64,000 nt of DNA from Thermosphaera aggregans DSM 11486 (GTDB taxonomy: Archaea > Thermoproteota > Thermoprotei_A > Sulfolobales > Desulfurococcaceae), in the NCBI RefSeq assembly GCF_000092185.1, contig NC_014160.1, forward strand, positions 868,001 through 932,000, written 5' to 3'. The first letter of the stretch is position 1. Every line of letters begins with the position of its first letter. The notes beneath the pieces were generated by a model. That model was not told the origin of the DNA, did no database searches, and saw nothing but the letters and a program-made list of their open reading frames with translations. A program made the translations under genes and the position numbers. Below are positions 1-64,000 of the stretch, piece by piece.

Positions 1-1
1 C

Positions 2-814
2 TGGCTGAACATTAGGAGGGATGTTGAAAAATACGTTTTCGACGACCTAGACAGGATTTTAATATCTGAGATAGATGACATCGCCTACTCGACTCTGGTC
101 TCCTTAAAGTTCAACTGGAGCCTTGTGAAGGCTGAGATGCTTCGTGTTGTAGACTACATTCTCTCTAAGGAGAAGGTTCGCGCGGTAATAGAGGGGGTTG
201 AGACTCTTATTCCGAGACCCAGTCCAGCGCTGAAAACTCTCTCATTAAGCGTGATTAGTGAAATACTGGACGAGGACTCGCTCTCCCCAAGCCTACTAGT
301 GGCGCTAGCCTACTATGACGGTGGAGTGTCAAGAGCGGTGGTTGAGCTGTACCCTCCAATTCCTTATGTTAAACCCCCGCAACCAATCCTGGAGTTTGAA
401 AGAGAAGTCATGGATAAGATCCTCTACGAGGATTTCAAGCTTGTTGTCGAGGACAGGGCTATGGTTCTCAAGCAGTTGAGAACCGCCAACCTAAGGTTGC
501 TCGCAGGTTTCCTCGAGAAAGAGTCCGGTAAAGTCGTAGATCTCCGGGAGAAAGCCGCCGATTTATCCATTAAGCCTTTAACGCCGGAGTCTTTGATGAT
601 AGGGGAGGAGAAGGAGGCAAGGATTGAACCGGCTGATATTCAACTGGTTTTGAAGGAAGCTAGGGAGAAAAAGCAGTTAACCGAGGGCATGAGGAATACT
701 ATTCAAAGATTCACGGCTAGAAGGGCACGAGCGAACTATATCGCGCACCTGATTCTAAAGGAGGTTTCAAGCAGGAAGAGTGTAGCCGATAGGAGCAGGT
801 CCGGGGTCATATGA
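2..814 (+). CDS. Unknown protein, 5' end outside window
   Basis: The frame is open from base 2 to the TGA at 812-814, giving about 270 residues with no start inside the window; the internal ATG at 125 lies mid-frame and need not be the start. The product is soluble, charged and mostly helical, with an Arg/Lys-rich C-terminal third. I see no signal peptide, membrane segment or motif that I can name. It converges on the alcohol dehydrogenase gene with a 9-base gap. No function is proposed; that it is coding is supported by the long open frame and archaeal codon use. Confidence 0.75.
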   Translation, partial: WLNIRRDVEKYVFDDLDRILISEIDDIAYSTLVSLKFNWSLVKAEMLRVVDYILSKEKVRAVIEGVETLIPRPSPALKTLSLSVISEILDEDSLSPSLLVALAYYDGGVSRAVVELYPPIPYVKPPQPILEFEREVMDKILYEDFKLVVEDRAMVLKQLRTANLRLLAGFLEKESGKVVDLREKAADLSIKPLTPESLMIGEEKEARIEPADIQLVLKEAREKKQLTEGMRNTIQRFTARRARANYIAHLILKEVSSRKSVADRSRSGVI

Positions 815-823
815 TAGCGTAGC

Positions 824-1825
824 TTAAGATATTTCTAGGACTATTTGTCCGAGACTACGCCCGTGTTTAAGCTCTTTCAACGCTTCATTAGCTTGTTCCA
901 GCCTGAATGTTTTAACCTCGGGCTTAATCCCGTGTTTAACAGCTATTTGGAGAAACTCTACCACATCCCTCCTCGTCACGTTTGCAACGGTCTTAACCTC
1001 CCTCTCCTCCCAGAGAAGCCTGTACTCGAGCCTTTCGACAGGAGTCATATATATCTCGCCAAGTACGACCCTACCTCCCTTGTCAAGCTTTCTCAAAGCC
1101 TCGACGAAGACTTGTGAAACTGGCGCGTAAACTATTGCGGCATCAAGCTTGGAGGGAGGCTCCTCACTAGTTGCCCCAGCCCACTCGGCCCCGTTCTTCA
1201 AGGCATGCTCTATTTTCCATGGACTGCTCGTGAAAACGTAAACCCTTAAACCCAGCTTCCTGGCTGTTTGAAGCATTAAGTGAGCGGCAGCCCCATACCC
1301 GAACAAGCCTAGGACTCCACCGGTTTCCAAGAGCCCGGTGAGCCTTAGAGACCTGTAGCCCACGGCCCCGGCACACATTAACGGGGCTGCTTCAAGCTCT
1401 CCGAGCTCCCCGGGTATTTTATGAATGAACCTGTAATGAGCTACCATGTATTCAGCATATCCACCATTCACCGAGTAGCCTGTGAATAATGCATGGTCGC
1501 AGAGATTCTCCAAACCCCTTCTGCAATACCTGCATTCACCGCAAGCGTAGTAGAGCCAGGGAACGCCCACAAGCTCCCCATGGCGAACGCCTTCAACGTT
1601 TCTACCAACCTCGACAACTCTCCCTATCACTTGATGCCCTGGGATTAAGGGGAGTTTTACAGGCGGAAGCTCGCCCTCAACTATGTGCAGGTCTGTCCTG
1701 CAGACGCCGCACTTCGATATTTTTATCAAGACTTCTTCACTCCCCGGCGAAGGGGTTTCAACGTCAGCGTATTCTAAAGGATTAGTCTCGACAGGGGCTG
1801 GCTTACGGAGGAGCATCGCCTTCAT
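824..1825 (-). CDS. Zinc-dependent alcohol dehydrogenase (MDR family)
   Basis: Medium-chain dehydrogenase/reductase that interconverts alcohols and aldehydes or ketones with NAD(P). The 333 residues are full length for the family. The N-terminal catalytic domain has GVCRTDLH (Cys42, first zinc ligand) and GHQ (His64, second ligand). The structural zinc lobe has four cysteines near 95, 98, 101 and 109 (CGECRYC...C). The Rossmann segment GLFGYGAAAH near 172 keeps only a variant glycine pattern. ATG start at 1825. Physiological substrate is unknown; in anaerobic peptide fermenters such enzymes often dispose of reductant, which is inference here. Confidence 0.9.
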   Translation of the reverse strand: MKAMLLRKPAPVETNPLEYADVETPSPGSEEVLIKISKCGVCRTDLHIVEGELPPVKLPLIPGHQVIGRVVEVGRNVEGVRHGELVGVPWLYYACGECRYCRRGLENLCDHALFTGYSVNGGYAEYMVAHYRFIHKIPGELGELEAAPLMCAGAVGYRSLRLTGLLETGGVLGLFGYGAAAHLMLQTARKLGLRVYVFTSSPWKIEHALKNGAEWAGATSEEPPSKLDAAIVYAPVSQVFVEALRKLDKGGRVVLGEIYMTPVERLEYRLLWEEREVKTVANVTRRDVVEFLQIAVKHGIKPEVKTFRLEQANEALKELKHGRSLGQIVLEIS

Positions 1826-1872
1826 AAGTTAAAATACACCTGTCTACTATATGGGTTGAAGGGGGTAATTAA

Positions 1873-2298
1873 TTGGTTTCGCTAGCGGGAACGAATGTTT
1901 ACCTCCTACAGGGAGTCTTAGCGGTGGTTTTGCTCGTAGAGCTTGGCTTCATATTGCTGGTTGGATTAAAGGGTTGGAGAAAGTATGTGATCACCTGGCT
2001 CAGCCTAGCGTTGATGATCCTCCACTACTCCGTAATCTACACTATATCGCTGTACGCTAAGGTTGCAATCCTTCCACTCATAGTTGTAGAGCACGACTCC
2101 TATGGTGGCAGTCTCTACGTTGATTACGGCCAGTTAGCTGTCTTAACGCTTCTACTGGTGTGGAAGAAGGAGATCTCGAAAACACTCGGAAATCTCACAG
2201 CCCGTCTCGGATTGAGGGGAGGGGGAGTTGAGGGTTCTCAGGCTGGAGGGGCTGGTGAAGGCAAGTCTGAAGGGGAGGGTGAACAGGTTCACGGTTGA
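1873..2298 (+). CDS. Small multi-pass membrane protein, unknown
   Basis: Encodes 141 residues from a TTG start preceded by a purine-rich GGGGGT ribosome-binding sequence. Three to four hydrophobic segments are visible (about residues 7-32, 38-62, 64-75 and 80-95), followed by a short polar Gly/Glu-rich tail. The tail overlaps the start of sfsA by 71 bases in another frame, so the two genes are probably co-transcribed. I do not recognise the family. Coding is supported by the hydrophobic periodicity and the tight linkage; function unknown. Confidence 0.65.
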   Translation: MVSLAGTNVYLLQGVLAVVLLVELGFILLVGLKGWRKYVITWLSLALMILHYSVIYTISLYAKVAILPLIVVEHDSYGGSLYVDYGQLAVLTLLLVWKKEISKTLGNLTARLGLRGGGVEGSQAGGAGEGKSEGEGEQVHG

Positions 2299-2932
2299 AG
2301 TAGAGATTGACGGGTCTCCTGTAAGAGCTCATTTAACCAATACTGGAAGACTTGAAGAATACCTGGTTAACGGGAGGGAGGTCCTTTGCGCACGGATCAA
2401 CGGGCCACGGCTGAAGTACAGGCTTATCGCTGTTAAGGATGGCGACGCATACGCGGTGGTTGACACTATTACTCAGCAAAAGGTTTTCGAATCCCTGCTT
2501 ATGGAGAACGCTGTCCCATGGCTTAGGGATTGCAGAATGGTTAAGAGAAACTTTAGGATCGGGGGAGAGGTAATAGACTACCTTGTTAAGTGCAATGGTT
2601 CACAGAGACTGGTAGAGCTTAAGAGCAGCGTCTTGAGAACAATGGATAATTATGCATCATACCCTGACTGCCCTACTGATAGAGGGGTAAGGCAGATTGA
2701 GGTTCTCGCGCGATACGTGGGCGAATACAAGCCTATTGTAGTGTTTATGGCAGCACTTCCGGGTGTTAAAGGGTTTAAGCCGTACTGTAAGGGTGATCCG
2801 AGAATACTCGAGGCAATGAGGGATGCCTCCGCTAAAGGAGTGGTTTTCAAATCAATCAACATATACATGGTTGACGAATCCGGCTGGATTGTTCTCGAGA
2901 ACCCTGACATTCCCTTAATGTTTGAATGTTAA
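2228..2932 (+). CDS. sfsA: SfsA-family nucleic-acid-binding protein/nuclease
   Basis: SfsA (sugar fermentation stimulation protein) homologue; family members have an OB-like N-terminal part and a PD-(D/E)XK nuclease-like core. Seen here: VEVEIDGSPVRAHLTNTGRL near residues 23-42, EVIDYLVKCNG and LVELKSS near 115-137 (the E-x-K of the nuclease core), and DCPTDRGVRQIEVLARY. The 234 residues match the usual length. TTG start at 2228 with GGGGAG just upstream, overlapping the membrane-protein gene. The cellular role of archaeal SfsA is unsettled; the family call is secure. Confidence 0.9.
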   Translation: MRVLRLEGLVKASLKGRVNRFTVEVEIDGSPVRAHLTNTGRLEEYLVNGREVLCARINGPRLKYRLIAVKDGDAYAVVDTITQQKVFESLLMENAVPWLRDCRMVKRNFRIGGEVIDYLVKCNGSQRLVELKSSVLRTMDNYASYPDCPTDRGVRQIEVLARYVGEYKPIVVFMAALPGVKGFKPYCKGDPRILEAMRDASAKGVVFKSINIYMVDESGWIVLENPDIPLMFEC

Positions 2933-2938
2933 GAGGAG

Positions 2939-3050
2939 TGCCGCCGCCGGGATTTGAACCCGGGTTTCCCGCACCCCTTACTCAACGGACCTAGCAGGGT
3001 GTCACGGGCTCGAGAGGCCCGCATACTTGACCGGGCTATACTACGGCGGC
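2939..3050 (-). tRNA. tRNA-Glu (CTC) with variable-loop intron
   Basis: Reads on the minus strand from 3050. Acceptor GCCGCCG pairs with CGGCGGC, D-stem GTAT/GTAT, anticodon stem CGGGC/GCCCG around loop CTCTCGA (anticodon CTC, Glu), T-stem CCGGG/CCCGG around TTCAAAT, discriminator A. No CCA is encoded. Between the anticodon stem and T-stem lie 41 bases instead of 4-5; removing 37 leaves variable loop TGAC and a 75-nt mature tRNA. A bulge-helix-bulge supports the splice sites (see intron). Confidence 0.93.
2966..3002 (-). other. Non-canonical tRNA-Glu intron (position 45/46)
   Basis: 37-nt intron in the variable loop. The predicted bulge-helix-bulge is outer exon, CCCG, bulge TGA, inner helix CACCC/GGGTG, CGGG, bulge AAA. 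Cutting after the second base of each bulge (TG^A and AA^A) restores variable loop TGAC. The outer helix is weak. Such non-anticodon introns are known in crenarchaea. Confidence 0.8.
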
Positions 3051-3080
3051 ATCTAGGTATTCGTTTAATGGGTAATGGGG

Positions 3081-3090
3081 GTTTAAAATC
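3081..3090 (-). promoter_or_regulatory. TATA box of tRNA-Glu
   Basis: On the minus strand this reads GATTTTAAAC, a good archaeal TATA-like element centred about 35 bases upstream of the tRNA 5' end. Inferred from position and sequence only. Confidence 0.5.
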
Positions 3091-3117
3091 TTGCTTAACC
3101 CTCCGGAAATGAGGGTC

Positions 3118-3651
3118 TCACTTGCTATTATCTGGTTTAGGAGGGGTCACGCTGACCTGCCCCTGATACTTTCCCTCGTAAGGCCTGTAAACAGGGCTAC
3201 TCGTCCTCAGGAACACTATGTGGAGGAATCGCTGTAAAGGATAAACCCTCACGGGGACGTTGCCGCCTATAACCTCTATAGTCACATTGCCCTTGAACCC
3301 TGCGTCTATTACTGTGGGAGGGATGAAAAGGTTCAGCCTTGCGAAAGTACTCCTCAAGTTGACGAGGCCCACCAGGTCTATTGGCATTTCAACCCATTCA
3401 AGAGTTGTGGCTAAGACGTGTTCATGAGGATTTATCACAAAACCCTCCTCGCCAACCTCTGAACACTCCAGGAAGTCTCCTACATTAACCAGCTTGGAGT
3501 CGAGGATGTTGCCATTGGCTTTAAACCTGCAGAACCTGTTCCCAAACCTCAGGTCAACCCCGTTCTCCCTAACCGTGTCCTCGTAGAGCGGGTTTATCAC
3601 TAGGAGTTTTTTATCAAGGTAGACTCTAATATCCCAGTCGCTCAAAATCAT
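3118..3651 (-). CDS. dcd: dCTP deaminase
   Basis: Converts dCTP to dUTP, feeding dTMP synthesis; some archaeal members also hydrolyse dUTP. The 177 residues fit the family. Seen: N-terminal MILSDWDI and NGVDLRFGN, and the trimer active-site segment with LRSTFARLNL followed by VIDAGFKGN and VTIEV, whose Glu is the catalytic base in the family. A C-terminal flexible tail with KYQGQ is also typical. ATG start. It lies upstream of a small unassigned frame and thyX on the same strand, so deoxyuridylate formation and thymidylate synthesis are clustered. Confidence 0.93.
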   Translation of the reverse strand: MILSDWDIRVYLDKKLLVINPLYEDTVRENGVDLRFGNRFCRFKANGNILDSKLVNVGDFLECSEVGEEGFVINPHEHVLATTLEWVEMPIDLVGLVNLRSTFARLNLFIPPTVIDAGFKGNVTIEVIGGNVPVRVYPLQRFLHIVFLRTSSPVYRPYEGKYQGQVSVTPPKPDNSK

Positions 3652-3672
3652 TTAAACACCCCCTTGTAGCAC

Positions 3673-3948
3673 TCAGGGGTAAATATTGAGCCTGTAATTA
3701 TTTAAAAATGAGGGAGCAGAGTTAGAGGAAAATAAGGGAGAGTTGCTCAACCTTCTCAAGCAGTGGGGCAGGAGGTCTTCCCTGGCTTCCCCAATAGCGA
3801 TTACCACAAGAAACGTACCCACACTTGCAGGGGCACCTACCACGGTGTCGCCAATCCCGTAGGATTGCCCAGCGAGCCTCCAGTAGACTCCGGCTATGCT
3901 CCCGGCAATTATAGCGGTTACCTCGAGAACGTATCTAAGGGGGCAGGA
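3673..3948 (-). pseudogene. Coding-like membrane-protein fragment after thyX
   Basis: Between thyX and dcd the minus strand has an open frame from the stop at 3949-3951 to a TGA at 3673-3675. It has no usable ATG, GTG or TTG near its beginning. Translation gives a hydrophobic stretch (TAIIAGSIAGVYW), then GIGDTVVGAPASVGTFLVVI and a charged tail, which looks like two membrane helices. It overlaps the end of thyX by 31 bases. It may be a small gene with an unusual start, a decayed gene, or a frame left by a frameshift. I cannot name the family. Confidence 0.35.
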
Positions 3949-4865
3949 TTATGGGCCGCGCTTTTCAAACACGATTGAATCTTATCTTTTGGAACAAGCT
4001 CGGGGCATCTTTGAATGGTGAATGAGCATTTGCCCTCCAAGTAATCCTCAAGGTTGCAAGGGCTGATTCTCGCTCTGTTCTCTAGTAGAACGCAGCGCGG
4101 ACCAGCGTACGTGAAGATTGCGGGATGGGTTTTAACCAGTTGATTCCTTAGCTCCCAAGCTATCATTCTAATCTCCCATTGTGCCCGGGAACACATTCTT
4201 AGAGGGAGGAACACTTCCAAGAGTTCTCTAGCGTTCATGGACACCAGTATTCTTGTTTTTACAGCTTGAGGGAGCAGGTATCTGGCATCCTCATAGGGTA
4301 CTTGTGACGCCAGGGCCCTGTAATAAGTGGCTGTTGCCTTTAAGAGCTCCTTGAGAAACCAAGCTTCTTTCATCTCAACTACGACCGGGGGGATCACGTA
4401 TGCCTCGCTGACAACGTCCAACAGGGTGTGGAAATCATCTAGGATCAACCCTGCCTCCTCCAATAGCTTGGAGGCTTCTAAGAAGCCTTCTGGAACATTG
4501 GAGTTGATAAGGACTGAGGCCTTTTCAACAAGTTTTCTCAAAAATTTATCACTATATCTTTGTGACAATTGGGAGTAGCTGGCGTGCCTGTGCCTGACTA
4601 GTTGGTGACTGCAGGCGCGGCTGCAAACGACCTCAAACACGTAAATACTATGCTCTAACGGGCTTCCATGGCCTCTGGAAACGAGCTCGCGTATCCATGA
4701 ATCTTTTTTATCACTGCTGAGGCCTTCAAGTATTTCTGTGAAATCCCTGGGAGATATTGTTAGCTTGGCGGCGGATGCGATAATTGAGTCTGCCTGGTTA
4801 AGCCACGCTACAAGCTTAACCTGTGGGAGATGCTTATGTGATTTCCCCATTCCGACATCGGTCAT
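3918..4865 (-). CDS. thyX: FAD-dependent thymidylate synthase ThyX
   Basis: Makes dTMP from dUMP with methylenetetrahydrofolate (or archaeal analogue), NADPH and FAD. The ThyX signature RHRxxSxxxxSxR is present as RHRHASYSQLSQR at residues 91-103, and the upstream SRGHGSPLEH (64-72) supplies the conserved histidines. Family members are usually 220-300 residues; this one has 315, with a Cys-containing C-terminal extension after the last conserved block. ATG start at 4865. Forms a nucleotide cluster with dcd. No thyA is visible in the window. Confidence 0.95.
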   Translation of the reverse strand: MTDVGMGKSHKHLPQVKLVAWLNQADSIIASAAKLTISPRDFTEILEGLSSDKKDSWIRELVSRGHGSPLEHSIYVFEVVCSRACSHQLVRHRHASYSQLSQRYSDKFLRKLVEKASVLINSNVPEGFLEASKLLEEAGLILDDFHTLLDVVSEAYVIPPVVVEMKEAWFLKELLKATATYYRALASQVPYEDARYLLPQAVKTRILVSMNARELLEVFLPLRMCSRAQWEIRMIAWELRNQLVKTHPAIFTYAGPRCVLLENRARISPCNLEDYLEGKCSFTIQRCPELVPKDKIQSCLKSAAHNPAPLDTFSR

Positions 4866-4949
4866 TTCACAACCCTTTAAGACTTCCTAACGTACTACCA
4901 TAGCAATGCTTAATATGTCATCAATTAGTAAAATAAGTTGTGTGATATC

Positions 4950-5429
4950 ATGAGCGAGACTAGAAGACTCTACAGATCCAGGAGCGATAAAATCCTGTGC
5001 GGGGTCTGCGGCGGCATAGCCTCATACTTCAGGGTTGACCCCACGATCGTAAGGCTCCTTTGGGTTGCCATAACCGTATTGAGCCCCCTTCTTGGGTTAA
5101 TTCTCTACATCGTAGCATGCTTGATAATACCAGAGGAGCCGGGGCTTCAGCAACCTACTACGAGTCACCCACCACGTTTAGAGGAGAACGTGGAGGAGAG
5201 GATTCTCCTAGTGATAGGGATCATTCTACTGGTGGTTGGAGGTTTGATCATCACCAGCGTAGTTGGCGATCTTGTGAAGGACTTCGTCCGATGGGGAAGC
5301 ATAGCATGGGTTGATGAAAGACTTAGAGGGCTCGCCGGAATAGTCCTCGTGATCGTAGGATTAGTGCTGATTTTAAAGCTTCGTGAAAAACAGGTTAAGC
5401 CAGCCCCTTCCTCACAACAATCTTTGTGA
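4950..5429 (+). CDS. PspC-domain membrane protein
   Basis: PspC domain at the N-terminus (residues about 4-62): RLYRSRSDKILCGVCGGIASYF and DPTIVRLLWV followed by a membrane segment ending CLIIPEEP, all typical. Two further hydrophobic segments follow (about 87-108 and 132-150). In bacteria PspC senses envelope stress with PspA/PspB; no PspA is adjacent here, so role is inference. I chose the ATG at 4950 over an in-frame TTG at 4938 because MSETRRLYRSR fits the family start. Its 3' end overlaps the convergent nrdG by 35 bases. Confidence 0.88.
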   Translation: MSETRRLYRSRSDKILCGVCGGIASYFRVDPTIVRLLWVAITVLSPLLGLILYIVACLIIPEEPGLQQPTTSHPPRLEENVEERILLVIGIILLVVGGLIITSVVGDLVKDFVRWGSIAWVDERLRGLAGIVLVIVGLVLILKLREKQVKPAPSSQQSL

Positions 5430-6156
5430 AGCCGTGTTTTATCAACACATCATTTAACATGGAAAGAAAATCGTCATCCCCTGCCACACAGTTTTCAACA
5501 CACCATTCAACACTCCTAGGGGTTGTTACAGGAGGGCCTATTAAAGGCTGGATGATGACGACGAGGTTGCTGAGCCTGTGAAGGTACTTTCCAACAATGT
5601 TTAAAGACTCGTCCAGAGCCTCCGGCTTGAGGAGCCTGGAGACCGGGATCCTCAGCTCCAAGGGTATGTCGTAGTCTGAGAGTAGTTTAAGGTTTTCCAA
5701 ATAGTTCGCCCAGAGCTTGTCCGCTGTCTCTGCTGGCAGACCGTACAATTCACGATATGGGAGCTTCAAATCGGTTGCGACATGGTCTACAAGAACTCTC
5801 TCTAGGAGTCTTTTAAAAGGCTCCTTCAAAGTCATATTTGTGTTTAAGCTTCTCTTAACCCCGAGAGAGTTGCCCGCCTCCTGGAAGAGCTTGAACAGGG
5901 AGGCCCATTGTAGCAGGGGCTCTCCGCCCGTTACGTGTAGGTAGTCTATAAACATTAGCGATGTTGACAAGCTTTCAACAATCTCGTCTATAGTGATCCA
6001 TCTGCACACCCCTGGATCGTTTTCTGCTAGCCTCCAGTTGTGGCAGAAGGGGCACTTCAAGTTGCAACCGCAGAACCATAGGGTGAATGACACGGAATTA
6101 TACACGTCTATTAGGGAGACGCTTTTCCAGCCTGAGGAGTATATAAGAGAGCTCAT
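5395..6156 (-). CDS. nrdG: Anaerobic ribonucleotide reductase-activating radical SAM protein
   Basis: Uses a [4Fe-4S] cluster and S-adenosylmethionine to install the glycyl radical on NrdD. The cluster motif CX3CX2C is C31-NLK-C35-PF-C38, inside FCGCNLKCPFCHNW. VTGGEPLLQ near 77-85 is the SAM-binding GGE motif. At 253 residues it is longer than E. coli NrdG and of the archaeal type. It lies 67 bases downstream of nrdD on the same strand, consistent with one operon. ATG start at 6156. Confidence 0.9.
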   Translation of the reverse strand: MSSLIYSSGWKSVSLIDVYNSVSFTLWFCGCNLKCPFCHNWRLAENDPGVCRWITIDEIVESLSTSLMFIDYLHVTGGEPLLQWASLFKLFQEAGNSLGVKRSLNTNMTLKEPFKRLLERVLVDHVATDLKLPYRELYGLPAETADKLWANYLENLKLLSDYDIPLELRIPVSRLLKPEALDESLNIVGKYLHRLSNLVVIIQPLIGPPVTTPRSVEWCVENCVAGDDDFLSMLNDVLIKHGFTKIVVRKGLA

Positions 6157-6223
6157 TTGTGCTCATCTAGAAAGTGGTCGATAAAGCCGGGGGTTGGGAG
6201 TGAGGGAGTGGGAGAGAGAAGGG

Positions 6224-8101
6224 TTAGACCCCGTAGTGTTTTCTCTGCCAGAACTCCCTCCTCCTGTAGGGGTTCCAGTTCTTGATGGGCCTGTAGTAGC
6301 CGATTATCCTGCTCCAGACGTCCACGTTGGGGCTTCCGCACTTGGGGCATGCCTTGTAGAGCCCCGTGGCGGTTGAGCCACAATTATTGCAGTGGGTTAT
6401 GGCTGGCGTGAAGCTCCAGTAGACGATATCGGTCTCCAGTATCCTCTTAGCCAGCTTGGAGAGTGCCTCGGGATCCGCCTCCTCCCCTAGGAACAAGTGC
6501 ATCATGACTCCTCCCGTGAAGTATTTCTGAACCCTTGCCTCGACCTCGATCCTGTCGGCGAGGCTCATGGAGTCCGTGTAGTAGGGGGCTATGCTGGTGC
6601 TGTAGAGGGGCTCGGCGGGGAGGTACTCGGCCAGCTCAGGGTAGAGCTTCATGTCCCTGAGGGCTAGCTTGGGGGAGGCGGACTCGCCCGGGACTTCCTC
6701 AACATTCCACGGGACTCCCGTCTCCCTCATCCACTCACGGGCCTTCTCCACCGAGAACTCAACCATCCTCCTCATCAGCTCCGAAGCCCTCAGCCAATCC
6801 CTCCTGCCCCCGTCAAGCCACAGCTTGGGCTCCCCCATGAGTATTGCCGAGGCCTCTGGGAGGCCGATGAGCCCTATGGTGTTGAAGTGCGTGCTCGGGA
6901 ACTCCTCCATGTACTCGGCTATCAGCCCGTAGAAGCCCGGGGCCTGCTTGAGAATCCCGACATACCTGCTCCTAAACCAGTCCACGGCCTCCCTGACCAG
7001 CTCAAGCCTCTCCCCGTAGAGCTCCCAGAACTTTGACTCCTCCCCCCTGGCTTCCAATGCGATCCTGGGGAGGTTTACGTCCACCACGTTCACAGAGCCC
7101 GTGATATCGGGCATGGCCCAGAGGCCCCCGAACCTCTGCCTCTCAACCCTCCTCCAGTAGTCCTCCCCGGCCTCCTCCAAATCCCTCCTCAGGCTGAACC
7201 CGTTCAAGTAGGCGTACTTGAGGTCGTGCTTGTTGACATTTATTCTGCAACACATGGCTGTGGTGGCGTCGGGGTCGACCAGCCTCGTGTTCAACCAGTA
7301 GAAGCTTCCTCTTTTCGAGGCGACCTTGAACACTAGCTCGTGGAGCTCCGGGTCATCCCAGATCCACTTGGCGGTTGCCATGAGGGTTGGGATGGGGAAG
7401 GTGAAGGGCTGTCCCACCGAGTCCCCCTCGAGCAGGACGTGTGAGAGTGCCTTCAGGAACAGCTTGGCCTCCTCCTCGTATTCTCCGAGAACCCCTGCGT
7501 CCTCCCCGCCGTAAACAGCCCTGTCCTCGGAGAGCATCCTCCTAGGGGCGTCCATGGTTATCGTGAAGTTCGTGAACGGGGTCTGGAGCCCGATCCTGGT
7601 GGGGTAGTTCAGGTTGAACAGGAGCCTCTGGATCTGCTGTTTAACCTCCCTGAGCCCGAGCCCATCCCTCCTGATGAAGGGCCCGGCGTACCATTCCACG
7701 CTGGAGAACGCCTGGGCCCCCGTGAAATAGTGCTGGGCGGTTATCAAGTAGTTGGCGACGTGGTCGACAAAAGTGTCAAGGTGCCTGGCCGGCCTGGATA
7801 TCACGGTAGGAGTCCTAAGCCCCTTCCTCAAGAGCCTGCTGATGCTGTGCCCCGTGCAGTAGGGGATGTAAACGCTGTGCGGGAGCTTGTGAATGTAGAT
7901 CAGCCCGTCCATGTGGGCCTTTGCCACCTTACTAGGGAGGAGCCGGATGGACTCGTCCTTAATCCTCTCCTCCAGGAGCCAGGCGAAGAAGCTCCCGGGG
8001 CCCAAATACCTGTTAGCGTTCTCATTGACCTCTAAACTATTCCAGGCTATGTACTCCTCCAAAGGATCTTTCACAACGTTCTCGCTTAAACCAACCTGCA
8101 T
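6224..8101 (-). CDS. nrdD: Anaerobic (class III) ribonucleoside-triphosphate reductase
   Basis: Oxygen-sensitive glycyl radical enzyme reducing NTPs to dNTPs. The C-terminal zinc site is CNNC/CPKC (C571, C574, C585, C588), and the glycyl radical Gly is G601 in SRIIGYYRP. The 625 residues start directly with the catalytic region (ENANRYLGPGSFFAWLLEERI); I see no N-terminal ATP-cone, which most NrdD proteins of 700 or more residues carry. Allosteric control therefore may differ. Two direct repeats sit upstream. It points to an anaerobic lifestyle. Confidence 0.93.
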   Translation of the reverse strand: MQVGLSENVVKDPLEEYIAWNSLEVNENANRYLGPGSFFAWLLEERIKDESIRLLPSKVAKAHMDGLIYIHKLPHSVYIPYCTGHSISRLLRKGLRTPTVISRPARHLDTFVDHVANYLITAQHYFTGAQAFSSVEWYAGPFIRRDGLGLREVKQQIQRLLFNLNYPTRIGLQTPFTNFTITMDAPRRMLSEDRAVYGGEDAGVLGEYEEEAKLFLKALSHVLLEGDSVGQPFTFPIPTLMATAKWIWDDPELHELVFKVASKRGSFYWLNTRLVDPDATTAMCCRINVNKHDLKYAYLNGFSLRRDLEEAGEDYWRRVERQRFGGLWAMPDITGSVNVVDVNLPRIALEARGEESKFWELYGERLELVREAVDWFRSRYVGILKQAPGFYGLIAEYMEEFPSTHFNTIGLIGLPEASAILMGEPKLWLDGGRRDWLRASELMRRMVEFSVEKAREWMRETGVPWNVEEVPGESASPKLALRDMKLYPELAEYLPAEPLYSTSIAPYYTDSMSLADRIEVEARVQKYFTGGVMMHLFLGEEADPEALSKLAKRILETDIVYWSFTPAITHCNNCGSTATGLYKACPKCGSPNVDVWSRIIGYYRPIKNWNPYRRREFWQRKHYGV

Positions 8102-8124
8102 GTAGCAACAACTCTGAAAACTGC

Positions 8125-8160
8125 TTTGATAAATACTTTGATAAACCGGTATAAAAGTTT
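8125..8160 (-). promoter_or_regulatory. Putative nrdDG promoter with direct repeat
   Basis: TTTGATAAA occurs at 8125-8133 and again at 8137-8145, a 12-base spacing. On the minus strand a TATA-like CTTTTATA lies at about 8152-8159, so the repeats fall between TATA box and start codon, where a repressor could act. Inference from position only. Confidence 0.35.
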
Positions 8161-8209
8161 AACATTGAACAGTTTTTTAAACAGATAAGTAAATTTTGAT
8201 CAACTTATA

Positions 8210-8893
8210 TCACAGCAGGTTCAACAAGTATTCAGCGGCTGATATCAATCTCGATGTCACAACCCATGTTGTAAGAGACTCATCGTATATGGAGTAGCAG
8301 TGATCGGCTGCTTCAATAGTTTTTCTGTCGAAATCGCCGTGGGGGAAACCACCTACCCCTATGAGAAGGTTGTTATTTAAGGCTTTCTCCACAACGTTCT
8401 TAACACTTTCCCTGGCACATTCCTCCCTAAGAAGCAGTAATCCAGCGGTATCAGCTGCTTTCAAGAGGTCTTGCAAATCCATGTTTTTCACATGGAGGAG
8501 TGGTTGTGGAGTGTTCGGTGGCACCTTGCCCTCAACCAGTAGTTGCTCCATCAGGCCGGTGAACCTGTTGTAATTTCTAGGTATCCTTGTCGATGGGTGA
8601 ATGAATATTGTCTTCCCATCATACGTGTGTACGTAGATTTCGAGAAGCCCTTTCCTGTTTAAAGGGCTTTCTAAAGCTTCTAGGAGGGTGACGTGAACGA
8701 TGTCCGGCCTCCCTCTCTTAAGCCTGTCGCGAATTCTCAGCATAGCGGAGTAGTGTATGCTCACGTCTAGGAGAGTGTGAGCAGGGGGTTTACCCCTCTT
8801 TTTCGCGTTCTTCACCACTGAGGGATGGTTTGAAATCTCCTTTGGAACGAGCTCCATGCTTGCTTCGAGAATTGCTATTTTCAGCTTTCCCAT
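8210..8893 (-). CDS. nep1: 16S rRNA pseudouridine-N1 methyltransferase Nep1
   Basis: Nep1/Emg1 SPOUT-fold methyltransferase acting on a pseudouridine in helix 35 of small-subunit rRNA during ribosome assembly. Seen: LLDVSIHYSAM, GRPDIVHVTLLEALESPLN, and the diagnostic block IHPSTRIPRNYNRFTGLMEQLL (about residues 97-118), plus IGVGGFPHGDF in the SAM-binding knot. The 227 residues match archaeal Nep1. ATG start at 8893, divergent from the RNase P subunit gene with an 82-base shared promoter region. Confidence 0.94.
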   Translation of the reverse strand: MGKLKIAILEASMELVPKEISNHPSVVKNAKKRGKPPAHTLLDVSIHYSAMLRIRDRLKRGRPDIVHVTLLEALESPLNRKGLLEIYVHTYDGKTIFIHPSTRIPRNYNRFTGLMEQLLVEGKVPPNTPQPLLHVKNMDLQDLLKAADTAGLLLLREECARESVKNVVEKALNNNLLIGVGGFPHGDFDRKTIEAADHCYSIYDESLTTWVVTSRLISAAEYLLNLL

Positions 8894-8975
8894 AGTGCCA
8901 ACCTTCTAAACAATATTTAAGCATGGATTCAAAAATAGGTTATGGGGGCCAAGCCTTTGAGAGGATGGTTAACTA

Positions 8976-9296
8976 TTGCCCAAGTCTAAGCTTAGTGTTT
9001 TAAGGGAGATTGCTCGGGAAAGAATAATACTTCTCTACAAGCTCGCAGTGGAGAGAGCGAGAAAGGGGGATCACGTTCTAGCTAGAAGGTATGTTGAAAT
9101 AATGTTAAAGATCTCCGCCAAGGCAAGGGTTAAGCCTCCAAGATATATTAGGAGGGGTTATTGTAGAAGCTGTAAGATACCCTTAATCCCCGGTGTCACG
9201 TCTCGGGTTAGGGTTAGGAGTAAAGGATCAGTGACGAGGGTTGTCGTGTCATGCCTTGCATGTGGATGGATGAGGAGATACGTGGTGAAGACTTGA
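8976..9296 (+). CDS. rnp4: RNase P protein component 4 (Rpr2/Rpp21)
   Basis: Archaeal RNase P subunit that binds the specificity domain of the RNA with Rpp29. The 106 residues show the N-terminal helical pair (IARERIILLYKLAVERARKG and LARRYVEIMLKISAKARV) and the zinc ribbon with CRSC and CLAC, ending GWMRRYVVKT. The TTG at 8976 is the first possible start, since TAA closes the frame two codons upstream. The gene overlaps the following YhbY gene by 46 bases. Confidence 0.92.
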   Translation: MPKSKLSVLREIARERIILLYKLAVERARKGDHVLARRYVEIMLKISAKARVKPPRYIRRGYCRSCKIPLIPGVTSRVRVRSKGSVTRVVVSCLACGWMRRYVVKT

Positions 9297-9553
9297 GAGA
9301 GAGGTTGAAGGAGCGTAGGAGAGGCAAGGTTGACGTCAGAATAGGAAAGAAGGGAGTCACAGAATCTCTTCTAGAGGAGATTAAAAGGAGGCTGGAGAAG
9401 CACGGCGTTGTCAAGGTTAAGGTTTTAAAGTCCGCTAGAGCCTCCCCTGGGTTCAACCGGGAGGAGTATGCGGAGGAGATTGCAAGAGCTGTTGGAGGCG
9501 TCCTCAGAGAGGTTAAGGGGTATACTTTTATAATTGTGAAGAAGGATCGTTGA
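9251..9553 (+). CDS. YhbY/CRM-domain RNA-binding protein
   Basis: Single CRM (YhbY-like) domain of about 100 residues, associated with ribosome assembly. Diagnostic features are VDVRIGKKGVTESLLEEIKRRLEKHGVVKVKVLKS and a C-terminal VGGVLREVKGYTFIIVKK. Three in-frame ATGs occur at 9251, 9260 and 9266; all overlap rnp4 and none has a clear ribosome-binding site, so the start is uncertain by five residues. Position between rnp4 and rps19e fits an RNA-metabolism operon. Confidence 0.88.
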   Translation: MPCMWMDEEIRGEDLRERLKERRRGKVDVRIGKKGVTESLLEEIKRRLEKHGVVKVKVLKSARASPGFNREEYAEEIARAVGGVLREVKGYTFIIVKKDR

Positions 9554-9616
9554 ACTCCCAGGTATTAATATTAAAAAGGATTAATCGAATAACAGAGATT
9601 TACAGGTGTGGATACG

Positions 9617-10105
9617 ATGGTTAATGCTTTGGAAGCACCAGCCGATAAGTTGTTGGAGAAGCTGGCTGATTACATAAAAGAGAATATTCCAGAGGTTAAG
9701 CCGCCCACGTGGGCCATGTTCGTGAAAACAGGGTCCCACAAGGAAAAACCCCCGACAGATCCAGACTGGTGGTATATCAGGGCTGCCAGCATTCTGAGAA
9801 AGCTCTATAAGAACTCCTCCCCAACCGGGTTGACAGAGCTTAGGAGGGAGTACGGCGGGAGAAAGCGTAGAGGCGTGAGGCCTGAGAGAAGTGTTGAAGC
9901 TCCTGGAAATGCTATTAGGAAGATTCTCCAGCAACTTGAGGCTGCAGGGTTGGTGAGGAGGACTCGGCGGGGGAGGGTGCTCACCCCGCAGGGCAAGGCA
10001 TTGTTGGATAGGCTTGCATACGATGTCATGGTTGAAGAGGCAAGGAAGAATCCCGAGCTGGCGAAATACCTGCCTGAGTCTGCACGGACTAGGATACTAG
10101 CTTAA
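9617..10105 (+). CDS. rps19e: 30S ribosomal protein S19e
   Basis: Archaeal/eukaryotic-specific small-subunit protein needed for 18S/16S maturation. The 162 residues contain the S19e winged-helix core: [49 protein letters not shown] and [20 protein letters not shown] chose ATG 9617 over an in-frame GTG at 9608 because the GGTG ribosome-binding sequence is then eight bases upstream. It is followed by the PDCD5 gene after 16 bases in one run of translation genes. Confidence 0.95.
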
Positions 10106-10121
10106 GCACAGCGGTGGAATC

Positions 10122-10454
10122 ATGGAGGATTACGGCTACAGTGACGAGGAGCTGGAGGCCATTAGGCAGCGGAAGATGATGGAGCTTAAAAAGCGAATGG
10201 AGGAGGAGCAGGCCCGTAGGGCTCAAATAGAGGCTGTTATGAGAAAGCTTCTAACCCCTGAGGCTCGCGAAAGACTAAATAACATCAGGCTCGTCAAGCC
10301 CGAGCTGGCCGAAGCCCTTGAGCAACAGATAATTGCCCTGGCGCAGGCCGGGCGTATACCCGTACCCGTTACTGATGAGTTTTTAAAGAAGATTTTATCA
10401 GAATTATATGAGCACTCCCGGAGGGAAACACGTATAACGTTTAAGAGGAAATAG
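10122..10454 (+). CDS. PDCD5/TFAR19-family DNA-binding protein
   Basis: Conserved archaeal protein related to human PDCD5. The 110 residues begin with an acidic tail and a long helix ([22 protein letters not shown]), then the three-helix core with [29 protein letters not shown] and [16 protein letters not shown], ending in a basic tail. Nucleic-acid binding is reported for the family; the precise archaeal role is unclear. Between S19e and L39e, an order common in Archaea. Confidence 0.93.
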
Positions 10455-10463
10455 GTGGTGTTT

Positions 10464-10622
10464 ATGGCTCGCTTCAAACACTTGGCTCGCAAGTTAAGGC
10501 TCGCCGCAGCGGAGAAGACTAATAAGCCTATCCCAATATGGGTTAGTGTTAAAACCAGAATGAGAGTTAGAAGAGGGTTCAGGCTTAGGAACTGGAGAAG
10601 GAGTAAGTTAAAGAATATTTAG
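10464..10622 (+). CDS. rpl39e: 50S ribosomal protein L39e
   Basis: Very small (52 residues) basic large-subunit protein lining the peptide exit tunnel. The translation starts MARFKHLARKLRLAAAE, continues with NKPIPIWVSVKT, and ends in the RRGFRLRNWRRSKL-type basic tail diagnostic of L39e. GGTGG lies just before the ATG at 10464. Ten bases separate it from L31e. Easily missed because of its length. Confidence 0.95.
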   Translation: MARFKHLARKLRLAAAEKTNKPIPIWVSVKTRMRVRRGFRLRNWRRSKLKNI

Positions 10623-10632
10623 GTGAGGCTTC

Positions 10633-10932
10633 ATGAGCGAGCAGGGTCAGGTCGTTAAAACCGTTCACGTAATACCTTTGAAAAGAGTCTACTATGGTAG
10701 GAGAGGCAACAGGGCCGATCGCGCGGTGAGGCTGGTAAAGAAGTACGTGGCTAGGCATTTCAAAGAGGCGGAAAAGATTGTTGTTGATCCAGCGGTAAAC
10801 GACTACATATGGTCTAGGAGTAGAGAGAAGCCTCCTAGAAAGGTTGTGGTCGAGATAAGGCTTGACAAGGAGAACAAGGTTGCCAAAGTATTTTTGGCTA
10901 GAAAACCCCTCGCGCAAAAACCCTCCAGCTAA
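10633..10932 (+). CDS. rpl31e: 50S ribosomal protein L31e
   Basis: Archaeal/eukaryotic large-subunit protein at the tunnel rim. The 99 residues include TVHVIPLKRVYYGRRGNRADRAVRLVKKYV, DPAVNDYIWSRSREKPPRKVVVEI and a basic C-terminus, all typical. ATG start with GTGAGG upstream. The L39e-L31e-aIF6-LX order that follows is a classic crenarchaeal cluster, supporting the call. Confidence 0.95.
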   Translation: MSEQGQVVKTVHVIPLKRVYYGRRGNRADRAVRLVKKYVARHFKEAEKIVVDPAVNDYIWSRSREKPPRKVVVEIRLDKENKVAKVFLARKPLAQKPSS

Positions 10933-10954
10933 TCCTTAAACCCTAGGTGTGAGC

Positions 10955-11638
10955 ATGGATATTATAAGGATGAGTTTTTTCGGGAACTCAAATATTGGAG
11001 TATACGGGTTTACGAATAACAAGATCATTATTCTACCCCCAGGGATTGGGAGAGATGATTTAAGGGAGGTTTCGGAAACCCTCAAGGTGGATATTGTCGA
11101 GGCGAGAATAGCTGGCACCATTCTAAACGGGGTTTTCATAAACGGTAACGATAACGGGATCGTTCTACCCCATATTGTTTTCGAAGAAGAGCTCGGCTTG
11201 ATCAAGGAGAAGGCCAGGGAGCATGGGTTGAACATTGAAGTTGTGAGGTCGAAACACACAGCGCTCGGCAACTTACTGCTCTGTAATAATAAGGGATGTA
11301 TAACGAGCCCTCTTCTCGAGAAAGAGGTTAGGGATAAAATCTCGGATACCCTCGGTGTTGAAGTGGTTGAGAAGGATTTGATGAAGCTTACAATACCGGG
11401 TAGCCTCGGCGTGGTTAACGATCTCGGGGGCGTTGTCCACCCAGGCTTCGTTGACGATGATTTTAAAACCTTATTAGATGTTTTAAAGATTAAAGCGGAG
11501 AAGGCCACGGTGAACGCGGGGGTACCATATATAAGGAGCGGGGTATTAGCTAATAATAAGGGGATAGTGGTCGGGGGCAATACCACAGGTCCCGAAATAA
11601 TCAGGATTAAGAGGGGTTTGGGAGGTGAGCTGGAGTGA
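10955..11638 (+). CDS. eif6: Translation initiation factor aIF6
   Basis: Anti-association factor that binds the 50S subunit near L14 and blocks premature 30S joining. The protein has the pentein repeat pattern, with NSNIGVYGFTNNKI, LGNLLLCNNKG, DLGGVVHPGF and LANNKGIVVGGNTTGPEI. I chose ATG 10955 rather than in-frame GTG 10949, because MDIIRMSFFGNSNIG aligns with the usual aIF6 start and AGGTGTG sits upstream. The stop overlaps the GTG start of the LX gene, so the two are translationally coupled. Confidence 0.94.
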   Translation: MDIIRMSFFGNSNIGVYGFTNNKIIILPPGIGRDDLREVSETLKVDIVEARIAGTILNGVFINGNDNGIVLPHIVFEEELGLIKEKAREHGLNIEVVRSKHTALGNLLLCNNKGCITSPLLEKEVRDKISDTLGVEVVEKDLMKLTIPGSLGVVNDLGGVVHPGFVDDDFKTLLDVLKIKAEKATVNAGVPYIRSGVLANNKGIVVGGNTTGPEIIRIKRGLGGELE

Positions 11639-11898
11639 GCAATGTTAAAACGTTCCGGGTTAAAGGATACATGCTTATTAGTCATGACAGGCTCCCTACC
11701 TGGCAGGTTTTCACGAAGGATGTGAGAGCTGTTAGCGAGAAGGATGCGCTTGAGAAAATATACAGTTTAATGGGTAGCAAGCATAAGGTCAAGAGGTATC
11801 ATATAAGAATTGAAAGCATTACAGAGATAAACCCGGAGGAATCTATTCACCAGGTAGTGAAGGAGTTGGCTAGCGCGACGAGGATTGTTAAGCCATGA
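11635..11898 (+). CDS. rplX: 50S ribosomal protein LX (L18Ae family)
   Basis: Archaeal LX, related to eukaryotic L20/L18a. The 87 residues have KTFRVKGYMLI and TWQVFTKDVRAVSEKDALEKIYSLMGSKHKVKRYHIRIESI, which is the full LX fold. GTG start inside GTGA overlapping the aIF6 stop; its own stop again overlaps the prefoldin ATG (ATGA), so aIF6, LX and prefoldin alpha form a coupled string. Confidence 0.93.
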   Translation: MSNVKTFRVKGYMLISHDRLPTWQVFTKDVRAVSEKDALEKIYSLMGSKHKVKRYHIRIESITEINPEESIHQVVKELASATRIVKP

Positions 11899-12374
11899 GC
11901 GATGTTCAAGCGGAAGGCGGGAAGACGATAACCCTTGAGGAGCTTATTGCAAGGGCCTCGGAGCTCAGAGAGTATATAACTGTTTTATCCAACACTATCA
12001 ACAGTTACGTGACACAGTATAGGGAACTCCAGCTAGCATCAGAGACTTTGAAAAACCTTCCTGAAGCAGGGGGAGAAGGCTTCGTAGTTGTTGACAGGTT
12101 GTCAAGCGTCCTAGTACCCGGGATTGTCAAGGAAGGGTGGACCGCTAGCGTCCTGGTCAACATAGGGTTTGGCTACTACTTAAAGACCAGCAGGGATAAG
12201 GCCGTAGAGGTAATAGAGAAGAGGCTTGCCAGCGTGAACAGATTGCTCGACGAGCTTCAGAAAAGGTATAAGACAGCACTCGACGAGTACTCCGCTCTCC
12301 AGGGTATTCTAAACCAGGTATACGCCGAGGCTCAGAATACCGAGGAAGCGGGAGGCCAAGCTTCTGGTGGCTAG
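11895..12374 (+). CDS. pfdA: Prefoldin alpha subunit
   Basis: Subunit of the hexameric jellyfish-shaped chaperone that delivers unfolded proteins to the thermosome. The 159 residues show the family pattern: an N-terminal coiled coil (LEELIARASELREYITVLSNTI), the beta-hairpin centre (LVPGIVKEGWTASVLVNIGFGYYLKTS) and a second coiled coil, then a Gly-rich tail. ATG at 11895 overlaps the LX stop. ftsY follows after three bases, linking co-translational folding and membrane targeting genes. Confidence 0.93.
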   Translation: MSDVQAEGGKTITLEELIARASELREYITVLSNTINSYVTQYRELQLASETLKNLPEAGGEGFVVVDRLSSVLVPGIVKEGWTASVLVNIGFGYYLKTSRDKAVEVIEKRLASVNRLLDELQKRYKTALDEYSALQGILNQVYAEAQNTEEAGGQASGG

Positions 12375-12377
12375 CGA

Positions 12378-13271
12378 TTGTTCAAGAGGATTAAAGAAGC
12401 TTTCAAGAAGTTTATCGAGTCAGCTTCTTCGATAATTTTCTCGCGGGAGAAGCTCGAGTCTCTTATTGATGAGTTGAAGCTCGAGCTGGTTGCTAGTGAC
12501 GTAGCCTACGAGGTCGCTGAGGAGATCTCGTCCAGGCTTTTAAAAGCAGTTGATGAGGGCTTGGTTAGGAGCAGGGAGGACTTGCAACGCGTACTCAAGA
12601 ACATTCTCATCGAGGTCTTCGAGAAGGCGGGTAGCGTTGACCTTCTCAGTGTGGCAAGGGCTAATAAGCCCTGTAAACTCGTATTTCTAGGCGTTAACGG
12701 AGTAGGTAAAACAACCACTATCGCTAAGATAGCGGTGCTGTTAAGGGATAACGGTTTCAAACCATTAATGGTTGCAGCCGACACCTTCCGCGCGGGAGCC
12801 CAGGAGCAGTTGAAAATACATAGTGAGAGAACAGGGATCCCTGTATTCACAGGCAAATACGGGTCGGATCCGGCTTCAGTAGCGTTCGACGCCATACAGT
12901 TCGCATCTAGCAGAGGTTTCGACGCCTTGTTGATAGATACTGCGGGGAGGATGCATGTTGATATTGACCTGGTTAACGAGTTGAAGAAAGTTGTAAGAGT
13001 TGTAAAACCCCATTTCAAAATACTCGTGGTTGATGCGTTAACCGGTAACGACGCTATAGAGCAGGCCAGGTTTTTCAACGAGGCAGTAGGGGTTGACGGC
13101 GTTATCGTAACAAAGGTTGATGCTTACGAGCAGGGCGGGGTCCCACTCAGCATAGCATACATTCTTGGGAAACCAGTGATCTATGCGGGCGTTGGCCAGG
13201 GGTATAAAGATTTAAAGCCGTTTAACGTTTATGAATACGTCAACAGGATTTTGCCGGATTTAGAGAGTTGA
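12378..13271 (+). CDS. ftsY: Signal recognition particle receptor FtsY
   Basis: SRP-type GTPase that docks SRP-ribosome complexes at the membrane. The N domain (residues 1-90) is helical; the G domain has GVNGVGKTTT (G1, near 106), DTFRAGAQEQL, LLIDTAGRMH (G3) and VTKVDAYEQGG (G4). 297 residues is the short archaeal form without an acidic A domain. TTG start at 12378, three bases after prefoldin. Followed at once by secE, so targeting and translocation genes are together. Confidence 0.96.
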   Translation: MFKRIKEAFKKFIESASSIIFSREKLESLIDELKLELVASDVAYEVAEEISSRLLKAVDEGLVRSREDLQRVLKNILIEVFEKAGSVDLLSVARANKPCKLVFLGVNGVGKTTTIAKIAVLLRDNGFKPLMVAADTFRAGAQEQLKIHSERTGIPVFTGKYGSDPASVAFDAIQFASSRGFDALLIDTAGRMHVDIDLVNELKKVVRVVKPHFKILVVDALTGNDAIEQARFFNEAVGVDGVIVTKVDAYEQGGVPLSIAYILGKPVIYAGVGQGYKDLKPFNVYEYVNRILPDLES

Positions 13272-13277
13272 GGAGTA

Positions 13278-13460
13278 ATGAACCTGAGGGAACTGGTTGA
13301 GGCTTGGAGGAAGATAATCTTGCTTGCTACTAAGCCGAGCAGGGATGACTACATGACGTCTTTAAAGCTCAGCCTCTTGGGGCTGGCCTTGGTAGGGGGC
13401 ATAGCTTTCGTGATAAGGATTTTATTCTACACTTTTCTATTCCCCCCTCCAGCTGGGTGA
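13278..13460 (+). CDS. secE: SecE/Sec61-gamma translocon subunit
   Basis: The 60-residue single-span clamp of the protein-conducting channel. It has the amphipathic N-terminal helix (LRELVEAWRKIILLATKPSRDDY) and one membrane segment (LSLLGLALVGGIAFVIRILFYTFLF), the standard archaeal SecE layout. ATG start with GAGGAG upstream. It lies between ftsY and spt5; the secE-nusG/spt5-rpl11 order is conserved across bacteria and archaea. Confidence 0.94.
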   Translation: MNLRELVEAWRKIILLATKPSRDDYMTSLKLSLLGLALVGGIAFVIRILFYTFLFPPPAG

Positions 13461-13466
13461 AGGGTT

Positions 13467-13955
13467 TTGAGCGGAGCTGAGGAAGCAGCGGGTGTTGGAA
13501 GAATATTTGCAGTGAGGACAACCATGGGGCGTGAGCTAGACGTAGCGCTGGTTATCGCGAGAAGGGCTGAGGAGCTCATAGCCAAGGGCGAGGATCCGGG
13601 TATTTCAAGCATTGTTATACCTCCGAACGTGAGAGGCTACGTGTTCTTCGAAGTGGAAAAGCTCGCATCCCTTTACAGGCTCGCATCGGAAGTAAAGTAC
13701 GTCAAGGCTTCAAGACCTGTTAAAGTGTCGCCTGAGGAGTTGGAGAAGCTGATCATGCCTAAGCCCGTGGTAGAATCAATATCTGTAGGCGATGTTGTCG
13801 AGATCATTAGGGGGCCGTTCAGAGGGATGAAGGCCCAGGTTACGGGCATAGATAGAAATAAAAACATGCTTACAGTGAATATTTTAGAAGCGGCTTTCGC
13901 GATCCCAATATCCATACCGAGTGATTACGTGAAGCAGGTTAAGAAGGGTGAGTAG
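13467..13955 (+). CDS. spt5: Transcription elongation factor Spt5 (NusG)
   Basis: Processivity factor that bridges the RNA polymerase clamp and, with Spt4, couples transcription to translation. The 162 residues contain the NGN domain ([33 protein letters not shown]) and a KOW domain ([23 protein letters not shown]). TTG start at 13467 with GAAGGG upstream. The gene is three bases before rpl11. Confidence 0.95.
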
Positions 13956-13957
13956 GA

Positions 13958-14467
13958 ATGGCTAAGAAAACCATTAAAGTAATGGTTGAGGGCGGCAGGG
14001 CTACTCCTGGACCGCCCCTGGGGCCAACGCTTTCCCCTTACAAAGTCAACATTCCCGAAGTAGTCAAGGCTATAAACGAGGCGACCAAGGATTTCGAGGG
14101 TTTAAGCGTACCCGTAGAAATAACCATAGACGTGGATACGAAGAAGTTTGAGGTCAAAGTAGGAATCCCAACCACGACTGCACTGCTTCTCAAGGAAGCA
14201 GGGGCTAAGCAGCCGACCGGTGACCCGGGTCATCAGAAAATTGGAAACATAAGTCTGGAGCAAGCAGTGAAAATTGCAATCGCTAAGAAAGAACAGCTCA
14301 GCGCTAAAACCTTGAAGGCAGCTGTAAAAACCATACTTGGCTCAGCACGCTCCATAGGCATTACTGTTGAAGGCAAAGACCCTCGTGAGGTTCAGAAGAT
14401 GATAGACGAAGGTGTTTACGATGATTTGTTCAGAAAGTATGAGAGTGAGTGGGAGGGTGTTGCCTAA
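13958..14467 (+). CDS. rpl11: 50S ribosomal protein L11
   Basis: Stalk-base protein binding the GTPase-associated centre of 23S rRNA. The 169 residues begin [20 protein letters not shown], the typical L11 N-terminus, with [20 protein letters not shown] and the C-terminal rRNA-binding region ([28 protein letters not shown]). Stop TAA overlaps the ATG of L1. First gene of the conserved L11-L1-L10-L12 stalk operon. Confidence 0.96.
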
Positions 14468-15108
14468 TGCCAGTTGATCCCGAGAAGCTTAAAGTAGCTT
14501 TGTCCAAGGCATTGGATATGGGTAAGGGGAGAAAGTTTAAACAAACAGTAGAAATGGTGGTTGTTTTAAGAGACATAGACCCTAAGAGCCAGGCGGGCAA
14601 GCTAAGGGAGACTGTTGTACTTCCGAAGGGGAGGGGGAGAAGACAGAACATTTGCGTGGTGGCTGATGGCGAGCTTGCGGAGAAGGCGAAGGCTGCTGGA
14701 GCATTCATGGTGATCTCATCCAGCGAGCTTCAATCCATAGGCAAGAAGCAGGCTAAGAAGATAGCGGATACGTGTGACTGGGTTTTAGTCAGAACAGACT
14801 TGATGGCCCAGGTTGGGCGTGTCCTAGGCCCGGCTCTAGGCCCACGCGGGAAGCCCCCTGTCCCGATGCCTCCTTCAGCAGATGTTTCAGCATTGATAAG
14901 AAGGTATGAGAACTCCGTAGTGGTGAGGACGAAGGAGCAGCCACAGTTATCTGTGGCGATAGGCACTGAGGACATGAGTGTCGAGGATTTAACAGCCAAC
15001 GCGTCCAGCGTGCTAGCGCTCCTAGAGTCCAAGCTCCCCGCCGGAATGGGTAATATTGACAGGATATTGTTTAAAACTACAATGGGTCCGACAGTAGAGG
15101 TCTTATAG
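14467..15108 (+). CDS. rpl1: 50S ribosomal protein L1
   Basis: Two-domain L1-stalk protein that contacts E-site tRNA; in archaea it can repress its own mRNA. The chosen ATG at 14467 overlaps the L11 stop (TAATG) and gives [19 protein letters not shown]. Diagnostic segments are RKFKQTVEMVVVLRDIDPK, GRVLGPALGPRGKPPVPMP and the C-terminal GNIDRILFKTTMGPTVEV. 213 residues, normal length. I could not identify an L1 operator by eye. Confidence 0.96.
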   Translation: MPVDPEKLKVALSKALDMGKGRKFKQTVEMVVVLRDIDPKSQAGKLRETVVLPKGRGRRQNICVVADGELAEKAKAAGAFMVISSSELQSIGKKQAKKIADTCDWVLVRTDLMAQVGRVLGPALGPRGKPPVPMPPSADVSALIRRYENSVVVRTKEQPQLSVAIGTEDMSVEDLTANASSVLALLESKLPAGMGNIDRILFKTTMGPTVEVL

Positions 15109-15118
15109 GTGGTGGATC

Positions 15119-16117
15119 ATGTCAGCGGTAGCTAGAACATATCCCAAGTGGAAGACTGAGCAATTAGAAGACCTAGTTGAGTTGTTGAAAAAGTATAAGG
15201 TTTTCCTCATCGGTGATTTAACCGGCGTCCCAGCAAGCCATGTGCAGAGACTCAGGAAGAAGCTTGCAAAGACCGCAGAGGTCAGGGTTGTAAAACCCAA
15301 GCTTTTCGCCATAGCGCTCGAGAGAGTAGGAATTGACCCGGAGGCTTTCAAAGACCTCTTAACAGGGCAGAACATAGTGTTCTTCACAAACGAGAACCCG
15401 TTCGACGTTGCGTTGAAAATACACAACATTGTAACCATGGATTATTACAAGCCGGGGGAGAAAACTGATAAGGAGATCGTGATACCAGAGGGTAACACGG
15501 GGATTCCGCCAGGCCCAATGCTCAGCGTTTTCGGGAAATTAAAGATTCAAACCAAGGTGCAGGCTAACGTAATACATGTAGCTAAGGACACCGTTGTAGC
15601 GAAGCCAGGGGACGTGATTTCTCCTGAGCTGTCGAGTATCCTGCAGAAGCTCGGGTTGGCGTTAAAGGAGATAAGGCTGAGGCTTAAAGCAGGATATGAT
15701 GGAATACTGATACCTGGCGAGAGCCTAATACTGAATATTGACCAGTATGTCGAGATGGTTAAGGCAGCCAGTTTAGATGCTTTGAAAATAGCTGTGGAGT
15801 TGGCGGTGCCGGAGCCCGAGGTACTCCCGTTAGTGCTGTCCAAGGCTGTTAGACAGGCAACGGCCCTAGCCGTTGAAGCAGGTTATGTGACGCCTGAAAC
15901 CGTTGAACTAGTGTTGAAAGCGGCTGAAACCAAGGCCCAGGCATTGGCTTACGAAGTGTCAAGGCTCGCGCCCGAGCTGGGGATAGAGGTCAAGGTTGTT
16001 CAGCAGCCACAGGAGGCTAAGCCGAAGAAAGAGGAGAAGCCTGCTGAGGAGGAGAAGAAGGAGGAAGGCGTTAGCGAGGAGGCTCTTGCCGAAGGTTTGA
16101 GCGCGCTATTCGGGTAA
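15119..16117 (+). CDS. rpl10: 50S ribosomal protein L10 (acidic P0)
   Basis: Archaeal P0, which anchors L12 dimers on the stalk. Domains: N-terminal rRNA-binding L10 core (YPKWKTEQLEDLVELLKKYKVFLIGDLTGV), the archaeal insertion, L12-binding helices (AVRQATALAVEAGYVTPETVELVLKAAETKAQALAYEV), and an acidic Lys/Glu hinge ending in the conserved factor-binding tail ALAEGLSALFG. 332 residues. Its last 93 bases are identical to those of L12. Confidence 0.96.
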   Translation: MSAVARTYPKWKTEQLEDLVELLKKYKVFLIGDLTGVPASHVQRLRKKLAKTAEVRVVKPKLFAIALERVGIDPEAFKDLLTGQNIVFFTNENPFDVALKIHNIVTMDYYKPGEKTDKEIVIPEGNTGIPPGPMLSVFGKLKIQTKVQANVIHVAKDTVVAKPGDVISPELSSILQKLGLALKEIRLRLKAGYDGILIPGESLILNIDQYVEMVKAASLDALKIAVELAVPEPEVLPLVLSKAVRQATALAVEAGYVTPETVELVLKAAETKAQALAYEVSRLAPELGIEVKVVQQPQEAKPKKEEKPAEEEKKEEGVSEEALAEGLSALFG

Positions 16118-16119
16118 GG
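16027..16119 (+). repeat. 93-bp exact repeat, copy 1 (3' end of L10)
   Basis: Starts GAAAGAGGAG and ends CGGGTAAGG; identical base for base with 16424-16516. It spans the codons for the acidic hinge and factor-binding tail plus the stop. Synonymous sites are also identical, which protein conservation alone does not require. Confidence 0.95.
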
Positions 16120-16150
16120 TGAAGAGATAGTTTTAAAACACCTCATCATC

Positions 16151-16160
16151 TATTTAAGAT
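16151..16160 (+). promoter_or_regulatory. Possible internal promoter for L12
   Basis: TATTTAAGAT in the 79-base L10-L12 spacer resembles a TATA box about 40 bases upstream of the L12 start region, leaving room for a short leader with a ribosome-binding site. An imperfect inverted repeat (ATCATCT and AGATGTGAT) flanks it. An extra promoter would help supply L12 in multiple copies; this is inference. Confidence 0.35.
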
Positions 16161-16196
16161 GTGATACATGTTTAATGTTGAAAGAGGTGGTGAGCC

Positions 16197-16514
16197 ATCG
16201 AGTACATATATGCGTCACTATTACTCTATAAGGCTGGGAAAGAACTAAGCGAGGAAAACATTAAGAGGGTCTTAGAAGCAGCCGGGGTCGCTGTTGACGA
16301 TGTCAGGGTTAAATCCCTGGTAGCGGCCCTTAAAAATATAGATATTGCAAAAGTGTTGGAACAGGCCTTAGCCGCGCCGGTGGCAGCGGCCCCTGTCCAG
16401 GCGGCCCCTGCACAGGCTCCTCCGAAAGAGGAGAAGCCTGCTGAGGAGGAGAAGAAGGAGGAAGGCGTTAGCGAGGAGGCTCTTGCCGAAGGTTTGAGCG
16501 CGCTATTCGGGTAA
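16197..16514 (+). CDS. rpl12: 50S ribosomal protein L12 (P1), ATC start
   Basis: Stalk protein that recruits translation GTPases. The frame reads (M)EYIYASLLLYKAGKELSEEN, an exact match to the L12 N-terminus, then an Ala/Pro hinge, an acidic stretch and ALAEGLSALFG. No ATG, GTG or TTG lies in frame before the core, and a TGA stands just two codons upstream of the ATC at 16197. GAGGTGGTGAG is well placed before that ATC. So ATC is the likely initiator unless the sequence has an error. 105 residues, normal length. Confidence 0.9.
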   Translation: MEYIYASLLLYKAGKELSEENIKRVLEAAGVAVDDVRVKSLVAALKNIDIAKVLEQALAAPVAAAPVQAAPAQAPPKEEKPAEEEKKEEGVSEEALAEGLSALFG

Positions 16515-16516
16515 GG
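16424..16516 (+). repeat. 93-bp exact repeat, copy 2 (3' end of L12)
   Basis: Second copy of the repeat at 16027-16119, covering the L12 acidic hinge, tail and stop. The flanks differ immediately on both sides. Confidence 0.95.
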
Positions 16517-16523
16517 CAAAGGT

Positions 16524-16541
16524 TTTTCAACAAGTTGAAAA
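16524..16541 (+). repeat. Inverted repeat after the stalk operon
   Basis: TTTTCAAC at 16524-16531 and GTTGAAAA at 16534-16541 are perfect inverted repeats with a 2-base gap, ten bases after the L12 stop. Could form a hairpin at the mRNA 3' end or be a protein site upstream of alaS. No long T-run follows. Confidence 0.4.
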
Positions 16542-16648
16542 CATCAAGGAGTTTTCTATCCTTAAACTCTCCCGTTAAAACGATTCGAGTTCTGAAATCA
16601 ATTTAAATTACTACAACACATAGTATAACCAAGTAATGAGGTGTTTCA

Positions 16649-19375
16649 ATGCCTAGGGAGATAAGTTTTGACTATCTCAGAAAATACGGTTACGAGAAGT
16701 ATGTTTGTAAGAAGTGTGAGGAGGGCGTGATATGGAGCGTTGTACCAAGAGATACTTGCCCCGACCGTCCATGTAGTAAGTATGAATTCCTTTACAAAGA
16801 GTATAAGAGAGTTAAGCCCCTGAGTCTTCAAGAGGTCAGGGAGAAATTCATAAACTTCCTGGTATCCAAGGGACATGGAGTTGTTGACCCCTACCCGGTT
16901 CTAGCCAGGTGGAGGAACGACTTATACCTTAATATTGCTTCAATAATAGTTTTCCAGCCGGCTGTGACGGAGGGTATTGTAGACCCGCCTCACAACCCTC
17001 TCGTCATAATACAGCCCTCGATAAGGCTGAGCGATATTGATAACGTTGGTTTGACTTTCGGGAGGCATTTAACTAGTTTCGAAATGGGCGGCATGCACGC
17101 GTTCAACAAGCCCGGCAAGATGATTTACTGGGTTGAAGGTATAATCGACAACACTATAGAGTTTTTCAACAAGGAGATTGGAATAGACCTTGAAGACCTT
17201 GTATTCAAGGAGGGGTGGTGGGAGGGAGGCGGTAACGCGGGACCAGCCCCGGAGGTACTAGTCGATGGGATGGAGCTGGCCACTCTCGTCCACATGATGT
17301 ACAAGACCGTCGATGGCAAGTATATCGAAAACCCCGTGTTAGTTGTGGACTGCGGCTATGGGATTGAAAGAATAACATGGTTCACCCAGAAGTCTCCAAC
17401 GGGCTTCCATGCAATATACGGGAGGCTGGTTGACGAGTACAAAGATGTACTGGGGGTTGAGGAGCCTCCGCACGACGTGTTGAAGAAGGCTGTTTACCTT
17501 TTAAGCGATAAAGAGTTGAACAGCGTGGCGGAATATGTTAAGGCTCTCGAGGAGTATGGTTTCAGCGAGCACACCGCCTCATTCACTAAAATAATATACC
17601 TGTACGGTAGCCTCGATCATGTTAGAACAATCAGCTTAATGCTCTCCGACGGGATTGTGCCGTCAAACAGTGGTGAAGGGTACTTAGCCCGCCTGGTTTT
17701 AAGGAGGCTTTTCAGAAACCTCGTGAACCTGGGGGTTGAATCCAACAAGCTCGCAGACATTGTTCAAGAGCTTGTGGACAAGCAGATAAAGTATTGGAAG
17801 AACGACTATATATATGGAAAGTTCGAGAAGCACAGGGATTACATCCTAGACGTTGTAGCTCTCGAGGCAAACAAGTTTGTTGACTCGGTCTACAGGGGTG
17901 TTGAAATAGTTGATAAGTATTTGAAGAGGAAAAAGGCTCTTGGGGAGGAGGATTTAATAGAGATTTACGACTCCCATGGGATCCCGCCGGAGTTTGTTGT
18001 TGAAAGGGCCCGTGGCAAGGGCGTCGAGGTAAGAGTCCCCGGAGACTTCTACTCGAAGATCGCTCAAAGACACTCGGCCGCGCCACTGGTTAAGGAGAAG
18101 GAGCACGAGTTCCCTGAGGAGCTTGCCAAATGGGCGGAAGGGTTCCCCGAGACCGTGAGGGTTTTCCACCAAGATCCCTACGCAACAAGCATTAATGCCA
18201 AGGTGCTCGGGGTTCTCGGAAACTATGTCATCTTAGACCGAACTATCATGTACCCGTGGGCTGGTGGCCAGGATCATGACACAGGGGTACTGGTCTTTAA
18301 CGGGAAAGCCTACCCCGTGAAATACGTGGGAAAGATAGGGGGTGTAATAGTGCATGAGCTTGAGGAGAAACCCGGGTTCAAACCCGGCGATGAAGTAGAG
18401 GTTAAGATAGAGTGGTTTAGAAGATACAGGCTTATGCGGCATCACACGGCAACACACGTTGTCCTCGCAGCTGCTAGGAAGATTCTCGGGGATCATGTGT
18501 GGCAGGCGGGTGCCGAGAAAACCGTTGAAAAAGGTAGGCTCGACATTACGCATCATAAACCATTGACGAGGAAGGAGATAGCTGAGATCGAGGAACTAGC
18601 CAACAAGATCATTGACAGCAGGATCCAGCTCAGATTTAATTACATGGGCAAGTTCGAGGCCGAGTCCAAATACGGTTTGAAAATATACCAGGGAGGGGCT
18701 GTCTACTCCCCTGTTCTGAGAATCGTTGAAATACCCGGATGGGACGCACAGGCATGCTTCGGCACGCACTTGCAGAATACTGCCGAGATAGGGGGTGTTA
18801 AAATAATAAACGCCGAGAGAATTCAGGACGGCGTGATTAGGCTCGAATTCGTGGCTGGAACGAGGCTTGCCGAACTGGCTAGGAATATGGAGGAGGAGAG
18901 GGAAAAAGCGCTCGAAGCGATGGGTTCACCTCACAAGGACATAGTAGTGGCGGCTGGGAAGCTGAGGGAGAGTTTGAGCAGGCTGGAGGAAACCGTTGCC
19001 ACCTATAGGAGAATATTAGCCGATGCGCTTGTTTCAAACGCTTTAAACACTAAGAGGGTTGTCTGCGGTGTTGAAACAACCCTGGCTGAAACACCGGTCG
19101 AGGATGAAAAACTTGTTAAAACAGTGCTGGAAGACCTTTCACTGAAGCATAAGACTCTGGCAGTAGTGTTTACAGGAGACATGGTTGAAATCGCAGTGGA
19201 CCCTGGGAAGGCGGTTGAGAAAGGAATCAACTTGTTGAAGATAAGCGAGGCTTTGAGAAGCCTAGGGGCTAAGGGAGGAGGCCGCTCGGACCACATCACC
19301 TTGAAGCTTAACAGTGTGTCCAGGGATAAGGTCGTGGAGGCTGTGGAGAGAACAATTTGTTCCAGCACCATGTAG
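16649..19375 (+). CDS. alaS: Alanyl-tRNA synthetase
   Basis: Charges tRNA-Ala. The 908-residue archaeal-type enzyme has an N-terminal Cys4-like extension (YVCKKCEEG, DTCPDRPC), a class II core (VDPYPVLARWRNDLYLNIASI, TFGRHLTSFEMGGMHAF, DCGYGIERITWF), an editing domain with RHHTATHVVLAAAR (HxxxH) and CFGTHLQNT, and a C-terminal C-Ala region with GAKGGGRSDHI. ATG start; a TATA-like AATTTAAATTA lies near 16599. An independent editing protein (AlaX) is encoded near 54 kb. Confidence 0.97.
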   Translation: MPREISFDYLRKYGYEKYVCKKCEEGVIWSVVPRDTCPDRPCSKYEFLYKEYKRVKPLSLQEVREKFINFLVSKGHGVVDPYPVLARWRNDLYLNIASIIVFQPAVTEGIVDPPHNPLVIIQPSIRLSDIDNVGLTFGRHLTSFEMGGMHAFNKPGKMIYWVEGIIDNTIEFFNKEIGIDLEDLVFKEGWWEGGGNAGPAPEVLVDGMELATLVHMMYKTVDGKYIENPVLVVDCGYGIERITWFTQKSPTGFHAIYGRLVDEYKDVLGVEEPPHDVLKKAVYLLSDKELNSVAEYVKALEEYGFSEHTASFTKIIYLYGSLDHVRTISLMLSDGIVPSNSGEGYLARLVLRRLFRNLVNLGVESNKLADIVQELVDKQIKYWKNDYIYGKFEKHRDYILDVVALEANKFVDSVYRGVEIVDKYLKRKKALGEEDLIEIYDSHGIPPEFVVERARGKGVEVRVPGDFYSKIAQRHSAAPLVKEKEHEFPEELAKWAEGFPETVRVFHQDPYATSINAKVLGVLGNYVILDRTIMYPWAGGQDHDTGVLVFNGKAYPVKYVGKIGGVIVHELEEKPGFKPGDEVEVKIEWFRRYRLMRHHTATHVVLAAARKILGDHVWQAGAEKTVEKGRLDITHHKPLTRKEIAEIEELANKIIDSRIQLRFNYMGKFEAESKYGLKIYQGGAVYSPVLRIVEIPGWDAQACFGTHLQNTAEIGGVKIINAERIQDGVIRLEFVAGTRLAELARNMEEEREKALEAMGSPHKDIVVAAGKLRESLSRLEETVATYRRILADALVSNALNTKRVVCGVETTLAETPVEDEKLVKTVLEDLSLKHKTLAVVFTGDMVEIAVDPGKAVEKGINLLKISEALRSLGAKGGGRSDHITLKLNSVSRDKVVEAVERTICSSTM

Positions 19376-19396
19376 TGAAGCAGTAGTCTAAGCAAC

Positions 19397-20410
19397 TCAC
19401 TTTTTCAAGTAAGCGTCAACATAGCATTCGAGAACATAGGGTTCGTGGCTAACGCTCCATGGAGCATCCTTAACGTCAGCCATTGGAGGGTCTATAACCA
19501 GCCACACTCCTGTTTGCACGTTCTTCACATTGTAGTAATAGCTTATTTTCGAGGTTCTCGTGTTGAATACTAAATCATACCTCTGCATGGCCTTCAACAG
19601 AACATCAGGGTCCAGGTTAACATATACTAGTGCTGCGGCATGGTCAACCACGCCATCACCGTTAGTATCCACTAGCCCTATCACAGCGTCTAAACCGATC
19701 GACTCGTAAAGGGAGGCTATAAGCACTGCGAAGTCATCGCAGTCCCCAGCCCCAACCCTCAATGTCTCCAAAGGGGAGGCTACGTATTCAAGGCCTCTTG
19801 GATCGCTAACATATTTTACGTTGGCGCCTACCCAGTGCCCGATGGCCATTATTTTGAAAACCGGGTCGTTTATGTCGACTGGGACTATCGCCTCTAGCAG
19901 GATTGAAACCTGCACCCCTGTGCGGAGTAGCTTGTTGGTTATCCTTAAAACATATGTTCCCGTCGCATAGGCTGTGAACGAGTATGAAGAGGTATTTGTT
20001 AATTGCGAGTAGAGAAGGCTCCCCTCCGGACCGTATATTTCAATTAGAACATTAGAGTTCGCGGTGATGTTGGCTTTTATGATTGCTCCCGAGGTCGCGT
20101 AAAATGAGAGTTGTAGCGCCCTCCCACCGGGTATGTAGTAGGTTGTGTTTTCGAGGAGTATGTCAGGGTTGCTAAAGTTTTTTAGAATACTGATAGCGTG
20201 ATCCCGTATCTCAGTGCTGAAGCTTGTGATCGCTGAGAGATGCTTCTCCATAAACCAGTCGCACACGCTCCCCGTGGTACCTGACTGTTTAAATATAAGG
20301 CTCAACAGGGTCGGGTAGAAGGCCCAGGCAATGATTGCCGTCAAAACGATTATGGGTATTGTTAAAAGTATTCTCAATCTCGAAGCCCTCCTCTCAACGC
20401 TCTCCGCCAT
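19397..20410 (-). CDS. Membrane-anchored transglutaminase-like protein
   Basis: One N-terminal membrane segment (ILLTIPIIVLTAIIAWAFYPTLL, about residues 15-37) places a large domain outside the cell. The middle region is beta-rich with Thr/Asn-Ser sequons. The C-terminal half is a transglutaminase/protease-like core: RVGAGDCDDFAVLIASLYES gives the Cys, and GDGVVDHAAALVYV the His, with a following Asp. Cysteine protease or cross-linking activity is possible; substrate unknown. I chose ATG 20410 (MAESVERR) over GTG 20422 because GGTGAT sits upstream. Confidence 0.8.
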   Translation of the reverse strand: MAESVERRASRLRILLTIPIIVLTAIIAWAFYPTLLSLIFKQSGTTGSVCDWFMEKHLSAITSFSTEIRDHAISILKNFSNPDILLENTTYYIPGGRALQLSFYATSGAIIKANITANSNVLIEIYGPEGSLLYSQLTNTSSYSFTAYATGTYVLRITNKLLRTGVQVSILLEAIVPVDINDPVFKIMAIGHWVGANVKYVSDPRGLEYVASPLETLRVGAGDCDDFAVLIASLYESIGLDAVIGLVDTNGDGVVDHAAALVYVNLDPDVLLKAMQRYDLVFNTRTSKISYYYNVKNVQTGVWLVIDPPMADVKDAPWSVSHEPYVLECYVDAYLKK

Positions 20411-20490
20411 CACGATCACCACTGATTTAATTAATCACAGCGTCCTCGAAAAAGATAACCCCTGCCACGGTTTTGAAACAAGATGTAGCG

Positions 20491-20500
20491 AAATATTTAA
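20491..20500 (+). promoter_or_regulatory. TATA box of NCS1 permease gene
   Basis: AAATATTTAA about 40 bases before the ATG at 20534 fits an archaeal TATA element; predicted start of transcription near 20520. Confidence 0.5.
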
Positions 20501-20533
20501 ATACTCCATCCCCGCATTAGTTGGCGTGGGCTC

Positions 20534-21943
20534 ATGCCTGAGGACGTAAAACCGGTTGGCTACGTTGAAAACGAATCTCTACTACCGATTCCTTCAAACA
20601 AAAGGCTCTACGGAACGGGAACGTTCACCTGGATGATGTTCAGCATGAATGTCTGCATTCCGTTGTTCTTCCTCGGCTCAATAGGGCTTCAACTAGGCCT
20701 CAGCATCACTGAAGTCGCTCTTGGAGCATTCCTCGGGAATCTAGCGACAACAGTAATTTTATTCCTAAACGGTCTCCCAGGAGTTAAGTATGGAATACCC
20801 TACCCAGTGCAACTGAGGCCGAGCTGGGGTTTCAAGGGCTCTAAAATACCGGTGGTTCTCAGGGGGATTGTTGGAGCAGGATGGTACGGTATTGAGGCAT
20901 ATAGTGGCTCGCTAGCAATACTAATGGTTGCACTGTACATTCTAGGGTACGCGGGGCGGGACCCAGTTGCGATTGCTTCAGCCGCGTTCCGATACGTTGT
21001 CTTCGTCGTGGCGTTATACGTTGCTTTCGCAACAATCGTGACGGCCAAGGGGCTTGGGATGATCGCTAGAGTGGTTAACGTGACGGGGCCGTTGCTGTTG
21101 GTTTACTTCATATGGCTAACCCTCCAGTTATCAACTCGGCAAATCACTCCAGTAGGGAACAGTGGGGCAGGCCTGTTCTCACGAAGCTTCGCACTATACT
21201 TGGCTATTCAGACAAACTTCTGGGCTACTATGAGCCTAAACATATCCGACCTTTCCAGAGGGCTCTATGCCGACAAGAGAGGTGTAAGGGCTTTGATTAT
21301 TGGCCCGGTGACAGGGATTGTTTTAACAGCCGTGGTGGCATCAATACTGGGTTACTACTTAACAATGTACACTGGTTATTCAACACCTCAGGAGATAATA
21401 CTCTACACTGCGCCCGGCGTGGTGGCGGTAGTTTTAGGACAGGTCTTCGCAACCCTTGCTCCCTTCAGTACTGACATCACAGCCAATATCCCAGCACTCG
21501 TGAACATTCTGACAACATGTTTTAAGATGAAATGGCGTAACGCGGTCGTGGTGGCTGGCTTCATAGGCTTCTTGCTCGCTCCGTGGTGGGCTGTTGAGAA
21601 GGGTCCAGACATCATCAACTATGTTTCAGCATTCACAAGTAACTACGGATTGGTTTTGGGGCCGATAGCGGGAATTATGATAGCAGACTACTACTTGGTT
21701 AGAAAGAACTATGATCTACGTAAACTATACGCGAACGGGCCGGAAGGCTACTGGTATGAAGGCGGGTACAACAAGGCCGCCATCCTCACATATGTGTTGT
21801 CAATAATCATCATATACGCCGTCAGCTACGTGATTGGAGACATAACTATTGTAGGGGTCATCCCGTTTCCGACAAGCCTTAGCTGGTACATAGGAGTGGT
21901 TGTTGCAACCCTGCTCTACTTCGTGATGACTAAAAAGTATTGA
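20534..21943 (+). CDS. NCS1-family nucleobase/cation symporter
   Basis: NCS1 (cytosine/uracil/allantoin/thiamine permease) carrier with about 12 membrane helices in 469 residues. Typical features are RLYGTGTFTWMMFSMNVCIPLFFLGS in helix 1, GAFLGNLATTVILFLNGLPGVKYGIPYP, PVVLRGIVGAGWYGIEAYSG, FWATMSLNISDLSRG, and YYLVRKNYDLRKLY near the C-terminus. The likely role is uptake of a purine, pyrimidine or related compound with Na+ or H+. Substrate cannot be told from the sequence. Monocistronic, with T-rich sequence after the stop. Confidence 0.92.
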   Translation: MPEDVKPVGYVENESLLPIPSNKRLYGTGTFTWMMFSMNVCIPLFFLGSIGLQLGLSITEVALGAFLGNLATTVILFLNGLPGVKYGIPYPVQLRPSWGFKGSKIPVVLRGIVGAGWYGIEAYSGSLAILMVALYILGYAGRDPVAIASAAFRYVVFVVALYVAFATIVTAKGLGMIARVVNVTGPLLLVYFIWLTLQLSTRQITPVGNSGAGLFSRSFALYLAIQTNFWATMSLNISDLSRGLYADKRGVRALIIGPVTGIVLTAVVASILGYYLTMYTGYSTPQEIILYTAPGVVAVVLGQVFATLAPFSTDITANIPALVNILTTCFKMKWRNAVVVAGFIGFLLAPWWAVEKGPDIINYVSAFTSNYGLVLGPIAGIMIADYYLVRKNYDLRKLYANGPEGYWYEGGYNKAAILTYVLSIIIIYAVSYVIGDITIVGVIPFPTSLSWYIGVVVATLLYFVMTKKY

Positions 21944-21979
21944 TTTTTTACCTACAACAATTTTCCCGAGCTCTTTTTT
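21944..21979 (+). terminator. T-rich terminator after NCS1 gene
   Basis: Six T at 21944-21949 directly follow the stop codon and six more lie at 21974-21979. Archaeal RNA polymerase terminates at oligo-T tracts. It is also near the end of the convergent gene at 22002. Confidence 0.4.
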
Positions 21980-22001
21980 GGAAAAGAATAAGAAGGGCGA
22001 G

Positions 22002-22814
22002 TTAACCTCGATAATTCCTATCAATCTTCACAATGATCTCAGGAAGCTCTAAGTAGAGCATCAGGAATGACAACGGGATTAAAACCACGGTCAGCGCTAT
22101 AAGGCTGGCAATCCACAGCGTTGGAGAATCGAAAACCTTGTAGAATTCCGCGAGAAGTATTGAGAAACCAATGCTTGAGATCATGATTAACAAACCCCCA
22201 GTGATTATGGTTAACGCGGTGGATGGGAAAACCCGTGATGTTGTGAAAGAGGCGATCGCGAGAACTATCATTAAGCCGCCGAGCAGTAACCTCATCTGGG
22301 GTGGTACTGATCTGCAGTAGTCTGAGTCACGGGGGCCTATCATGCATGAAAGTGCTAGGGCAATCCCGGTGAAACCTAGCATCAACACTGTTATAAAGTG
22401 GTTGAATACTCCAACCACCATCGCAACAAGCCCTATGATTGATATAGTGATTCCCAGCTTCATGTATTGAACAAGCTTGACGCTTGTGTTGAACTCTGGA
22501 ATTAAATCGGTGAGCTTGCTAAGACCCTCCATGAAGCCATCATCAACTACCTGTATGAATACGGTAAGCCCTGCTACGAGTAGGAAAATACCCATGATCG
22601 CGATGTTAATGTGCCTGTCCAGGGAAGCTTTAAAGAAGCTTAGCCTTACGGAGAAACCACCGCTCTCAAATATGTGTAGCAGGGGTGGTGCTACAGCTGT
22701 TAGGGCAAAACCGGCGGCAATCATTCCTATTGATATGAAAGCTATTAATGATGCTTCATGTATTTTCTGAAGCGAACTCATCAAAATTTCAATTTTCATC
22801 CACTTATTGTCCAC
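22002..22814 (-). CDS. Multi-pass membrane protein, unknown
   Basis: 270 residues with six to eight hydrophobic helices, for example LIAFISIGMIAAGFALTAVA, IAIMGIFLLVAGLTVFIQVV, ISIIGLVAMVVGVFNHFITVLMLG and LIALTVVLIPLSFLMLYLEL. A short Cys-containing loop (CMIGPRDSDYC) sits between helices. GTG start at 22814 with AAGGGG upstream; an internal ATG at 22781 is an alternative. I do not recognise the family and find no transporter motif. It stands alone. Confidence 0.75.
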   Translation of the reverse strand: MDNKWMKIEILMSSLQKIHEASLIAFISIGMIAAGFALTAVAPPLLHIFESGGFSVRLSFFKASLDRHINIAIMGIFLLVAGLTVFIQVVDDGFMEGLSKLTDLIPEFNTSVKLVQYMKLGITISIIGLVAMVVGVFNHFITVLMLGFTGIALALSCMIGPRDSDYCRSVPPQMRLLLGGLMIVLAIASFTTSRVFPSTALTIITGGLLIMISSIGFSILLAEFYKVFDSPTLWIASLIALTVVLIPLSFLMLYLELPEIIVKIDRNYRG

Positions 22815-23195
22815 ACTAACCCCTTGGTAAAAATCCGGTGTGAAGAGGTTATAAGCAAGGGACCACTGTGACGAGGAGGGATTAACCCAACGCTCTGTTG
22901 ATTCCGCGACAAAAAAGCGTGAAAACGCTGCCAGCTACATAGTGGCAAAAATATTATATAAATAATTTGGTAATTCTTTCGAATTTCAGACGATGAGTTT
23001 AAGATAAACAATAAGAGCGTGGTGTGCGTGAAAACTACTAGGAATGTATCGCCCACACATCAGTCCCCGACTACTGTCTGAACGCTTCGGAAGCATCCCC
23101 AATTCTATCATTCTGATCACTGAATATTGATTTCCAACTCGTAGCTGTAAAATTTATCACAGGCTTCAACTATATGTAACATAAGGCGAGTGTTA
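22815..23195. other. Non-coding stretch, 381 bp
   Basis: No convincing reading frame on either strand. It holds the promoter of the flanking minus-strand gene, an AT-rich TATA-like block (ATATTATATAAATA near 22949), a small hairpin with a GAAA tetraloop (AGCGT-GAAA-ACGCT near 22916-22929), and a moderately structured region near 22990-23090. A small RNA is possible, but I see no box C/D or H/ACA signature that I would defend. Confidence 0.4.
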
Positions 23196-23528
23196 ATGGG
23201 TTATGGGAGTGGTATACTCGTAACGTTCCTATTGTTAATAGTCATTGGTTGGATCCCAGTTATAGGCCCGGTTCTCGCCGGAATAGCCGGCGGGATTATC
23301 GCTAAGAAAGGGGCTGGGGGTGGTTTTGTAACAGGCTTCATAGGAGGATTGTTCGGTGGTATACTGCTTACCATTGTCCTAACAGTGCTCGGAGGATTAT
23401 TAGCCGGGATTCTAGGCGCAGTGGTTGGAGGATTCTTGGGGTTTGCCTTCACAATTCTATTCCTGTACACTGCTATTCTAGCAGGTATTGGAGGATTAAT
23501 AGGTGGTGCAATAGCAGGGAGGAAATAG
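23196..23528 (+). CDS. Gly-rich small membrane protein (DUF5518-like)
   Basis: 110 residues made almost wholly of three or four glycine-rich membrane helices: VTFLLLIVIGWIPVIGPVLAGIAGGIIAKKGAGGGFVTGF is a start typical of DUF5518-like archaeal proteins, followed by two further GG-rich segments and a basic end. I prefer ATG 23196 to the in-frame GTG at 23190 because AAGGCGAG then acts as ribosome-binding site. Function unknown; the family assignment is by composition and helix pattern. Confidence 0.7.
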   Translation: MGYGSGILVTFLLLIVIGWIPVIGPVLAGIAGGIIAKKGAGGGFVTGFIGGLFGGILLTIVLTVLGGLLAGILGAVVGGFLGFAFTILFLYTAILAGIGGLIGGAIAGRK

Positions 23529-23537
23529 GTTCAGCAG

Positions 23538-24536
23538 TCAGGAGCGGCGGGTTTCAGCGTTTTTAAAACATTCCTTCAATATAAGTTCGGAGGCGTTTCG
23601 AGCACCATTTTCGTAAACAGGCTTCTCAAGCCTTATTGCTTCCTGTATCGCGGCTTCGAGGTTTTCAGGCGTTACTTCATCTATGAATGCTGCCTTCAAC
23701 ATTTTGGCAAGCATTTCAACATCTTTCTTAGGATATAGTGGTGAATGCCTCTTGGTGTACACGAGCACTACCGGTTTCCCGTAAGCTAGCCTAGCCGTTA
23801 CAGCGGTTGTACCGGGGTGGGTTACAACTATAGATGCCCCGGCAATCCAGCGATGGAAGTCGTCCACGTATTTGAAGAAAACCCAGTCGGGCCTTCTAAC
23901 AGCATATGCTCGAGGATCTATATCACCCGTTTGCACAACCGCAATCTTGTAGTTCAGGTTTGTAACGGCCTCGAAAACTTCTTTCGAACCCAGTGTACCG
24001 AGAGTTACGAGTAAATAACCCATGTCACTAGGCTTGGATAACACGGGTTCATATAAGGGTCCGACAACGACTCCATCCCTGTAGAGCTCTCTCTGCTCCC
24101 TCCAGTGAAGAAGGACTCTGGCCCCCAGCATATGTAGAAGTCTAACCGCTTTGGCAGGCCTGGAGAACCTGTTAACATCCTCGACAACGTACACCGGTAT
24201 GTTTCTTAGTGTTTTAAGCCATGTTGAAGCAGGGATGGAGAAGTTGGATCCAGCAGCGAACACGAAGTCATAATTCTCCTTAACAAGACTCAGAGTGTTT
24301 GAGAAGGCCAGTAGCCACCTGTGGATTCCACGGTAGAAGGGTTCGAGCGGTTTACGCGGGAGAACAGCGTACCGCGTTCTGCCTAAACCGGTGAATTTGC
24401 TGGATAAGTGCTCATAGCCTTTCGGGAGCAGAACATCTAGCTCGACACCCCGCCTAGCGAGCTCGTAAGCCATTGCGAAAGCATAGCCAGCGTGGCCTCC
24501 GTAACCTGCTATTACAAGGCCTTTCAAAGCAATCAC
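23538..24536 (-). CDS. Alg14-Alg13-like fused glycosyltransferase
   Basis: GT-B glycosyltransferase of 332 residues. The N-terminal half looks like Alg14: GYGGHAGYAFAMAYELARRGVELDVLLP, then FVFAAGSNFSIPASTW. The C-terminal half looks like Alg13/GT28: LLVTLGTLGSKEVFEAV, VVQTGDID, FKYVDDFHRWIAGASIVVTHPGTTAVTARLAYGKPVVLV. In eukaryotes the two halves are separate subunits adding the second GlcNAc to lipid-linked oligosaccharide. Here an N-glycan or lipid-sugar role is inferred. GTG start at 24536; TTG 24527 is an alternative. Confidence 0.82.
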   Translation of the reverse strand: MIALKGLVIAGYGGHAGYAFAMAYELARRGVELDVLLPKGYEHLSSKFTGLGRTRYAVLPRKPLEPFYRGIHRWLLAFSNTLSLVKENYDFVFAAGSNFSIPASTWLKTLRNIPVYVVEDVNRFSRPAKAVRLLHMLGARVLLHWREQRELYRDGVVVGPLYEPVLSKPSDMGYLLVTLGTLGSKEVFEAVTNLNYKIAVVQTGDIDPRAYAVRRPDWVFFKYVDDFHRWIAGASIVVTHPGTTAVTARLAYGKPVVLVYTKRHSPLYPKKDVEMLAKMLKAAFIDEVTPENLEAAIQEAIRLEKPVYENGARNASELILKECFKNAETRRS

Positions 24537-24625
24537 ACTTTCGAATAATTTTAATCGATAAACTGGTAAAAATCAATCCTTTACAGTTGAAACAGCGCTT
24601 ATCTAACATGAATAGTTTCGTGAAG

Positions 24626-24716
24626 CGGGCCCGCGGGGATTCGAACCCCGGGCCTCCGGCTCTCTCCGGAGCCTACTTAGAAGGCCGGCGCCCTATCCTG
24701 GCTAGGCAACGGGCCC
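24626..24716 (-). tRNA. tRNA-Arg (TCT) with 16-nt intron
   Basis: Reads on the minus strand from 24716. Acceptor GGGCCCG/CGGGCCC, D-stem GCCT/GGGC, anticodon stem CCGGC/GCCGG, loop CTTCTAA (anticodon TCT, Arg), variable AGGCC, T-stem CGGGG/CCCCG with TTCGAAT, discriminator G. No CCA encoded. The 91-nt gene yields a 75-nt mature tRNA after removal of the intron at 37/38. Confidence 0.95.
24662..24677 (-). other. tRNA-Arg intron (position 37/38)
   Basis: 16 nt, reading AGTAGGCTCCGGAGAG. Bulges TAA and AGA flank a 4-bp helix CTTC/GGAG (one wobble), stacked on the anticodon stem CCGGC/GCCGG; cuts TA^A and AG^A fit. The inner helix is missing and replaced by a 9-nt loop, so it is a reduced splice motif. 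Confidence 0.8.
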
Positions 24717-24744
24717 TGCTTCAATCATGTTTAATAATGTTTCA

Positions 24745-24760
24745 CGTTTTATATTTTTAA
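24745..24760 (-). promoter_or_regulatory. TATA box of tRNA-Arg
   Basis: On the minus strand TTAAAAATATAAAACG lies about 30-44 bases upstream of the tRNA 5' end, a strong archaeal TATA-like sequence at the right distance. Confidence 0.55.
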
Positions 24761-24809
24761 CCTACCCCCAGCCTCGGCTCCTTTCGTACCTTAAGGGCTT
24801 CTAAAGGTT

Positions 24810-25196
24810 TTAGCGAAAAAGGGTTGGGCAAATGTTGCATGTGACCGGGTTAACGGTTTCATCAATCATCTTATGTAGCCCGCAGACACGCTTATCGGAT
24901 AGGGTTTTCAAAACAAGCTTGTTAATCTCTATTTGAAGACTAATTCCTTCAAGCTCTCCGGTAGCGATTTTCTCGGAAATCTCTTCAACCCTGAGCACGA
25001 GATCCGGGTATTTGGAGAGGTCGAGGAACCTCCCTCTCTCCCCTTTAACGTATCTTGAGACAAGGGATGGGGAGATGCTTAGCTTCTCCGCAATAATTAT
25101 GGGGGGAATTTTCTTTTCAACAAGCTTTAGAACTATTAGTTTTTTAATCGACGGCTCAACATACCTGTATGCTAGCTCGAAAATGTTTCTGACCAA
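24810..25196 (-). CDS. HTH transcriptional regulator with C-terminal Cys motif
   Basis: 128 residues. A helix-turn-helix lies at about 28-55 (KKIPPIIIAEKLSISPSLVSRYVKGERG), of the kind in small archaeal regulators of the COG2522 type. The C-terminus carries three cysteines (C104 in KRVCGLHKMIDE, then TCNIC), which could bind metal or an iron-sulfur cluster and make it redox responsive; that is inference. TTG start two bases after the DUF438 gene, so the pair forms an operon. It is the obvious candidate to bind the 14-bp palindrome upstream of the operon. Confidence 0.8.
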   Translation of the reverse strand: MVRNIFELAYRYVEPSIKKLIVLKLVEKKIPPIIIAEKLSISPSLVSRYVKGERGRFLDLSKYPDLVLRVEEISEKIATGELEGISLQIEINKLVLKTLSDKRVCGLHKMIDETVNPVTCNICPTLFR

Positions 25197-25198
25197 GC

Positions 25199-26517
25199 TT
25201 ACAACACCACAATTTTCTTAAATACCTCTCCAGGATTATTCAAGACTTCCGTAAAGTCTTCGACAATCTCTGCCACGCCGAGTAATTCCCCATCGGGTTT
25301 TCTCACCGCTACGAGCAAAACCCTGATGATCCTGTCTCCCAGCCTCGTCCAGAATACCTTGTATTTCTCCCTACCCGTCTTCAACGCTTCAACATTTCTC
25401 GCAACATACTGCTCAAGCCTTGGAGGATGGCAGTATTCAAGCCTGCGTCCAATAATGGTTTTAGCCTGGGGAAGCCTCCTGAAACATTGCTTTCGCTGAA
25501 GAATCTAACCCTATTGTTTGTGTCGGCATACGTGATCTCGATGGGGAGGGCTTTAAAGATAGCTTCAACCTCTTCGCGCGATAGGAAGCCTGTTTCAAAC
25601 TCTAGATCCCCTTCTCTACTCACAACGTAGTCGTCGGGTGGAAAACTTGCTGAGCCTACAACGCCTTTCAATTCTTCGGGAAGCTTATCGGCCTGGTCAG
25701 GGGTAATTCCCGAGACTACCTGGTAAGGATACTTAGGTGTCTCCGATGGCAGATATTCACTCCTCTCCCGCATGACAAGGTAGCCGAGCCTTCTAGCCTC
25801 CTTATCAACCGCAGACCACTCATCCTCTGATAGTAGAATCCATAGGGTTGGATATAGGATCTTATTCTCCCGGAAGACCAGGTCGGCAATATCCCGGGAG
25901 AGCTGGGCGATGGCTTCCGAAACCTTGACCGATTCCTCGCCCAACGGATTCTGCAGAGCCTTATCCAATAATGTGATTAATTCCCTAATCTTAACGATAA
26001 CCTGGTCCTCCCTCCCCCATAAGACCCTTGGTATCGCTGTAACACCTCTTCTCTCCAGGTATGGGAAAAGAACCATCTGGTTCTTCCTGTAGTGACTTCT
26101 CAACTGAGTTTTCACAACAGAAATAATTGATTTAACACTGGTTAAGGCTTTAGAAGCCTCCGCGGTATCCCCCTCTTTTAAGGCCCTGGCTAAAACGCCC
26201 GAGTAGAGGCTTAGAGCTTCCGAAGTCTTCAAAATCTCATCATTCTCTGCAATAAATAAGTCCAATGGGTGTCCCCTGGGAACTCCTTTAAGCTCCCTGG
26301 ACGCTAAAGCGTTTTTGAAAAGGTTGAGGTGGATATCACACATTTTCAATATCTCGTTCACGGGTACGCCTTCCCTGACTAGTTCTTGTTCAATAGTAAC
26401 TATTTCAAAAGGGGTTAGCTGTGAGAGGATATGGGAGAATTCTTTGTTAAGCTCCTCAAAGGCTTCTCCTTCATGAATCCTTTTTAACAATTGCTTAACG
26501 ATTTCTTTTTTCTCCAT
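25199..26517 (-). pseudogene. DUF438 hemerythrin-PAS sensor, frameshifted
   Basis: DUF438-type protein in two frames. N-terminal DUF438 domain (MEKKEIVKQLLKRIHEGEAFEEL), a hemerythrin-like HHE domain (HPLDLFIAEND, HYRKNQMVLFPYLERRG, RENKILYPTLW) that in relatives binds iron or haem-related ligands, then a PAS domain. Translation leaves the frame at the AAAA run (plus strand 25459-25462). In the other frame it continues TIIGRRLEYCHPPRLEQYVARN to VFWTRLGDR and a normal C-terminus ending at 25199. One missing A, programmed slippage or a sequencing error could explain it. Possible starts: ATG 26517, GTG 26541, TTG 26544. Confidence 0.85.
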
Positions 26518-26564
26518 ATTCTTCTGATCCAAGATTCCCACCAAGCTAGAGGATTGGTTTACCC

Positions 26565-26588
26565 CTTTTTAAATTTGACACGTGTCAA
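26565..26588 (-). promoter_or_regulatory. Operator palindrome and TATA box of DUF438 operon
   Basis: TTGACACGTGTCAA at 26575-26588 is a perfect 14-bp palindrome. On the minus strand it is followed directly by AATTTAAAAAGG, a TATA-like element about 50 bases before the ATG. A dimeric regulator bound there would overlap the BRE position. The adjacent HTH gene product is a natural candidate, by inference. Confidence 0.6.
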
Positions 26589-26664
26589 TCAATGTGAAAT
26601 ATCATAAGTGAAATACCATTATGTTATTGCGTGGAGAATAGTTGCTTAAAAAAAGTTTAATGTC

Positions 26665-28236
26665 TTAGGAGGTTGTCTTGTAAATCGTGTAGTAAGGCAT
26701 CAGCATTGGCGGACCTATTAATATGCCGTGCACGTTGCTACTGTAGACTATTATAAGGTTCCCTTGGAGTAGCGGAATGAACGGGACTTCTTGCGCAAGA
26801 ATGGCTTGGACTTCCCTGTATAGCTCAGCCCTCCCGGACTGGTTCACTAATACTTGTGCCTGGTTGAGAAGCTCGTCTACTCTTGGGTTAGAATACTGGG
26901 ATCCCGTCCACTTGTTAGCCCCTGTCATAAGGAATGGGGTTAGGAAGTCATCTGGATCTATGTAGTCAGGATACCATCCGAACAGGCTGAGCATCATTCT
27001 ATTGTTCCTGGCGTTGTCAACGTATGTGCTCCACTCAGCACTCCTAAGCTGGACAGTGATCATTCCCGTTGCCTCCAACTGAGTCTTCAACAAGGTAGCC
27101 ACATCAGCCTCAGTGTCGCCATAGTGGGTGGGCGTGTACCATAACTCAATTACGAGTTTGTTCTCTTCGCTGAACCCTGCCTGAGTTAAAAGCTCCCTTG
27201 CAAGAGTAATGTTAGGGCCTGGCCCGTAGGCCTCTTTGAAAGCCTCTACATGCCCCCACATCCCCGCCGGGACTAGGCTGTAAAGCGGGCTCATAGTGTT
27301 GTAGAATACTGTTGACGCTATCTCAGTCCTGTTTATCGCCGCGGCTATAGCCTTCCTCACCAGGACGTTGTCCACTGGCGACATTTTCACGTTGACTATT
27401 ATGTATCTTATAAACGTGCCTGGGATAGACTCGACGACGAAGTTCGGCTTCTTCTGCAAGTCAACATAGTCCTGAGGCCTTAGAGTCCTCCAAGCAATAT
27501 CAACCTCGCCATTCTCTAGGGCAAGCCTTAGAGAGGTGGCATCCCTGTAGAACTTTACAACGATTTCCTTAGTCTTCGGTTTCTCGCCATGGTAGTACGG
27601 GTTCTCCCTTAATACAATGTATTCGTCACGTTTGAACTCGGCTATACAGTATGGTCCCGCACCACCCCAGGTCGCATCGCTCACGATTTCTTCGGGGTAG
27701 CTCGGGTGTACTGGGAAGTAGGGGGGCGTTGCCGCTACAGCTAAGAAGAAGGCGGCAGGCGTTGCCAGTTCAAATCTCACCGTGTAATCATCCAATGCTG
27801 TAACGTTTGCGACGAAGTCCGTTACAAGCCATGCGGGATCTCCGTTAATACTCATTACTCTTTTAACGCTCCTAACAACGTCTTCAGCAGTGAGTCTCTT
27901 CCCATCGCAGAAGGAAACATTCTGTTTCAACTTGAAAGTCCAAACAGCACCATCCTCTGAAACCGTCCAGCTCTCAGCAATACCGGGGACCAACTCGTCT
28001 GTTCCAGGCTTGTATTTAACTAAACCCTCCATAATATTCGTAAGTATCTCCCAGGTGAAGAAGTCGTAAGCGTTTGAAGGGTCGAGGTCAGTAACCTTGT
28101 CGGTAACCCCGATCACGATTCTTTCAGCCAAGACGGGTTGCGGAGGTTGTGTGAAGACGTATATTAATACTCCTAAGGCTATTACTATAAGGAGGGCCAG
28201 AACTATTATTATCTTCTTATTCAAATCCCACACCAT
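26665..28236 (-). CDS. Peptide/oligosaccharide ABC transporter binding protein
   Basis: Solute-binding protein of family 5 (DppA/OppA type), 523 residues. An N-terminal hydrophobic anchor (IIIVLALLIVIALGVLIYVF) follows NKK, without a lipobox Cys, so it is probably held by the uncleaved helix. The family pattern is clear: TDLDPSNAYDFFTWEILTNIMEGLVKY, VWTFKLKQNVSFCDGKRLTAEDVVRSV, and a C-terminal half with WYPDYIDPDDFLTPFL. It is divergent from the permease/ATPase genes across 81 bases, which likely contain both promoters. Substrate may be peptides or sugars. Confidence 0.93.
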   Translation of the reverse strand: MVWDLNKKIIIVLALLIVIALGVLIYVFTQPPQPVLAERIVIGVTDKVTDLDPSNAYDFFTWEILTNIMEGLVKYKPGTDELVPGIAESWTVSEDGAVWTFKLKQNVSFCDGKRLTAEDVVRSVKRVMSINGDPAWLVTDFVANVTALDDYTVRFELATPAAFFLAVAATPPYFPVHPSYPEEIVSDATWGGAGPYCIAEFKRDEYIVLRENPYYHGEKPKTKEIVVKFYRDATSLRLALENGEVDIAWRTLRPQDYVDLQKKPNFVVESIPGTFIRYIIVNVKMSPVDNVLVRKAIAAAINRTEIASTVFYNTMSPLYSLVPAGMWGHVEAFKEAYGPGPNITLARELLTQAGFSEENKLVIELWYTPTHYGDTEADVATLLKTQLEATGMITVQLRSAEWSTYVDNARNNRMMLSLFGWYPDYIDPDDFLTPFLMTGANKWTGSQYSNPRVDELLNQAQVLVNQSGRAELYREVQAILAQEVPFIPLLQGNLIIVYSSNVHGILIGPPMLMPYYTIYKTTS

Positions 28237-28317
28237 TAGTTTTTCAGTTAGATTTAATTTATAAACTTAACCCTCCATACTCTGTTAAAGGATTTTGAGC
28301 GGAAGAGGTATTTGTAA

Positions 28318-29328
28318 ATGGGCTTAGCCCGGTACGTGCTTGTCAGGGGTTTGCTCATAATTCCCACGATAATCGTCTTGTACACTCTTGTCTTCATAGT
28401 TTTAAGAGTGTTACCGGGGAACCCTGTCCTAGCCGCGTTGGGAACCAAGAACATCCCGGAGGAACAGTTGATTGCCATTATGAAGGAGCTGGGGCTTGAT
28501 AAGCCCCTGTACCAGCAATATTTCGAGTACTTGTTCAACTTTCTAACCGGGGATATGGGGAAGTCTATGATAGTGAGGGGTAGGGCTATTGCAAGCGACA
28601 TTGCTGATAAGCTTCCAGCAACTATTGAACTCTCAATATGGGCGATGATGTTCAGTCTTGCAATAGGGGTTGGATTAGGCTACTTGGCGGGTAATAGTAG
28701 GAGGGAATCCGTGAGGAACCTTGCAAGACTAGCCGGTTCAATTACATACGTCATATTCATCCCAGCCCTGGGAATATTCCTGCAGCTACTGTTTTCTCAA
28801 TGGCTTAGAATACTTCCGTCAGGCGGTAGGCTCTCAACAGGCATCTATCTTAAACCAGTGACCGGGCTCTACACTATTGATTCACTACTCCAGCTCAATC
28901 TACCAGCTTTCATAGATGCTGTGAAACACATACTTCTCCCAGCCTTCACTCTGGGCCTGGTTCTTTCAGGCCCCTTCACAAGGCTAACGCTCAACAACAT
29001 GGTAAAGATCAGGAAGTCTAAAATGGTTACAGCATACTATGCGAGAGGGGTTAGGGAGGAGCTTGTCTCCCGCCACGTTTTCAGGCATGTGTTAATACCT
29101 GTGGCAACTTACGCTGGGTTGCAGTTTGCTCTCTTGCTCGGAGGAGCTGTTTTAACGGAGACAACCTTTAACTGGCCGGGCATAGGTACTTACTTAGTTG
29201 ACAAGGTAATGTATAGGGATTACACTGCCATACAAGCAGTAGTAATAATATTCGCCTTCATAGTAGGGTTGACTAGTTTGATCGTGGATGTTCTCTATGC
29301 GCTAATAGATCCCAGGGTGAGGTATTGA
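28318..29328 (+). CDS. ABC transporter permease, DppB type
   Basis: First permease of the Dpp/Opp-type importer, 336 residues, six membrane helices. Features are LVRGLLIIPTIIVLYTLVFIVLRVLPGNP at the N-terminus and the EAA loop near 220-250 (YYARGVREELVSRHVFRHVLIPV) that contacts the ATPases. ATG start at 28318 with AAGAGGT upstream. Its stop overlaps the ATG of the second permease. Confidence 0.94.
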   Translation: MGLARYVLVRGLLIIPTIIVLYTLVFIVLRVLPGNPVLAALGTKNIPEEQLIAIMKELGLDKPLYQQYFEYLFNFLTGDMGKSMIVRGRAIASDIADKLPATIELSIWAMMFSLAIGVGLGYLAGNSRRESVRNLARLAGSITYVIFIPALGIFLQLLFSQWLRILPSGGRLSTGIYLKPVTGLYTIDSLLQLNLPAFIDAVKHILLPAFTLGLVLSGPFTRLTLNNMVKIRKSKMVTAYYARGVREELVSRHVFRHVLIPVATYAGLQFALLLGGAVLTETTFNWPGIGTYLVDKVMYRDYTAIQAVVIIFAFIVGLTSLIVDVLYALIDPRVRY

Positions 29329-30140
29329 TGAGGCTTAAGGGGTTAAATACTTACATGATCATTGGCCTAGCCATAATAATGTTCTTCATATTAATGGCTT
29401 CTTTCGCCGACTACATAGCCCCTTATTCTCCAGTGGAGAAGGTTGGGCCGGAGAGAAGCCCCCCGTCCCGCGAGTATTTAATGGGGACGGATAATCTTGG
29501 AAGAGACGTGTTCTCAAGGATTGTTTATGGGAGCAGGATTATACTAGTAGTTGTTTTCCTATCTATAACAGTGAGCGGAAGCATTGGGACTTTACTTGGT
29601 CTTTTAAGCGGATATGTTGGCGGATTCATAGATAAGGTCGCATCTTTCATAATGGATTCCCTTTACGCCTTTCCATCCTTGATCCTTGCAATAGCGTTGT
29701 CAGTCGCGCTGGGGACGAGTCCATTAAACGCCGCTATAGCCATAGCCGTGGTCTACATCCCCACGTATTTCCGTATGATCAGGGGTCAAGTGTTGAGCTT
29801 GAAGAACGAGCTTTTCATCGAAGCTGCTAGGGCTCTTGGCATACCGTCTTCGAGAATAATTACAAGGCATATTCTTCCACACTTAACCCAGACGTTGATG
29901 GTAGTGTTCAGCATGAACAGTGCCGATGCTGTGTTAACGGAAGCGGCTTTGAGTTTCCTCGGCTTAACCGTCCAACCCCCGGAGCCTGACTGGGGTTTCG
30001 ACCTCTACAAGGGTAAGGGCTTCATACTGTCTGGAGACTGGTGGTTATTAGCTTTCCCCGGGCTCATGATAACTCTTCTAGCAATAGGCTTTGCCCTGCT
30101 CAGCGAGGGTGTTTCCTTAAAGTATGGAGGGAGGGATTAA
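29328..30140 (+). CDS. ABC transporter permease, DppC type
   Basis: Second permease (270 residues). Typical DppC signature PSREYLMGTDNLGRDVFSRIVYGSRI near 45-70, six helices, and the EAA loop EAARALGIPSSRIITRHILPHL. I chose ATG 29328, inside TGATG with the previous stop, over TTG 29325. Its TAA overlaps the ATG of the ATPase gene (TAATG). Confidence 0.94.
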   Translation: MRLKGLNTYMIIGLAIIMFFILMASFADYIAPYSPVEKVGPERSPPSREYLMGTDNLGRDVFSRIVYGSRIILVVVFLSITVSGSIGTLLGLLSGYVGGFIDKVASFIMDSLYAFPSLILAIALSVALGTSPLNAAIAIAVVYIPTYFRMIRGQVLSLKNELFIEAARALGIPSSRIITRHILPHLTQTLMVVFSMNSADAVLTEAALSFLGLTVQPPEPDWGFDLYKGKGFILSGDWWLLAFPGLMITLLAIGFALLSEGVSLKYGGRD

Positions 30141-31111
30141 TGGAGGCTTTAAGGGTTGAGGACTTATGGGTTAGATACTACACTGCCAGCGGCATTGTTT
30201 CAGCAGTATCAGCCGTCTCCTTCAACATGGAGCGCGGTGAGATGCTAGGGGTTGTGGGGGAAAGCGGTAGCGGTAAGTCAACGCTGGGTTTTGCGCTGAT
30301 GAACATGGTGCCCCCTCCCGGAAGAATTGTTAAGGGCGCTGTGATTCTCGAGGGGAGAAACATTCTCGAGTTGGGAAACAAGGAGCTGAGGGAGATAAGG
30401 GGTAGCAAGATATCTATGGTTTTCCAAGACCCGTTCACAACTCTTGATCCTTTGAGAAGAGTGAGCGATCAATTCGTAGAGTTCCTAATGGAGCATGGAT
30501 TGTCAAGGGAGGAGGCACAGTCTAGGAGCTATGAACTCCTCGCCGCGGTGGGAATACCTGAGAGGCTTAGGAACGCGTACCCCCACCAGCTTAGCGGTGG
30601 GCAAAAGCAGAGGGTTTCAATAGCAATGGCTATCGCCTTAAAACCTTCCATAGTCGTAGCCGACGAGCCTACGACAGCGCTCGACGTTATCGTTCAGAAG
30701 CAGATAATGGATTTGATGAATGAGATAAGGGCTAAGCACAACGTATCAATAATGTTGATAACCCATGACATAGCCCTCGCACTCGAGAGGACTGATAAAA
30801 TCCTTGTAATGTATGGTGGAGAAATAATGGAGTATGCTAGTAAGGATGACTTGATGAGAGAAATGCACCATCCATACACGAGGGCTTTGTTCGCATCGCT
30901 CCCAAGGATCTCATCCAAAGAACTTCCCAGGTTCTTGAAAGGCTATCCACCGGATTTAAGAAATCCCCCTAAAGGGTGCGTGTTCAACCCCAGGTGTGAA
31001 TACGCAACCGATAAGTGTAGGGTGGAGAAGCCTGTTTTAAAAGAGGTTTCCCCGGGACACTATGCTTCATGCCATTATGCAGGTGAGCTCGATGCCTCTT
31101 CTCGAACTTGA
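30140..31111 (+). CDS. ABC transporter ATPase, DppD type
   Basis: Nucleotide-binding subunit, 323 residues. Walker A GESGSGKST (about 40-48), Q-loop VFQDPFTTLDP, signature LSGGQKQRV, Walker B VVADEPTTALD, H-loop LITHDI, and the C-terminal oligopeptide-transporter domain with Cys motif CVFNPRCEYATDKC, found in Dpp/Opp ATPases. ATG 30140 overlaps the permease stop; the longer upstream frame is an artefact. Its end overlaps DppF by 20 bases. Confidence 0.95.
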   Translation: MEALRVEDLWVRYYTASGIVSAVSAVSFNMERGEMLGVVGESGSGKSTLGFALMNMVPPPGRIVKGAVILEGRNILELGNKELREIRGSKISMVFQDPFTTLDPLRRVSDQFVEFLMEHGLSREEAQSRSYELLAAVGIPERLRNAYPHQLSGGQKQRVSIAMAIALKPSIVVADEPTTALDVIVQKQIMDLMNEIRAKHNVSIMLITHDIALALERTDKILVMYGGEIMEYASKDDLMREMHHPYTRALFASLPRISSKELPRFLKGYPPDLRNPPKGCVFNPRCEYATDKCRVEKPVLKEVSPGHYASCHYAGELDASSRT

Positions 31112-32057
31112 TAAAGTGGTAATGGAGTTCGAAATAGGCTCTTTCGGGAGGAGGAAAAGGGTTAGAGCGGTTGATAATGTTTCGTTGAGTATTGATAAAG
31201 GATTGATTTACGGTTTAGTCGGCGAAAGCGGTAGCGGTAAGTCAACCCTTGGGAGAATAACCCTCAGGCTTTACAAGCCCGTGGCTGGGAAGGTAGTATT
31301 TGATGGACAAGATATAACCGGACTCTCTGAGCGCAGGCTGAGACCGCTGAGAAGGAGAATGCAACTTATTCCTCAAGACCCGTACGGGGCTGTCAACCCT
31401 GTTCAGACGATAGGGGAGGCTTTATCAGAGCCCTTGATAGTGCATTACGGATTGAAACAACATGAGGCAATTGAACAGGTTAAATCAATGCTGGAGAGCG
31501 TTGGCCTCACTCCGGCAGAGGATTTCGTTAACAGAAGGCCTTTCAACCTGAGCGGGGGGCAGTTGCAGAGAGCGGTCATAGCTAGGGCTATGTTGTTGAA
31601 GCCGGAATACATTGTTGCCGACGAGCCTACCAGCAATTTGGACGCTTCCATAAGGGCTTCCATAATAAAGCTCCTCTTAGATTTTAAGAAAAAGTATAAT
31701 CAATCACTATTATTTATCACGCATGACATAGTGTTGCTTAGTCTGATAGCGGATAGGATAGGAGTCATGTATCTTGCCCAGCTGGTCGAGGAGGGACCCA
31801 GCGGCGAGGTGATCAGCAACCCTCTGCATCCTTACACCCGGGCCTTATTATCAGCAATCCCGCTTGTAAGCCAGGAGCTCGGGTTCGAGAAAATTTTTTT
31901 GAAAGGGGAGATAGGGGATCCCGCTAACCCGCCAACAGGTTGCAGGTTGCACCCTAGGTGTCCATACGCTAGTGAAAAATGCGCCAAAGAGGAGCCTCCA
32001 TTCATCCAAGTAGGAGGTGGGAGAAAAGTAAAGTGTTGGCTCTACGAGAGAGGCTGA
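31092..32057 (+). CDS. ABC transporter ATPase, DppF type
   Basis: Second ATPase subunit (321 residues). Walker A GESGSGKST, Q-loop LIPQDPYGAVNP, signature LSGGQLQRA, Walker B IVADEPTSNLD, H-loop FITHDI, and the C-terminal CRLHPRCPYASEKC motif. The ATG at 31092 has AGGTGAG upstream and overlaps the end of DppD. Last gene of the transporter operon; the accessory island begins just after it. Confidence 0.95.
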   Translation: MPLLELDKVVMEFEIGSFGRRKRVRAVDNVSLSIDKGLIYGLVGESGSGKSTLGRITLRLYKPVAGKVVFDGQDITGLSERRLRPLRRRMQLIPQDPYGAVNPVQTIGEALSEPLIVHYGLKQHEAIEQVKSMLESVGLTPAEDFVNRRPFNLSGGQLQRAVIARAMLLKPEYIVADEPTSNLDASIRASIIKLLLDFKKKYNQSLLFITHDIVLLSLIADRIGVMYLAQLVEEGPSGEVISNPLHPYTRALLSAIPLVSQELGFEKIFLKGEIGDPANPPTGCRLHPRCPYASEKCAKEEPPFIQVGGGRKVKCWLYERG

Positions 32058-32090
32058 CTTTTCCAGTCCCGGCTGTTTCGTAGCTGATGT

Positions 32091-32309
32091 TTAGGGGTTA
32101 AGTTTATGAACTCTGATTTTGTTTACTATCACAGCGTCAGTTACTCCAGATGTTACATAGAGGCTTTTGAGGCCTACGGAAGTCTGTTGACGTCTAGGTA
32201 TAGCTAAACTAATCGGATCTTGAGTTGCTTCATTCGAAGCCATCGTTGCTAATTCAATTACCTCCTCTTCTTTTGCCGGATCAAAAGAAATTACTTTTTC
32301 ATCAACCAT
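32091..32309 (-). CDS. Uncertain small ORF, unknown
   Basis: 72 residues starting MVDEKVISFDPAKEEEVIELA, with an acidic, soluble composition. It has no recognised motif, no close neighbour on its strand and a poor ribosome-binding site, and a short frame (MRSLLGILVLASVSSRIKR) ends just upstream. It may be a real accessory gene or chance. The remaining bases from 32310 to 32547 hold nothing else that I can support. Confidence 0.3.
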   Translation of the reverse strand: MVDEKVISFDPAKEEEVIELATMASNEATQDPISLAIPRRQQTSVGLKSLYVTSGVTDAVIVNKIRVHKLNP

Positions 32310-32547
32310 GCTACCGCCGCCTATCTCCCTTCATAGATCGTTTAATTCGAGAACTTACCGACGCCAGAACTAAGATACCTAAGAGGGATCTCATGTTAAC
32401 AAACTCTGTTTTCCACTCACCCTCCTCTACGCATTCCCCTTGAAGAATAAATTATATTGTTAAACCCTATACATAAATACCTCTACGTAGATTTCTCAAT
32501 GCAGGGAATTACGAGTCGAAACTTGTCTACAGCTATGGGGAAACAAT

Positions 32548-32733
32548 ATGCGGCAACTAAGTTCAAGAGACATATTTAAGTTAATTTACGCAAGGAGAGG
32601 GAGGTTCAGAACTACGAGGAGGAGTATTGATGAGAGCACTAGGCTTGCAGCAATGGCGCGAGAGCTCTCCCAGGCATATCTCGAGGTGGTTGAATGGGGG
32701 AGGGAAGAGAGGATTTTAAGGTTGAAGAAGTAG
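32548..32733 (+). CDS. Small basic protein, possible antitoxin partner
   Basis: 61 residues, helical and basic (DIFKLIYARRGRFRTTRRSIDE, then STRLAAMARELSQAYLEVVEWG). It overlaps the nucleotidyltransferase gene by 40 bases, so the two are very likely co-translated. Size, charge and linkage resemble the small partner of a toxin-antitoxin or MNT-like pair, but no named antitoxin domain is visible. Order small protein then nucleotidyltransferase. Confidence 0.6.
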   Translation: MRQLSSRDIFKLIYARRGRFRTTRRSIDESTRLAAMARELSQAYLEVVEWGREERILRLKK

Positions 32734-33314
32734 CTAGTGAATTACTAAGGGTTTTCGAGGAGAGGATACTACCCCGTCTCTTAAATATCGCAGACGAGTC
32801 TAAGAGGTATCTCTTATTCGCTGGGTGGCTGAACACGTTCCTAGAGGAGCGGAGTATGGGTAGAATCATAATTACGGGAGGTTTTGCGGTAGAGATCTAC
32901 ACGGGTAGAGTGTATAGAACCATGGATGTAGACGTAATAGTAGAGGGGGATGCGAGGATTGTTGAATCTTTTCTCGCAGGGTTTTCCGAGAGAATTGGCC
33001 GTGGATTTCTCCCAATATATGATGTTCTCTCATTGAAATCGATAGATATAGTTTCAACGGTTTACAATAGGGGGAAGCCCCCCGTGAAGATCCTTGTGGA
33101 GGAATATCACGTATACTTGGACCCCGTCGAGGATCTTATAGCCATATATCTTGATGGGTGGAAAAACAGGGGGTCTACAGAGGATCGTGACAAGGCGATC
33201 TGGCTAATGGGTACTTGGGCTAATAAACTGGACTTCGAGTACCTTGAGGAAATCTGTAGAAATAGGCGCGTAGTTGATAAGTTGGTTGAGCTAAAGCAGC
33301 TGCTTTCAATGTAG
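32694..33314 (+). CDS. Nucleotidyltransferase-like protein (AbiEii/DUF6036 type)
   Basis: 206 residues. The N-terminal half has IIITGGFAVEIYTGRVYRTMDVDVIVEG, the GG-x-A ... T-x-D-x-D pattern of nucleotidyltransferases related to AbiEii toxins and DUF6036 proteins; the two Asp would bind the metal. Later DPVEDLIAIYLDGWKNRGSTEDRDKAIWL resembles the helical second half of that group. Likely transfers a nucleotide to RNA or protein, or is the toxin of a pair with the 61-residue protein. It lies in the accessory island next to transposon debris. Confidence 0.72.
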   Translation: MGEGREDFKVEEVASELLRVFEERILPRLLNIADESKRYLLFAGWLNTFLEERSMGRIIITGGFAVEIYTGRVYRTMDVDVIVEGDARIVESFLAGFSERIGRGFLPIYDVLSLKSIDIVSTVYNRGKPPVKILVEEYHVYLDPVEDLIAIYLDGWKNRGSTEDRDKAIWLMGTWANKLDFEYLEEICRNRRVVDKLVELKQLLSM

Positions 33315-33458
33315 AGACTATTCAGTGAATGGACTTCTTCGGTTTAGTCAAAACTAATTGTCACAATATATTAGTTAATTCATAGTTTGTATATTTTCTT
33401 AACTCCATTCAAAAGCTTTTGGTTTAAATTAACCTGAAATATATAGCTCGAGGGAACA

Positions 33459-34300
33459 GTGTTCAAGGCTGTTGGATTAGCACACTCGAAGGAAGTTAGA
33501 GAAATGCTTCAACCAGTATTATCGAGGAGCTTCGTTGAAGCTAGGAAGAAGCTACGTGACCTGATGATCGCCTATGGGTTAAGTGGTTTAGATATTGTTA
33601 AGCAGATTCATAGAGAAATATTCAGCACGGAGATCAAGCTGCCTGAAGAACTCAAAGTCATGATGGCTGACTATATAGGTGAAATACAGTTCAGGCTGGT
33701 TGAAGGAGCAGGTGATGAAATACAGTTGAATGCTTTCTTAGCTACTCTCTCAAGGTGGGTCAGAGAGGGTAGGATTAGAGCTGTTAGGACTGCTGGTGGC
33801 GAGCTCAGGATTCCCGAGAGCGAGGCTAGGAGGATAGCTGAGGGATTACTTATTAGCAAAGAGATTGGAGCAGTCGTTTACGCCCGTGTCAGCTCTTCAG
33901 ACCAGAGGAGCGAGCTTGAGAAGCAGATAAGGTACCTTATACAATACTGTACTTCTAAAGGATACAGAGTCGTTGATGTGTTGAGTATAAAACCGATAGA
34001 AAAGGTTTGCCAAGGCTCCTCAACTACATTGTGAACAGGCAAGTAGACGTGGTTGAAGTCACATATAGGGAAAGGCTGGCGAGGTTTGGCTTTGAGTACC
34101 TAGAGTACTTCTTCAAGCAGTATGGCATTGGAGTAGAGGTTGCTTTCGGCGAAGAACCTAAGTATGTTTATCAGGAGCTCGTGGAGGACTTAGTAGAGAT
34201 GGTTACTTCTCTTGCTGGAAAGTTCTACGGCATGAGGAGTCTCAAGAAGATAAAGCTCTTAGAAGAGGTCGAGAAGGATGGGCGACGTGGAAGCCCCTAG
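33459..34300 (+). pseudogene. RfcS C-terminus fused to decayed IS607 recombinase
   Basis: Residues 1-98 match the C-terminal domain of replication factor C small subunit (EVREMLQPVLSRSFVEARKK, YGLSGLDIVKQIHREIF, ADYIGEIQFRLVEGAGDEIQL); the ATPase domain is absent. At 33753 the frame runs directly into an IS607-family serine recombinase: RWVREGRIRAVRTAGGELRIPESE (end of its MerR-like HTH) and VVYARVSSSDQRSELEKQ with the catalytic Ser. A deletion near 33985 shifts frame; the rest (KTDRKGLPRLLNYIV, YRERLARFGFEYLE, ELVEDLVEMVTSLAGKFYG) continues to 34300. No TnpB follows. GTG at 33459 opens the first frame. Non-functional as a transposase, probably. Confidence 0.85.
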
Positions 34301-34343
34301 ATGCAACGAATGAATATAAATTGATGAGAATGAACATCTAGGG
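34295..34343. repeat. Inverted repeat at the recombinase remnant 3' end
   Basis: CCCTAGATG at 34295-34303 and CATCTAGGG at 34335-34343 are 9-bp perfect inverted repeats around a 31-base loop, placed just at the stop of the recombinase remnant. It may mark the element's right end or a transcript hairpin. Confidence 0.5.
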
Positions 34344-34445
34344 ACGAATGGATACAGGTTCGATCAACAGGTGGAAATAGTGAATAACACCTATGACAAG
34401 TGTTATCCTCCATGGGGCGACTAGTTTACACATTCTGGTAATCAA

Positions 34446-34454
34446 TTTATTTAA
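34446..34454 (+). promoter_or_regulatory. TATA box of coiled-coil gene
   Basis: TTTATTTAA centred about 31 bases before the GTG at 34481; with no ribosome-binding site before that GTG, this suggests a leaderless or near-leaderless mRNA. Confidence 0.5.
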
Positions 34455-34480
34455 GACACTCTAGGTACAAATTTATTTTA

Positions 34481-36049
34481 GTGGGAGTTATGGGTTCTAG
34501 CGTTAATGTTTTTCCAAAAAAGTACATGCCGTTCCTTCTCAAGCACACGGCTGAAGCCTACCAGAAGCTGGGGGATGACGAGGTTGTAGGCTTCGCCCTA
34601 TACTATTCGGAAAAGCTTAGGAAAAAGCCCGGGTTTTTCAGGAGGAAGGGGGAGAGGATTAGAGCGGTCGTGCTCGCTTACTACCCGTTACTTGCTAAAC
34701 CGTTTTCGAAAGAAACAGCCGTCCTGATAGATCCGCTCAAGAACACCAGGTTTACAATACAATATAATGTTGTTGATAAGAACTTGCTTGACTCTGCGTT
34801 CCGGGAGCTCTCGGCGATGACTGGGAAGAGCTTTCTCGATGGGTTAGTAAAGCTAAGCAGGCTCGCACAAGACGCGGCGAGCGCTAGGTCAGGGGTGCGG
34901 AAAGAGATCGTAGAGCTTAATAATGTTGTCTCAGACCCTGGATTACTGCAAGGGTTGAAGCCGCTGATAGGGATGGAAACAAACTACAATATCCCGATCA
35001 TAGAGATACCGTTCCCCTCGGTTGACCATGAGGAAGTAGCTAGGAGGATAAGCAAGGCTATGCGCGAGATAGACGAACTCATAGAATACGTTAACAACGT
35101 ATTGGAGAAGGTTAGAGACCTTCTGGAGGCGTGGAAGAAGGAAATTACGAAGGAGTATGATGAGAAACTAAGAATTATGGATGAAAAAATTGAGGAGACA
35201 AAGCGTGCTGTTGCTAAGGCTATTGAAGAATTGAAGAGAAAAAGAGATGAGGAACTCTCCTCGGTAAAGGAAAGACACCTGCCGAATATCGAGTCGATCG
35301 AGAAGAGGATAGTTGAGACTCGTGAAAACGTCATAAGGCTAGAGGAAGAGCTGGAGAAGGCGAAGGCTTACGGTAAGGATACCTCGGACTTGAAGAAGAG
35401 GCTTAACGATCAGAAGAAGACTTTGAAGAATCTTGAGAAAGAACTCGAGAATGCTAGGGCATCATACGATGATGATGTGAAAAGAATCGAGAAGAAGTAT
35501 AATGAGCTTATAGAGGCAGAAAACAACAAGGTTAAATCGATTCTTAGCGAAAGGGATGCTGTTCGGAGAGAGCTTGAAACATTAATCCAGGAGGCGGGCA
35601 AGAGATTTGACGCGATCAGGAGCGGGCTTCAGGATTATCTAGAGCAATTAGTTAATGTTGAGAAAAAGGTTGAAGAGATTAGCATTACCGCACCATCAAA
35701 GAGCGAGGAGTTGTATCTAATCCCCATTCTCTACACCTCATATGCTTCGGAAAAAACAACACGCTCAAGTATTACAACAATAGTCGTCTTAGAGCCGGGA
35801 GGAAGGCTGGGGCAAAGGTTCACCCCCTACATTCACGAAGGTATCGCTAATTACTTCTCATGGGTTAAACAGATGCTTGATAAGAAGGACATGGCGCCGG
35901 AGATTACTTCTAAAAACTTGTTGACGAACACCACCCCGGAGAGGATTGAGGTTTGTTTAACCCGTCTATCAGAAATAGGTTTGTTAACAAGGGATGACGC
36001 TTCTGAAATGGCTAGAAGGCTTGAGGAGCAGATGAAGATGAGTAGCTAA
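34481..36049 (+). CDS. Long coiled-coil protein, unknown
   Basis: 522 residues in three parts: a globular N-terminus (1-180) with PFLLKHTAEAYQKLGDDEVVGFALYYSEKL; a long charged coiled coil (about 185-400, many Glu/Lys heptads such as EELKRKRDEELSSVKERH and EKELENARASYDDD); and a globular C-terminus (400-522) ending in a helical region with LTRLSEIGLLTRDDASEMARRL. No Walker motif, so it is not an SMC ATPase. I do not recognise the family. GTG 34481 appears leaderless; ATG 34490 is the alternative. It follows the transposon remnant. Confidence 0.75.
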   Translation: MGVMGSSVNVFPKKYMPFLLKHTAEAYQKLGDDEVVGFALYYSEKLRKKPGFFRRKGERIRAVVLAYYPLLAKPFSKETAVLIDPLKNTRFTIQYNVVDKNLLDSAFRELSAMTGKSFLDGLVKLSRLAQDAASARSGVRKEIVELNNVVSDPGLLQGLKPLIGMETNYNIPIIEIPFPSVDHEEVARRISKAMREIDELIEYVNNVLEKVRDLLEAWKKEITKEYDEKLRIMDEKIEETKRAVAKAIEELKRKRDEELSSVKERHLPNIESIEKRIVETRENVIRLEEELEKAKAYGKDTSDLKKRLNDQKKTLKNLEKELENARASYDDDVKRIEKKYNELIEAENNKVKSILSERDAVRRELETLIQEAGKRFDAIRSGLQDYLEQLVNVEKKVEEISITAPSKSEELYLIPILYTSYASEKTTRSSITTIVVLEPGGRLGQRFTPYIHEGIANYFSWVKQMLDKKDMAPEITSKNLLTNTTPERIEVCLTRLSEIGLLTRDDASEMARRLEEQMKMSS

Positions 36050-36141
36050 GCATTAAGAGATATTGAGACCATGGCGGGCTCGTAGTTATATTTTTATTTT
36101 CACACAACCCTTTCAATATCCTTGACACCCAAGGGATATTT

Positions 36142-37539
36142 ATGAATGACAAGTTGAAACTATTCATAGCTGTAGCAACGCTCAGTGTGGTCGGAATAAT
36201 AGCGTACATACCGCTCGGAGATTTCACATTACAGCAGAAAGCAATGATAGGGATTTCCATATTGGCAATTGTTTACTGGGTCACAGAATGCGTCCCCATA
36301 CCTGTTACAGGTATAGTTATAATTCTCCTCGAAGTAGTATTCGGCGTGTTTCCTCTAGCTAAAGGATTATCTTACATAGCGTCAGATGTTAACATGCTGA
36401 TTCTAGCCGGTCTAGTAATATCCATCGCGCTTTCAAAATACCAGTTAGACCGGCTTCTAAGTCTTAAGATCCTCTCATTCATGGGTGAGAACACTGACAA
36501 GATAGTTCTAGGCATGATGCTAGCAACAGCTCTTCTCTCAATGTGGATACCCAATACAGCGGCGGCAGCGATAATGGCACCCGTGGCAGCGGGGATGCTG
36601 GAGCTGATAAGGGCGGAGAAGGGGAAGAGTAATGCGGGAAAGATAATGATGATCGGCGTTGCGTACGCCGCCACGATCGGCGGGATAGGAACCCCTGTTG
36701 GAACCCCTCCAGTACCTATTACTATTAGAAATGTCAAGGATGCGACAGGCTATGAAATCACGTTTGCCAAGTGGATGGCATGGGGCGTTCCAATAGCCCT
36801 GGTGTTAACGATTATTGCTTGGAAACTCCTCACGCTTTTCTACCCTCCGGAAGTCAAATCAATACCAGGGGGTAGGAGCATTGTTGAGCGAGAGCTCGCC
36901 AAGATTGGAAAGCTGAATAAGCAGCAAAAAACGACTCTTGCAATATTCGGGGTAGCTGTTATATTATGGCTTATGGACTCATTCTATCCTGTTCTACCCA
37001 ACTGGACATACATCGCCTCCCTTATAATCATCATACTTTATTTGATGCCTGGCGTTGGAACACTATCATGGGACGAGGTTTCAAGAGAGGCTGACTGGGG
37101 CGTTCTCTTCCTCGTCGCAGGGGGGTTGGCCTTAGGTGGAGGGTTAAGAGAGACGGGGATTGTTAAAATGCTCGCGGACTCCATTGCTACAGGGCTGACC
37201 GGGGCATCGCCTTACCTTGTCAACATCGTGATAGCGTTGGTGGCAGGGTTCAGCGTAACAGTATTCTGCAGTATAACAGCCACTTCGTCAGCATTCGTTC
37301 CCATAGCTATAGCGATAGCAAGCTCCCTTGGGATGGATGCAAGGTTCACAGGCATAGTAGCCGGCATAGCATCATGCTTTGCATTCCTCCTACCAGCTAA
37401 CACTCCTCCCAACGCCATCGCCTATTCCTACGGGTACTTTAAAAATTACGAGATGGCTAAGGTCGGCTTAGTTCTAACGCTGTTGTCTTCTATAGTGTTG
37501 ATAGCATTTATGCCGGTGATAACACTCCTCACTGGTTGA
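36142..37539 (+). CDS. SLC13/DASS-family carboxylate or sulfate carrier
   Basis: 465 residues with 11-12 helices. SLC13 (DASS, CitT-like) features are YWVTECVPIPVTGIVIILLEV, the ligand/Na+ motif region LLSMWIPNTAAAAIMAPVA, GGIGTPVGTPP, and the second half VFCSITATSSAFVPIAIAI with FLLPANTPPNAIAYSYGYF. Likely Na+-coupled uptake of di- or tricarboxylates or sulfate; the substrate is not determined. ATG start. Twenty bases before the TrkH frame, so ion carriers are grouped. Confidence 0.9.
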   Translation: MNDKLKLFIAVATLSVVGIIAYIPLGDFTLQQKAMIGISILAIVYWVTECVPIPVTGIVIILLEVVFGVFPLAKGLSYIASDVNMLILAGLVISIALSKYQLDRLLSLKILSFMGENTDKIVLGMMLATALLSMWIPNTAAAAIMAPVAAGMLELIRAEKGKSNAGKIMMIGVAYAATIGGIGTPVGTPPVPITIRNVKDATGYEITFAKWMAWGVPIALVLTIIAWKLLTLFYPPEVKSIPGGRSIVERELAKIGKLNKQQKTTLAIFGVAVILWLMDSFYPVLPNWTYIASLIIIILYLMPGVGTLSWDEVSREADWGVLFLVAGGLALGGGLRETGIVKMLADSIATGLTGASPYLVNIVIALVAGFSVTVFCSITATSSAFVPIAIAIASSLGMDARFTGIVAGIASCFAFLLPANTPPNAIAYSYGYFKNYEMAKVGLVLTLLSSIVLIAFMPVITLLTG

Positions 37540-37603
37540 TAATGGTTCAAACACCACAATGTTTTTTACAATAACCGTTATAATTTATGAATGGTTAGCC
37601 CAT

Positions 37604-39061
37604 ATGGTCGAGCTACGGGGTTTAAACGTCCTGAAAACCATGGGGGCCCTCACGTCCCTGCTTGGCGTATTAATGATTTCTGTGCCCTTGATAGATCTTG
37701 GGACTGGTCAGCAGGTTTCGACGGGGTTTCTAGCGTTTTCAGTCGTCCTGATGGTAGGGGGCTTCCTCCTTTCTAGACTAAAGTCGCAGGAGGGCTTATC
37801 ATTTACTGAGGCGGTCCTTTCATCAACTCTAGCGTGGACTCTATTGCCCGCGATCTCAGCAATACCACTGTCTATGGAGCTTTCAATACCGTTTTATGAC
37901 GCTTTCTTTGAAAGCGTATCAGGATTCACTGGGACAGGGTTAACGGTTCTCACAGGGCTTGAGAGTTTGAAGCCCAGCATACTTTTCTGGAGGGCTTTAA
38001 TGCAGTGGGTCGGCGAGCTGGGGTTCGTTGTCTTCGCTATGGTGTTATTCCCCTTCTTCTACAAGTATGGGTTGCTCATGTACGGTGTTGAGAGACCGGT
38101 TAGAATAGAGGCTTCAATGTACAGAACTGCGAAAAGACTTTTCAACATCTATATTGTTTTAACTCTTGCCGGAGCCCTCATGCTCTACTATTCCGGCATG
38201 AATATTTTCGACGCGATCACTCACTCGATGACAGGGATAGCGACTGGCGGTATGAGCAATTATGATGCAAACTACGACGTAATTTACCGAGCCGTACCCT
38301 TAACATCCATTCCATTGATCATCATAATGGTGTTGGGAGCAACGAACTTCCTCCTTCTCGACAAGCTTTTAAGAGGTGATGTAGGCGAGGTTGCTCGGAA
38401 TGAGGAGTTCAAGCTCTACCTAATTCTTCTACTATTCTTCTCCACTATAACCCCTATATCAATACTGGTATCTAACAACTCCTCATCAAACATACCGGAA
38501 ATAATAGCATCAGGGGTTTTCAACTCTATATCCGCAATGACAACCACAGGCTTCAACATTGGCGTAATAGGGCAACTCCCATATGCTACGAAGCTTACTC
38601 TCACATTCTCAATGCTTATTGGTGGAATGACTTTTGCAACCGTAGGAGGCATAAAAGTACTCAGGTTCCTCATAATTTTGAAGAAGCTTAAAGCATCATC
38701 TATAAACGTTGTAACAGGAGGGAGGGCTGAAACAAAAATCAGGCTTGGCGGAAACATCCTGGACGACTCCGAGACAGCATCAGCGCTACTGCTGGCTTTA
38801 ATACACTTCACAGCGGTCTTCACAGGGGCCATGCTCATAAAACTCATGCTCCCCGGATTCGATTATGCTGACGCACTGTTTGAAGCAACATCGGCCGCGA
38901 GCTGTGTAGGATTATCCACTGGGATCACATCCGCCATGGCTCCCCCAGGGGTTAAAGCCGTGCTAATTATACTGATGATTCTCGGAAGGCTGGAGTATCT
39001 CCCGCTCCTTATGCTTATAGGCTGGGTTCTCGGTAGAAAAACTATTAAGTTATTAAGATAG
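37604..39061 (+). CDS. TrkH/KtrB-type potassium channel subunit
   Basis: K+ uptake membrane subunit with four pore repeats. Filter loops are visible: SGFTGTGLTVL, TGIATGGMSNYD, SAMTTTGFNIG and SCVGLSTGITS, each with the conserved Gly. About 485 residues, normal for TrkH. ATG 37604 is preferred because a TATA-like TTATAATTTA lies 20-28 bases before, implying a leaderless mRNA; an in-frame ATG at 37559 would add 15 residues. The gating protein TrkA follows. Confidence 0.92.
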   Translation: MVELRGLNVLKTMGALTSLLGVLMISVPLIDLGTGQQVSTGFLAFSVVLMVGGFLLSRLKSQEGLSFTEAVLSSTLAWTLLPAISAIPLSMELSIPFYDAFFESVSGFTGTGLTVLTGLESLKPSILFWRALMQWVGELGFVVFAMVLFPFFYKYGLLMYGVERPVRIEASMYRTAKRLFNIYIVLTLAGALMLYYSGMNIFDAITHSMTGIATGGMSNYDANYDVIYRAVPLTSIPLIIIMVLGATNFLLLDKLLRGDVGEVARNEEFKLYLILLLFFSTITPISILVSNNSSSNIPEIIASGVFNSISAMTTTGFNIGVIGQLPYATKLTLTFSMLIGGMTFATVGGIKVLRFLIILKKLKASSINVVTGGRAETKIRLGGNILDDSETASALLLALIHFTAVFTGAMLIKLMLPGFDYADALFEATSAASCVGLSTGITSAMAPPGVKAVLIILMILGRLEYLPLLMLIGWVLGRKTIKLLR

Positions 39062-39113
39062 TTCAAAAATAAATAGCATAGTTATCTAGAACATCGTGGT
39101 TCGAGGGTTTTTC

Positions 39114-39761
39114 ATGAAAATACTCATAGCAGGTGGCGGCGAGTTTGCTGAAAACCTGATCAAAATGTTAAATCCGAGGGATAACGAGATCATCGTTATA
39201 GAGAAGGATGAAGTTAGGAAGAGGGAGTTAGAGTCGAAGTATGATATCCTGGTGATCAACAAGAGCGCAACAGACGTTGATGTTTACGCTCGAGAAGTAA
39301 AGATGGATGAGATAAACGCCGTTCTCGCTTTAACCAATAGTGATGAAATAAACCTTTTGGTTCTCGCAATAGCGAAAATGTACAACGTGCCCATTAGAAT
39401 TGGAAGGTTCGCCGAGGAGAAAATCGGTGAGCTCGTTCGAGAACTCCAGCTTGGAATCCCGATAACACAGCCTAAGATATTAGCGAGCATTGTTGCAGAC
39501 TATATTTCATCCGTTCTAACACCCGTTCACCTGGGAAAGCTTGGCTCTTTCGACCTGTACATAATAGGGGTTACCGAAGGTGATAGAGCAGCCGGGTCCA
39601 GGGTTAAGGATCTTGAAATGAGTGAAGAAGTGGGCAAGATCATACTCATGTTTGACGGGACTATGTTCAAGGTGCCTTCAGATGATGATGTTTTAAAGCC
39701 CGGAGACATCCTTGTGATAATGGCTCCTGGGACAGAGTTTATAAGTTACATAAAGGGATAA
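39114..39761 (+). CDS. trkA: TrkA potassium-uptake gating protein
   Basis: Cytosolic RCK subunit controlling TrkH by NAD(H)/nucleotide binding. The N-terminal Rossmann domain has ILIAGGGEFAENLIKML and IIVIEKDEVRKRELESKYDILVI, then LALTNSDEINLLVLAIAKM. The C-terminal TrkA-C domain begins near 140 and ends KPGDILVIMAPG. ATG 39114 is chosen over GTG 39096 because CGAGGG precedes it and MKILIAGGG is the usual start. Two bases separate it from the next gene. Confidence 0.93.
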   Translation: MKILIAGGGEFAENLIKMLNPRDNEIIVIEKDEVRKRELESKYDILVINKSATDVDVYAREVKMDEINAVLALTNSDEINLLVLAIAKMYNVPIRIGRFAEEKIGELVRELQLGIPITQPKILASIVADYISSVLTPVHLGKLGSFDLYIIGVTEGDRAAGSRVKDLEMSEEVGKIILMFDGTMFKVPSDDDVLKPGDILVIMAPGTEFISYIKG

Positions 39762-39763
39762 GC

Positions 39764-40537
39764 ATGGCCGAGTCCGACTTGATCCAAGACATTCTTTCCA
39801 AGATTGAGGTTCCAATAATTATTGTTCTCACATTAATCATTATTAGAGTGTTTTTCAAAAAACTTCTCGACTCCCTAGCACTGCGAGGCACGATCTCCGT
39901 TACAGGTAAGGAGACAGTGGTGAGGATTCTTGACATTTCAATCATAGTCATATCCTTTCTCACCCTAATTGCACAGTTCATCGAGGTACACATGGCTCTT
40001 ATAGCGATAGCGGCGCTGACGCTTATCCTAGTCTTCATGCTTATTGATAAGATAAGAGGGTTTATCGCCTACCTGTCTCTTCAAATGGATAAGAAGATCA
40101 TGGGCAAGTATTTTGAAATAATACTACCCGGCTTCAAAAAACCGATTTATGGAAGAGTGGCTAAAATTTCATCTTCACACTGCGAGGTTGAGGACGCTTT
40201 AGGCGAGAAGTACCTGGTTCCCAATACGGTAATGTATAATGCCGTGTTGAAACCGCACACTGTGACCTTAGTATTCGATATTCGTTTGAAGCTTACCGGC
40301 GAAGGCGATTTACGGGCAGTGATAGATCTTTTTAAGAATTTCAAACCAGAGGTTTTCAGGATAGATGATAAGAGAAGTATTATACGGCACGTGGGTCCGT
40401 CTACTTTTACAATACGGATTGTAGCACATCCCACGACCCCTAGTATAAGGCACATCGAGATTATCGACTTCATGTCGGAATTGATAGGAAGATTCAAGGA
40501 GTATGATCCCGAAGTACGTTTCGTCAAGGTTTACTGA
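39764..40537 (+). CDS. MscS-like mechanosensitive channel protein
   Basis: 257 residues. Two or three N-terminal membrane helices (VPIIIVLTLIIIRVFFKKLL, ILDISIIVISFLTLIAQFIEV, MALIAIAALTLILVFMLIDKI) are followed by a soluble part with PIYGRVAKISSSHCEVEDALGEKYLVPNTVMYNAVLKP, which matches the MscS beta domain pattern (G-x-V..I...DG....PN). The C-terminal part is alpha/beta as in MscS. Identification is by this pattern rather than overall recognition. Directly after trkA, suggesting coupled K+ uptake and osmotic release. Confidence 0.75.
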   Translation: MAESDLIQDILSKIEVPIIIVLTLIIIRVFFKKLLDSLALRGTISVTGKETVVRILDISIIVISFLTLIAQFIEVHMALIAIAALTLILVFMLIDKIRGFIAYLSLQMDKKIMGKYFEIILPGFKKPIYGRVAKISSSHCEVEDALGEKYLVPNTVMYNAVLKPHTVTLVFDIRLKLTGEGDLRAVIDLFKNFKPEVFRIDDKRSIIRHVGPSTFTIRIVAHPTTPSIRHIEIIDFMSELIGRFKEYDPEVRFVKVY

Positions 40538-40553
40538 AACCTTGTTTTCAACT

Positions 40554-41837
40554 CTAGCTACTCCGAACTCTGCCTCTCAGGTCGTAGAATGTAGCTTTTT
40601 CAATCACTGTTTCAACGGTTATTCCATATTTTAGCGAGTCTCCTTCCATCAGGATTACGGGGATGTAGTTATCGAGCCTGCCAACCCATGTATTAGAGTA
40701 TTCCGTGATAAACACTGGAAGAGTTAACCCAATATATTTCTCCCTAACCTTAAAACCTACTTCCTCCACGGTTTCAAGCATCCTGAGCATTCTCTCCTTC
40801 CTAATGCGTGTCGGAATGTTCGGCATTCCGGCCGAAAGCGTGTTGGGTCTTACACTGTAACCTGCAAAGTGTACTCTCTCGAACTCTAACTCCCTAATTA
40901 TTTTCAAAGTCTCTTCGAAATCCTCCTCATCCTCTAAGGGGTGGCCCACGATGATATCGGTTGCAATACTCACGTCACTTATTTTCTGCTTCACCTCTTT
41001 GATTAAACCCCTATACTCGTCAACAGTATACTTTCTGTTCATAGCTTTTAACACCTTATCGCTTCCAGACTGCAACGGAATGTGTAGAAACCTGTAAATC
41101 CTGCGGTCGGATTTTACTGCTTCCAGCAACTCGTCGAGAATGGGTGGTAAATGCTCCGGGTTGATCATTCCTATTCTCACCCTGAACTCTCCCGGCAACG
41201 TTGAGACTCTTCTCACGAGTTCTGGAAGATACCGCTTACCGTACAGCTCCATCCCGTAGGTGCCGAGATCCATGCCCGTCAACTGTATCTCAACAGCACC
41301 CATTCTCACAGCAGTCTCAACGGATTTCACGATCGCCTCGACGGTATGGCTGACCAATACTCTCCTGGCATGCTTGGTTATGCAGAAGGAGCAATTGCTC
41401 AAGCATCCTTCTTGAATAGGTATTGGGGCAACCTTATTCTCGAAGCACAGCCCTATTCGATCCCTTTCCCTGACCCCGTCTAGCATAACGACCCTTCCAT
41501 CAGACTCTACTGCTACATAGATTCTGGACGAGTTTTGCGGGGAGACCAGGCTTGCCTCTGGAGCAGTTTTAGCCACCTTGTAGGGTTGTGCAGCGGGGAG
41601 GCACCCCGCTACTATAAGTTTACCCTTCCTAGCTTGAGTCAGCTCTCTAAGACTACTTATTCTATTCAACATGTGTTGCTCCGTGTCAAGCCTAACGGTG
41701 CAAGTATTAATTATTACCACATCAGCGTTAGAGGGGTTGTCAACAATAGTATGCCCTCTTTCAATTAAAACATGCTTCATTAAGGCTTCATCGCTCCTGT
41801 TGAGGGCACAACCGTATGTTTCCACGTAAACTCTCAT
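40554..41837 (-). CDS. tRNA t6A37 methylthiotransferase (MtaB type)
   Basis: Radical SAM enzyme converting t6A37 to ms2t6A37. Three domains in 427 residues: N-terminal UPF0004 (VETYGCALNRSDEALM, INTCTVRLDTEQHM, VAGCLPAAQP, three cluster cysteines), radical SAM core with CLSNCSFC (CX3CX2C), and a C-terminal TRAM domain (LPVFITEYSNTWVGRLDNYIPVIL). The archaeal/eukaryotic e-MtaB (CDKAL1) branch is most likely. ATG start, divergent from the aIF2-beta operon across a symmetric 31-base element. Confidence 0.93.
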   Translation of the reverse strand: MRVYVETYGCALNRSDEALMKHVLIERGHTIVDNPSNADVVIINTCTVRLDTEQHMLNRISSLRELTQARKGKLIVAGCLPAAQPYKVAKTAPEASLVSPQNSSRIYVAVESDGRVVMLDGVRERDRIGLCFENKVAPIPIQEGCLSNCSFCITKHARRVLVSHTVEAIVKSVETAVRMGAVEIQLTGMDLGTYGMELYGKRYLPELVRRVSTLPGEFRVRIGMINPEHLPPILDELLEAVKSDRRIYRFLHIPLQSGSDKVLKAMNRKYTVDEYRGLIKEVKQKISDVSIATDIIVGHPLEDEEDFEETLKIIRELEFERVHFAGYSVRPNTLSAGMPNIPTRIRKERMLRMLETVEEVGFKVREKYIGLTLPVFITEYSNTWVGRLDNYIPVILMEGDSLKYGITVETVIEKATFYDLRGRVRSS

Positions 41838-41856
41838 TAAACCCTCCTTTAACAGA

Positions 41857-41887
41857 ATTATTGTTAAATAGCCCTCTTAACAATAAT
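41857..41887. promoter_or_regulatory. Symmetric element between divergent promoters
   Basis: ATTATTGTTAA at 41857-41867 and TTAACAATAAT at 41877-41887 form an 11-bp inverted repeat with a 9-base centre. It lies 20 bases from the methylthiotransferase start and 22 from the aIF2-beta start. TTAAAT/ATTTAA TATA-like sequence lies in it for both directions. It could be a bidirectional core promoter or a regulator site. Confidence 0.5.
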
Positions 41888-41909
41888 CTCCCTGATAGAG
41901 GTGTTGCTT

Positions 41910-42335
41910 TTGAAGAGCATTAAGGACTATAGTTACGAGGAGCTGTTGGATAGGGCTATTCAGAGACTGCCGTCGAAGAAGAGCAGTGGGGAGGTCTTCG
42001 AAATACCGAGGGCCGAGGTCTTGATCGTTGGGGGAAGAACAATAGTCCATAACTTCTCAGAGATAGCTGAAGCCCTTGGCAGGGAGAAGGACATTGTTCA
42101 AAAATATTTTGTAAAGGAGCTCGGGGTTCCAGCTTTTCTCAACGAGGCTGGGCAATTACTGCTACAAGGCAAGTTTAATGCCTCAGTCATAAACAAGCTT
42201 ATCGAGGTCTTTGTCGAGAAATATGTTAAATGCCCTACTTGCGGAGCCATTCACACAAAGCTTGCTAAGAAGGGCAAGGTTTTTGTGATGAGATGCGAGG
42301 CCTGTGGCGCAGAGACCACATTATCAGCTTTCTAG
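41910..42335 (+). CDS. Translation initiation factor aIF2 beta
   Basis: Beta subunit of the heterotrimeric factor bringing initiator tRNA. About 141 residues: N-terminal helix, central alpha/beta domain (VGGRTIVHNFSEIAEALGREKDIVQKYFVKELG), and C-terminal zinc ribbon CPTCGAIH ... CEACGAET. TTG 41910 is chosen since AGAGGTG lies six bases before it; TTG 41904 and GTG 41901 are alternatives. First gene of a run of translation and ribosome-assembly genes. Confidence 0.95.
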   Translation: MKSIKDYSYEELLDRAIQRLPSKKSSGEVFEIPRAEVLIVGGRTIVHNFSEIAEALGREKDIVQKYFVKELGVPAFLNEAGQLLLQGKFNASVINKLIEVFVEKYVKCPTCGAIHTKLAKKGKVFVMRCEACGAETTLSAF

Positions 42336-42351
42336 AACGAGTGATGTCTTG

Positions 42352-42687
42352 ATGGAGGAGAATGGTGGTCGAAAAACCCCTGCAGGCTTAGAATATGTCA
42401 GCATACGGTTCTCGAACGATGAGGTAGTAGTTTCAGTGTGTGACGAAGAGGTTCTTGGAAGGGTTCTCGTAGACCCGGAGAAAGGTATTAGATATGTTGT
42501 AGACCCGTTGTTTTACAAGGGAGAGCTTAAAAGCGTTGAGGAAGCCTTGGAGATTCTTTCCACTGCTACAACCGGCAACCTGGTTGGCGATAGGATTGTT
42601 AAAGCAGCCGTGGAGAAGGGGATTATTCACCCTGACGCTGTCCTAGTGGTTGAAAATGTCCCGATAGCTTTCTTTGCAATCATATAG
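42352..42687 (+). CDS. DUF424-family protein
   Basis: 111 residues of the archaeal DUF424 family: FSNDEVVVSVCDEEVLGRVL, EALEILSTATTGNLVGDRIVKAAVEKGIIHPDAVLVVENVPIAF. The family is conserved next to translation genes, but its function is not established. ATG 42352 is chosen because a preceding GAGTGATG can act as ribosome-binding region; the frame extends upstream into the aIF2-beta gene. Ten bases before NMD3. Confidence 0.88.
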   Translation: MEENGGRKTPAGLEYVSIRFSNDEVVVSVCDEEVLGRVLVDPEKGIRYVVDPLFYKGELKSVEEALEILSTATTGNLVGDRIVKAAVEKGIIHPDAVLVVENVPIAFFAII

Positions 42688-42696
42688 GTGTTGTCC

Positions 42697-43755
42697 GTGA
42701 GATTTTGCGTGCGATGTGGGAAAGAGGTATCCGACGAGGAAATTGTTGGAAATTATTGCGTTGACTGCTATGTTAAACACCTTACCCCGTTCAAGGATAA
42801 GCCCAGGCTGGAGGTAATGGTCTGCCCTAAGTGCGGAGCATGGTTTTACAAGGGGGAGTGGAATCATCCCTTGGAGGAAAACGAGGTTTTAAGAAGGATT
42901 GCGATATGGGGGTCTAAGCGTTTCCTCAGAGAGGAAGTTGAGGTTTTAGACGTCTCAGTGGTTAAGTCCTTGCACAAGATAAGCGCAAGCGAGCATGGTG
43001 TAACCTTGAACTATCAGTTATTAATAAAGGGTATTCACCCCGTGAACTTTGAGCTGGAGGTGCCTGTCAGGATAACCTATAAGCCATGCCCTTCATGCCT
43101 AGCTAGGGCAGGGGGTTCGCATAAGGCTTTGGTACAGGTAAGGGTTGAGGGAGAGGTGGATATTGAGGAGCTGGCCGAGGAGGTTGAAGAATTACTCGTG
43201 AAGGCTGGGCTATCCTCAAGCGTTACGGAGGTTGAGGTGGTTAAAGAAGGGGTTGACGTTAAGTTCGAAGATCCTGTTGCTGCGAGAAAGCTTTCAAGCA
43301 TTCTGAGCAGGAAATATGGCGCGTCTACAGCGGAGTCTTTTAGATCAACCAGGTTCGACGCCCACGAGGGTAAGTGGAGGGGTGTTGTGACGCTTTCGGT
43401 GCGAATCCCGCCGGTGTACAAGGGTATGGTGGTCGAGTATCAGGGCGAGGTCGGGGTCGTGGAAGAGGTTTCGAAAGGACTGGTTAAGATAAGGATTCTT
43501 GAAACAGGGGAGCATGTTCAAACAAAAGTGTCAGGCTACTGGAGTGGGATTATTAAGCCGTTGCCAAAGGCTTACTTAGGCGGTAAGTACGTCGTGACCA
43601 GCGTTGATAAGAACTATGTCTACCTGCTAAACGAGGATACGGGAGAGCTGAGGGAGGTTTCGATTAAGCCAGGGTATTCTCATTTAAAAACCGGTGACAA
43701 AGTATTATTATTGTCAATAGAGGATAAAGAGTACTTGATAAAGGAGAGTGAATAG
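42697..43755 (+). CDS. NMD3-family ribosome biogenesis protein
   Basis: Archaeal homologue of Nmd3, a 60S/50S-binding assembly factor. 352 residues: two N-terminal zinc centres (CVRCGKEV ... YCVDCYVKHL, and CPKCGAWFYKGEW), a middle alpha/beta part with CPSCLARAGG, and a C-terminal OB-like part (KPLPKAYLGGKYVVTSVDKNYVYLL). GTG 42697 has GGTG six bases before it; GTG 42688 would add three residues. Fits the aIF1A-Rio1-KH cluster. Confidence 0.92.
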   Translation: MRFCVRCGKEVSDEEIVGNYCVDCYVKHLTPFKDKPRLEVMVCPKCGAWFYKGEWNHPLEENEVLRRIAIWGSKRFLREEVEVLDVSVVKSLHKISASEHGVTLNYQLLIKGIHPVNFELEVPVRITYKPCPSCLARAGGSHKALVQVRVEGEVDIEELAEEVEELLVKAGLSSSVTEVEVVKEGVDVKFEDPVAARKLSSILSRKYGASTAESFRSTRFDAHEGKWRGVVTLSVRIPPVYKGMVVEYQGEVGVVEEVSKGLVKIRILETGEHVQTKVSGYWSGIIKPLPKAYLGGKYVVTSVDKNYVYLLNEDTGELREVSIKPGYSHLKTGDKVLLLSIEDKEYLIKESE

Positions 43756-43758
43756 GTT

Positions 43759-44088
43759 TTGCCTAAGAAGGATCAAGGGCTAGGGCCCAGCGCGGAAACA
43801 CCGCTCCCCGGCGACGACACAGTAGTTTGCGGAGTCGTAAGGCATCTCGGCGGGGACTACTTGCTAGCAAAATGTATGGATGGAGTGGATAGGAAGGTTA
43901 GAATACCGGGGAAGCTTAGGAAGAGAGTGTGGATTAACGAAGGAGACATAATTCTAGTCGGGCTATGGGACTTCAGTCCGGATAAGGGTGAAGTGGTTTA
44001 CAAGTATGGCCGTAACGAGATAAACAAGCTGATTGAAAAAGGGTTTTTGAGCAAGGAGTTCATTAACGCTCTCAGTGAATACTTATGA
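43759..44088 (+). CDS. Translation initiation factor aIF1A
   Basis: OB-fold initiation factor that binds the A-site of the small subunit. 109 residues: VVCGVVRHLGGDYLLAKCMDGVDRKVRIPGKLRKRVWINEGDIILV is the S1-like domain, ending in a helical tail. TTG start at 43759. The stop overlaps the ATG of the Rio1 gene (ATGA), so they are coupled. Confidence 0.94.
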   Translation: MPKKDQGLGPSAETPLPGDDTVVCGVVRHLGGDYLLAKCMDGVDRKVRIPGKLRKRVWINEGDIILVGLWDFSPDKGEVVYKYGRNEINKLIEKGFLSKEFINALSEYL

Positions 44089-44897
44089 GTGAAGACGTAG
44101 ACAGGCTCCTTCGGAGAGGGGAGGAGGAGCCGAGAATAAAAGACGCGGACCTATACGAGACTGTTGAGGAAGTATTTGACGCGTCAACCGTTCTAACAAT
44201 CCTCTCCCTAATCCGTAAAAGGGTTTTAAAGCGAATCTCAGGCGTGATCAGTGCTGGTAAAGAAGCAAGGGTTTACCTGGGTTATGCACCAGATGGTAGG
44301 CCGTTAGCTGTTAAAATATATTTGACAAGCTCAGCAGAGTTCAGGAAAGGGATTTTGAAATACATTGCTGGAGACCCAAGGTTTCAAGGAGTGAAAACCA
44401 GCGACACTAGAGCGTTGATCTATGCTTGGACGAGGAAAGAGTATAGAAATCTCGTGAGAATGAGGGAGGCAGGGGTTAAGGTTCCAGAACCGGTTGCCTT
44501 CCTCAACAATGTTTTAGTAATGGAATTTCTCGGAGAAGAGGGCAAGAGGTATCCTCTACTAGAGGAGGCCTATAAGGAGCTGGAGAGGGAGGAGCTAGAA
44601 ATTATCTACAAACAGGTTTTAGAGGAGTTGGAAAAAATTGTTTGCAAGGCTAGACTCGTGCATGGGGATTTCTCAGAGTTCAACATAATGGTCAAGCCCG
44701 ACCTTGACATAGCAATCATAGATGTAAGTCAAGCAGTCGACTACTCACATCCTAATGCGAGGGATTTTCTCGAAAGAGATGTTAGAAATATTAATAGGTT
44801 TTTCAAAAATGAAGCCAATATAGATGTTTTAAGTGATGAGGAGGTTTTAGAGGGATTGTTTAAATGTCTGGAGAGGAGAAGGGAAGATTCATTCTAG
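44085..44897 (+). CDS. Rio1-type serine protein kinase
   Basis: Atypical kinase acting in late small-subunit maturation. 270 residues: ISGVISAGKEARVYLGYAPDGRPLAVKIYLTSSAEF holds the nucleotide loop and Lys; LVHGDFSEFNIMV is the catalytic loop, IIDVSQAV the metal-binding Asp, and VYL to FKNEANIDVL the C-lobe. Short N-terminus compared with Rio2 (no winged helix), so Rio1. Overlaps the KH gene by 34 bases. Confidence 0.94.
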   Translation: MSEDVDRLLRRGEEEPRIKDADLYETVEEVFDASTVLTILSLIRKRVLKRISGVISAGKEARVYLGYAPDGRPLAVKIYLTSSAEFRKGILKYIAGDPRFQGVKTSDTRALIYAWTRKEYRNLVRMREAGVKVPEPVAFLNNVLVMEFLGEEGKRYPLLEEAYKELEREELEIIYKQVLEELEKIVCKARLVHGDFSEFNIMVKPDLDIAIIDVSQAVDYSHPNARDFLERDVRNINRFFKNEANIDVLSDEEVLEGLFKCLERRREDSF

Positions 44898-45505
44898 GAG
44901 TTACAAGACTATATGAGAAAATACCCTTAGAGAGGATAGGGGTTTTAATAGGCGATAACGGCCGCGTTAAGAAGGAGATAGAGGAAAAAACTAGGACGAC
45001 TATTACGATAGATTCTTCAACAGGCGGGGTGGTTATAGAGCCAGCCCTTCCAACAACCACTGCCCTCGAGCTCATGAAGGCGAGGGATATTGTTAAGGCG
45101 ATAGGATACGGCTTTAGCCCCGAGAGGGCTATGAGGTTGCTGGAAGAGGACCAGGTGTTAGTGGTGATAGACGTTAGACAATATGTGGGGGACAAGCCTA
45201 ACCACGTGGCAAGGGTTCTCGGAAGAATAATCGGTGAGGAGGGGAAGGCTAGGAGAACCCTTGAGGAAATGACGGGCACGTTTATATCAATATATGAGCC
45301 ATACGTGGCTATTGTCGGGGATTTTGAAACAGCCAATATTGCTAAAACAGCCGTTGAAATGTTGATACAGGGGAGGAGGCATTCAACTGTTTACAAGTAC
45401 GTTGAGAACGAGACGTTCACTTTAAAAAGGAGAAGAATGAGGGAGCTCTGGATTAAGCACTCGAGAATAGAAGCTGGTGAGGAAGGGAAGCGGGAGGAGA
45501 AATAG
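44864..45505 (+). CDS. KH-domain ribosome assembly protein (Dim2/Pno1-like)
   Basis: Archaeal Dim2/Pno1 (Krr1-related). 213 residues with two KH domains: LERIGVLIGDNGRVKKEIEEKTRTTITID, and KPNHVARVLGRIIGEEGKARRTLEEMTGTFISIYEP with the GxxG loop GEEG; C-terminal RRHSTVYKYVENETFTLKRRR. Acts near the 3' end of 16S rRNA with Rio1/Nob1 in relatives. ATG lies inside the Rio1 gene, indicating coupling. Confidence 0.93.
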   Translation: MSGEEKGRFILGVTRLYEKIPLERIGVLIGDNGRVKKEIEEKTRTTITIDSSTGGVVIEPALPTTTALELMKARDIVKAIGYGFSPERAMRLLEEDQVLVVIDVRQYVGDKPNHVARVLGRIIGEEGKARRTLEEMTGTFISIYEPYVAIVGDFETANIAKTAVEMLIQGRRHSTVYKYVENETFTLKRRRMRELWIKHSRIEAGEEGKREEK

Positions 45506-45515
45506 TAGTTTTATT

Positions 45516-45935
45516 TTAAAAAACGAGAAGATATATTGCGGCAATCATCAACGCGCTTGCAACGATTTTCTTAACAGTAAGTTGCTCGTGGAGAATGATT
45601 ACTGATAATGCTATCACGAACAACAGGCTGGACTTATCAATTATAGCTACGGGCGTTGTCTCCCCCTTCTGGAGCGCGAGGAAGTAAAGTACCCATGACG
45701 CCCCTCCAGCCACACCGCTCAGCACTATGAACACGGCTTCCCTCGAAGTAATGCTTGACACGAAGTTTGTTCCCCTGAAGACAAGCATAACCACTATTGA
45801 GAAAACCATCATTACTATTGACCTTAACGCTGTGCCTGTTAGCGAGTCCACGTGTTGAAGGCCTATTTTCGCGAAAATAGTCGCAAGAGCCGCCATTAAA
45901 GCATCTAGCAACGCGTATAGCACCCAATTTTCCAT
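45516..45935 (-). CDS. EamA-domain membrane protein (half-size)
   Basis: 139 residues with about five membrane helices: LDALMAALATIFAKIGLQHVD, the two central helices, GGASWVLYFLALQKGETTPVAIIDKSSLLFVIALSVIILHEQLTVKKIVASALMI. This is one EamA repeat, whereas most DMT carriers have two; such half-size proteins act as dimers. Substrate unknown. Convergent with the KH gene, ten bases apart. Confidence 0.85.
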   Translation of the reverse strand: MENWVLYALLDALMAALATIFAKIGLQHVDSLTGTALRSIVMMVFSIVVMLVFRGTNFVSSITSREAVFIVLSGVAGGASWVLYFLALQKGETTPVAIIDKSSLLFVIALSVIILHEQLTVKKIVASALMIAAIYLLVF

Positions 45936-46077
45936 TCAAACCACCTTTTCAACCCGGCATCTAATGCGGGCCTTGTCAACACTGTTTTCAGAGGGGTTCT
46001 AACCCCGGGTTCCCTCTTCATCTGCCGGTTGATAAAGAAGTATCTATGGAACCCTTAATATGGCTTTAACCGGAAAA

Positions 46078-46087
46078 GCTTATATGA
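46078..46087 (+). promoter_or_regulatory. TATA box of tRNA-Trp
   Basis: GCTTATATGA preceded by CCGGAAAA (BRE-like), about 40 bases before the tRNA 5' end; a fair archaeal promoter. Confidence 0.5.
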
Positions 46088-46154
46088 CTCCTAAGGCTAT
46101 AATAGAACTCGATGACTGGTAGTGGGCCCGTAGCTCAGCCAGGCAGAGCGGCGG

Positions 46155-46182
46155 ACGCTGGGGGATGTTTCCAGCGGCCGAT
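46155..46182 (+). other. tRNA-Trp intron 1 (position 30/31)
   Basis: 28 nt. Bulge-helix-bulge GAG-CGGC-GGA-CGCTGG ... CCAGCG-GCCG-ATG-CTC is complete: outer helix GAG/CTC, central CGGC/GCCG, inner CGCTGG/CCAGCG. Cuts GG^A and AT^G. A non-canonical site in the anticodon stem. Confidence 0.85.
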
Positions 46183-46189
46183 GCTCCAG

Positions 46190-46245
46190 ATCCAGTGCTA
46201 TGGGTCAGACGACCTTTACGGGATGAGATAGGTCTGGAGGGAGTG
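46190..46245 (+). other. tRNA-Trp intron 2 (position 37/38)
   Basis: 56 nt at the canonical site. Bulges AGA and TGA flank CTCC/GGAG, with inner helix TCCAG/CTGGA and one extra G. Euryarchaeal tRNA-Trp introns carry a box C/D RNA; I find no good C and D boxes here. Confidence 0.85.
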
Positions 46246-46295
46246 ACCCGTAGGTCAGGGGTTCGAATCCCCTCGGGCCCACTACGAATTAATAA

Positions 46296-46709
46296 TCACT
46301 TCTTTCCAAGAGTTCTAACCTTATAGGTTGCGAGAAGGATTGATGCGAGGATAATAATCAAGGCTATTCTTGAATCAACTCCTGAGAAAGTCAGCCATGA
46401 CGCGATAACGAAGAGCAGTAACCCTATGAAGATTCTCGGCGCGTTTGGCGTGAAGAAGGATTTTCTCGATGGTTGCTGAGCGTTCTCCACTCCGTAAAAC
46501 CAGAGAGCGTTAAAGTAGAGGAAGATTCCAGCGGCTAGCCCGATGCTTTCCCCTCCCGTTACAACGAGGGTTGAGGCAACCGCCGCAATTATCGATGCGA
46601 TAAAGACTGCGAAGTCCCTGAAGCTTGTTGCGAGCTTAATTCTCATAAACGTGAGTGGAACAAATAATATGGTTGCAATTAACCCGGTCGCAACAAGGTA
46701 TTCGCTCAT
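46296..46709 (-). CDS. Small membrane protein, possible fifth operon member
   Basis: 137 residues with four membrane helices (YLVATGLIATILFVPLTFM, FAVFIASIIAAVASTLVV, LAAGIFLYFNALWFYGV, RIFIGLLLFVIASWLTFSG plus one at the C-terminus). It starts 15 bases after the zinc-ribbon gene on the same strand, so it is probably the last gene of the SPFH operon. No family recognised. It could serve as a membrane anchor for that system, which is inference. Confidence 0.7.
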   Translation of the reverse strand: MSEYLVATGLIATILFVPLTFMRIKLATSFRDFAVFIASIIAAVASTLVVTGGESIGLAAGIFLYFNALWFYGVENAQQPSRKSFFTPNAPRIFIGLLLFVIASWLTFSGVDSRIALIIILASILLATYKVRTLGKK

Positions 46710-46724
46710 ACTTGTTCAACACCA

Positions 46725-48200
46725 TTATATAGTTAGCTTTAACAAGTTATTTAACTCGACTGTGAGACGAATGCTTAAACCTTTTTCATTGATGAGTGTC
46801 TTCTGGTCGAGCGTGTTGAAAGGTATGTAGACGAGGCCTACCGCCTGAGATGATGCAAAGGTTATCTTGCCCCTGTACTTGTTGTTAACGGCTTCAATAT
46901 ACCCGTCAACAAGCTTCTCGGCCAGTATGCTCGATATGAACGGGGGGAAAGCTCTCACTTCGCCGGGCATGCTTGAAGATATTGCCGATGAAACAATGTT
47001 TTTCACGAGAGAGTATCCGGGTGCTTCCTCGATTCTCTCAGGAGGCGGCATTCTCCCAGTGTATACTCCCAGGACATCTAGAACAGGGTTTTCAACGTAG
47101 GGAGGTATTGAGGCTACGAGAACGGTTAGCCTTGACTCCCCGCCCTTCCTGAAAACAATGCCCTTAACGAACGAGAACCTGCACTCTACCACGTGGAATG
47201 GAACGTAGAGACTCCCCCTACTGGGTAACACGTTTACCTCGGGCGACCCTGTCTTACTGTATGCCAGCTTTTTAAGATTATCCATAATCTCCACAAGGTC
47301 TTGAACAGGCCTCTTGAAGGTATCCCGGAGCCATTTGAAAACCCTCATGTATGTTTCAACCCATTTAACAATCTCCAATGGGTCTCTTCCAGCCGTGAAG
47401 AATTTGTGAGCAGCATCTGATAAGCGGTATATTGATTCAGCAGCAATTTTCTCAACTTCTAAAACACCTTTGTTAACCTCGGGAATCGGTGATGAACCAA
47501 CCCTCTCAAGGAGTAGATTGTATTGATCCACTCCTGTTTTCGCGAGGTCGAGAGCCGCCGCAGTGTTCCTGGCATAGAGCTGTTCAAGAGAAGCCAGCAT
47601 GGTCTTCACTGCGCTGAGCCTTTGCTTCATAAGCGTGAAGCCAGGGTCCTCAGGTATTTCTGACAATGCCTCGTCAATGTTTTTTAAAGCAGACTTTACG
47701 TCAAACCTTGACAATGCCCAGATAGCGTTGAGAACGTATCCAGCGGTGTTGCCATAAACTATTGTCTCGTAGACAAACTTTGAATCCTCCTCTGAGACTG
47801 CGAAATCCTTTACGGCCTGTATTTTTAAAGTCTCCTCGAAGAATACCTTCGGCTCCTCTCCGGGCTGGTTTGGCGGCGGAATAGGTGTCAGGGGATTTGA
47901 CAAATACTGAAGGTATTTAGCCCTAATATTTGCCCTAGCCATCAAGACCTTTGGTTTTATCAGGCCTTGAAATATTTGATGTCTAGCGGCAACATCGGCT
48001 ACTGTCGCGGAAACAGCGGCAGGGGGTAGCAATTCCCTAATCCACTTCTGTAACTCGCCCTTAAGCCTCTCAACGTAGCGGGTGGCATCCACTATCTTGT
48101 TTAAGAACCCGCAGTATTCGCATCTAACCCATTCCTCTCCCTGCTGGGGTTTTGGGAGGGGTGCTCCGCAATTAGTGCATCGCAGAGCCACGGTCTCCAT
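46725..48200 (-). CDS. Zinc-ribbon protein of SPFH operon
   Basis: 491 residues. The N-terminus is a zinc ribbon, LRCTNCGAPLPKPQQGEEWVRCEYCGFLNKI (C8, C11, C28, C31), like those of TFIIB-type ribbon proteins such as YdjG. A helical middle (about 60-320) follows and a beta-rich C-terminal domain with no membrane helix. The C-terminal part (VPFHVVECRFSFVKGIVFRK, VYTGRMPPPERIEEAPGYSLV) is unfamiliar to me. ATG start 20 bases after the previous gene. In Bacillus, YdjG-type ribbon proteins pair with SPFH YdjI. Confidence 0.75.
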   Translation of the reverse strand: METVALRCTNCGAPLPKPQQGEEWVRCEYCGFLNKIVDATRYVERLKGELQKWIRELLPPAAVSATVADVAARHQIFQGLIKPKVLMARANIRAKYLQYLSNPLTPIPPPNQPGEEPKVFFEETLKIQAVKDFAVSEEDSKFVYETIVYGNTAGYVLNAIWALSRFDVKSALKNIDEALSEIPEDPGFTLMKQRLSAVKTMLASLEQLYARNTAAALDLAKTGVDQYNLLLERVGSSPIPEVNKGVLEVEKIAAESIYRLSDAAHKFFTAGRDPLEIVKWVETYMRVFKWLRDTFKRPVQDLVEIMDNLKKLAYSKTGSPEVNVLPSRGSLYVPFHVVECRFSFVKGIVFRKGGESRLTVLVASIPPYVENPVLDVLGVYTGRMPPPERIEEAPGYSLVKNIVSSAISSSMPGEVRAFPPFISSILAEKLVDGYIEAVNNKYRGKITFASSQAVGLVYIPFNTLDQKTLINEKGLSIRLTVELNNLLKLTI

Positions 48201-48220
48201 ACTGTTTCCCCGTCCTAAAA

Positions 48221-49192
48221 CTATCTTCTCCCTACTTGAACCCTTATGGCGGAGACTCTTAATTCAAGCGAGCTTATCCTGGCGTTCAGTCTTGCCTCAA
48301 CCTCTTGGAGAGCCTTCATAGCCAGTTCGTAGTATTGCTTGGCTAGCGCATCGCTCAGGTTGTAGACCATGGTGTAACACACCCTGCACACAGCTATCTT
48401 GCCATCCGATATAAGGAAGGATGCCTCATTCCCGTACTTCTCCCGTATGTAGTTGTTAACTGATGCTGGCAAATAGACATAGTTTATTTCCTCGCCCTGT
48501 ATCTCCCTGTGGCAGACCCAGCACTTCGTAGTTTTCGACAGCCTTCCCAGCTTCTCACTTATAAAGTTTCTAATCTCAGGTGTTGCTTGTTGAAGATACG
48601 CTAAGGCCTCACTGTATAATTCAACAGCTCTCGAAGGGTTGTCAGCCTCTATTTTCAAAGCCCTTATGACCCTCGCGTATCCTAGAAGCCTGAGGCCGAC
48701 AACGCTCAACGGATCGTGAATATTCAGTAGGTCCTCGAGAATCAGCCTCCTCGCCCCTTCTCCGACTAGGATGTTGCCAACCTCCTCGTATTTTCTAGCC
48801 ACGGATTCATCCATCTTTCCAGCATCACTGATGTTGAATCTTGGGAGGCTGAAGATCATTGAGGTCAGCTCGAGATCTCTTGCAAGCTCCCCAGCAGTCG
48901 GTTTCGCAGCGATCCCGATGTCCAATTGCAGGGTTGGATCAAGTTTCCGACACAGCTCAGCGGCTTTTGAGAATGTTTCAGGGGTTTTCTTTAATAAAGC
49001 ATCGTAAAATGTTGCGTAGAAAAGGACTTCACCAGCTCTCTTGTTAATATCGGGGTCACTGGATTTAGACGCGATTTCGTAAGCGTTTAGGAAGTGTTTC
49101 ACAGCACCCTCGAGATTCCCCTTGTTCCGGTCGCTGAAGGCTTTGTTTAACTCGTCATTGAATTTATCCTTATCGCTTTTAAACAGTATCAA
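48221..49192 (-). CDS. Helical-repeat protein with Cys4 zinc site, SPFH operon
   Basis: 323 residues. The N-terminal two thirds form paired helices of TPR-like type (LNKAFSDRNKGNLEGAVKHFLNAYEIAS, RAVELYSEALAYLQQA). A zinc knuckle follows: KCWVCHREIQGEEINYVYLP and then CRVCYTMVYNLSDAL (CWVC ... CRVC). The C-terminus is a coiled coil. Starts two bases after the SPFH gene. The role is unknown; it could be a scaffold linking the SPFH assembly to the zinc-ribbon protein. Confidence 0.72.
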   Translation of the reverse strand: MILFKSDKDKFNDELNKAFSDRNKGNLEGAVKHFLNAYEIASKSSDPDINKRAGEVLFYATFYDALLKKTPETFSKAAELCRKLDPTLQLDIGIAAKPTAGELARDLELTSMIFSLPRFNISDAGKMDESVARKYEEVGNILVGEGARRLILEDLLNIHDPLSVVGLRLLGYARVIRALKIEADNPSRAVELYSEALAYLQQATPEIRNFISEKLGRLSKTTKCWVCHREIQGEEINYVYLPASVNNYIREKYGNEASFLISDGKIAVCRVCYTMVYNLSDALAKQYYELAMKALQEVEARLNARISSLELRVSAIRVQVGRR

Positions 49193-49194
49193 GG

Positions 49195-50208
49195 CTACAT
49201 CTCCTTCCTATACTTTTCAAGGAGCTCCTTCCTCAACTGGTCATACTCCTCCTGGGTTATCAAGCCTTCGTCAAGCATTTTCTTCAGCTCTCTAAGCTTA
49301 GCTACAATCGGGCTTTCCTGCACCTGGGCCGGCACTTGCGGTGGCTGAGAAGGCACCTGCTGAGGTTGCTGCGGCTGTGTCGGCGGGATAGCCTGTTGCA
49401 TTAAGGTGGGCATGGCTACAAGGGCCCCCATCCAGCCCGCCGCCGGGGATTTACCGAGAGCCCTCATGACTTCGACCGTTTTGACAATCTCCAATACCTT
49501 GTCCTCATCCCCCTTCTGGATTGCGAGTAGGAGGGGTAGCCCGTATGTCGGATCCTCCTTCTCCATTCTCTCAAGCTGGGGTAGCGTTATACCAGCTATC
49601 TTAACATCGATTAGCTCTAACCCTCTCTGGGCGAATGCATCCTGAATCGCTCCAGCTTTCAGCCTAGAGGTTACCTGGGTGAGGTTGGTGTAGATGTCTA
49701 TTGCAGTGTACTTGCTGATCTCCTGTATCAACGTCTCCACGAAGTAGTTTCTTATAAAATCAGCCACCGCGGTTGACGTTAACTCTCTAACTGCTCCCGC
49801 TACTTGTGTTAGAAAGAGAACCGGGTCTGAAACCCTGTACCAGAATTCCCCAAAGCTCTGGAGCTCCGTCATGTAAAGTGTGCGCGGGCCTAGCTTCACT
49901 CTTGTCGACAGCCCGAACTTCCCCCTGAACTGCTTCAACGATACAAATACTATCCTGGCCTTGAACGGTGTCTCGCCGTAGCCTGCAACAAGTCTGAAAG
50001 CCCTTGTGAGAAGCGGCAGGTTCTGAGTTGTCAGTACGTGCCTACCGGGAGGGAGAACGTCGTAAATCTTCCCATCCCGCATGAACACTGCTGTCTCATA
50101 CTCGTGCACTACTAGTACGCTTCCCCATCTAATGTCCTCGAACGGGTAGACCCATAAAATGTCCTCGGGACCCGGGTTAACCCATTCTATAACGTTCGTC
50201 CTGCTCAC
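49195..50208 (-). CDS. SPFH/band 7 protein with C-terminal SHOCT
   Basis: 337 residues of the YdjI / virion-core-like SPFH branch: VIEWVNPGPEDILWVYPFEDIRWGSVLVVHEYETAVFMRDGKI, VLPPGRHVLTTQNLPLLTRAF, then FGEFWYRVSDPVLFLTQV. The SPFH core spans about 1-240. A Pro/Gln-rich linker (about 270-300) precedes a SHOCT helix pair (LRELKKMLDEGLITQEEYDQLRKELLEKY). No N-terminal membrane helix, so it should act at the inner membrane face by oligomerising. Lies between a helical protein gene and a TPR-zinc gene, with gaps of six and two bases. Confidence 0.9.
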   Translation of the reverse strand: MSRTNVIEWVNPGPEDILWVYPFEDIRWGSVLVVHEYETAVFMRDGKIYDVLPPGRHVLTTQNLPLLTRAFRLVAGYGETPFKARIVFVSLKQFRGKFGLSTRVKLGPRTLYMTELQSFGEFWYRVSDPVLFLTQVAGAVRELTSTAVADFIRNYFVETLIQEISKYTAIDIYTNLTQVTSRLKAGAIQDAFAQRGLELIDVKIAGITLPQLERMEKEDPTYGLPLLLAIQKGDEDKVLEIVKTVEVMRALGKSPAAGWMGALVAMPTLMQQAIPPTQPQQPQQVPSQPPQVPAQVQESPIVAKLRELKKMLDEGLITQEEYDQLRKELLEKYRKEM

Positions 50209-50214
50209 GCATCA

Positions 50215-50727
50215 TCACCTTGCAATCCCCGACAATATCCTATCCCTTTCCTCTAGCAGAGACTGATATTTTTCAATAAGCTTTTCAACATCGGATAGAA
50301 ACTTTTCAACCTCTAGAATGCTGGACGGCCTGCTTGAAGTGGTCTTATTCAATTCTTCAACAGTAACACCCATGTTTAAATCATGCTCAAGGATTCTGTC
50401 CAGGACGTTCTCATCAACCTTGAAAGCGTGGAAAAGAGGTCTATATCCGTAAGGCGCGTGTCTAGTTTTCTCGGCAAGCGAGTCAAGCCTGTATATGAGC
50501 TTCTCGACGCGTTCCGAGGCTGGCGTGGAGCCTGCTGACGACACTATGGTTGAGTAAAAGTTTTTCAGATCTGAAACACTCTTCTTGAGCTTCCTGTAAA
50601 GCTCATCCCTGACAACCCTGTCGGTTTCCCTGACAAGTTCTTTCTCCTTATAACCCTTGTACCCGGGAAACATCATTAGAAGCTTCTCGTAGAGCCTGAG
50701 GTCGGGCGAAGGCTTACTATCAGACAT
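50215..50727 (-). CDS. Helical protein, first gene of SPFH operon
   Basis: 170 residues, almost wholly helical and charged. The segment MMFPGYKGYKEKELVRETDRVVRDELYRKL recalls bacterial proteins found next to SPFH genes, but I cannot name a domain. It may play the PspA-like structural part in this operon, by position only; no PspA sequence features are seen. ATG start at 50727, divergent from the surface-protein gene by about 150 bases. Confidence 0.68.
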   Translation of the reverse strand: MSDSKPSPDLRLYEKLLMMFPGYKGYKEKELVRETDRVVRDELYRKLKKSVSDLKNFYSTIVSSAGSTPASERVEKLIYRLDSLAEKTRHAPYGYRPLFHAFKVDENVLDRILEHDLNMGVTVEELNKTTSSRPSSILEVEKFLSDVEKLIEKYQSLLEERDRILSGIAR

Positions 50728-50875
50728 TACAACACCATGTTAATATCTAGTTGTCTTCAACCTAATATATTAAAGCGGGGGAGTATAATCATTCAGGGTT
50801 TTGAACGTTGTCAGCGGCCCGTTAATCTTTCGAATTTATTAGTTATCGAGGGATTAATAATAGTTGAGGCTGGGT

Positions 50876-52960
50876 ATGAATGAGGGGGTAAAAGCAATCC
50901 TGGTTCTAATGATAGCGGCCTTAATTTTATTCCCGCTCGCCGTCGGAAAACATGTCGGAAACCATTCCCAGGACGGTGTGGAACCCCTCGGGTTGAAAAT
51001 CCCTATTGACGACCACCCCTTCGCCTCATACACTATAGAGCCAAACCTAGTCTACTACGGTGGGAAGTACTATACTTCAATACTCAACATAACCCAGGGT
51101 TCTTACATCGAGGGAAACATCACGTTCTTCATGATAGACCCTGCCACGGGCCAGGTCGAGAAGAGGGTGTTAACCGATAACCTGGGGGTTGATAACTATC
51201 TCGTCCTAGCTGGCGATAAGTTAGCGCTCGCGTACACTCGTTTCTCTAATACTACCTACTATAGGGATTTAAGCCTGTTACTACTTGACCCTGTGAATGG
51301 AAGTGTTCTAGCGAACATACCCGTGGCACATACTTTAGGGATTCATGATGAATACCCTGTAGTGGCTTATAATCCATTGAACAACATGCTCGGCATAGCT
51401 CACTTCATGAGCAATACATCCTACAGGGGTTTCGCTCTTTCCATCCTGGACTTGTCAACCCAGACGGTAGTTAAAACCTACCTAGTCCCACCCAATACGA
51501 CGCTGACGTATACCGGAATAAGCTTCAACATCGCGCCCCTGGGAGACGGATTCCTATTCCTGTACGTCAACGATACATCAACACCTGGTGAGATAGATTT
51601 AAACCCGGTCTTCATCAACATGACCGGTGTTTACAACCTCCCTGCGATCCCGACTCCAGGGGCTAATGAGACCCTGGGCGATATAATTTGGATGAGGGCG
51701 CCTAATTACACCAGAACTGATGCGATTTACTCATCGTTCATGCCAGTAGTCATTTCAAGTCACAGAGTCCTTTTCACAGGATATACAGTAAACGCGGACA
51801 GCTCGAGAAGCGTGTTCATTGTCGAGGCTAAGATGGTTGATGGAGAGGTGGTTTTGAGAACGGTCACGCTCGGACAGGGGCACTACCCCTCTATCGCCGT
51901 TGGATCTTCAACTATAGCGTTAGCCTACTCCTCCCCAGGCGCCGGAGGATACGACATAATACTCAAAGTTCTCGATATTGAGAGCCTCAATGAAATAGCC
52001 ATGGTCAACCTGAGCAGGTTGGCCGGGACTTATGATTACAATGAAGCATATGTGAAAATAGCCTACTCGCCTATGGGGTACTATATCGTTGCGTGGGGCG
52101 TGTTAAATAATGGAACATACGTGATCGTGGCTGGGGGCATCAAGGAGAGAAGCTTAGGGTTCACCGGCTTGATAACGCTCCCAACCACGTCAACCATGAA
52201 CGCAACTACTGTAAGAATCGGTGTGGACGGGTCTGACGGGTTTGCCATATTGTACAGAGAGTATAAAATCGCGACCAACGAGTCAAACATATACATGTTC
52301 CTCGGTAAAATAGGTGTAGATCTCCCACCGATAACCGAGACAACAACAATCACCGAGACGGTTACAACCACCACAACCTTGACGACGACAAGCACCGTGA
52401 CAGAGACTGCTACAACAACCACAACTATCACTGAAACCACTACATCCACTACCGTCGTGACTGAGACAACGACAACAACCAGCACTGCAACAGAAACTAT
52501 TACCGAGACCACAACTCAAACAATCACATCCACCGCTACAACCACCACAACTATTACTACGACCACCCTTGTCAATGAAACCACTACAACGACCACAACC
52601 GAGACGCATTACACAACAATACCGACCACGGTAACCTCAACTATCACCGAGACCTCGACCGTTACGGAGACATCTCTAATTCCGACCACGACCACTATTG
52701 TGGAAACCTCACACACCACTATAACTCAGACCATAAGGCAAACAATTACGGACACGGTAACCAACACCGTATATACTACTGTAACGGAAACCGAGACGCA
52801 GACTGCAACAAGAACAATAACAAGTACTGAGTGGACAACATCCACCAAGACCGAAACATACACCACGAGCATCCTTGAGACTTCAACAGGAGTAGCCGGG
52901 GCTATCGCAACACTCGTGGCCGGATTCCTCATTGGTTGGCTCGTAAGAAGGACAAGATAG
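50876..52960 (+). CDS. Thr-rich cell-surface protein with membrane anchor
   Basis: 694 residues. Signal peptide at the N-terminus (VKAILVLMIAALILFPLAVG), a beta-rich ectodomain (about 40-485) with many N-x-S/T glycosylation sites and beta-propeller-like repeats, a Thr-Thr-rich stalk with repeated TTTTTET-like stretches (about 485-660), and a C-terminal helix (AGAIATLVAGFLIGWLVRRTR). This resembles S-layer-associated or adhesin proteins of Desulfurococcales, by architecture only. ATG 50876 has GAGG before it; TTG 50864 is an alternative. Stalk probably heavily O-glycosylated. Confidence 0.82.
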   Translation: MNEGVKAILVLMIAALILFPLAVGKHVGNHSQDGVEPLGLKIPIDDHPFASYTIEPNLVYYGGKYYTSILNITQGSYIEGNITFFMIDPATGQVEKRVLTDNLGVDNYLVLAGDKLALAYTRFSNTTYYRDLSLLLLDPVNGSVLANIPVAHTLGIHDEYPVVAYNPLNNMLGIAHFMSNTSYRGFALSILDLSTQTVVKTYLVPPNTTLTYTGISFNIAPLGDGFLFLYVNDTSTPGEIDLNPVFINMTGVYNLPAIPTPGANETLGDIIWMRAPNYTRTDAIYSSFMPVVISSHRVLFTGYTVNADSSRSVFIVEAKMVDGEVVLRTVTLGQGHYPSIAVGSSTIALAYSSPGAGGYDIILKVLDIESLNEIAMVNLSRLAGTYDYNEAYVKIAYSPMGYYIVAWGVLNNGTYVIVAGGIKERSLGFTGLITLPTTSTMNATTVRIGVDGSDGFAILYREYKIATNESNIYMFLGKIGVDLPPITETTTITETVTTTTTLTTTSTVTETATTTTTITETTTSTTVVTETTTTTSTATETITETTTQTITSTATTTTTITTTTLVNETTTTTTTETHYTTIPTTVTSTITETSTVTETSLIPTTTTIVETSHTTITQTIRQTITDTVTNTVYTTVTETETQTATRTITSTEWTTSTKTETYTTSILETSTGVAGAIATLVAGFLIGWLVRRTR

Positions 52961-52966
52961 TTTTTT
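52961..52966 (+). terminator. T6 terminator after surface-protein gene
   Basis: Six T directly after the TAG stop, then an AT-rich stretch; archaeal RNA polymerase would probably stop here. Confidence 0.4.
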
Positions 52967-53071
52967 AAATTCTTAAAAACCTTTCCCCTTAACCGCTAAC
53001 ATGTTTTATACATTCTTTATTAGCTAGTCTATGTCAAAATAGAAGACTTGGTGAGTACACAGCTCCAGTGA

Positions 53072-53335
53072 AATGCCATTGCGAGCCCGGAGCCGAGGAG
53101 TGTGGTGGTGTACGTGATGTCTGCGGGACTAATACACATCGTAATTGTAACGGGATTTTTGTAAGCTTTCTCAACAATGGCTGGTTTTCAGCTTTCCTCT
53201 GCGAGAGCGCTCCACGGGTTCGCACAACTGGGTTTCTTGCCAAACTCGGTGTTAAATACCAACAAATATTGTCAGCCATGGATTTCAAATATCATAGTCT
53301 TCCTCCTATCACCAATGCTTGTAGCTCTTACATAG
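53072..53335 (+). pseudogene. Remnant of an amino-acid permease-like gene
   Basis: In frame 2 the sequence reads VVVYVMSAGLIHIVIVTGFL, then a stop at 53162-53164, then AFSTMAGFQLSSARALHGFAQLGFLPNSVLNT, YCQPWISNIIVFLLSPMLVAL and a stop. The order (Ser-rich helix, AR.L..FA..G.LP, then P..) matches helices 8-9 of APC-type permeases. Only about 85 codons survive. The rest of 52961-53453 holds no gene that I can support besides the tRNA promoter. Confidence 0.5.
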
Positions 53336-53420
53336 GTTGAATGGGTTCTAGTTTTTTAAACATACTACACATATCACATCACCCTTTTTCTAGGAGAGCT
53401 TTTCAAACTGTATGGTAGGG

Positions 53421-53428
53421 TTTAAAAG
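53421..53428 (+). promoter_or_regulatory. TATA box of tRNA-Val
   Basis: TTTAAAAG centred about 30 bases before the tRNA; a good match in place and sequence. Confidence 0.6.
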
Positions 53429-53453
53429 TACTGGACTCCTTAATTATAGGAAG

Positions 53454-53528
53454 GGGCCCGTCGTCTAGCTTGGTTAGGACGCCGCCCTGACACGGCGGAG
53501 GCCCGGGGTTCAAGTCCCCGCGGGCCCA
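53454..53528 (+). tRNA. tRNA-Val (GAC)
   Basis: Intronless 75-nt tRNA: acceptor GGGCCCG/CGGGCCC, anticodon stem CCGCC/GGCGG with loop CTGACAC (anticodon GAC, Val), T-stem CGGGG/CCCCG with TTCAAGT, discriminator A. No CCA encoded. Confidence 0.97.
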
Positions 53529-53533
53529 TCTCA

Positions 53534-54298
53534 TCAGTCAACATCGTAGTATAGCTTTAAACCTCTAACAGTTTCCTCTAACCTTACTAATTCAACTCTT
53601 CCAACCTCCCTAGTATTAGATACGTGTGTTCCTGTGCAAGGAATTGCGTTAACCCCTTCAATCTCAACTATTCTATACTTGCTTGTCCTTGGCAATCTCT
53701 GAAGATTTGGGGCGTTGTAAATTTTCGTTGAAAGCTCTTCCCAGCTGACCCAGAAGGCTCTGACCTTTCTAGCCTCCTCCACTATTCTCGCGGCTTCTCT
53801 GAGAATTTCTTCAGCAATCTTTTCTGAGGCGTGCTTAACCTCATACTCGATGTAAGCATCTGGAGGGGAGTGTCGGGCTTCGAGAGTGTTAACGTGTCCC
53901 TCGTAAACTCTCATCACAGCATAGTCCAGGATGTGTCCTGCTGTGTGAAGCCTCATGGCTCTGTAACGAGGCTCCCAGTCAAGTTCAAGCGTGACCGGGG
54001 AGCCTTTCACCGGCAACTCCCCTCCCACAACTCTACCGTAGTGTGCTACGACATTTCCAACCATAAGTGCTTTCTCAACCCTGAACTCGAAGCTCTCGCC
54101 TCTGACCCAGCCAGTATCACTTCCCTGCCCCCCGGTTTTCGGGTGGAAGATCGTCTTGTCGAATACAAGGTAGCATTTCCCTGGTTTATCACATGCGTAG
54201 TCGAGGAGGCTTACCGACACCGTTTTCAAATACGAATTATCAAGGTAGAGAAGCTCGGTGCTGTCTGCTCTCTTAAGCCAAGAGTAAAGATCCACCAT
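53534..54298 (-). CDS. alaX: Alanyl-tRNA editing protein AlaX
   Basis: Free-standing editing domain that hydrolyses Ser-tRNA(Ala) in trans. 254 residues (AlaX-M size): HPKTGGQGSDTGWVRG in the N-terminal glycine motif, RAMRLHTAGHILDYAV (HxxxH zinc ligands), and PCTGTHVSNTREVG (Cys, His ligands). ATG start. It backs up the AlaRS encoded at 16.6-19.4 kb. Convergent with tRNA-Val, six bases apart. Confidence 0.93.
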   Translation of the reverse strand: MVDLYSWLKRADSTELLYLDNSYLKTVSVSLLDYACDKPGKCYLVFDKTIFHPKTGGQGSDTGWVRGESFEFRVEKALMVGNVVAHYGRVVGGELPVKGSPVTLELDWEPRYRAMRLHTAGHILDYAVMRVYEGHVNTLEARHSPPDAYIEYEVKHASEKIAEEILREAARIVEEARKVRAFWVSWEELSTKIYNAPNLQRLPRTSKYRIVEIEGVNAIPCTGTHVSNTREVGRVELVRLEETVRGLKLYYDVD

Positions 54299-54322
54299 GG
54301 TTACTCCACTCCCTCTTGAAAA

Positions 54323-55837
54323 CTACTTTGAAAGATTTGCCTTCCTGAAGAGGATCCAACCTGTCACGGCTGGTAACAGTGTCCAAGCGACCCCGGCAAC
54401 CACTACTAAATATGGGTTTACAACGGGAACATCAGGGAAGTTTTCTGGGGATATGGTTTTGTTTACATAGTAGGTTGCGAAGCTAGTTAAACCGAGCGGG
54501 TTGAAATAGTAAGCGGTATACTGCATCTTTAACAACTCTTCACTCAGCCTGGGGGTCAATCCGTACATTAAGTATGCTGTGACATAGACCAGTATTCCCA
54601 TGATCATTGTAAAGAATAAGTATAGGAAGATTGAAACAGCAAGATACCTGCCCCCGCTCAATATTGTTGAAACCATGTAGCAGACGCTGTAAAAGGCTAT
54701 TAGTGAGCCAGCTATGCCTAGAAACAGTATCAACATATTCGATGCTTCAATACTATAGCCGGTGAGTAGGAATATACTTGAGTTGAGCGCGATTAGGAAA
54801 ACCCCCGTCGACACCGGTGCCGTTAAAACCCCGGCTAAAAACCTTGTAACATAGATTTCTAGCCTTGTAACAGGGCGGGCTATGAGGAATTCTAGCGCTC
54901 CCATCCCTTTCGGCTTTGCAACGAGAGTATATGCGAGGTATAAAACCACTATTGGGAAGAATTGGGAGAAGAGACCAATCCCGGCTGATCCAGCCGCAAC
55001 ATTTGTTATACGCCGCTGAGTAACCCCTGTTTTCACTCTAATAATAAGTCCTGGTTTGCTAGTGTAGGTGACGCCCTCGGGGTCTTTTAGATAGAGTGTG
55101 ACCATAGTGGTATCAGTAATATTCACACCTAGTTCCGACAAATTGATTCTGAAAACTGTAAGCCCTGTTGAAACATTCCCGGCTAATAAAGCTTCATCAA
55201 ATCCCCCCTCTCCTAACCCCGAGGATAAAGCATAGTATAGCTCAAAACCCTCACTAGGTAACTCACTCAACAACGTGATAATTAGTTCGCTATTTTTCAG
55301 GAACGCCATACCCACTGCGAGAATTGACCCAACGGCTTCGCCATTGGAAATGAAAATATCGCCGGAGAAAGCGGACATTGTTTTATTGTTTTTCGGTGGG
55401 AAAATCGTTGTCATTTCCATAAATCCAAAAGGTGTTGAAGAAGCTACCCGGAGATACAATGGCTTCTCAGACAGTAATCCCAGAACATCGGAGTCCAGGG
55501 ATGCTTGGAAGACATGGTAGCCTTTTGCGTTGAAAGTGAACGTTTTCACGATCTCAAGGCTTTCCAGCTTACCAAAGAGGATGCTAACCTCTACATGGGC
55601 TGTGGTTGGATTCGCTTCCGAGTCGTAGGCAACATAGTAAATGGTAAACTCCCCGGTTTCAACGTCAAGCTTCGCAAGAAACATTGGGTAAATAGCTCCC
55701 GCGCTCATGCTGAGGCTGATAGTCACCAGGTATGATAGCCCGATGCCGACGAGGATGAAGACAGCTAATGCTATGATCGTTGTCGGGCGTATAAACGCTC
55801 TTTTAAAATCATACAATACAGGGTTCACATCAATCAC
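54323..55837 (-). CDS. ABC transporter permease (ABC-2 type)
   Basis: 504 residues. One N-terminal helix (TIIALAVFILVGIGLSYLVTISL), a long extracytoplasmic part (about 45-285), then a cluster of five or six helices (FPIVVLYLAYTLVAKPKGMGALEFLIARPVTRLEIYVTRFLAGVL and onward). The RLEIYVTRF segment is typical of ABC-2 export permeases next to a coupled ATPase. GTG start overlaps the ATPase end by eight bases. Exporter of unknown substrate. Confidence 0.85.
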   Translation of the reverse strand: MIDVNPVLYDFKRAFIRPTTIIALAVFILVGIGLSYLVTISLSMSAGAIYPMFLAKLDVETGEFTIYYVAYDSEANPTTAHVEVSILFGKLESLEIVKTFTFNAKGYHVFQASLDSDVLGLLSEKPLYLRVASSTPFGFMEMTTIFPPKNNKTMSAFSGDIFISNGEAVGSILAVGMAFLKNSELIITLLSELPSEGFELYYALSSGLGEGGFDEALLAGNVSTGLTVFRINLSELGVNITDTTMVTLYLKDPEGVTYTSKPGLIIRVKTGVTQRRITNVAAGSAGIGLFSQFFPIVVLYLAYTLVAKPKGMGALEFLIARPVTRLEIYVTRFLAGVLTAPVSTGVFLIALNSSIFLLTGYSIEASNMLILFLGIAGSLIAFYSVCYMVSTILSGGRYLAVSIFLYLFFTMIMGILVYVTAYLMYGLTPRLSEELLKMQYTAYYFNPLGLTSFATYYVNKTISPENFPDVPVVNPYLVVVAGVAWTLLPAVTGWILFRKANLSK

Positions 55838-56735
55838 CCTTATCTTTTATTAGATTGAAGAAGAATTCTTCAAGACTTCTTTCCTCACTCCTAACCTCCA
55901 GCACGTTAAAACCGCTGTCAACAAGCTCCTTAATCACCGCGCTCGGTGAAGTGTTCAACCCTGAAACCACCACGTGTTCACCCTTGGTTTCAACGCGACC
56001 ATATTTTTCGAGAATGCTGACGGATTCCTCAACCCTGTCAACTTTTATGATCAAGGATGGTCTCGCCATGTTTAGGATCTCGCTCATAGTATACACGCCA
56101 ATGATCTTCCCTCTGTGGATGAATACTACTTTGTCAGCTATCCCCTCAACCTCGCTCAAAATATGGGAGGAGAATAAGACAGCTTTACCCTGTTTTTTAA
56201 ATTTTATCGCAAGGTCTCTGAAGAAAACTATTCCCTTAGGATCTAGACCGTTTAAAACCTCATCAAAAATAAAGTTTGGAGGATCATTGATCAATGATAC
56301 TGCAAGGGCAAAACGCTTCTTCATTCCCTGCGAGTAGGCTGCGAGCTTTGTGTTTAACGCGTCTCCAAGGCCCAGCATTTCCAAAGCCTCTCTCCCCATT
56401 CTTCTCGCTTCGCCCGGAGGTATGCCGTAGTAGCCTGCGAGATACACATAGTAGTCTAGAGCTTTGAAATCTGTTTCAAAAATAGGAAGCTCTGGAACCC
56501 ATCCAATTCTCTCTGAGGCTTTCTTCTTCTCCCTGGTTATCGATAGCCCATCAATGAACACGTCGCCGGAGTCAGGGGGGAGAACCCCTACGGCTATCCT
56601 TACAGTAGTGGTTTTGCCCGCACCATTTAAACCAACGTAACCCGCTATCTCTCCGTTACCTACTTTGAAGGAGACGTTGTCAAGCGCTTTAAGTCTTCCA
56701 AAAAACTTTGAAACACTGTTAACCTCTATCAACAA
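55830..56735 (-). CDS. ABC transporter ATPase (export type)
   Basis: 301 residues, single nucleotide-binding domain. Walker A GLNGAGKTTT, signature YSQGMKKRFALA (a weak LSGGQ variant, as in many DrrA-like exporters), Walker B FIFDEVLNGLD, H-loop LFSSHIL, and a C-terminal extension. TTG start at 56735. Operon with the permease downstream; together an ABC-2 exporter, possibly for a lipid, drug or protein. Confidence 0.92.
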   Translation of the reverse strand: MLIEVNSVSKFFGRLKALDNVSFKVGNGEIAGYVGLNGAGKTTTVRIAVGVLPPDSGDVFIDGLSITREKKKASERIGWVPELPIFETDFKALDYYVYLAGYYGIPPGEARRMGREALEMLGLGDALNTKLAAYSQGMKKRFALAVSLINDPPNFIFDEVLNGLDPKGIVFFRDLAIKFKKQGKAVLFSSHILSEVEGIADKVVFIHRGKIIGVYTMSEILNMARPSLIIKVDRVEESVSILEKYGRVETKGEHVVVSGLNTSPSAVIKELVDSGFNVLEVRSEERSLEEFFFNLIKDKGD

Positions 56736-56935
56736 TACACACCTAATGTTTAGAATATATACTATTCACTATTTAAAAGCTTGCAAAAAGCTCTAATCGA
56801 AGATATGATTTTTTCTCTATGTTGCTTATTAGAAGTCTTCCCCGAAATAATTATTTTCACTGTTAAATACGGGTTTAGCGCTCATTTTTTAAATAATCCT
56901 TTGAGAGTAGATACATGTAAAGGGGATTGTCCGCG

Positions 56936-57790
56936 ATGGATTACATTGCACCAGTGATTGCCTCGCTAACTTGGAGCATAAACCCCGCGGTCATATCAAG
57001 GTATAGGGATCACATTAAGCCAGTATTGTTCACAGGGTTCAGGGCCCTAGCCGCGCTTTCTTTTCTAATCCCCTTCACAATCTGGGTCAACCCGGGTCTA
57101 ACAGGGTTCACCGCTACCTCTATCATCGTGGTAATGCTCTCTGCTGTACTGGGTCCTGGTATAGGGGATGCCTCATATACTAGGGCTATCCAGATTCTAG
57201 GCGGCTCCCTTGCCGTGGTCGTGAGCTACACCTACATATTCGTCTCCCAGGTAATAGCGATAGTGTTTTTAGGCGAGCCTTTAAGATTCTCCGTGATTGC
57301 AGGGAGCCTCATAGCTTTCGCAGGCATCGTTATCGCATCAGTCAATGGAAACGGTGGAAGGATCAGCCTGAATGGTCTAGCGTACGCTGCAACAGCCTCT
57401 ATAACATGGGGTATCGCGACATCATTGATAAAAGTAGCCCTCTTATATGCTGATACATTAATCCTTACAGTGATGAGGCTGGGCTTCATAGCCATATTCT
57501 TCATCCCGGCGGGATTAATCGTGGAGGGAGGTCCTGGAGAGGCAGATACAAGACCGTTGATCAAGGCTTCTCTTATAACGGGGGTTTTAGGGTGGAGCAT
57601 AGGAATGCTCCTATTCATATACTCAATTAACAGGATAGGCGTCTCAGCTACTGCCGTTGCCACAGCGTTAACCCCCGTGTTATCCCAGCTCACGGTCAAG
57701 CTTCTATCCAGGGAGAAGCCAACGTTGAAAACCCTTGCTGGAGCATTACTGATCTCATCAGGAATAGTAGTATCTATCCTCTTTCCTTGA
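56936..57790 (+). CDS. EamA/DMT-family transporter
   Basis: 284 residues, ten membrane helices in two EamA repeats: IASLTWSINPAVISRYRDHIKP, GPGIGDASYTRAIQILGGSLAVVVSYTYIFVSQVIAIVFLGEPL, then ATASITWGIATSLIKVALL and SINRIGVSATAVATALTPVLSQL. Metabolite exporter or nucleotide-sugar-like carrier; substrate unknown. ATG 56936 has GGGGA eight bases before; TTG 56927 is an alternative. Confidence 0.9.
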   Translation: MDYIAPVIASLTWSINPAVISRYRDHIKPVLFTGFRALAALSFLIPFTIWVNPGLTGFTATSIIVVMLSAVLGPGIGDASYTRAIQILGGSLAVVVSYTYIFVSQVIAIVFLGEPLRFSVIAGSLIAFAGIVIASVNGNGGRISLNGLAYAATASITWGIATSLIKVALLYADTLILTVMRLGFIAIFFIPAGLIVEGGPGEADTRPLIKASLITGVLGWSIGMLLFIYSINRIGVSATAVATALTPVLSQLTVKLLSREKPTLKTLAGALLISSGIVVSILFP

Positions 57791-57854
57791 AAAAGAATTT
57801 AAATTAGAGTTTAACCGTAAAATCCCTTTGAAGAGTAAATGGTGATGATGAAGC

Positions 57855-58352
57855 TTGAAATATCCGCTAGACAGAATATGTGTTAAAAGCGGTATACTAT
57901 GCCCTAGTTGCCAGAGGAAGGTGGAGACAGGTGTTGTAGACATTGATGAGGTTAAGGTTATGAAGGCTTTAATGGATATAGAGGAGAAGCATAAAGTGTT
58001 GAGGAATGGAGAGTACGTAAAATCCTTCATGGCTGGCGACCAGCTAATACTAATAATTCGGGACGGCGTGGAACAGGGGGAGCTCGAGGAGGTTTCGAAA
58101 CATCTTGCCAGGGAGCTTGATGCGAAAGTTAGAGTAATTGTTGAGACGGGTGATATGAGGAGACTGATTGAACAGGTGATTAGCCCGGCATCCCTCCTTG
58201 GGGTGAACCAGGTGTGGCTTCCCGATGGAACAGAGATCGTTAACGTGAGAGTTCCGAGGAGAGATCGGAGATACTTAGAGAAGAATAAGAGCGTTGCCGA
58301 GGAGTTAATTGCAAAGCTAACCGGCAAGAGAGCAAGGATCACTTTTGAGTGA
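57855..58352 (+). CDS. nusA: Archaeal NusA-like KH protein
   Basis: 165 residues. Archaeal NusA has two KH domains and lacks the bacterial N-terminal domain; here VRVIVETGDMRRLIEQVISPASLLGVNQVWLPDGTEIVNVRVP lies in the second half, and an N-terminal Cys-containing segment (CVKSGILCPSCQRKV) precedes, also seen in crenarchaeal members. TTG start with GGTGAT upstream. Convergent with truD. Confidence 0.88.
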   Translation: MKYPLDRICVKSGILCPSCQRKVETGVVDIDEVKVMKALMDIEEKHKVLRNGEYVKSFMAGDQLILIIRDGVEQGELEEVSKHLARELDAKVRVIVETGDMRRLIEQVISPASLLGVNQVWLPDGTEIVNVRVPRRDRRYLEKNKSVAEELIAKLTGKRARITFE

Positions 58353-58359
58353 AAACAGT

Positions 58360-59451
58360 TTATTTTAACACCAAGTTCTCCTTAAACAATTCCCTCAATA
58401 CCACGCTCGCGTAGAATCCCTGCCCTAGTGAGAAGCCTATTTCAAGAATATTGTTGACCAGCCTTAAGCTGATGTCGAAAGGCTTGAACAACCCTGCCCT
58501 CCACCAGCACCCTAGCTGTACAGCGCTTTCAGGATTTAAACCCTCCTTTTCGAAGATTTCCATGTAAAGCGGGAGTTCTCCACTATTACAGCCTGGGGTC
58601 GGGAGCTCCCTGTTAAGACACTCCCATCCACACGTGTCGATCAGCTTGTTTAGTAAGAGGTTGTAAAGGTAGCTCGCATAAGCTTCCACTAGGATTTTCG
58701 ATGTTGATTTATCAACGAGCTCTAAACCCTTGGATAATGGTGATTCAACGTATAGTTTCTCATAGAACAGTTTTCTCGGAATGAATCCCTTAACCCTGGC
58801 GGTAACACTATTAGGGTTTTCCCAGGGATAGTGATCTCTCAGGAAGAGTGTGCTAAACCGATCCTCTCTTTTCAGAATAATCTGCTTGCCGAGTAAGTGG
58901 CTTATGGGCCTTTCAACCCCGAACCGCTGATACCCGTAGTAAGATGGCAACCCTGATGTTGCCACCAGCTTTAGCAGGTCCTCAGCAGTATGATAATCAC
59001 TAGTGCTCGTAGTCTCGAGTCTTACCTTGAACTTGTTTCCAACAAGCGATTTTCTAGTGGGCTTAACCCGTGTAAATCCTATTAGTATAGCTGTGAAGTT
59101 TTCACCATGGAGTTCTCTAAGCTCGCGACTAATCAAGGTCTTCTTGACGAAGAAGTGCTGAGTACTAGTTGACTCCTTATCTTTCAAGCCTAGGTGGAGA
59201 ATATTGGATTCAGGGATTCCGAGCTGTTTCGCGAGATATCTTTTAACGCGTAAACTGTCTATTGATCTCTTAACAACTCTAAATACCGCGTAATCTCCTT
59301 TACCCTTGTCAAAGCCTAGCTCCTGAAAGTTGACAATCTCTTCCACGTTGAAGGTGTCAGGGGTGATTTCTAGCTCGGCTCTTATTTTCCGGTGCGTAAG
59401 AACGTGTTTCAATCCCGCAACATAATCTAATGGATGAGGGTAGTATGTCAA
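58360..59451 (-). CDS. truD: tRNA pseudouridine(13) synthase TruD
   Basis: 363 residues. TruD features: DTFNVEEI near the N-terminus, GDYAVFRVVKRS, LHLGLKDKESTSTQHFFVKK with the catalytic Asp in GLKDK, and LPSYYGYQRFGVERPISHLLGKQII. Modifies U13 of tRNA (and possibly other RNAs in archaea). TTG start overlaps the pth2 stop by four bases (TTGA), so translation is coupled. Confidence 0.94.
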   Translation of the reverse strand: MTYYPHPLDYVAGLKHVLTHRKIRAELEITPDTFNVEEIVNFQELGFDKGKGDYAVFRVVKRSIDSLRVKRYLAKQLGIPESNILHLGLKDKESTSTQHFFVKKTLISRELRELHGENFTAILIGFTRVKPTRKSLVGNKFKVRLETTSTSDYHTAEDLLKLVATSGLPSYYGYQRFGVERPISHLLGKQIILKREDRFSTLFLRDHYPWENPNSVTARVKGFIPRKLFYEKLYVESPLSKGLELVDKSTSKILVEAYASYLYNLLLNKLIDTCGWECLNRELPTPGCNSGELPLYMEIFEKEGLNPESAVQLGCWWRAGLFKPFDISLRLVNNILEIGFSLGQGFYASVVLRELFKENLVLK

Positions 59452-59816
59452 AGAAGCTTCAACCCGCCTGTGAGCTTGTCAACAACCTCATCAGGTGCGG
59501 GGCCTACTGCAGCCGCAGTGGTTGTTCCCGGAGGTAGCTCGGTTAATCCAGCGTCTTTGACCAGTGACGCTGGGAGCCCATTTCTCACCGCCTTCTCATA
59601 CAGCTCTAAGAGCTCCATCTCTCCTGAAACTTTCACCACGATCTTTTTCTGACCGCTCTTCCACCACTCCTCAAACCACTCTTTTTTAGAACGGAATGCT
59701 TCGAAAGCAGCCATTACTGATGCGTGGGCGACTTGCACGGCAAGCTTTCCCTTGCTCATCCCTAGATCGTTTCTGACAATTATTACCTGTTTCAACCCGT
59801 TAAACCCTCTCAACAT
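59448..59816 (-). CDS. pth2: Peptidyl-tRNA hydrolase 2
   Basis: Releases tRNA from peptidyl-tRNA that dropped off ribosomes. 122 residues: KQVIIVRNDLGMSKGKLAVQVAHASVMAAFEAF is the Pth2 N-terminus, and KVSGEMELLELYEKAVRNGLPASLVKDAGLTELPPGTTTAAAVGPAP completes it, with the catalytic region around the Gln-Thr-rich strand. ATG 59816; an in-frame TTG near 59796 may be the true start. Operon with truD. Confidence 0.95.
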   Translation of the reverse strand: MLRGFNGLKQVIIVRNDLGMSKGKLAVQVAHASVMAAFEAFRSKKEWFEEWWKSGQKKIVVKVSGEMELLELYEKAVRNGLPASLVKDAGLTELPPGTTTAAAVGPAPDEVVDKLTGGLKLL

Positions 59817-59882
59817 GAATTATTAAGTACTCCTCATATATTAGTAACGGCTTGGTTAGTGAATGATTTGGATGTGAACTTG

Positions 59883-60542
59883 ATGAGTGTTGAAACATTT
59901 TTCACTATTCTAACACTGTTGGTTCTAGCCATGGTACCAATAGTGAGTGCTCAGAGCGTGGAGCCCGTCTACAGTCCGGGAGACTTCTTTAATTACGAGT
60001 ACACTACCTCGTTCTCGCAGGGCAACCGCTTCTGCACCGTGAAAGTTTTTCTCACTGTTAGGGTGACCAGTGTAAAATACCCTCTCGTAGAATATAGCGT
60101 GGGCGATTACAGAAAGATTAGCTTGACTGGTGATTGCGAGGTTTTCGGGCTGACGCTAGAGTTGGTTGAGAACAGCTTTCGGGAGGATACCGGCATCGAC
60201 AGGCTCAACGTAGACCCGTCCCCGTCGTACATTGGATTCTTCGCCAACCCGTCATACACTGGCGAGTTCTCGCACAGTTATCAATTGAACACGGGTGTTT
60301 CAAACGTTTCAGCAAAATATGTCAATGGCGTGTTGACAAGGTATGTTGAACGAACCGATGCATTCTTATTTAACAGTGTTTCCATCCTAGAACTTCTTTC
60401 AACAAATGTGTACTATAAGGTTAGCCCACACCTTGTTTCAATGAGCACTGCTGCGGGAACGATAGCCCTCATTCTCGGCTCGATAGTGATTTCTCGTACC
60501 GTGAGGAGTAGGGCTCTTTCAGAATTAAGAGAACATTTTTAA
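59883..60542 (+). CDS. Secreted single-span membrane protein, unknown
   Basis: 219 residues. N-terminal signal peptide (FFTILTLLVLAMVPIVSAQS, cleavage likely after SAQ), an extracellular beta-rich part (about 25-190) with Cys pair (C52 and C83 region) and Asn-Val-Ser sequons, and a C-terminal helix (STAAGTIALILGSIVIS) with basic end. Function unknown. I start at ATG 59883, directly before the signal peptide; GTG 59859 would add eight residues. Confidence 0.7.
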   Translation: MSVETFFTILTLLVLAMVPIVSAQSVEPVYSPGDFFNYEYTTSFSQGNRFCTVKVFLTVRVTSVKYPLVEYSVGDYRKISLTGDCEVFGLTLELVENSFREDTGIDRLNVDPSPSYIGFFANPSYTGEFSHSYQLNTGVSNVSAKYVNGVLTRYVERTDAFLFNSVSILELLSTNVYYKVSPHLVSMSTAAGTIALILGSIVISRTVRSRALSELREHF

Positions 60543-60591
60543 TACCTTAATCACGTTTAAACTGTTGATTACTTAAGCATGGTGTTGTTAC

Positions 60592-60813
60592 ATGGTCGCA
60601 CAGTATAGTTTAACACGGCAGACCGGTATCACGGTTGAAGAAGCCGCCTCGCCCCCTGTTTGCGATAGTTGCCATAGGGTCATGGAGCCCGGAGACTACG
60701 GCACTGAGTTCATGTGTCCCAATTGTGGGAAGGTTTTGATTCGGAGATGTAAGAGGTGTAGGCAACAATCGGTTGAGTACGCCTGCCCCAACTGTGGGTT
60801 CAGGGGTCCTTGA
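60592..60813 (+). CDS. Small zinc-ribbon protein (HVO_2753 family)
   Basis: 73 residues with four CxxC motifs: CDSCHRV, CPNCGKV, CKRCRQQ and CPNCGFRGP. This is the archaeal two-zinc protein family exemplified by HVO_2753, often directly before aEF1B, as here (13 bases). Reported links are to translation or RNA; the biochemical role is not clear. ATG start. Confidence 0.9.
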   Translation: MVAQYSLTRQTGITVEEAASPPVCDSCHRVMEPGDYGTEFMCPNCGKVLIRRCKRCRQQSVEYACPNCGFRGP

Positions 60814-60826
60814 AGAGGTGGTGTGA

Positions 60827-61099
60827 ATGGCTCAGGTGGCAGTGGTCGTCAAAATCCTCCCCGAAGACGTGGAAACACCGTTGAACGAGCTGAAAGCCCG
60901 GATCGAGCAGAGTCTGCCACAAGGGTACCAGGTAAAAGCCAGTGACGAGGAACCCATAGCATTCGGCTTGAAAGCCCTCCGCCTGTTAATAACCATGCCC
61001 GAGGAAACCGAGGGCGGGACAGAGCCCTTGGAGAATCTTCTAACGAGCATACCGGGCATCAGCCAGGTTGAGGTTGAAGCGGTTTACAGGCTTCCTTGA
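60827..61099 (+). CDS. Elongation factor 1-beta (aEF1B)
   Basis: GDP/GTP exchange factor for aEF1A. 90 residues: VVVKILPEDVETPLNELKARIEQSLPQGYQV, FGLKALRLLITMPEETEGGTEPLENLL and PGISQVEVEAVYRLP form the C-terminal catalytic domain of the family, and no N-terminal domain is present, as usual in archaea. ATG start. Followed by the Cdc48 gene after 46 bases. Confidence 0.95.
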   Translation: MAQVAVVVKILPEDVETPLNELKARIEQSLPQGYQVKASDEEPIAFGLKALRLLITMPEETEGGTEPLENLLTSIPGISQVEVEAVYRLP

Positions 61100-61145
61100 T
61101 TAATGATTTCTTATATTAAGGGTTTTTCACACTCAACATTATAGG

Positions 61146-63368
61146 TTGTTAAAGCCGGTGCTTGAATTGGGTACTACTAAGTTGAGAATACCTCTAAGAG
61201 TACTGGACGCTGATAGGAGGGATTTGCACAGGGGCATAGCGAGGCTGGATCCTGAAGTAATGGATAAGTATGGGATAATGGAGGGAGACCTCCTCCTCGT
61301 CGAGGGGGAGTCGGAGACGGCTGTTATAGCCGCTACTAGCAGAGACCAGGATAGAGGGCTGGGTGTGATAAGGCTTGATCCTGTGACAAGGAAGAACGCG
61401 GGTGTTAACATTAACGAAGTTGTTTTCGTGGAAAAGGTTGAGAAACAGTATGCCCATGTGGTCAAGCTAGCCCCGACAAATTATTTCGCCCCAGCTGACT
61501 CAAGCGTTGTGGAAGAGGTTAAGAGAAGGATTATTGGAAGGCCGTTAATGGAGGATAACGAAATCCATGTAGTCATAATGGAGATGAGCATACCATTCAG
61601 AGTGGTCACTCTGAAGCCTAAGGGACCGGTGATAGTTTCTGATGAAACAGAACTCTATATTTTCGAGGAGCCTGTCGGGGAGGTTCCGAGAATAACCTAT
61701 GAGGATATCGGCGGACTGGGCAACGTGATTGAGAAAATAAGGGAGATGGTTGAACTACCGCTCAAGTATAGGAAAGTGTTCAGGAAACTAAATATCGACC
61801 CGCCTAAGGGAATACTCTTATATGGTCCACCAGGCACCGGGAAGACGTTGCTTGCCAAAGCACTAGCTAACGAGGCTAACGCATACTTCATCGTGATTAA
61901 CGGTCCGGAAATCATGAGCAAGTATTATGGGGAGTCTGAGCAAAGGCTCAGGGAGATTTTCAAGCTCGCGAGGAAGAAAGCTAAGAAGAACCCTGCTATA
62001 ATATTCATAGACGAGCTCGACGCTATCGCGCCTAAAAGGGACGAGGTCGTAGGCGAGGTTGAGAGAAGGGTTGTGGCCCAGCTCCTAGCCCTGCTGGACG
62101 GGTTGGAGAGCAGGGGGAACGTCATAGTAATAGCAGCCACCAATAGGCCTAACGCCGTGGATCCGGCTTTGAGAAGGCCTGGCAGGTTTGACAGGGAGAT
62201 TGAAATACCCATGCCGGATAAGAAGGGGAGGCTGGAAATACTTCAAATACATACTAGGAGACTTGTGAAATCGGGTATCCTCGGCGAGGATGTCGACCTG
62301 GTCAAGCTCGCGGAGATGACTCACGGCTACACTGGCGCAGACTTAGCAGCCCTGGTCAAGGAAGCCGTCCTACACGCTTTGAGAAGGCATGTTCCTCTTG
62401 AAAAGTCTAACCCGCCTACGCCCGAGGAGGTTTTAGAGAAGGTTAAAGTCACTTTCGATGACTTCATGTTTGCCTATAAGAGTATTGTGCCCAGCGGCCT
62501 CAGGGAGATATACGTTGAGGTGCCGGAGGTGCGCTGGGGCGATATAGGGGGGCTTCACGAGGTGAAGCAGGCTTTAAAAGAGAGTGTTGAATGGCCTCTG
62601 AGAATGCCAGAGGTGTTCGAGAAGTTCGGGATAAAGCCCCCCAAGGGCATACTTCTCTACGGGCCTCCTGGATGCGGGAAAACACTTCTCGCCAAGGCTG
62701 TTGCAACCGAGAGTGGCGCCAACTTCATAGCTGTTAGAGGGGCAGAGATCATGAGTAAGTGGGTAGGAGAGTCTGAGCGTGCTGTGAGAGAGATATTCCG
62801 GAAAGCCAGGTTGCACGCCCCTACAGTCGTCTTCTTCGACGAGATAGATGCGATAGCCTCGCTAAGAGGAGTCGAGCTGGACTCGGGCGTGTCCGAGAGG
62901 GTTGTGACACAGTTGATCACTGAGATGGATGGTATCCAGAAGCTTGAAAACGTTGTGGTGATAGCGGCAACCAACAGACCTGATCTGATAGATCCCGCGT
63001 TACTCAGGCCTGGAAGGCTTGAGAAGCTCATCTACGTTCCACCGCCAGACTATGATGCAAGGCTCGAAATACTCAGGATCCTGACGAGGAGGATACCGTT
63101 GTCAAGGGATGTCGACCTACGGGATATTGCCCGGAGGACAGAAGGGTATAGCGGTGCTGATGTTGAAGCAGTGGTTAGGGAAGCAGTCATGTCTGCTCTG
63201 AGGGAATCCCTGAGCACTAGTGAGATTTCAATGAAGCATTTCAATAGGGCGTTAGAGATTATTAAGCCGAGCATTAATGATAATATGTTGAGATACTATC
63301 TTGAATGGGGGGTTAAGGCCAGGCAACAGCTCCCCAGATCGCACCTGAAGCCTCAAGTCTACGTTTAA
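61146..63368 (+). CDS. cdc48: Cdc48/VAT-type AAA ATPase
   Basis: 740 residues: N domain (1-185) and two AAA modules. D1: [15 protein letters not shown], Walker [33 protein letters not shown]2: [46 protein letters not shown]. Hexameric unfoldase that may feed the proteasome. C-terminal tail LKPQVYV resembles the HbYX-like proteasome docking motif, by position. TTG start at 61146; a possible GTG start 61158. One base separates its stop from the wHTH frame. Confidence 0.94.
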
Positions 63369-63378
63369 GGTGGTTGTA

Positions 63379-63636
63379 ATGAAGTATAACCCTGGATACT
63401 GGCGTCTAACCCCTCTCTACAGGCTAATCCTCGAGATTGTGATTGACCACCCCGAGGGAGTCTCGGAGTCCGACCTAATAGATATTTTGAAGAAGGAGCA
63501 CGAGGTCGATGTTGGGAAAGCGGAGCTCTACAAGGCTTTGATGAAGCTGGAGCTATCAGGCTATATTCAAGTAGAGCCTGTTGGAAAAGAGTTCGTTATC
63601 AGGCTATCACCGTCTTTTCCCGAACTGTTTAAATAA
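63379..63636 (+). CDS. Small winged-helix protein next to Cdc48
   Basis: 85 residues; a winged helix covers most of it (LTPLYRLILEIVIDHPEGVSESDLIDILKK, VDVGKAELYKALMKLELSGYIQVEPVG). No DNA-binding proof. Directly follows cdc48, so it may be co-transcribed and work with it; adaptor or regulator is inference. ATG 63379 with AGGTGG five bases before. Confidence 0.82.
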   Translation: MKYNPGYWRLTPLYRLILEIVIDHPEGVSESDLIDILKKEHEVDVGKAELYKALMKLELSGYIQVEPVGKEFVIRLSPSFPELFK

Positions 63637-63684
63637 ATAGTTTTAAATGTTTTAAACAGCTATTTTAATGATCGTGGGAGAGGC

Positions 63685-64000
63685 ATGGGTGTAAATCTTA
63701 AAGACCTCATACCTGACGACGCCAAGATTGTTATCGAGAACATGCGTGTTTTAAAAGGAAAGGTTATAGCTATAGATGCATACAACGCTTTATACCAGTT
63801 TCTAGCAGCGATAAGACAACCCGATGGCACCCCCTTAATGGATTCCCAGGGAAGGATTACTAGCCATTTAAGCGGACTCTTCTACAGGACTATAAACCTC
63901 GTCGAGGAGGGCTTGAAAACAGTGTATGTTTTTGACGGGAAGCCCCCGGAGTTGAAGGCAAGGGAGCTTGAGCGTAGGAGGGCGTTGAAGGAGGAGTCTG
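63685..64000 (+). CDS. fen1: Flap endonuclease 1, N-terminal part
   Basis: The frame is open to the window edge (105 codons). [74 protein letters not shown] and [20 protein letters not shown] match FEN1 N-domain, including the first metal-binding Asp (AIDAYN) and DGKPP. ATG 63685 with GGGAG upstream. It processes Okazaki fragments with PCNA. 3' end outside the window. Confidence 0.95.

Follow-up and report, generated by a model that had tools for sequence, protein, structure and literature searches.

Five adjacent genes of Thermosphaera aggregans DSM 11486 are part of a little-described archaeal gene set that probably builds a protein scaffold lining the inside of the cell membrane, and in which a small protein, here called P170, and a soluble SPFH protein form a near-obligate pair. 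The genes lie in a stretch of 64,000 nucleotides (the window) of the host genome, which consists of one contig of 1,316,595 bp. The unit and the features found next to it are the following:

50763-50774, minus strand: TATA-like box TTTAATATATTA, 5' of P170, read from the sequence
50215-50727, minus strand: P170, open reading frame of 170 amino acids
49195-50208, minus strand: SPFH-SHOCT protein, open reading frame of 337 amino acids
48221-49192, minus strand: P323, open reading frame of 323 amino acids
46725-48200, minus strand: P491, open reading frame of 491 amino acids
46296-46709, minus strand: P137, open reading frame of 137 amino acids
46124-46281, plus strand: intron-containing tRNA gene (Rfam RF00005, 47 bits; sequence)

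As indicated by the original prediction, the list of open reading frames places the first four genes on the minus strand with gaps of 6, 2 and 20 bases, and the gene for P137 follows after 15 bases. Each of the five proteins has homologues within the host's order down to approximately 30-40% identity, so that the open reading frames can be taken as real genes. The TATA-like box, which has comparable A/T boxes 5' of P170 at three other loci (L091, L092 and L093), is likely to be the promoter of the operon. The tRNA gene, which is convergent with the operon and lies 14 bases past P137, marks the edge of the unit and is not one of its members. It was found by Rfam, not by ARAGORN, with an intron sequence inside the gene, and it is probably a tRNA-Pro (GGG), as assigned by eye. 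On the P170 side, the unit is bounded by a divergent gene (50864-52960, plus strand), the 698-residue product of which contains a long Thr-rich stretch and a C-terminal membrane anchor, gives no Pfam match and is a probable surface protein; a similar gene is found at the same place at locus L091.

The order P170-SPFH-P323-P491-P137 is kept in 13 genomes, namely 10 of the host's order (from four genera), two further bins and one korarchaeon, and the conservation of both order and strand across relatives bears out the earlier proposal of one operon. Rereading of the loci demonstrated the complete order on the same strand in the window and at L091, L092, L093, L095, L096, L097, L098 and L099, while in one more genome the unit is split by a contig break (L034/L094). 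Outside the sample of 98 genomes of the host's order, the complete unit was found at L131, L132 and in Candidatus Methanodesulfokora (L134); L133 and L130 repeat L099 and L034, respectively. Desulfurococcales are not the only carriers of the five-gene form: it is also present in the korarchaeon, with only the first four genes in a Thermococci bin (L140) and a rearranged order (P323-P491-TM-P170-SPFH) in Thermoplasmatota (L160, L202). Among the 98 genomes, real matches were obtained for P323 in 10, for P491 in 11, for P170 in 40 and for the SPFH domain in 41. Within the host's phylum, a real P323 is present in 9 of 349 genomes; few genomes thus have the five-gene form, which makes P323 and P491 accessories rather than parts of the core. 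Single-sequence matches of P323 in G001 and G060 (E 7e-4) and profile matches in f15 genomes were discarded as short partial stretches. Genome G083 harbours, in addition to its other copy, a decayed second copy of the module (L100, G083:C1:268000-279000) with two P323 paralogues, one of which has an internal stop, a truncated SPFH gene and a P491 fragment, an indication of transfer and loss.

The core of the set is formed by P170 and the SPFH protein. Both are present in 40 of the 98 genomes of the order, neither in 57 and SPFH alone in one (p = 8e-27), and rereading of this lone case (L115) revealed P170 there too. For pairs on the same contig, the two genes lie within 400 bases of each other in 34 of 39 cases. 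A scan of 84,980 species yielded 483 relatives of P170, and in the best 80 of these the SPFH gene is directly downstream in 79, with a median gap of 1 base; these 80 loci span Bathyarchaeota, Thermofilales, Nitrososphaeria, Hadarchaeota, Thermoplasmatota, a korarchaeon and one actinobacterial bin. The operon linkage is not absolute, since the genes are 31 kb apart in G090 and on separate contigs in G005. P170 was not found in any of 14 model genomes. Its N-terminal part contains a conserved PGYRGYKxKExxRExDR motif, with an invariant P-G-x-x-G-Y...R...D...R pattern. The family, which extends over hundreds of genomes, has no Pfam match; residues 22-163 match the Leptospira family NF047596 (LIMLP_15305) of NCBIfam with E 3.5e-10, but the score, 40 bits, does not reach the cut-off of 210 bits, and P170 is only a distant homologue of it.

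Two variants of the locus deserve mention. In Bathyarchaeota (L150 and similar loci), the P170-SPFH pair is accompanied by a 4-TM protein and a 250-residue zinc-ribbon protein amid housekeeping genes, such as those for lysyl-tRNA synthetase and an FAD-dependent oxidoreductase. At the Sulfolobaceae-like loci L106, L107, L112, L116, L126 and L128, the SPFH protein has neither SHOCT nor zinc tails and its gene is followed by that of a conserved 140-residue membrane protein, which was considered as a P137 homologue and rejected for want of a profile match (0.06%).

The SPFH protein matches Band_7_1 (PF13421, E 1.5e-29, 103.5 bits, cut-off 24) and PF01145 (E 7.1e-15), and ends in a SHOCT domain (PF09851, residues 304-330, E 9.8e-8, 32 bits versus a cut-off of 27). 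Thus, the SPFH-SHOCT identity initially assigned to it was confirmed by two matches above cut-off, and the PF13421 family match agrees with a YdjI-type SPFH protein at the centre of the operon. No transmembrane segment was detected by a TM scan in the protein or in any of 38 homologues. Because SHOCT takes the place where a C-terminal zinc ribbon is expected, the protein is a variant of the YdjI type. At most P170-SPFH loci, zinc ribbons are found in the SPFH tail, that of L129 matching DZR. In the tree, the SHOCT-tailed proteins form a single clade (support, 100/99), and P323 adjoins them in 14 of 15 distinct members, the exception (L135, with SHOCT tail and no P323) indicating that P323 is not a strict requirement for the tail exchange. 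Zinc-tailed SPFH proteins have P323 alongside only in the Thermoplasmatota loci L160 and L202, and these are among those closest to the SHOCT clade in the tree. From this placement, the arrival of P323 and P491 probably preceded the exchange of the zinc tail for SHOCT; the zinc function may thereby have moved from the SPFH tail to P323 and P491. A canonical stomatin-type SPFH protein is also encoded elsewhere in the genome (C1:414549-415061).

The two accessory proteins largely correspond to what had been read from the sequence. The CxxC/CxxC knuckle of P323 (C224, C227, C269 and C272), located in its C-terminal third, is invariant in 16 homologues, as are W225, R229, G233 and D281. Its description as TPR-like is in line with the family, 4 of 16 members of which match TPR_12 with values down to E 1.9e-6; the window protein itself reaches only E 0.01. 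Matches to the MIT domain (E 0.0026-0.007) and to the C-terminal domain of leukotriene A4 hydrolase (E 8.5e-4) fell below cut-off and were set aside as helical look-alikes. P491 is a zinc-ribbon protein, as proposed (C27 and C30 invariant; C8 and C11 conserved in more than 90%), with the N-terminal ribbon followed by an α-solenoid (residues approx. 70-316) and a C-terminal α/β domain (approx. 322-480). Comparison of its AF2 model (pLDDT 89.9, pTM 0.86) with the PDB yielded assorted TPR-like and designed helical proteins and no significant fold match. A common family of P491 and the shorter zinc-ribbon/TM proteins of other loci was rejected, and the two are treated as analogous, since their joint alignment is convincing only across the zinc ribbon. 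One of the shorter proteins (L122:6892-7824) gave a weak PepSY match (E 0.031).

The 137-residue protein has the four hydrophobic segments expected of it, as found by a TM scan. Among the best 80 P170-SPFH loci, small 4-TM proteins are encoded directly downstream in 25 and upstream in 13. In profile comparisons, P137 matched these downstream and upstream sets at 90% and 83%, respectively, and the sets matched each other at 98%. These profiles place P137, in diverged form, within a family of small 4-TM proteins that stands beside the core in many lineages; such a protein is thus a regular component of the module and not there by chance. Gene order and topology make it a probable candidate for the membrane anchor.

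The archaeal module resembles a bacterial membrane-stress module, from which its partner proteins differ. In B. subtilis, the SPFH protein YdjI is soluble and depends on the membrane proteins YdjG and YdjH for reaching the membrane; it alters membrane fluidity (PMC8581546) and carries a zinc-ribbon tail (PMC11237479). The archaeal unit and pspA-ydjGHI share a soluble Band_7_1 SPFH protein without a membrane helix of its own, an operon organization, and zinc-ribbon and membrane proteins as partners (PMC8581546, PMC11237479). Unlike the bacterial operon, the archaeal unit contains no PspA and no TPM-domain YdjH (TPM match in 0 of the 5 proteins), its SPFH tail is SHOCT rather than a zinc ribbon, and nothing equivalent to P170 or P323 is known from it. 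The initial YdjG-type reading of P491 was not borne out: YdjG consists of two zinc ribbons, a YpeB-like domain and a TM segment, whereas in P491 one zinc ribbon, no TM helix (TM scan) and no YpeB/PepSY match were found. Zinc-tailed archaeal modules (such as L122, L150 and L188) have in common with the unit the P170-SPFH pair, a small 4-TM protein and one or more zinc-ribbon proteins, but differ by the CxxC-pair zinc ribbons on SPFH, by shorter zinc-ribbon partners, several with a C-terminal TM segment, and by lacking P323, except in Thermoplasmatota. Plasmid-encoded YdjI-like SPFH proteins (Paracoccus and Novosphingobium) show approximately 30% identity over the SPFH domain. In Paracoccus a zinc-ribbon protein adjoins, as in the archaeal unit, but the other plasmid partners differ (TelA-like/DUF2927 or DUF4178/DUF350/polyamine aminopropyltransferase), and P170 is not annotated. 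The Paracoccus order (L237) is a toxic-anion-resistance (TelA-like) gene and DUF2927, then the YdjI-like SPFH gene, then that of the zinc-ribbon protein.

On balance, we favour as the product of the operon an SPFH scaffold that is independent of PspA and tethered to the membrane, with P323 and P491 as zinc adaptors. The SPFH protein would oligomerize on the cytoplasmic face of the membrane, with P170 bound to it as a constant structural subunit through the conserved N-terminal motif. By analogy with YdjI, which requires YdjG and YdjH, the assembly would be held in the membrane by P137. P323 and P491 would be the TPR/zinc adaptors that dock on the SHOCT tail to bring in clients or retain them. 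In the cell, the scaffold, again by analogy with B. subtilis YdjI, probably serves membrane integrity, or the assembly and quality control of membrane complexes. A more general proposal is put forward tentatively: soluble SPFH proteins of one class, spread across the archaea, may be defined by P170 as their obligate partner, and the two may form, with a small 4-TM protein, an ancient PspA-independent membrane scaffold; in one clade, the zinc function of the SPFH tail would have been transferred in trans to P323 and P491 and the tail turned into a docking module of the SHOCT type.

As presumed interaction modules, the SHOCT and zinc-ribbon tails would also suit a cytoplasmic assembly or chaperone platform, in which SPFH and the zinc/TPR adaptors assemble or protect certain client complexes (for instance, of the membrane-bound hydrogenase type) and the membrane protein is only a docking site. 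The TPR-like P323 and the α-solenoid of P491 could act as such adaptors, and a chaperone-like role has been proposed for band-7 proteins (PMC11237479). However, no constant client gene accompanies the core across lineages, the neighbours being unrelated housekeeping genes, and we regard this possibility as unlikely.

Less probable still is a Psp-like membrane-stress module with P170 standing in for PspA, as an ESCRT-III-like remodeller recruited by SPFH. The YdjI-type SPFH protein, the lack of PspA originally claimed (no PF04012 match in the genome) and a PspC-domain protein encoded in the same window (4938-5429, plus strand) would fit it. The latter had been called distant; its presence was verified, and the match is in fact clear (PF04024, E 4.4e-24), but the gene lies approximately 41 kb off on the opposite strand. 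Moreover, PspA is over cut-off in none of the order's 98 genomes, and the 57 with neither P170 nor this SPFH protein are no exception, so that it is missing irrespective of P170. The AF2 model of P170 (pLDDT 83.7) shows four helices packed into a compact bundle; a long helical hairpin is absent and no helix exceeds 36 residues. It matches no solved fold in the PDB better than E 0.058, and PspA is not among the matches listed; the best of these, talin/vinculin bundles, were rejected as generic helical bundles (TM-score <0.5). Thus, the original idea that P170 replaces PspA is not supported, given a model unlike PspA and the absence of PspA from the whole order. An antiviral or conflict system is most improbable: the patchy distribution of the five-gene form and the decayed G083 copy suggest transfer, but PADLOC models gave no match except a trivial one to Avs2 (E 0.003), no effector domain is present, P170 was not found in searches of viral contigs and plasmids, and the core often sits amid housekeeping genes.

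No description of the archaeal SPFH/SHOCT/zinc module was found in the open-access literature, subscription papers being outside the scope of the search. Bacterial membrane-protection modules with a soluble SPFH protein have been understood through PspA. The large archaeal group described here combines that type of SPFH protein with another constant partner and lacks PspA, and can be used to study what the SPFH protein does by itself. P323 and P491, like the P170 family, are conserved unannotated proteins, and Sulfolobaceae-like genomes, for which genetics is available, carry the core pair. What such common short tails do can be tested directly on the clade in which SHOCT has taken the place of the zinc ribbon.
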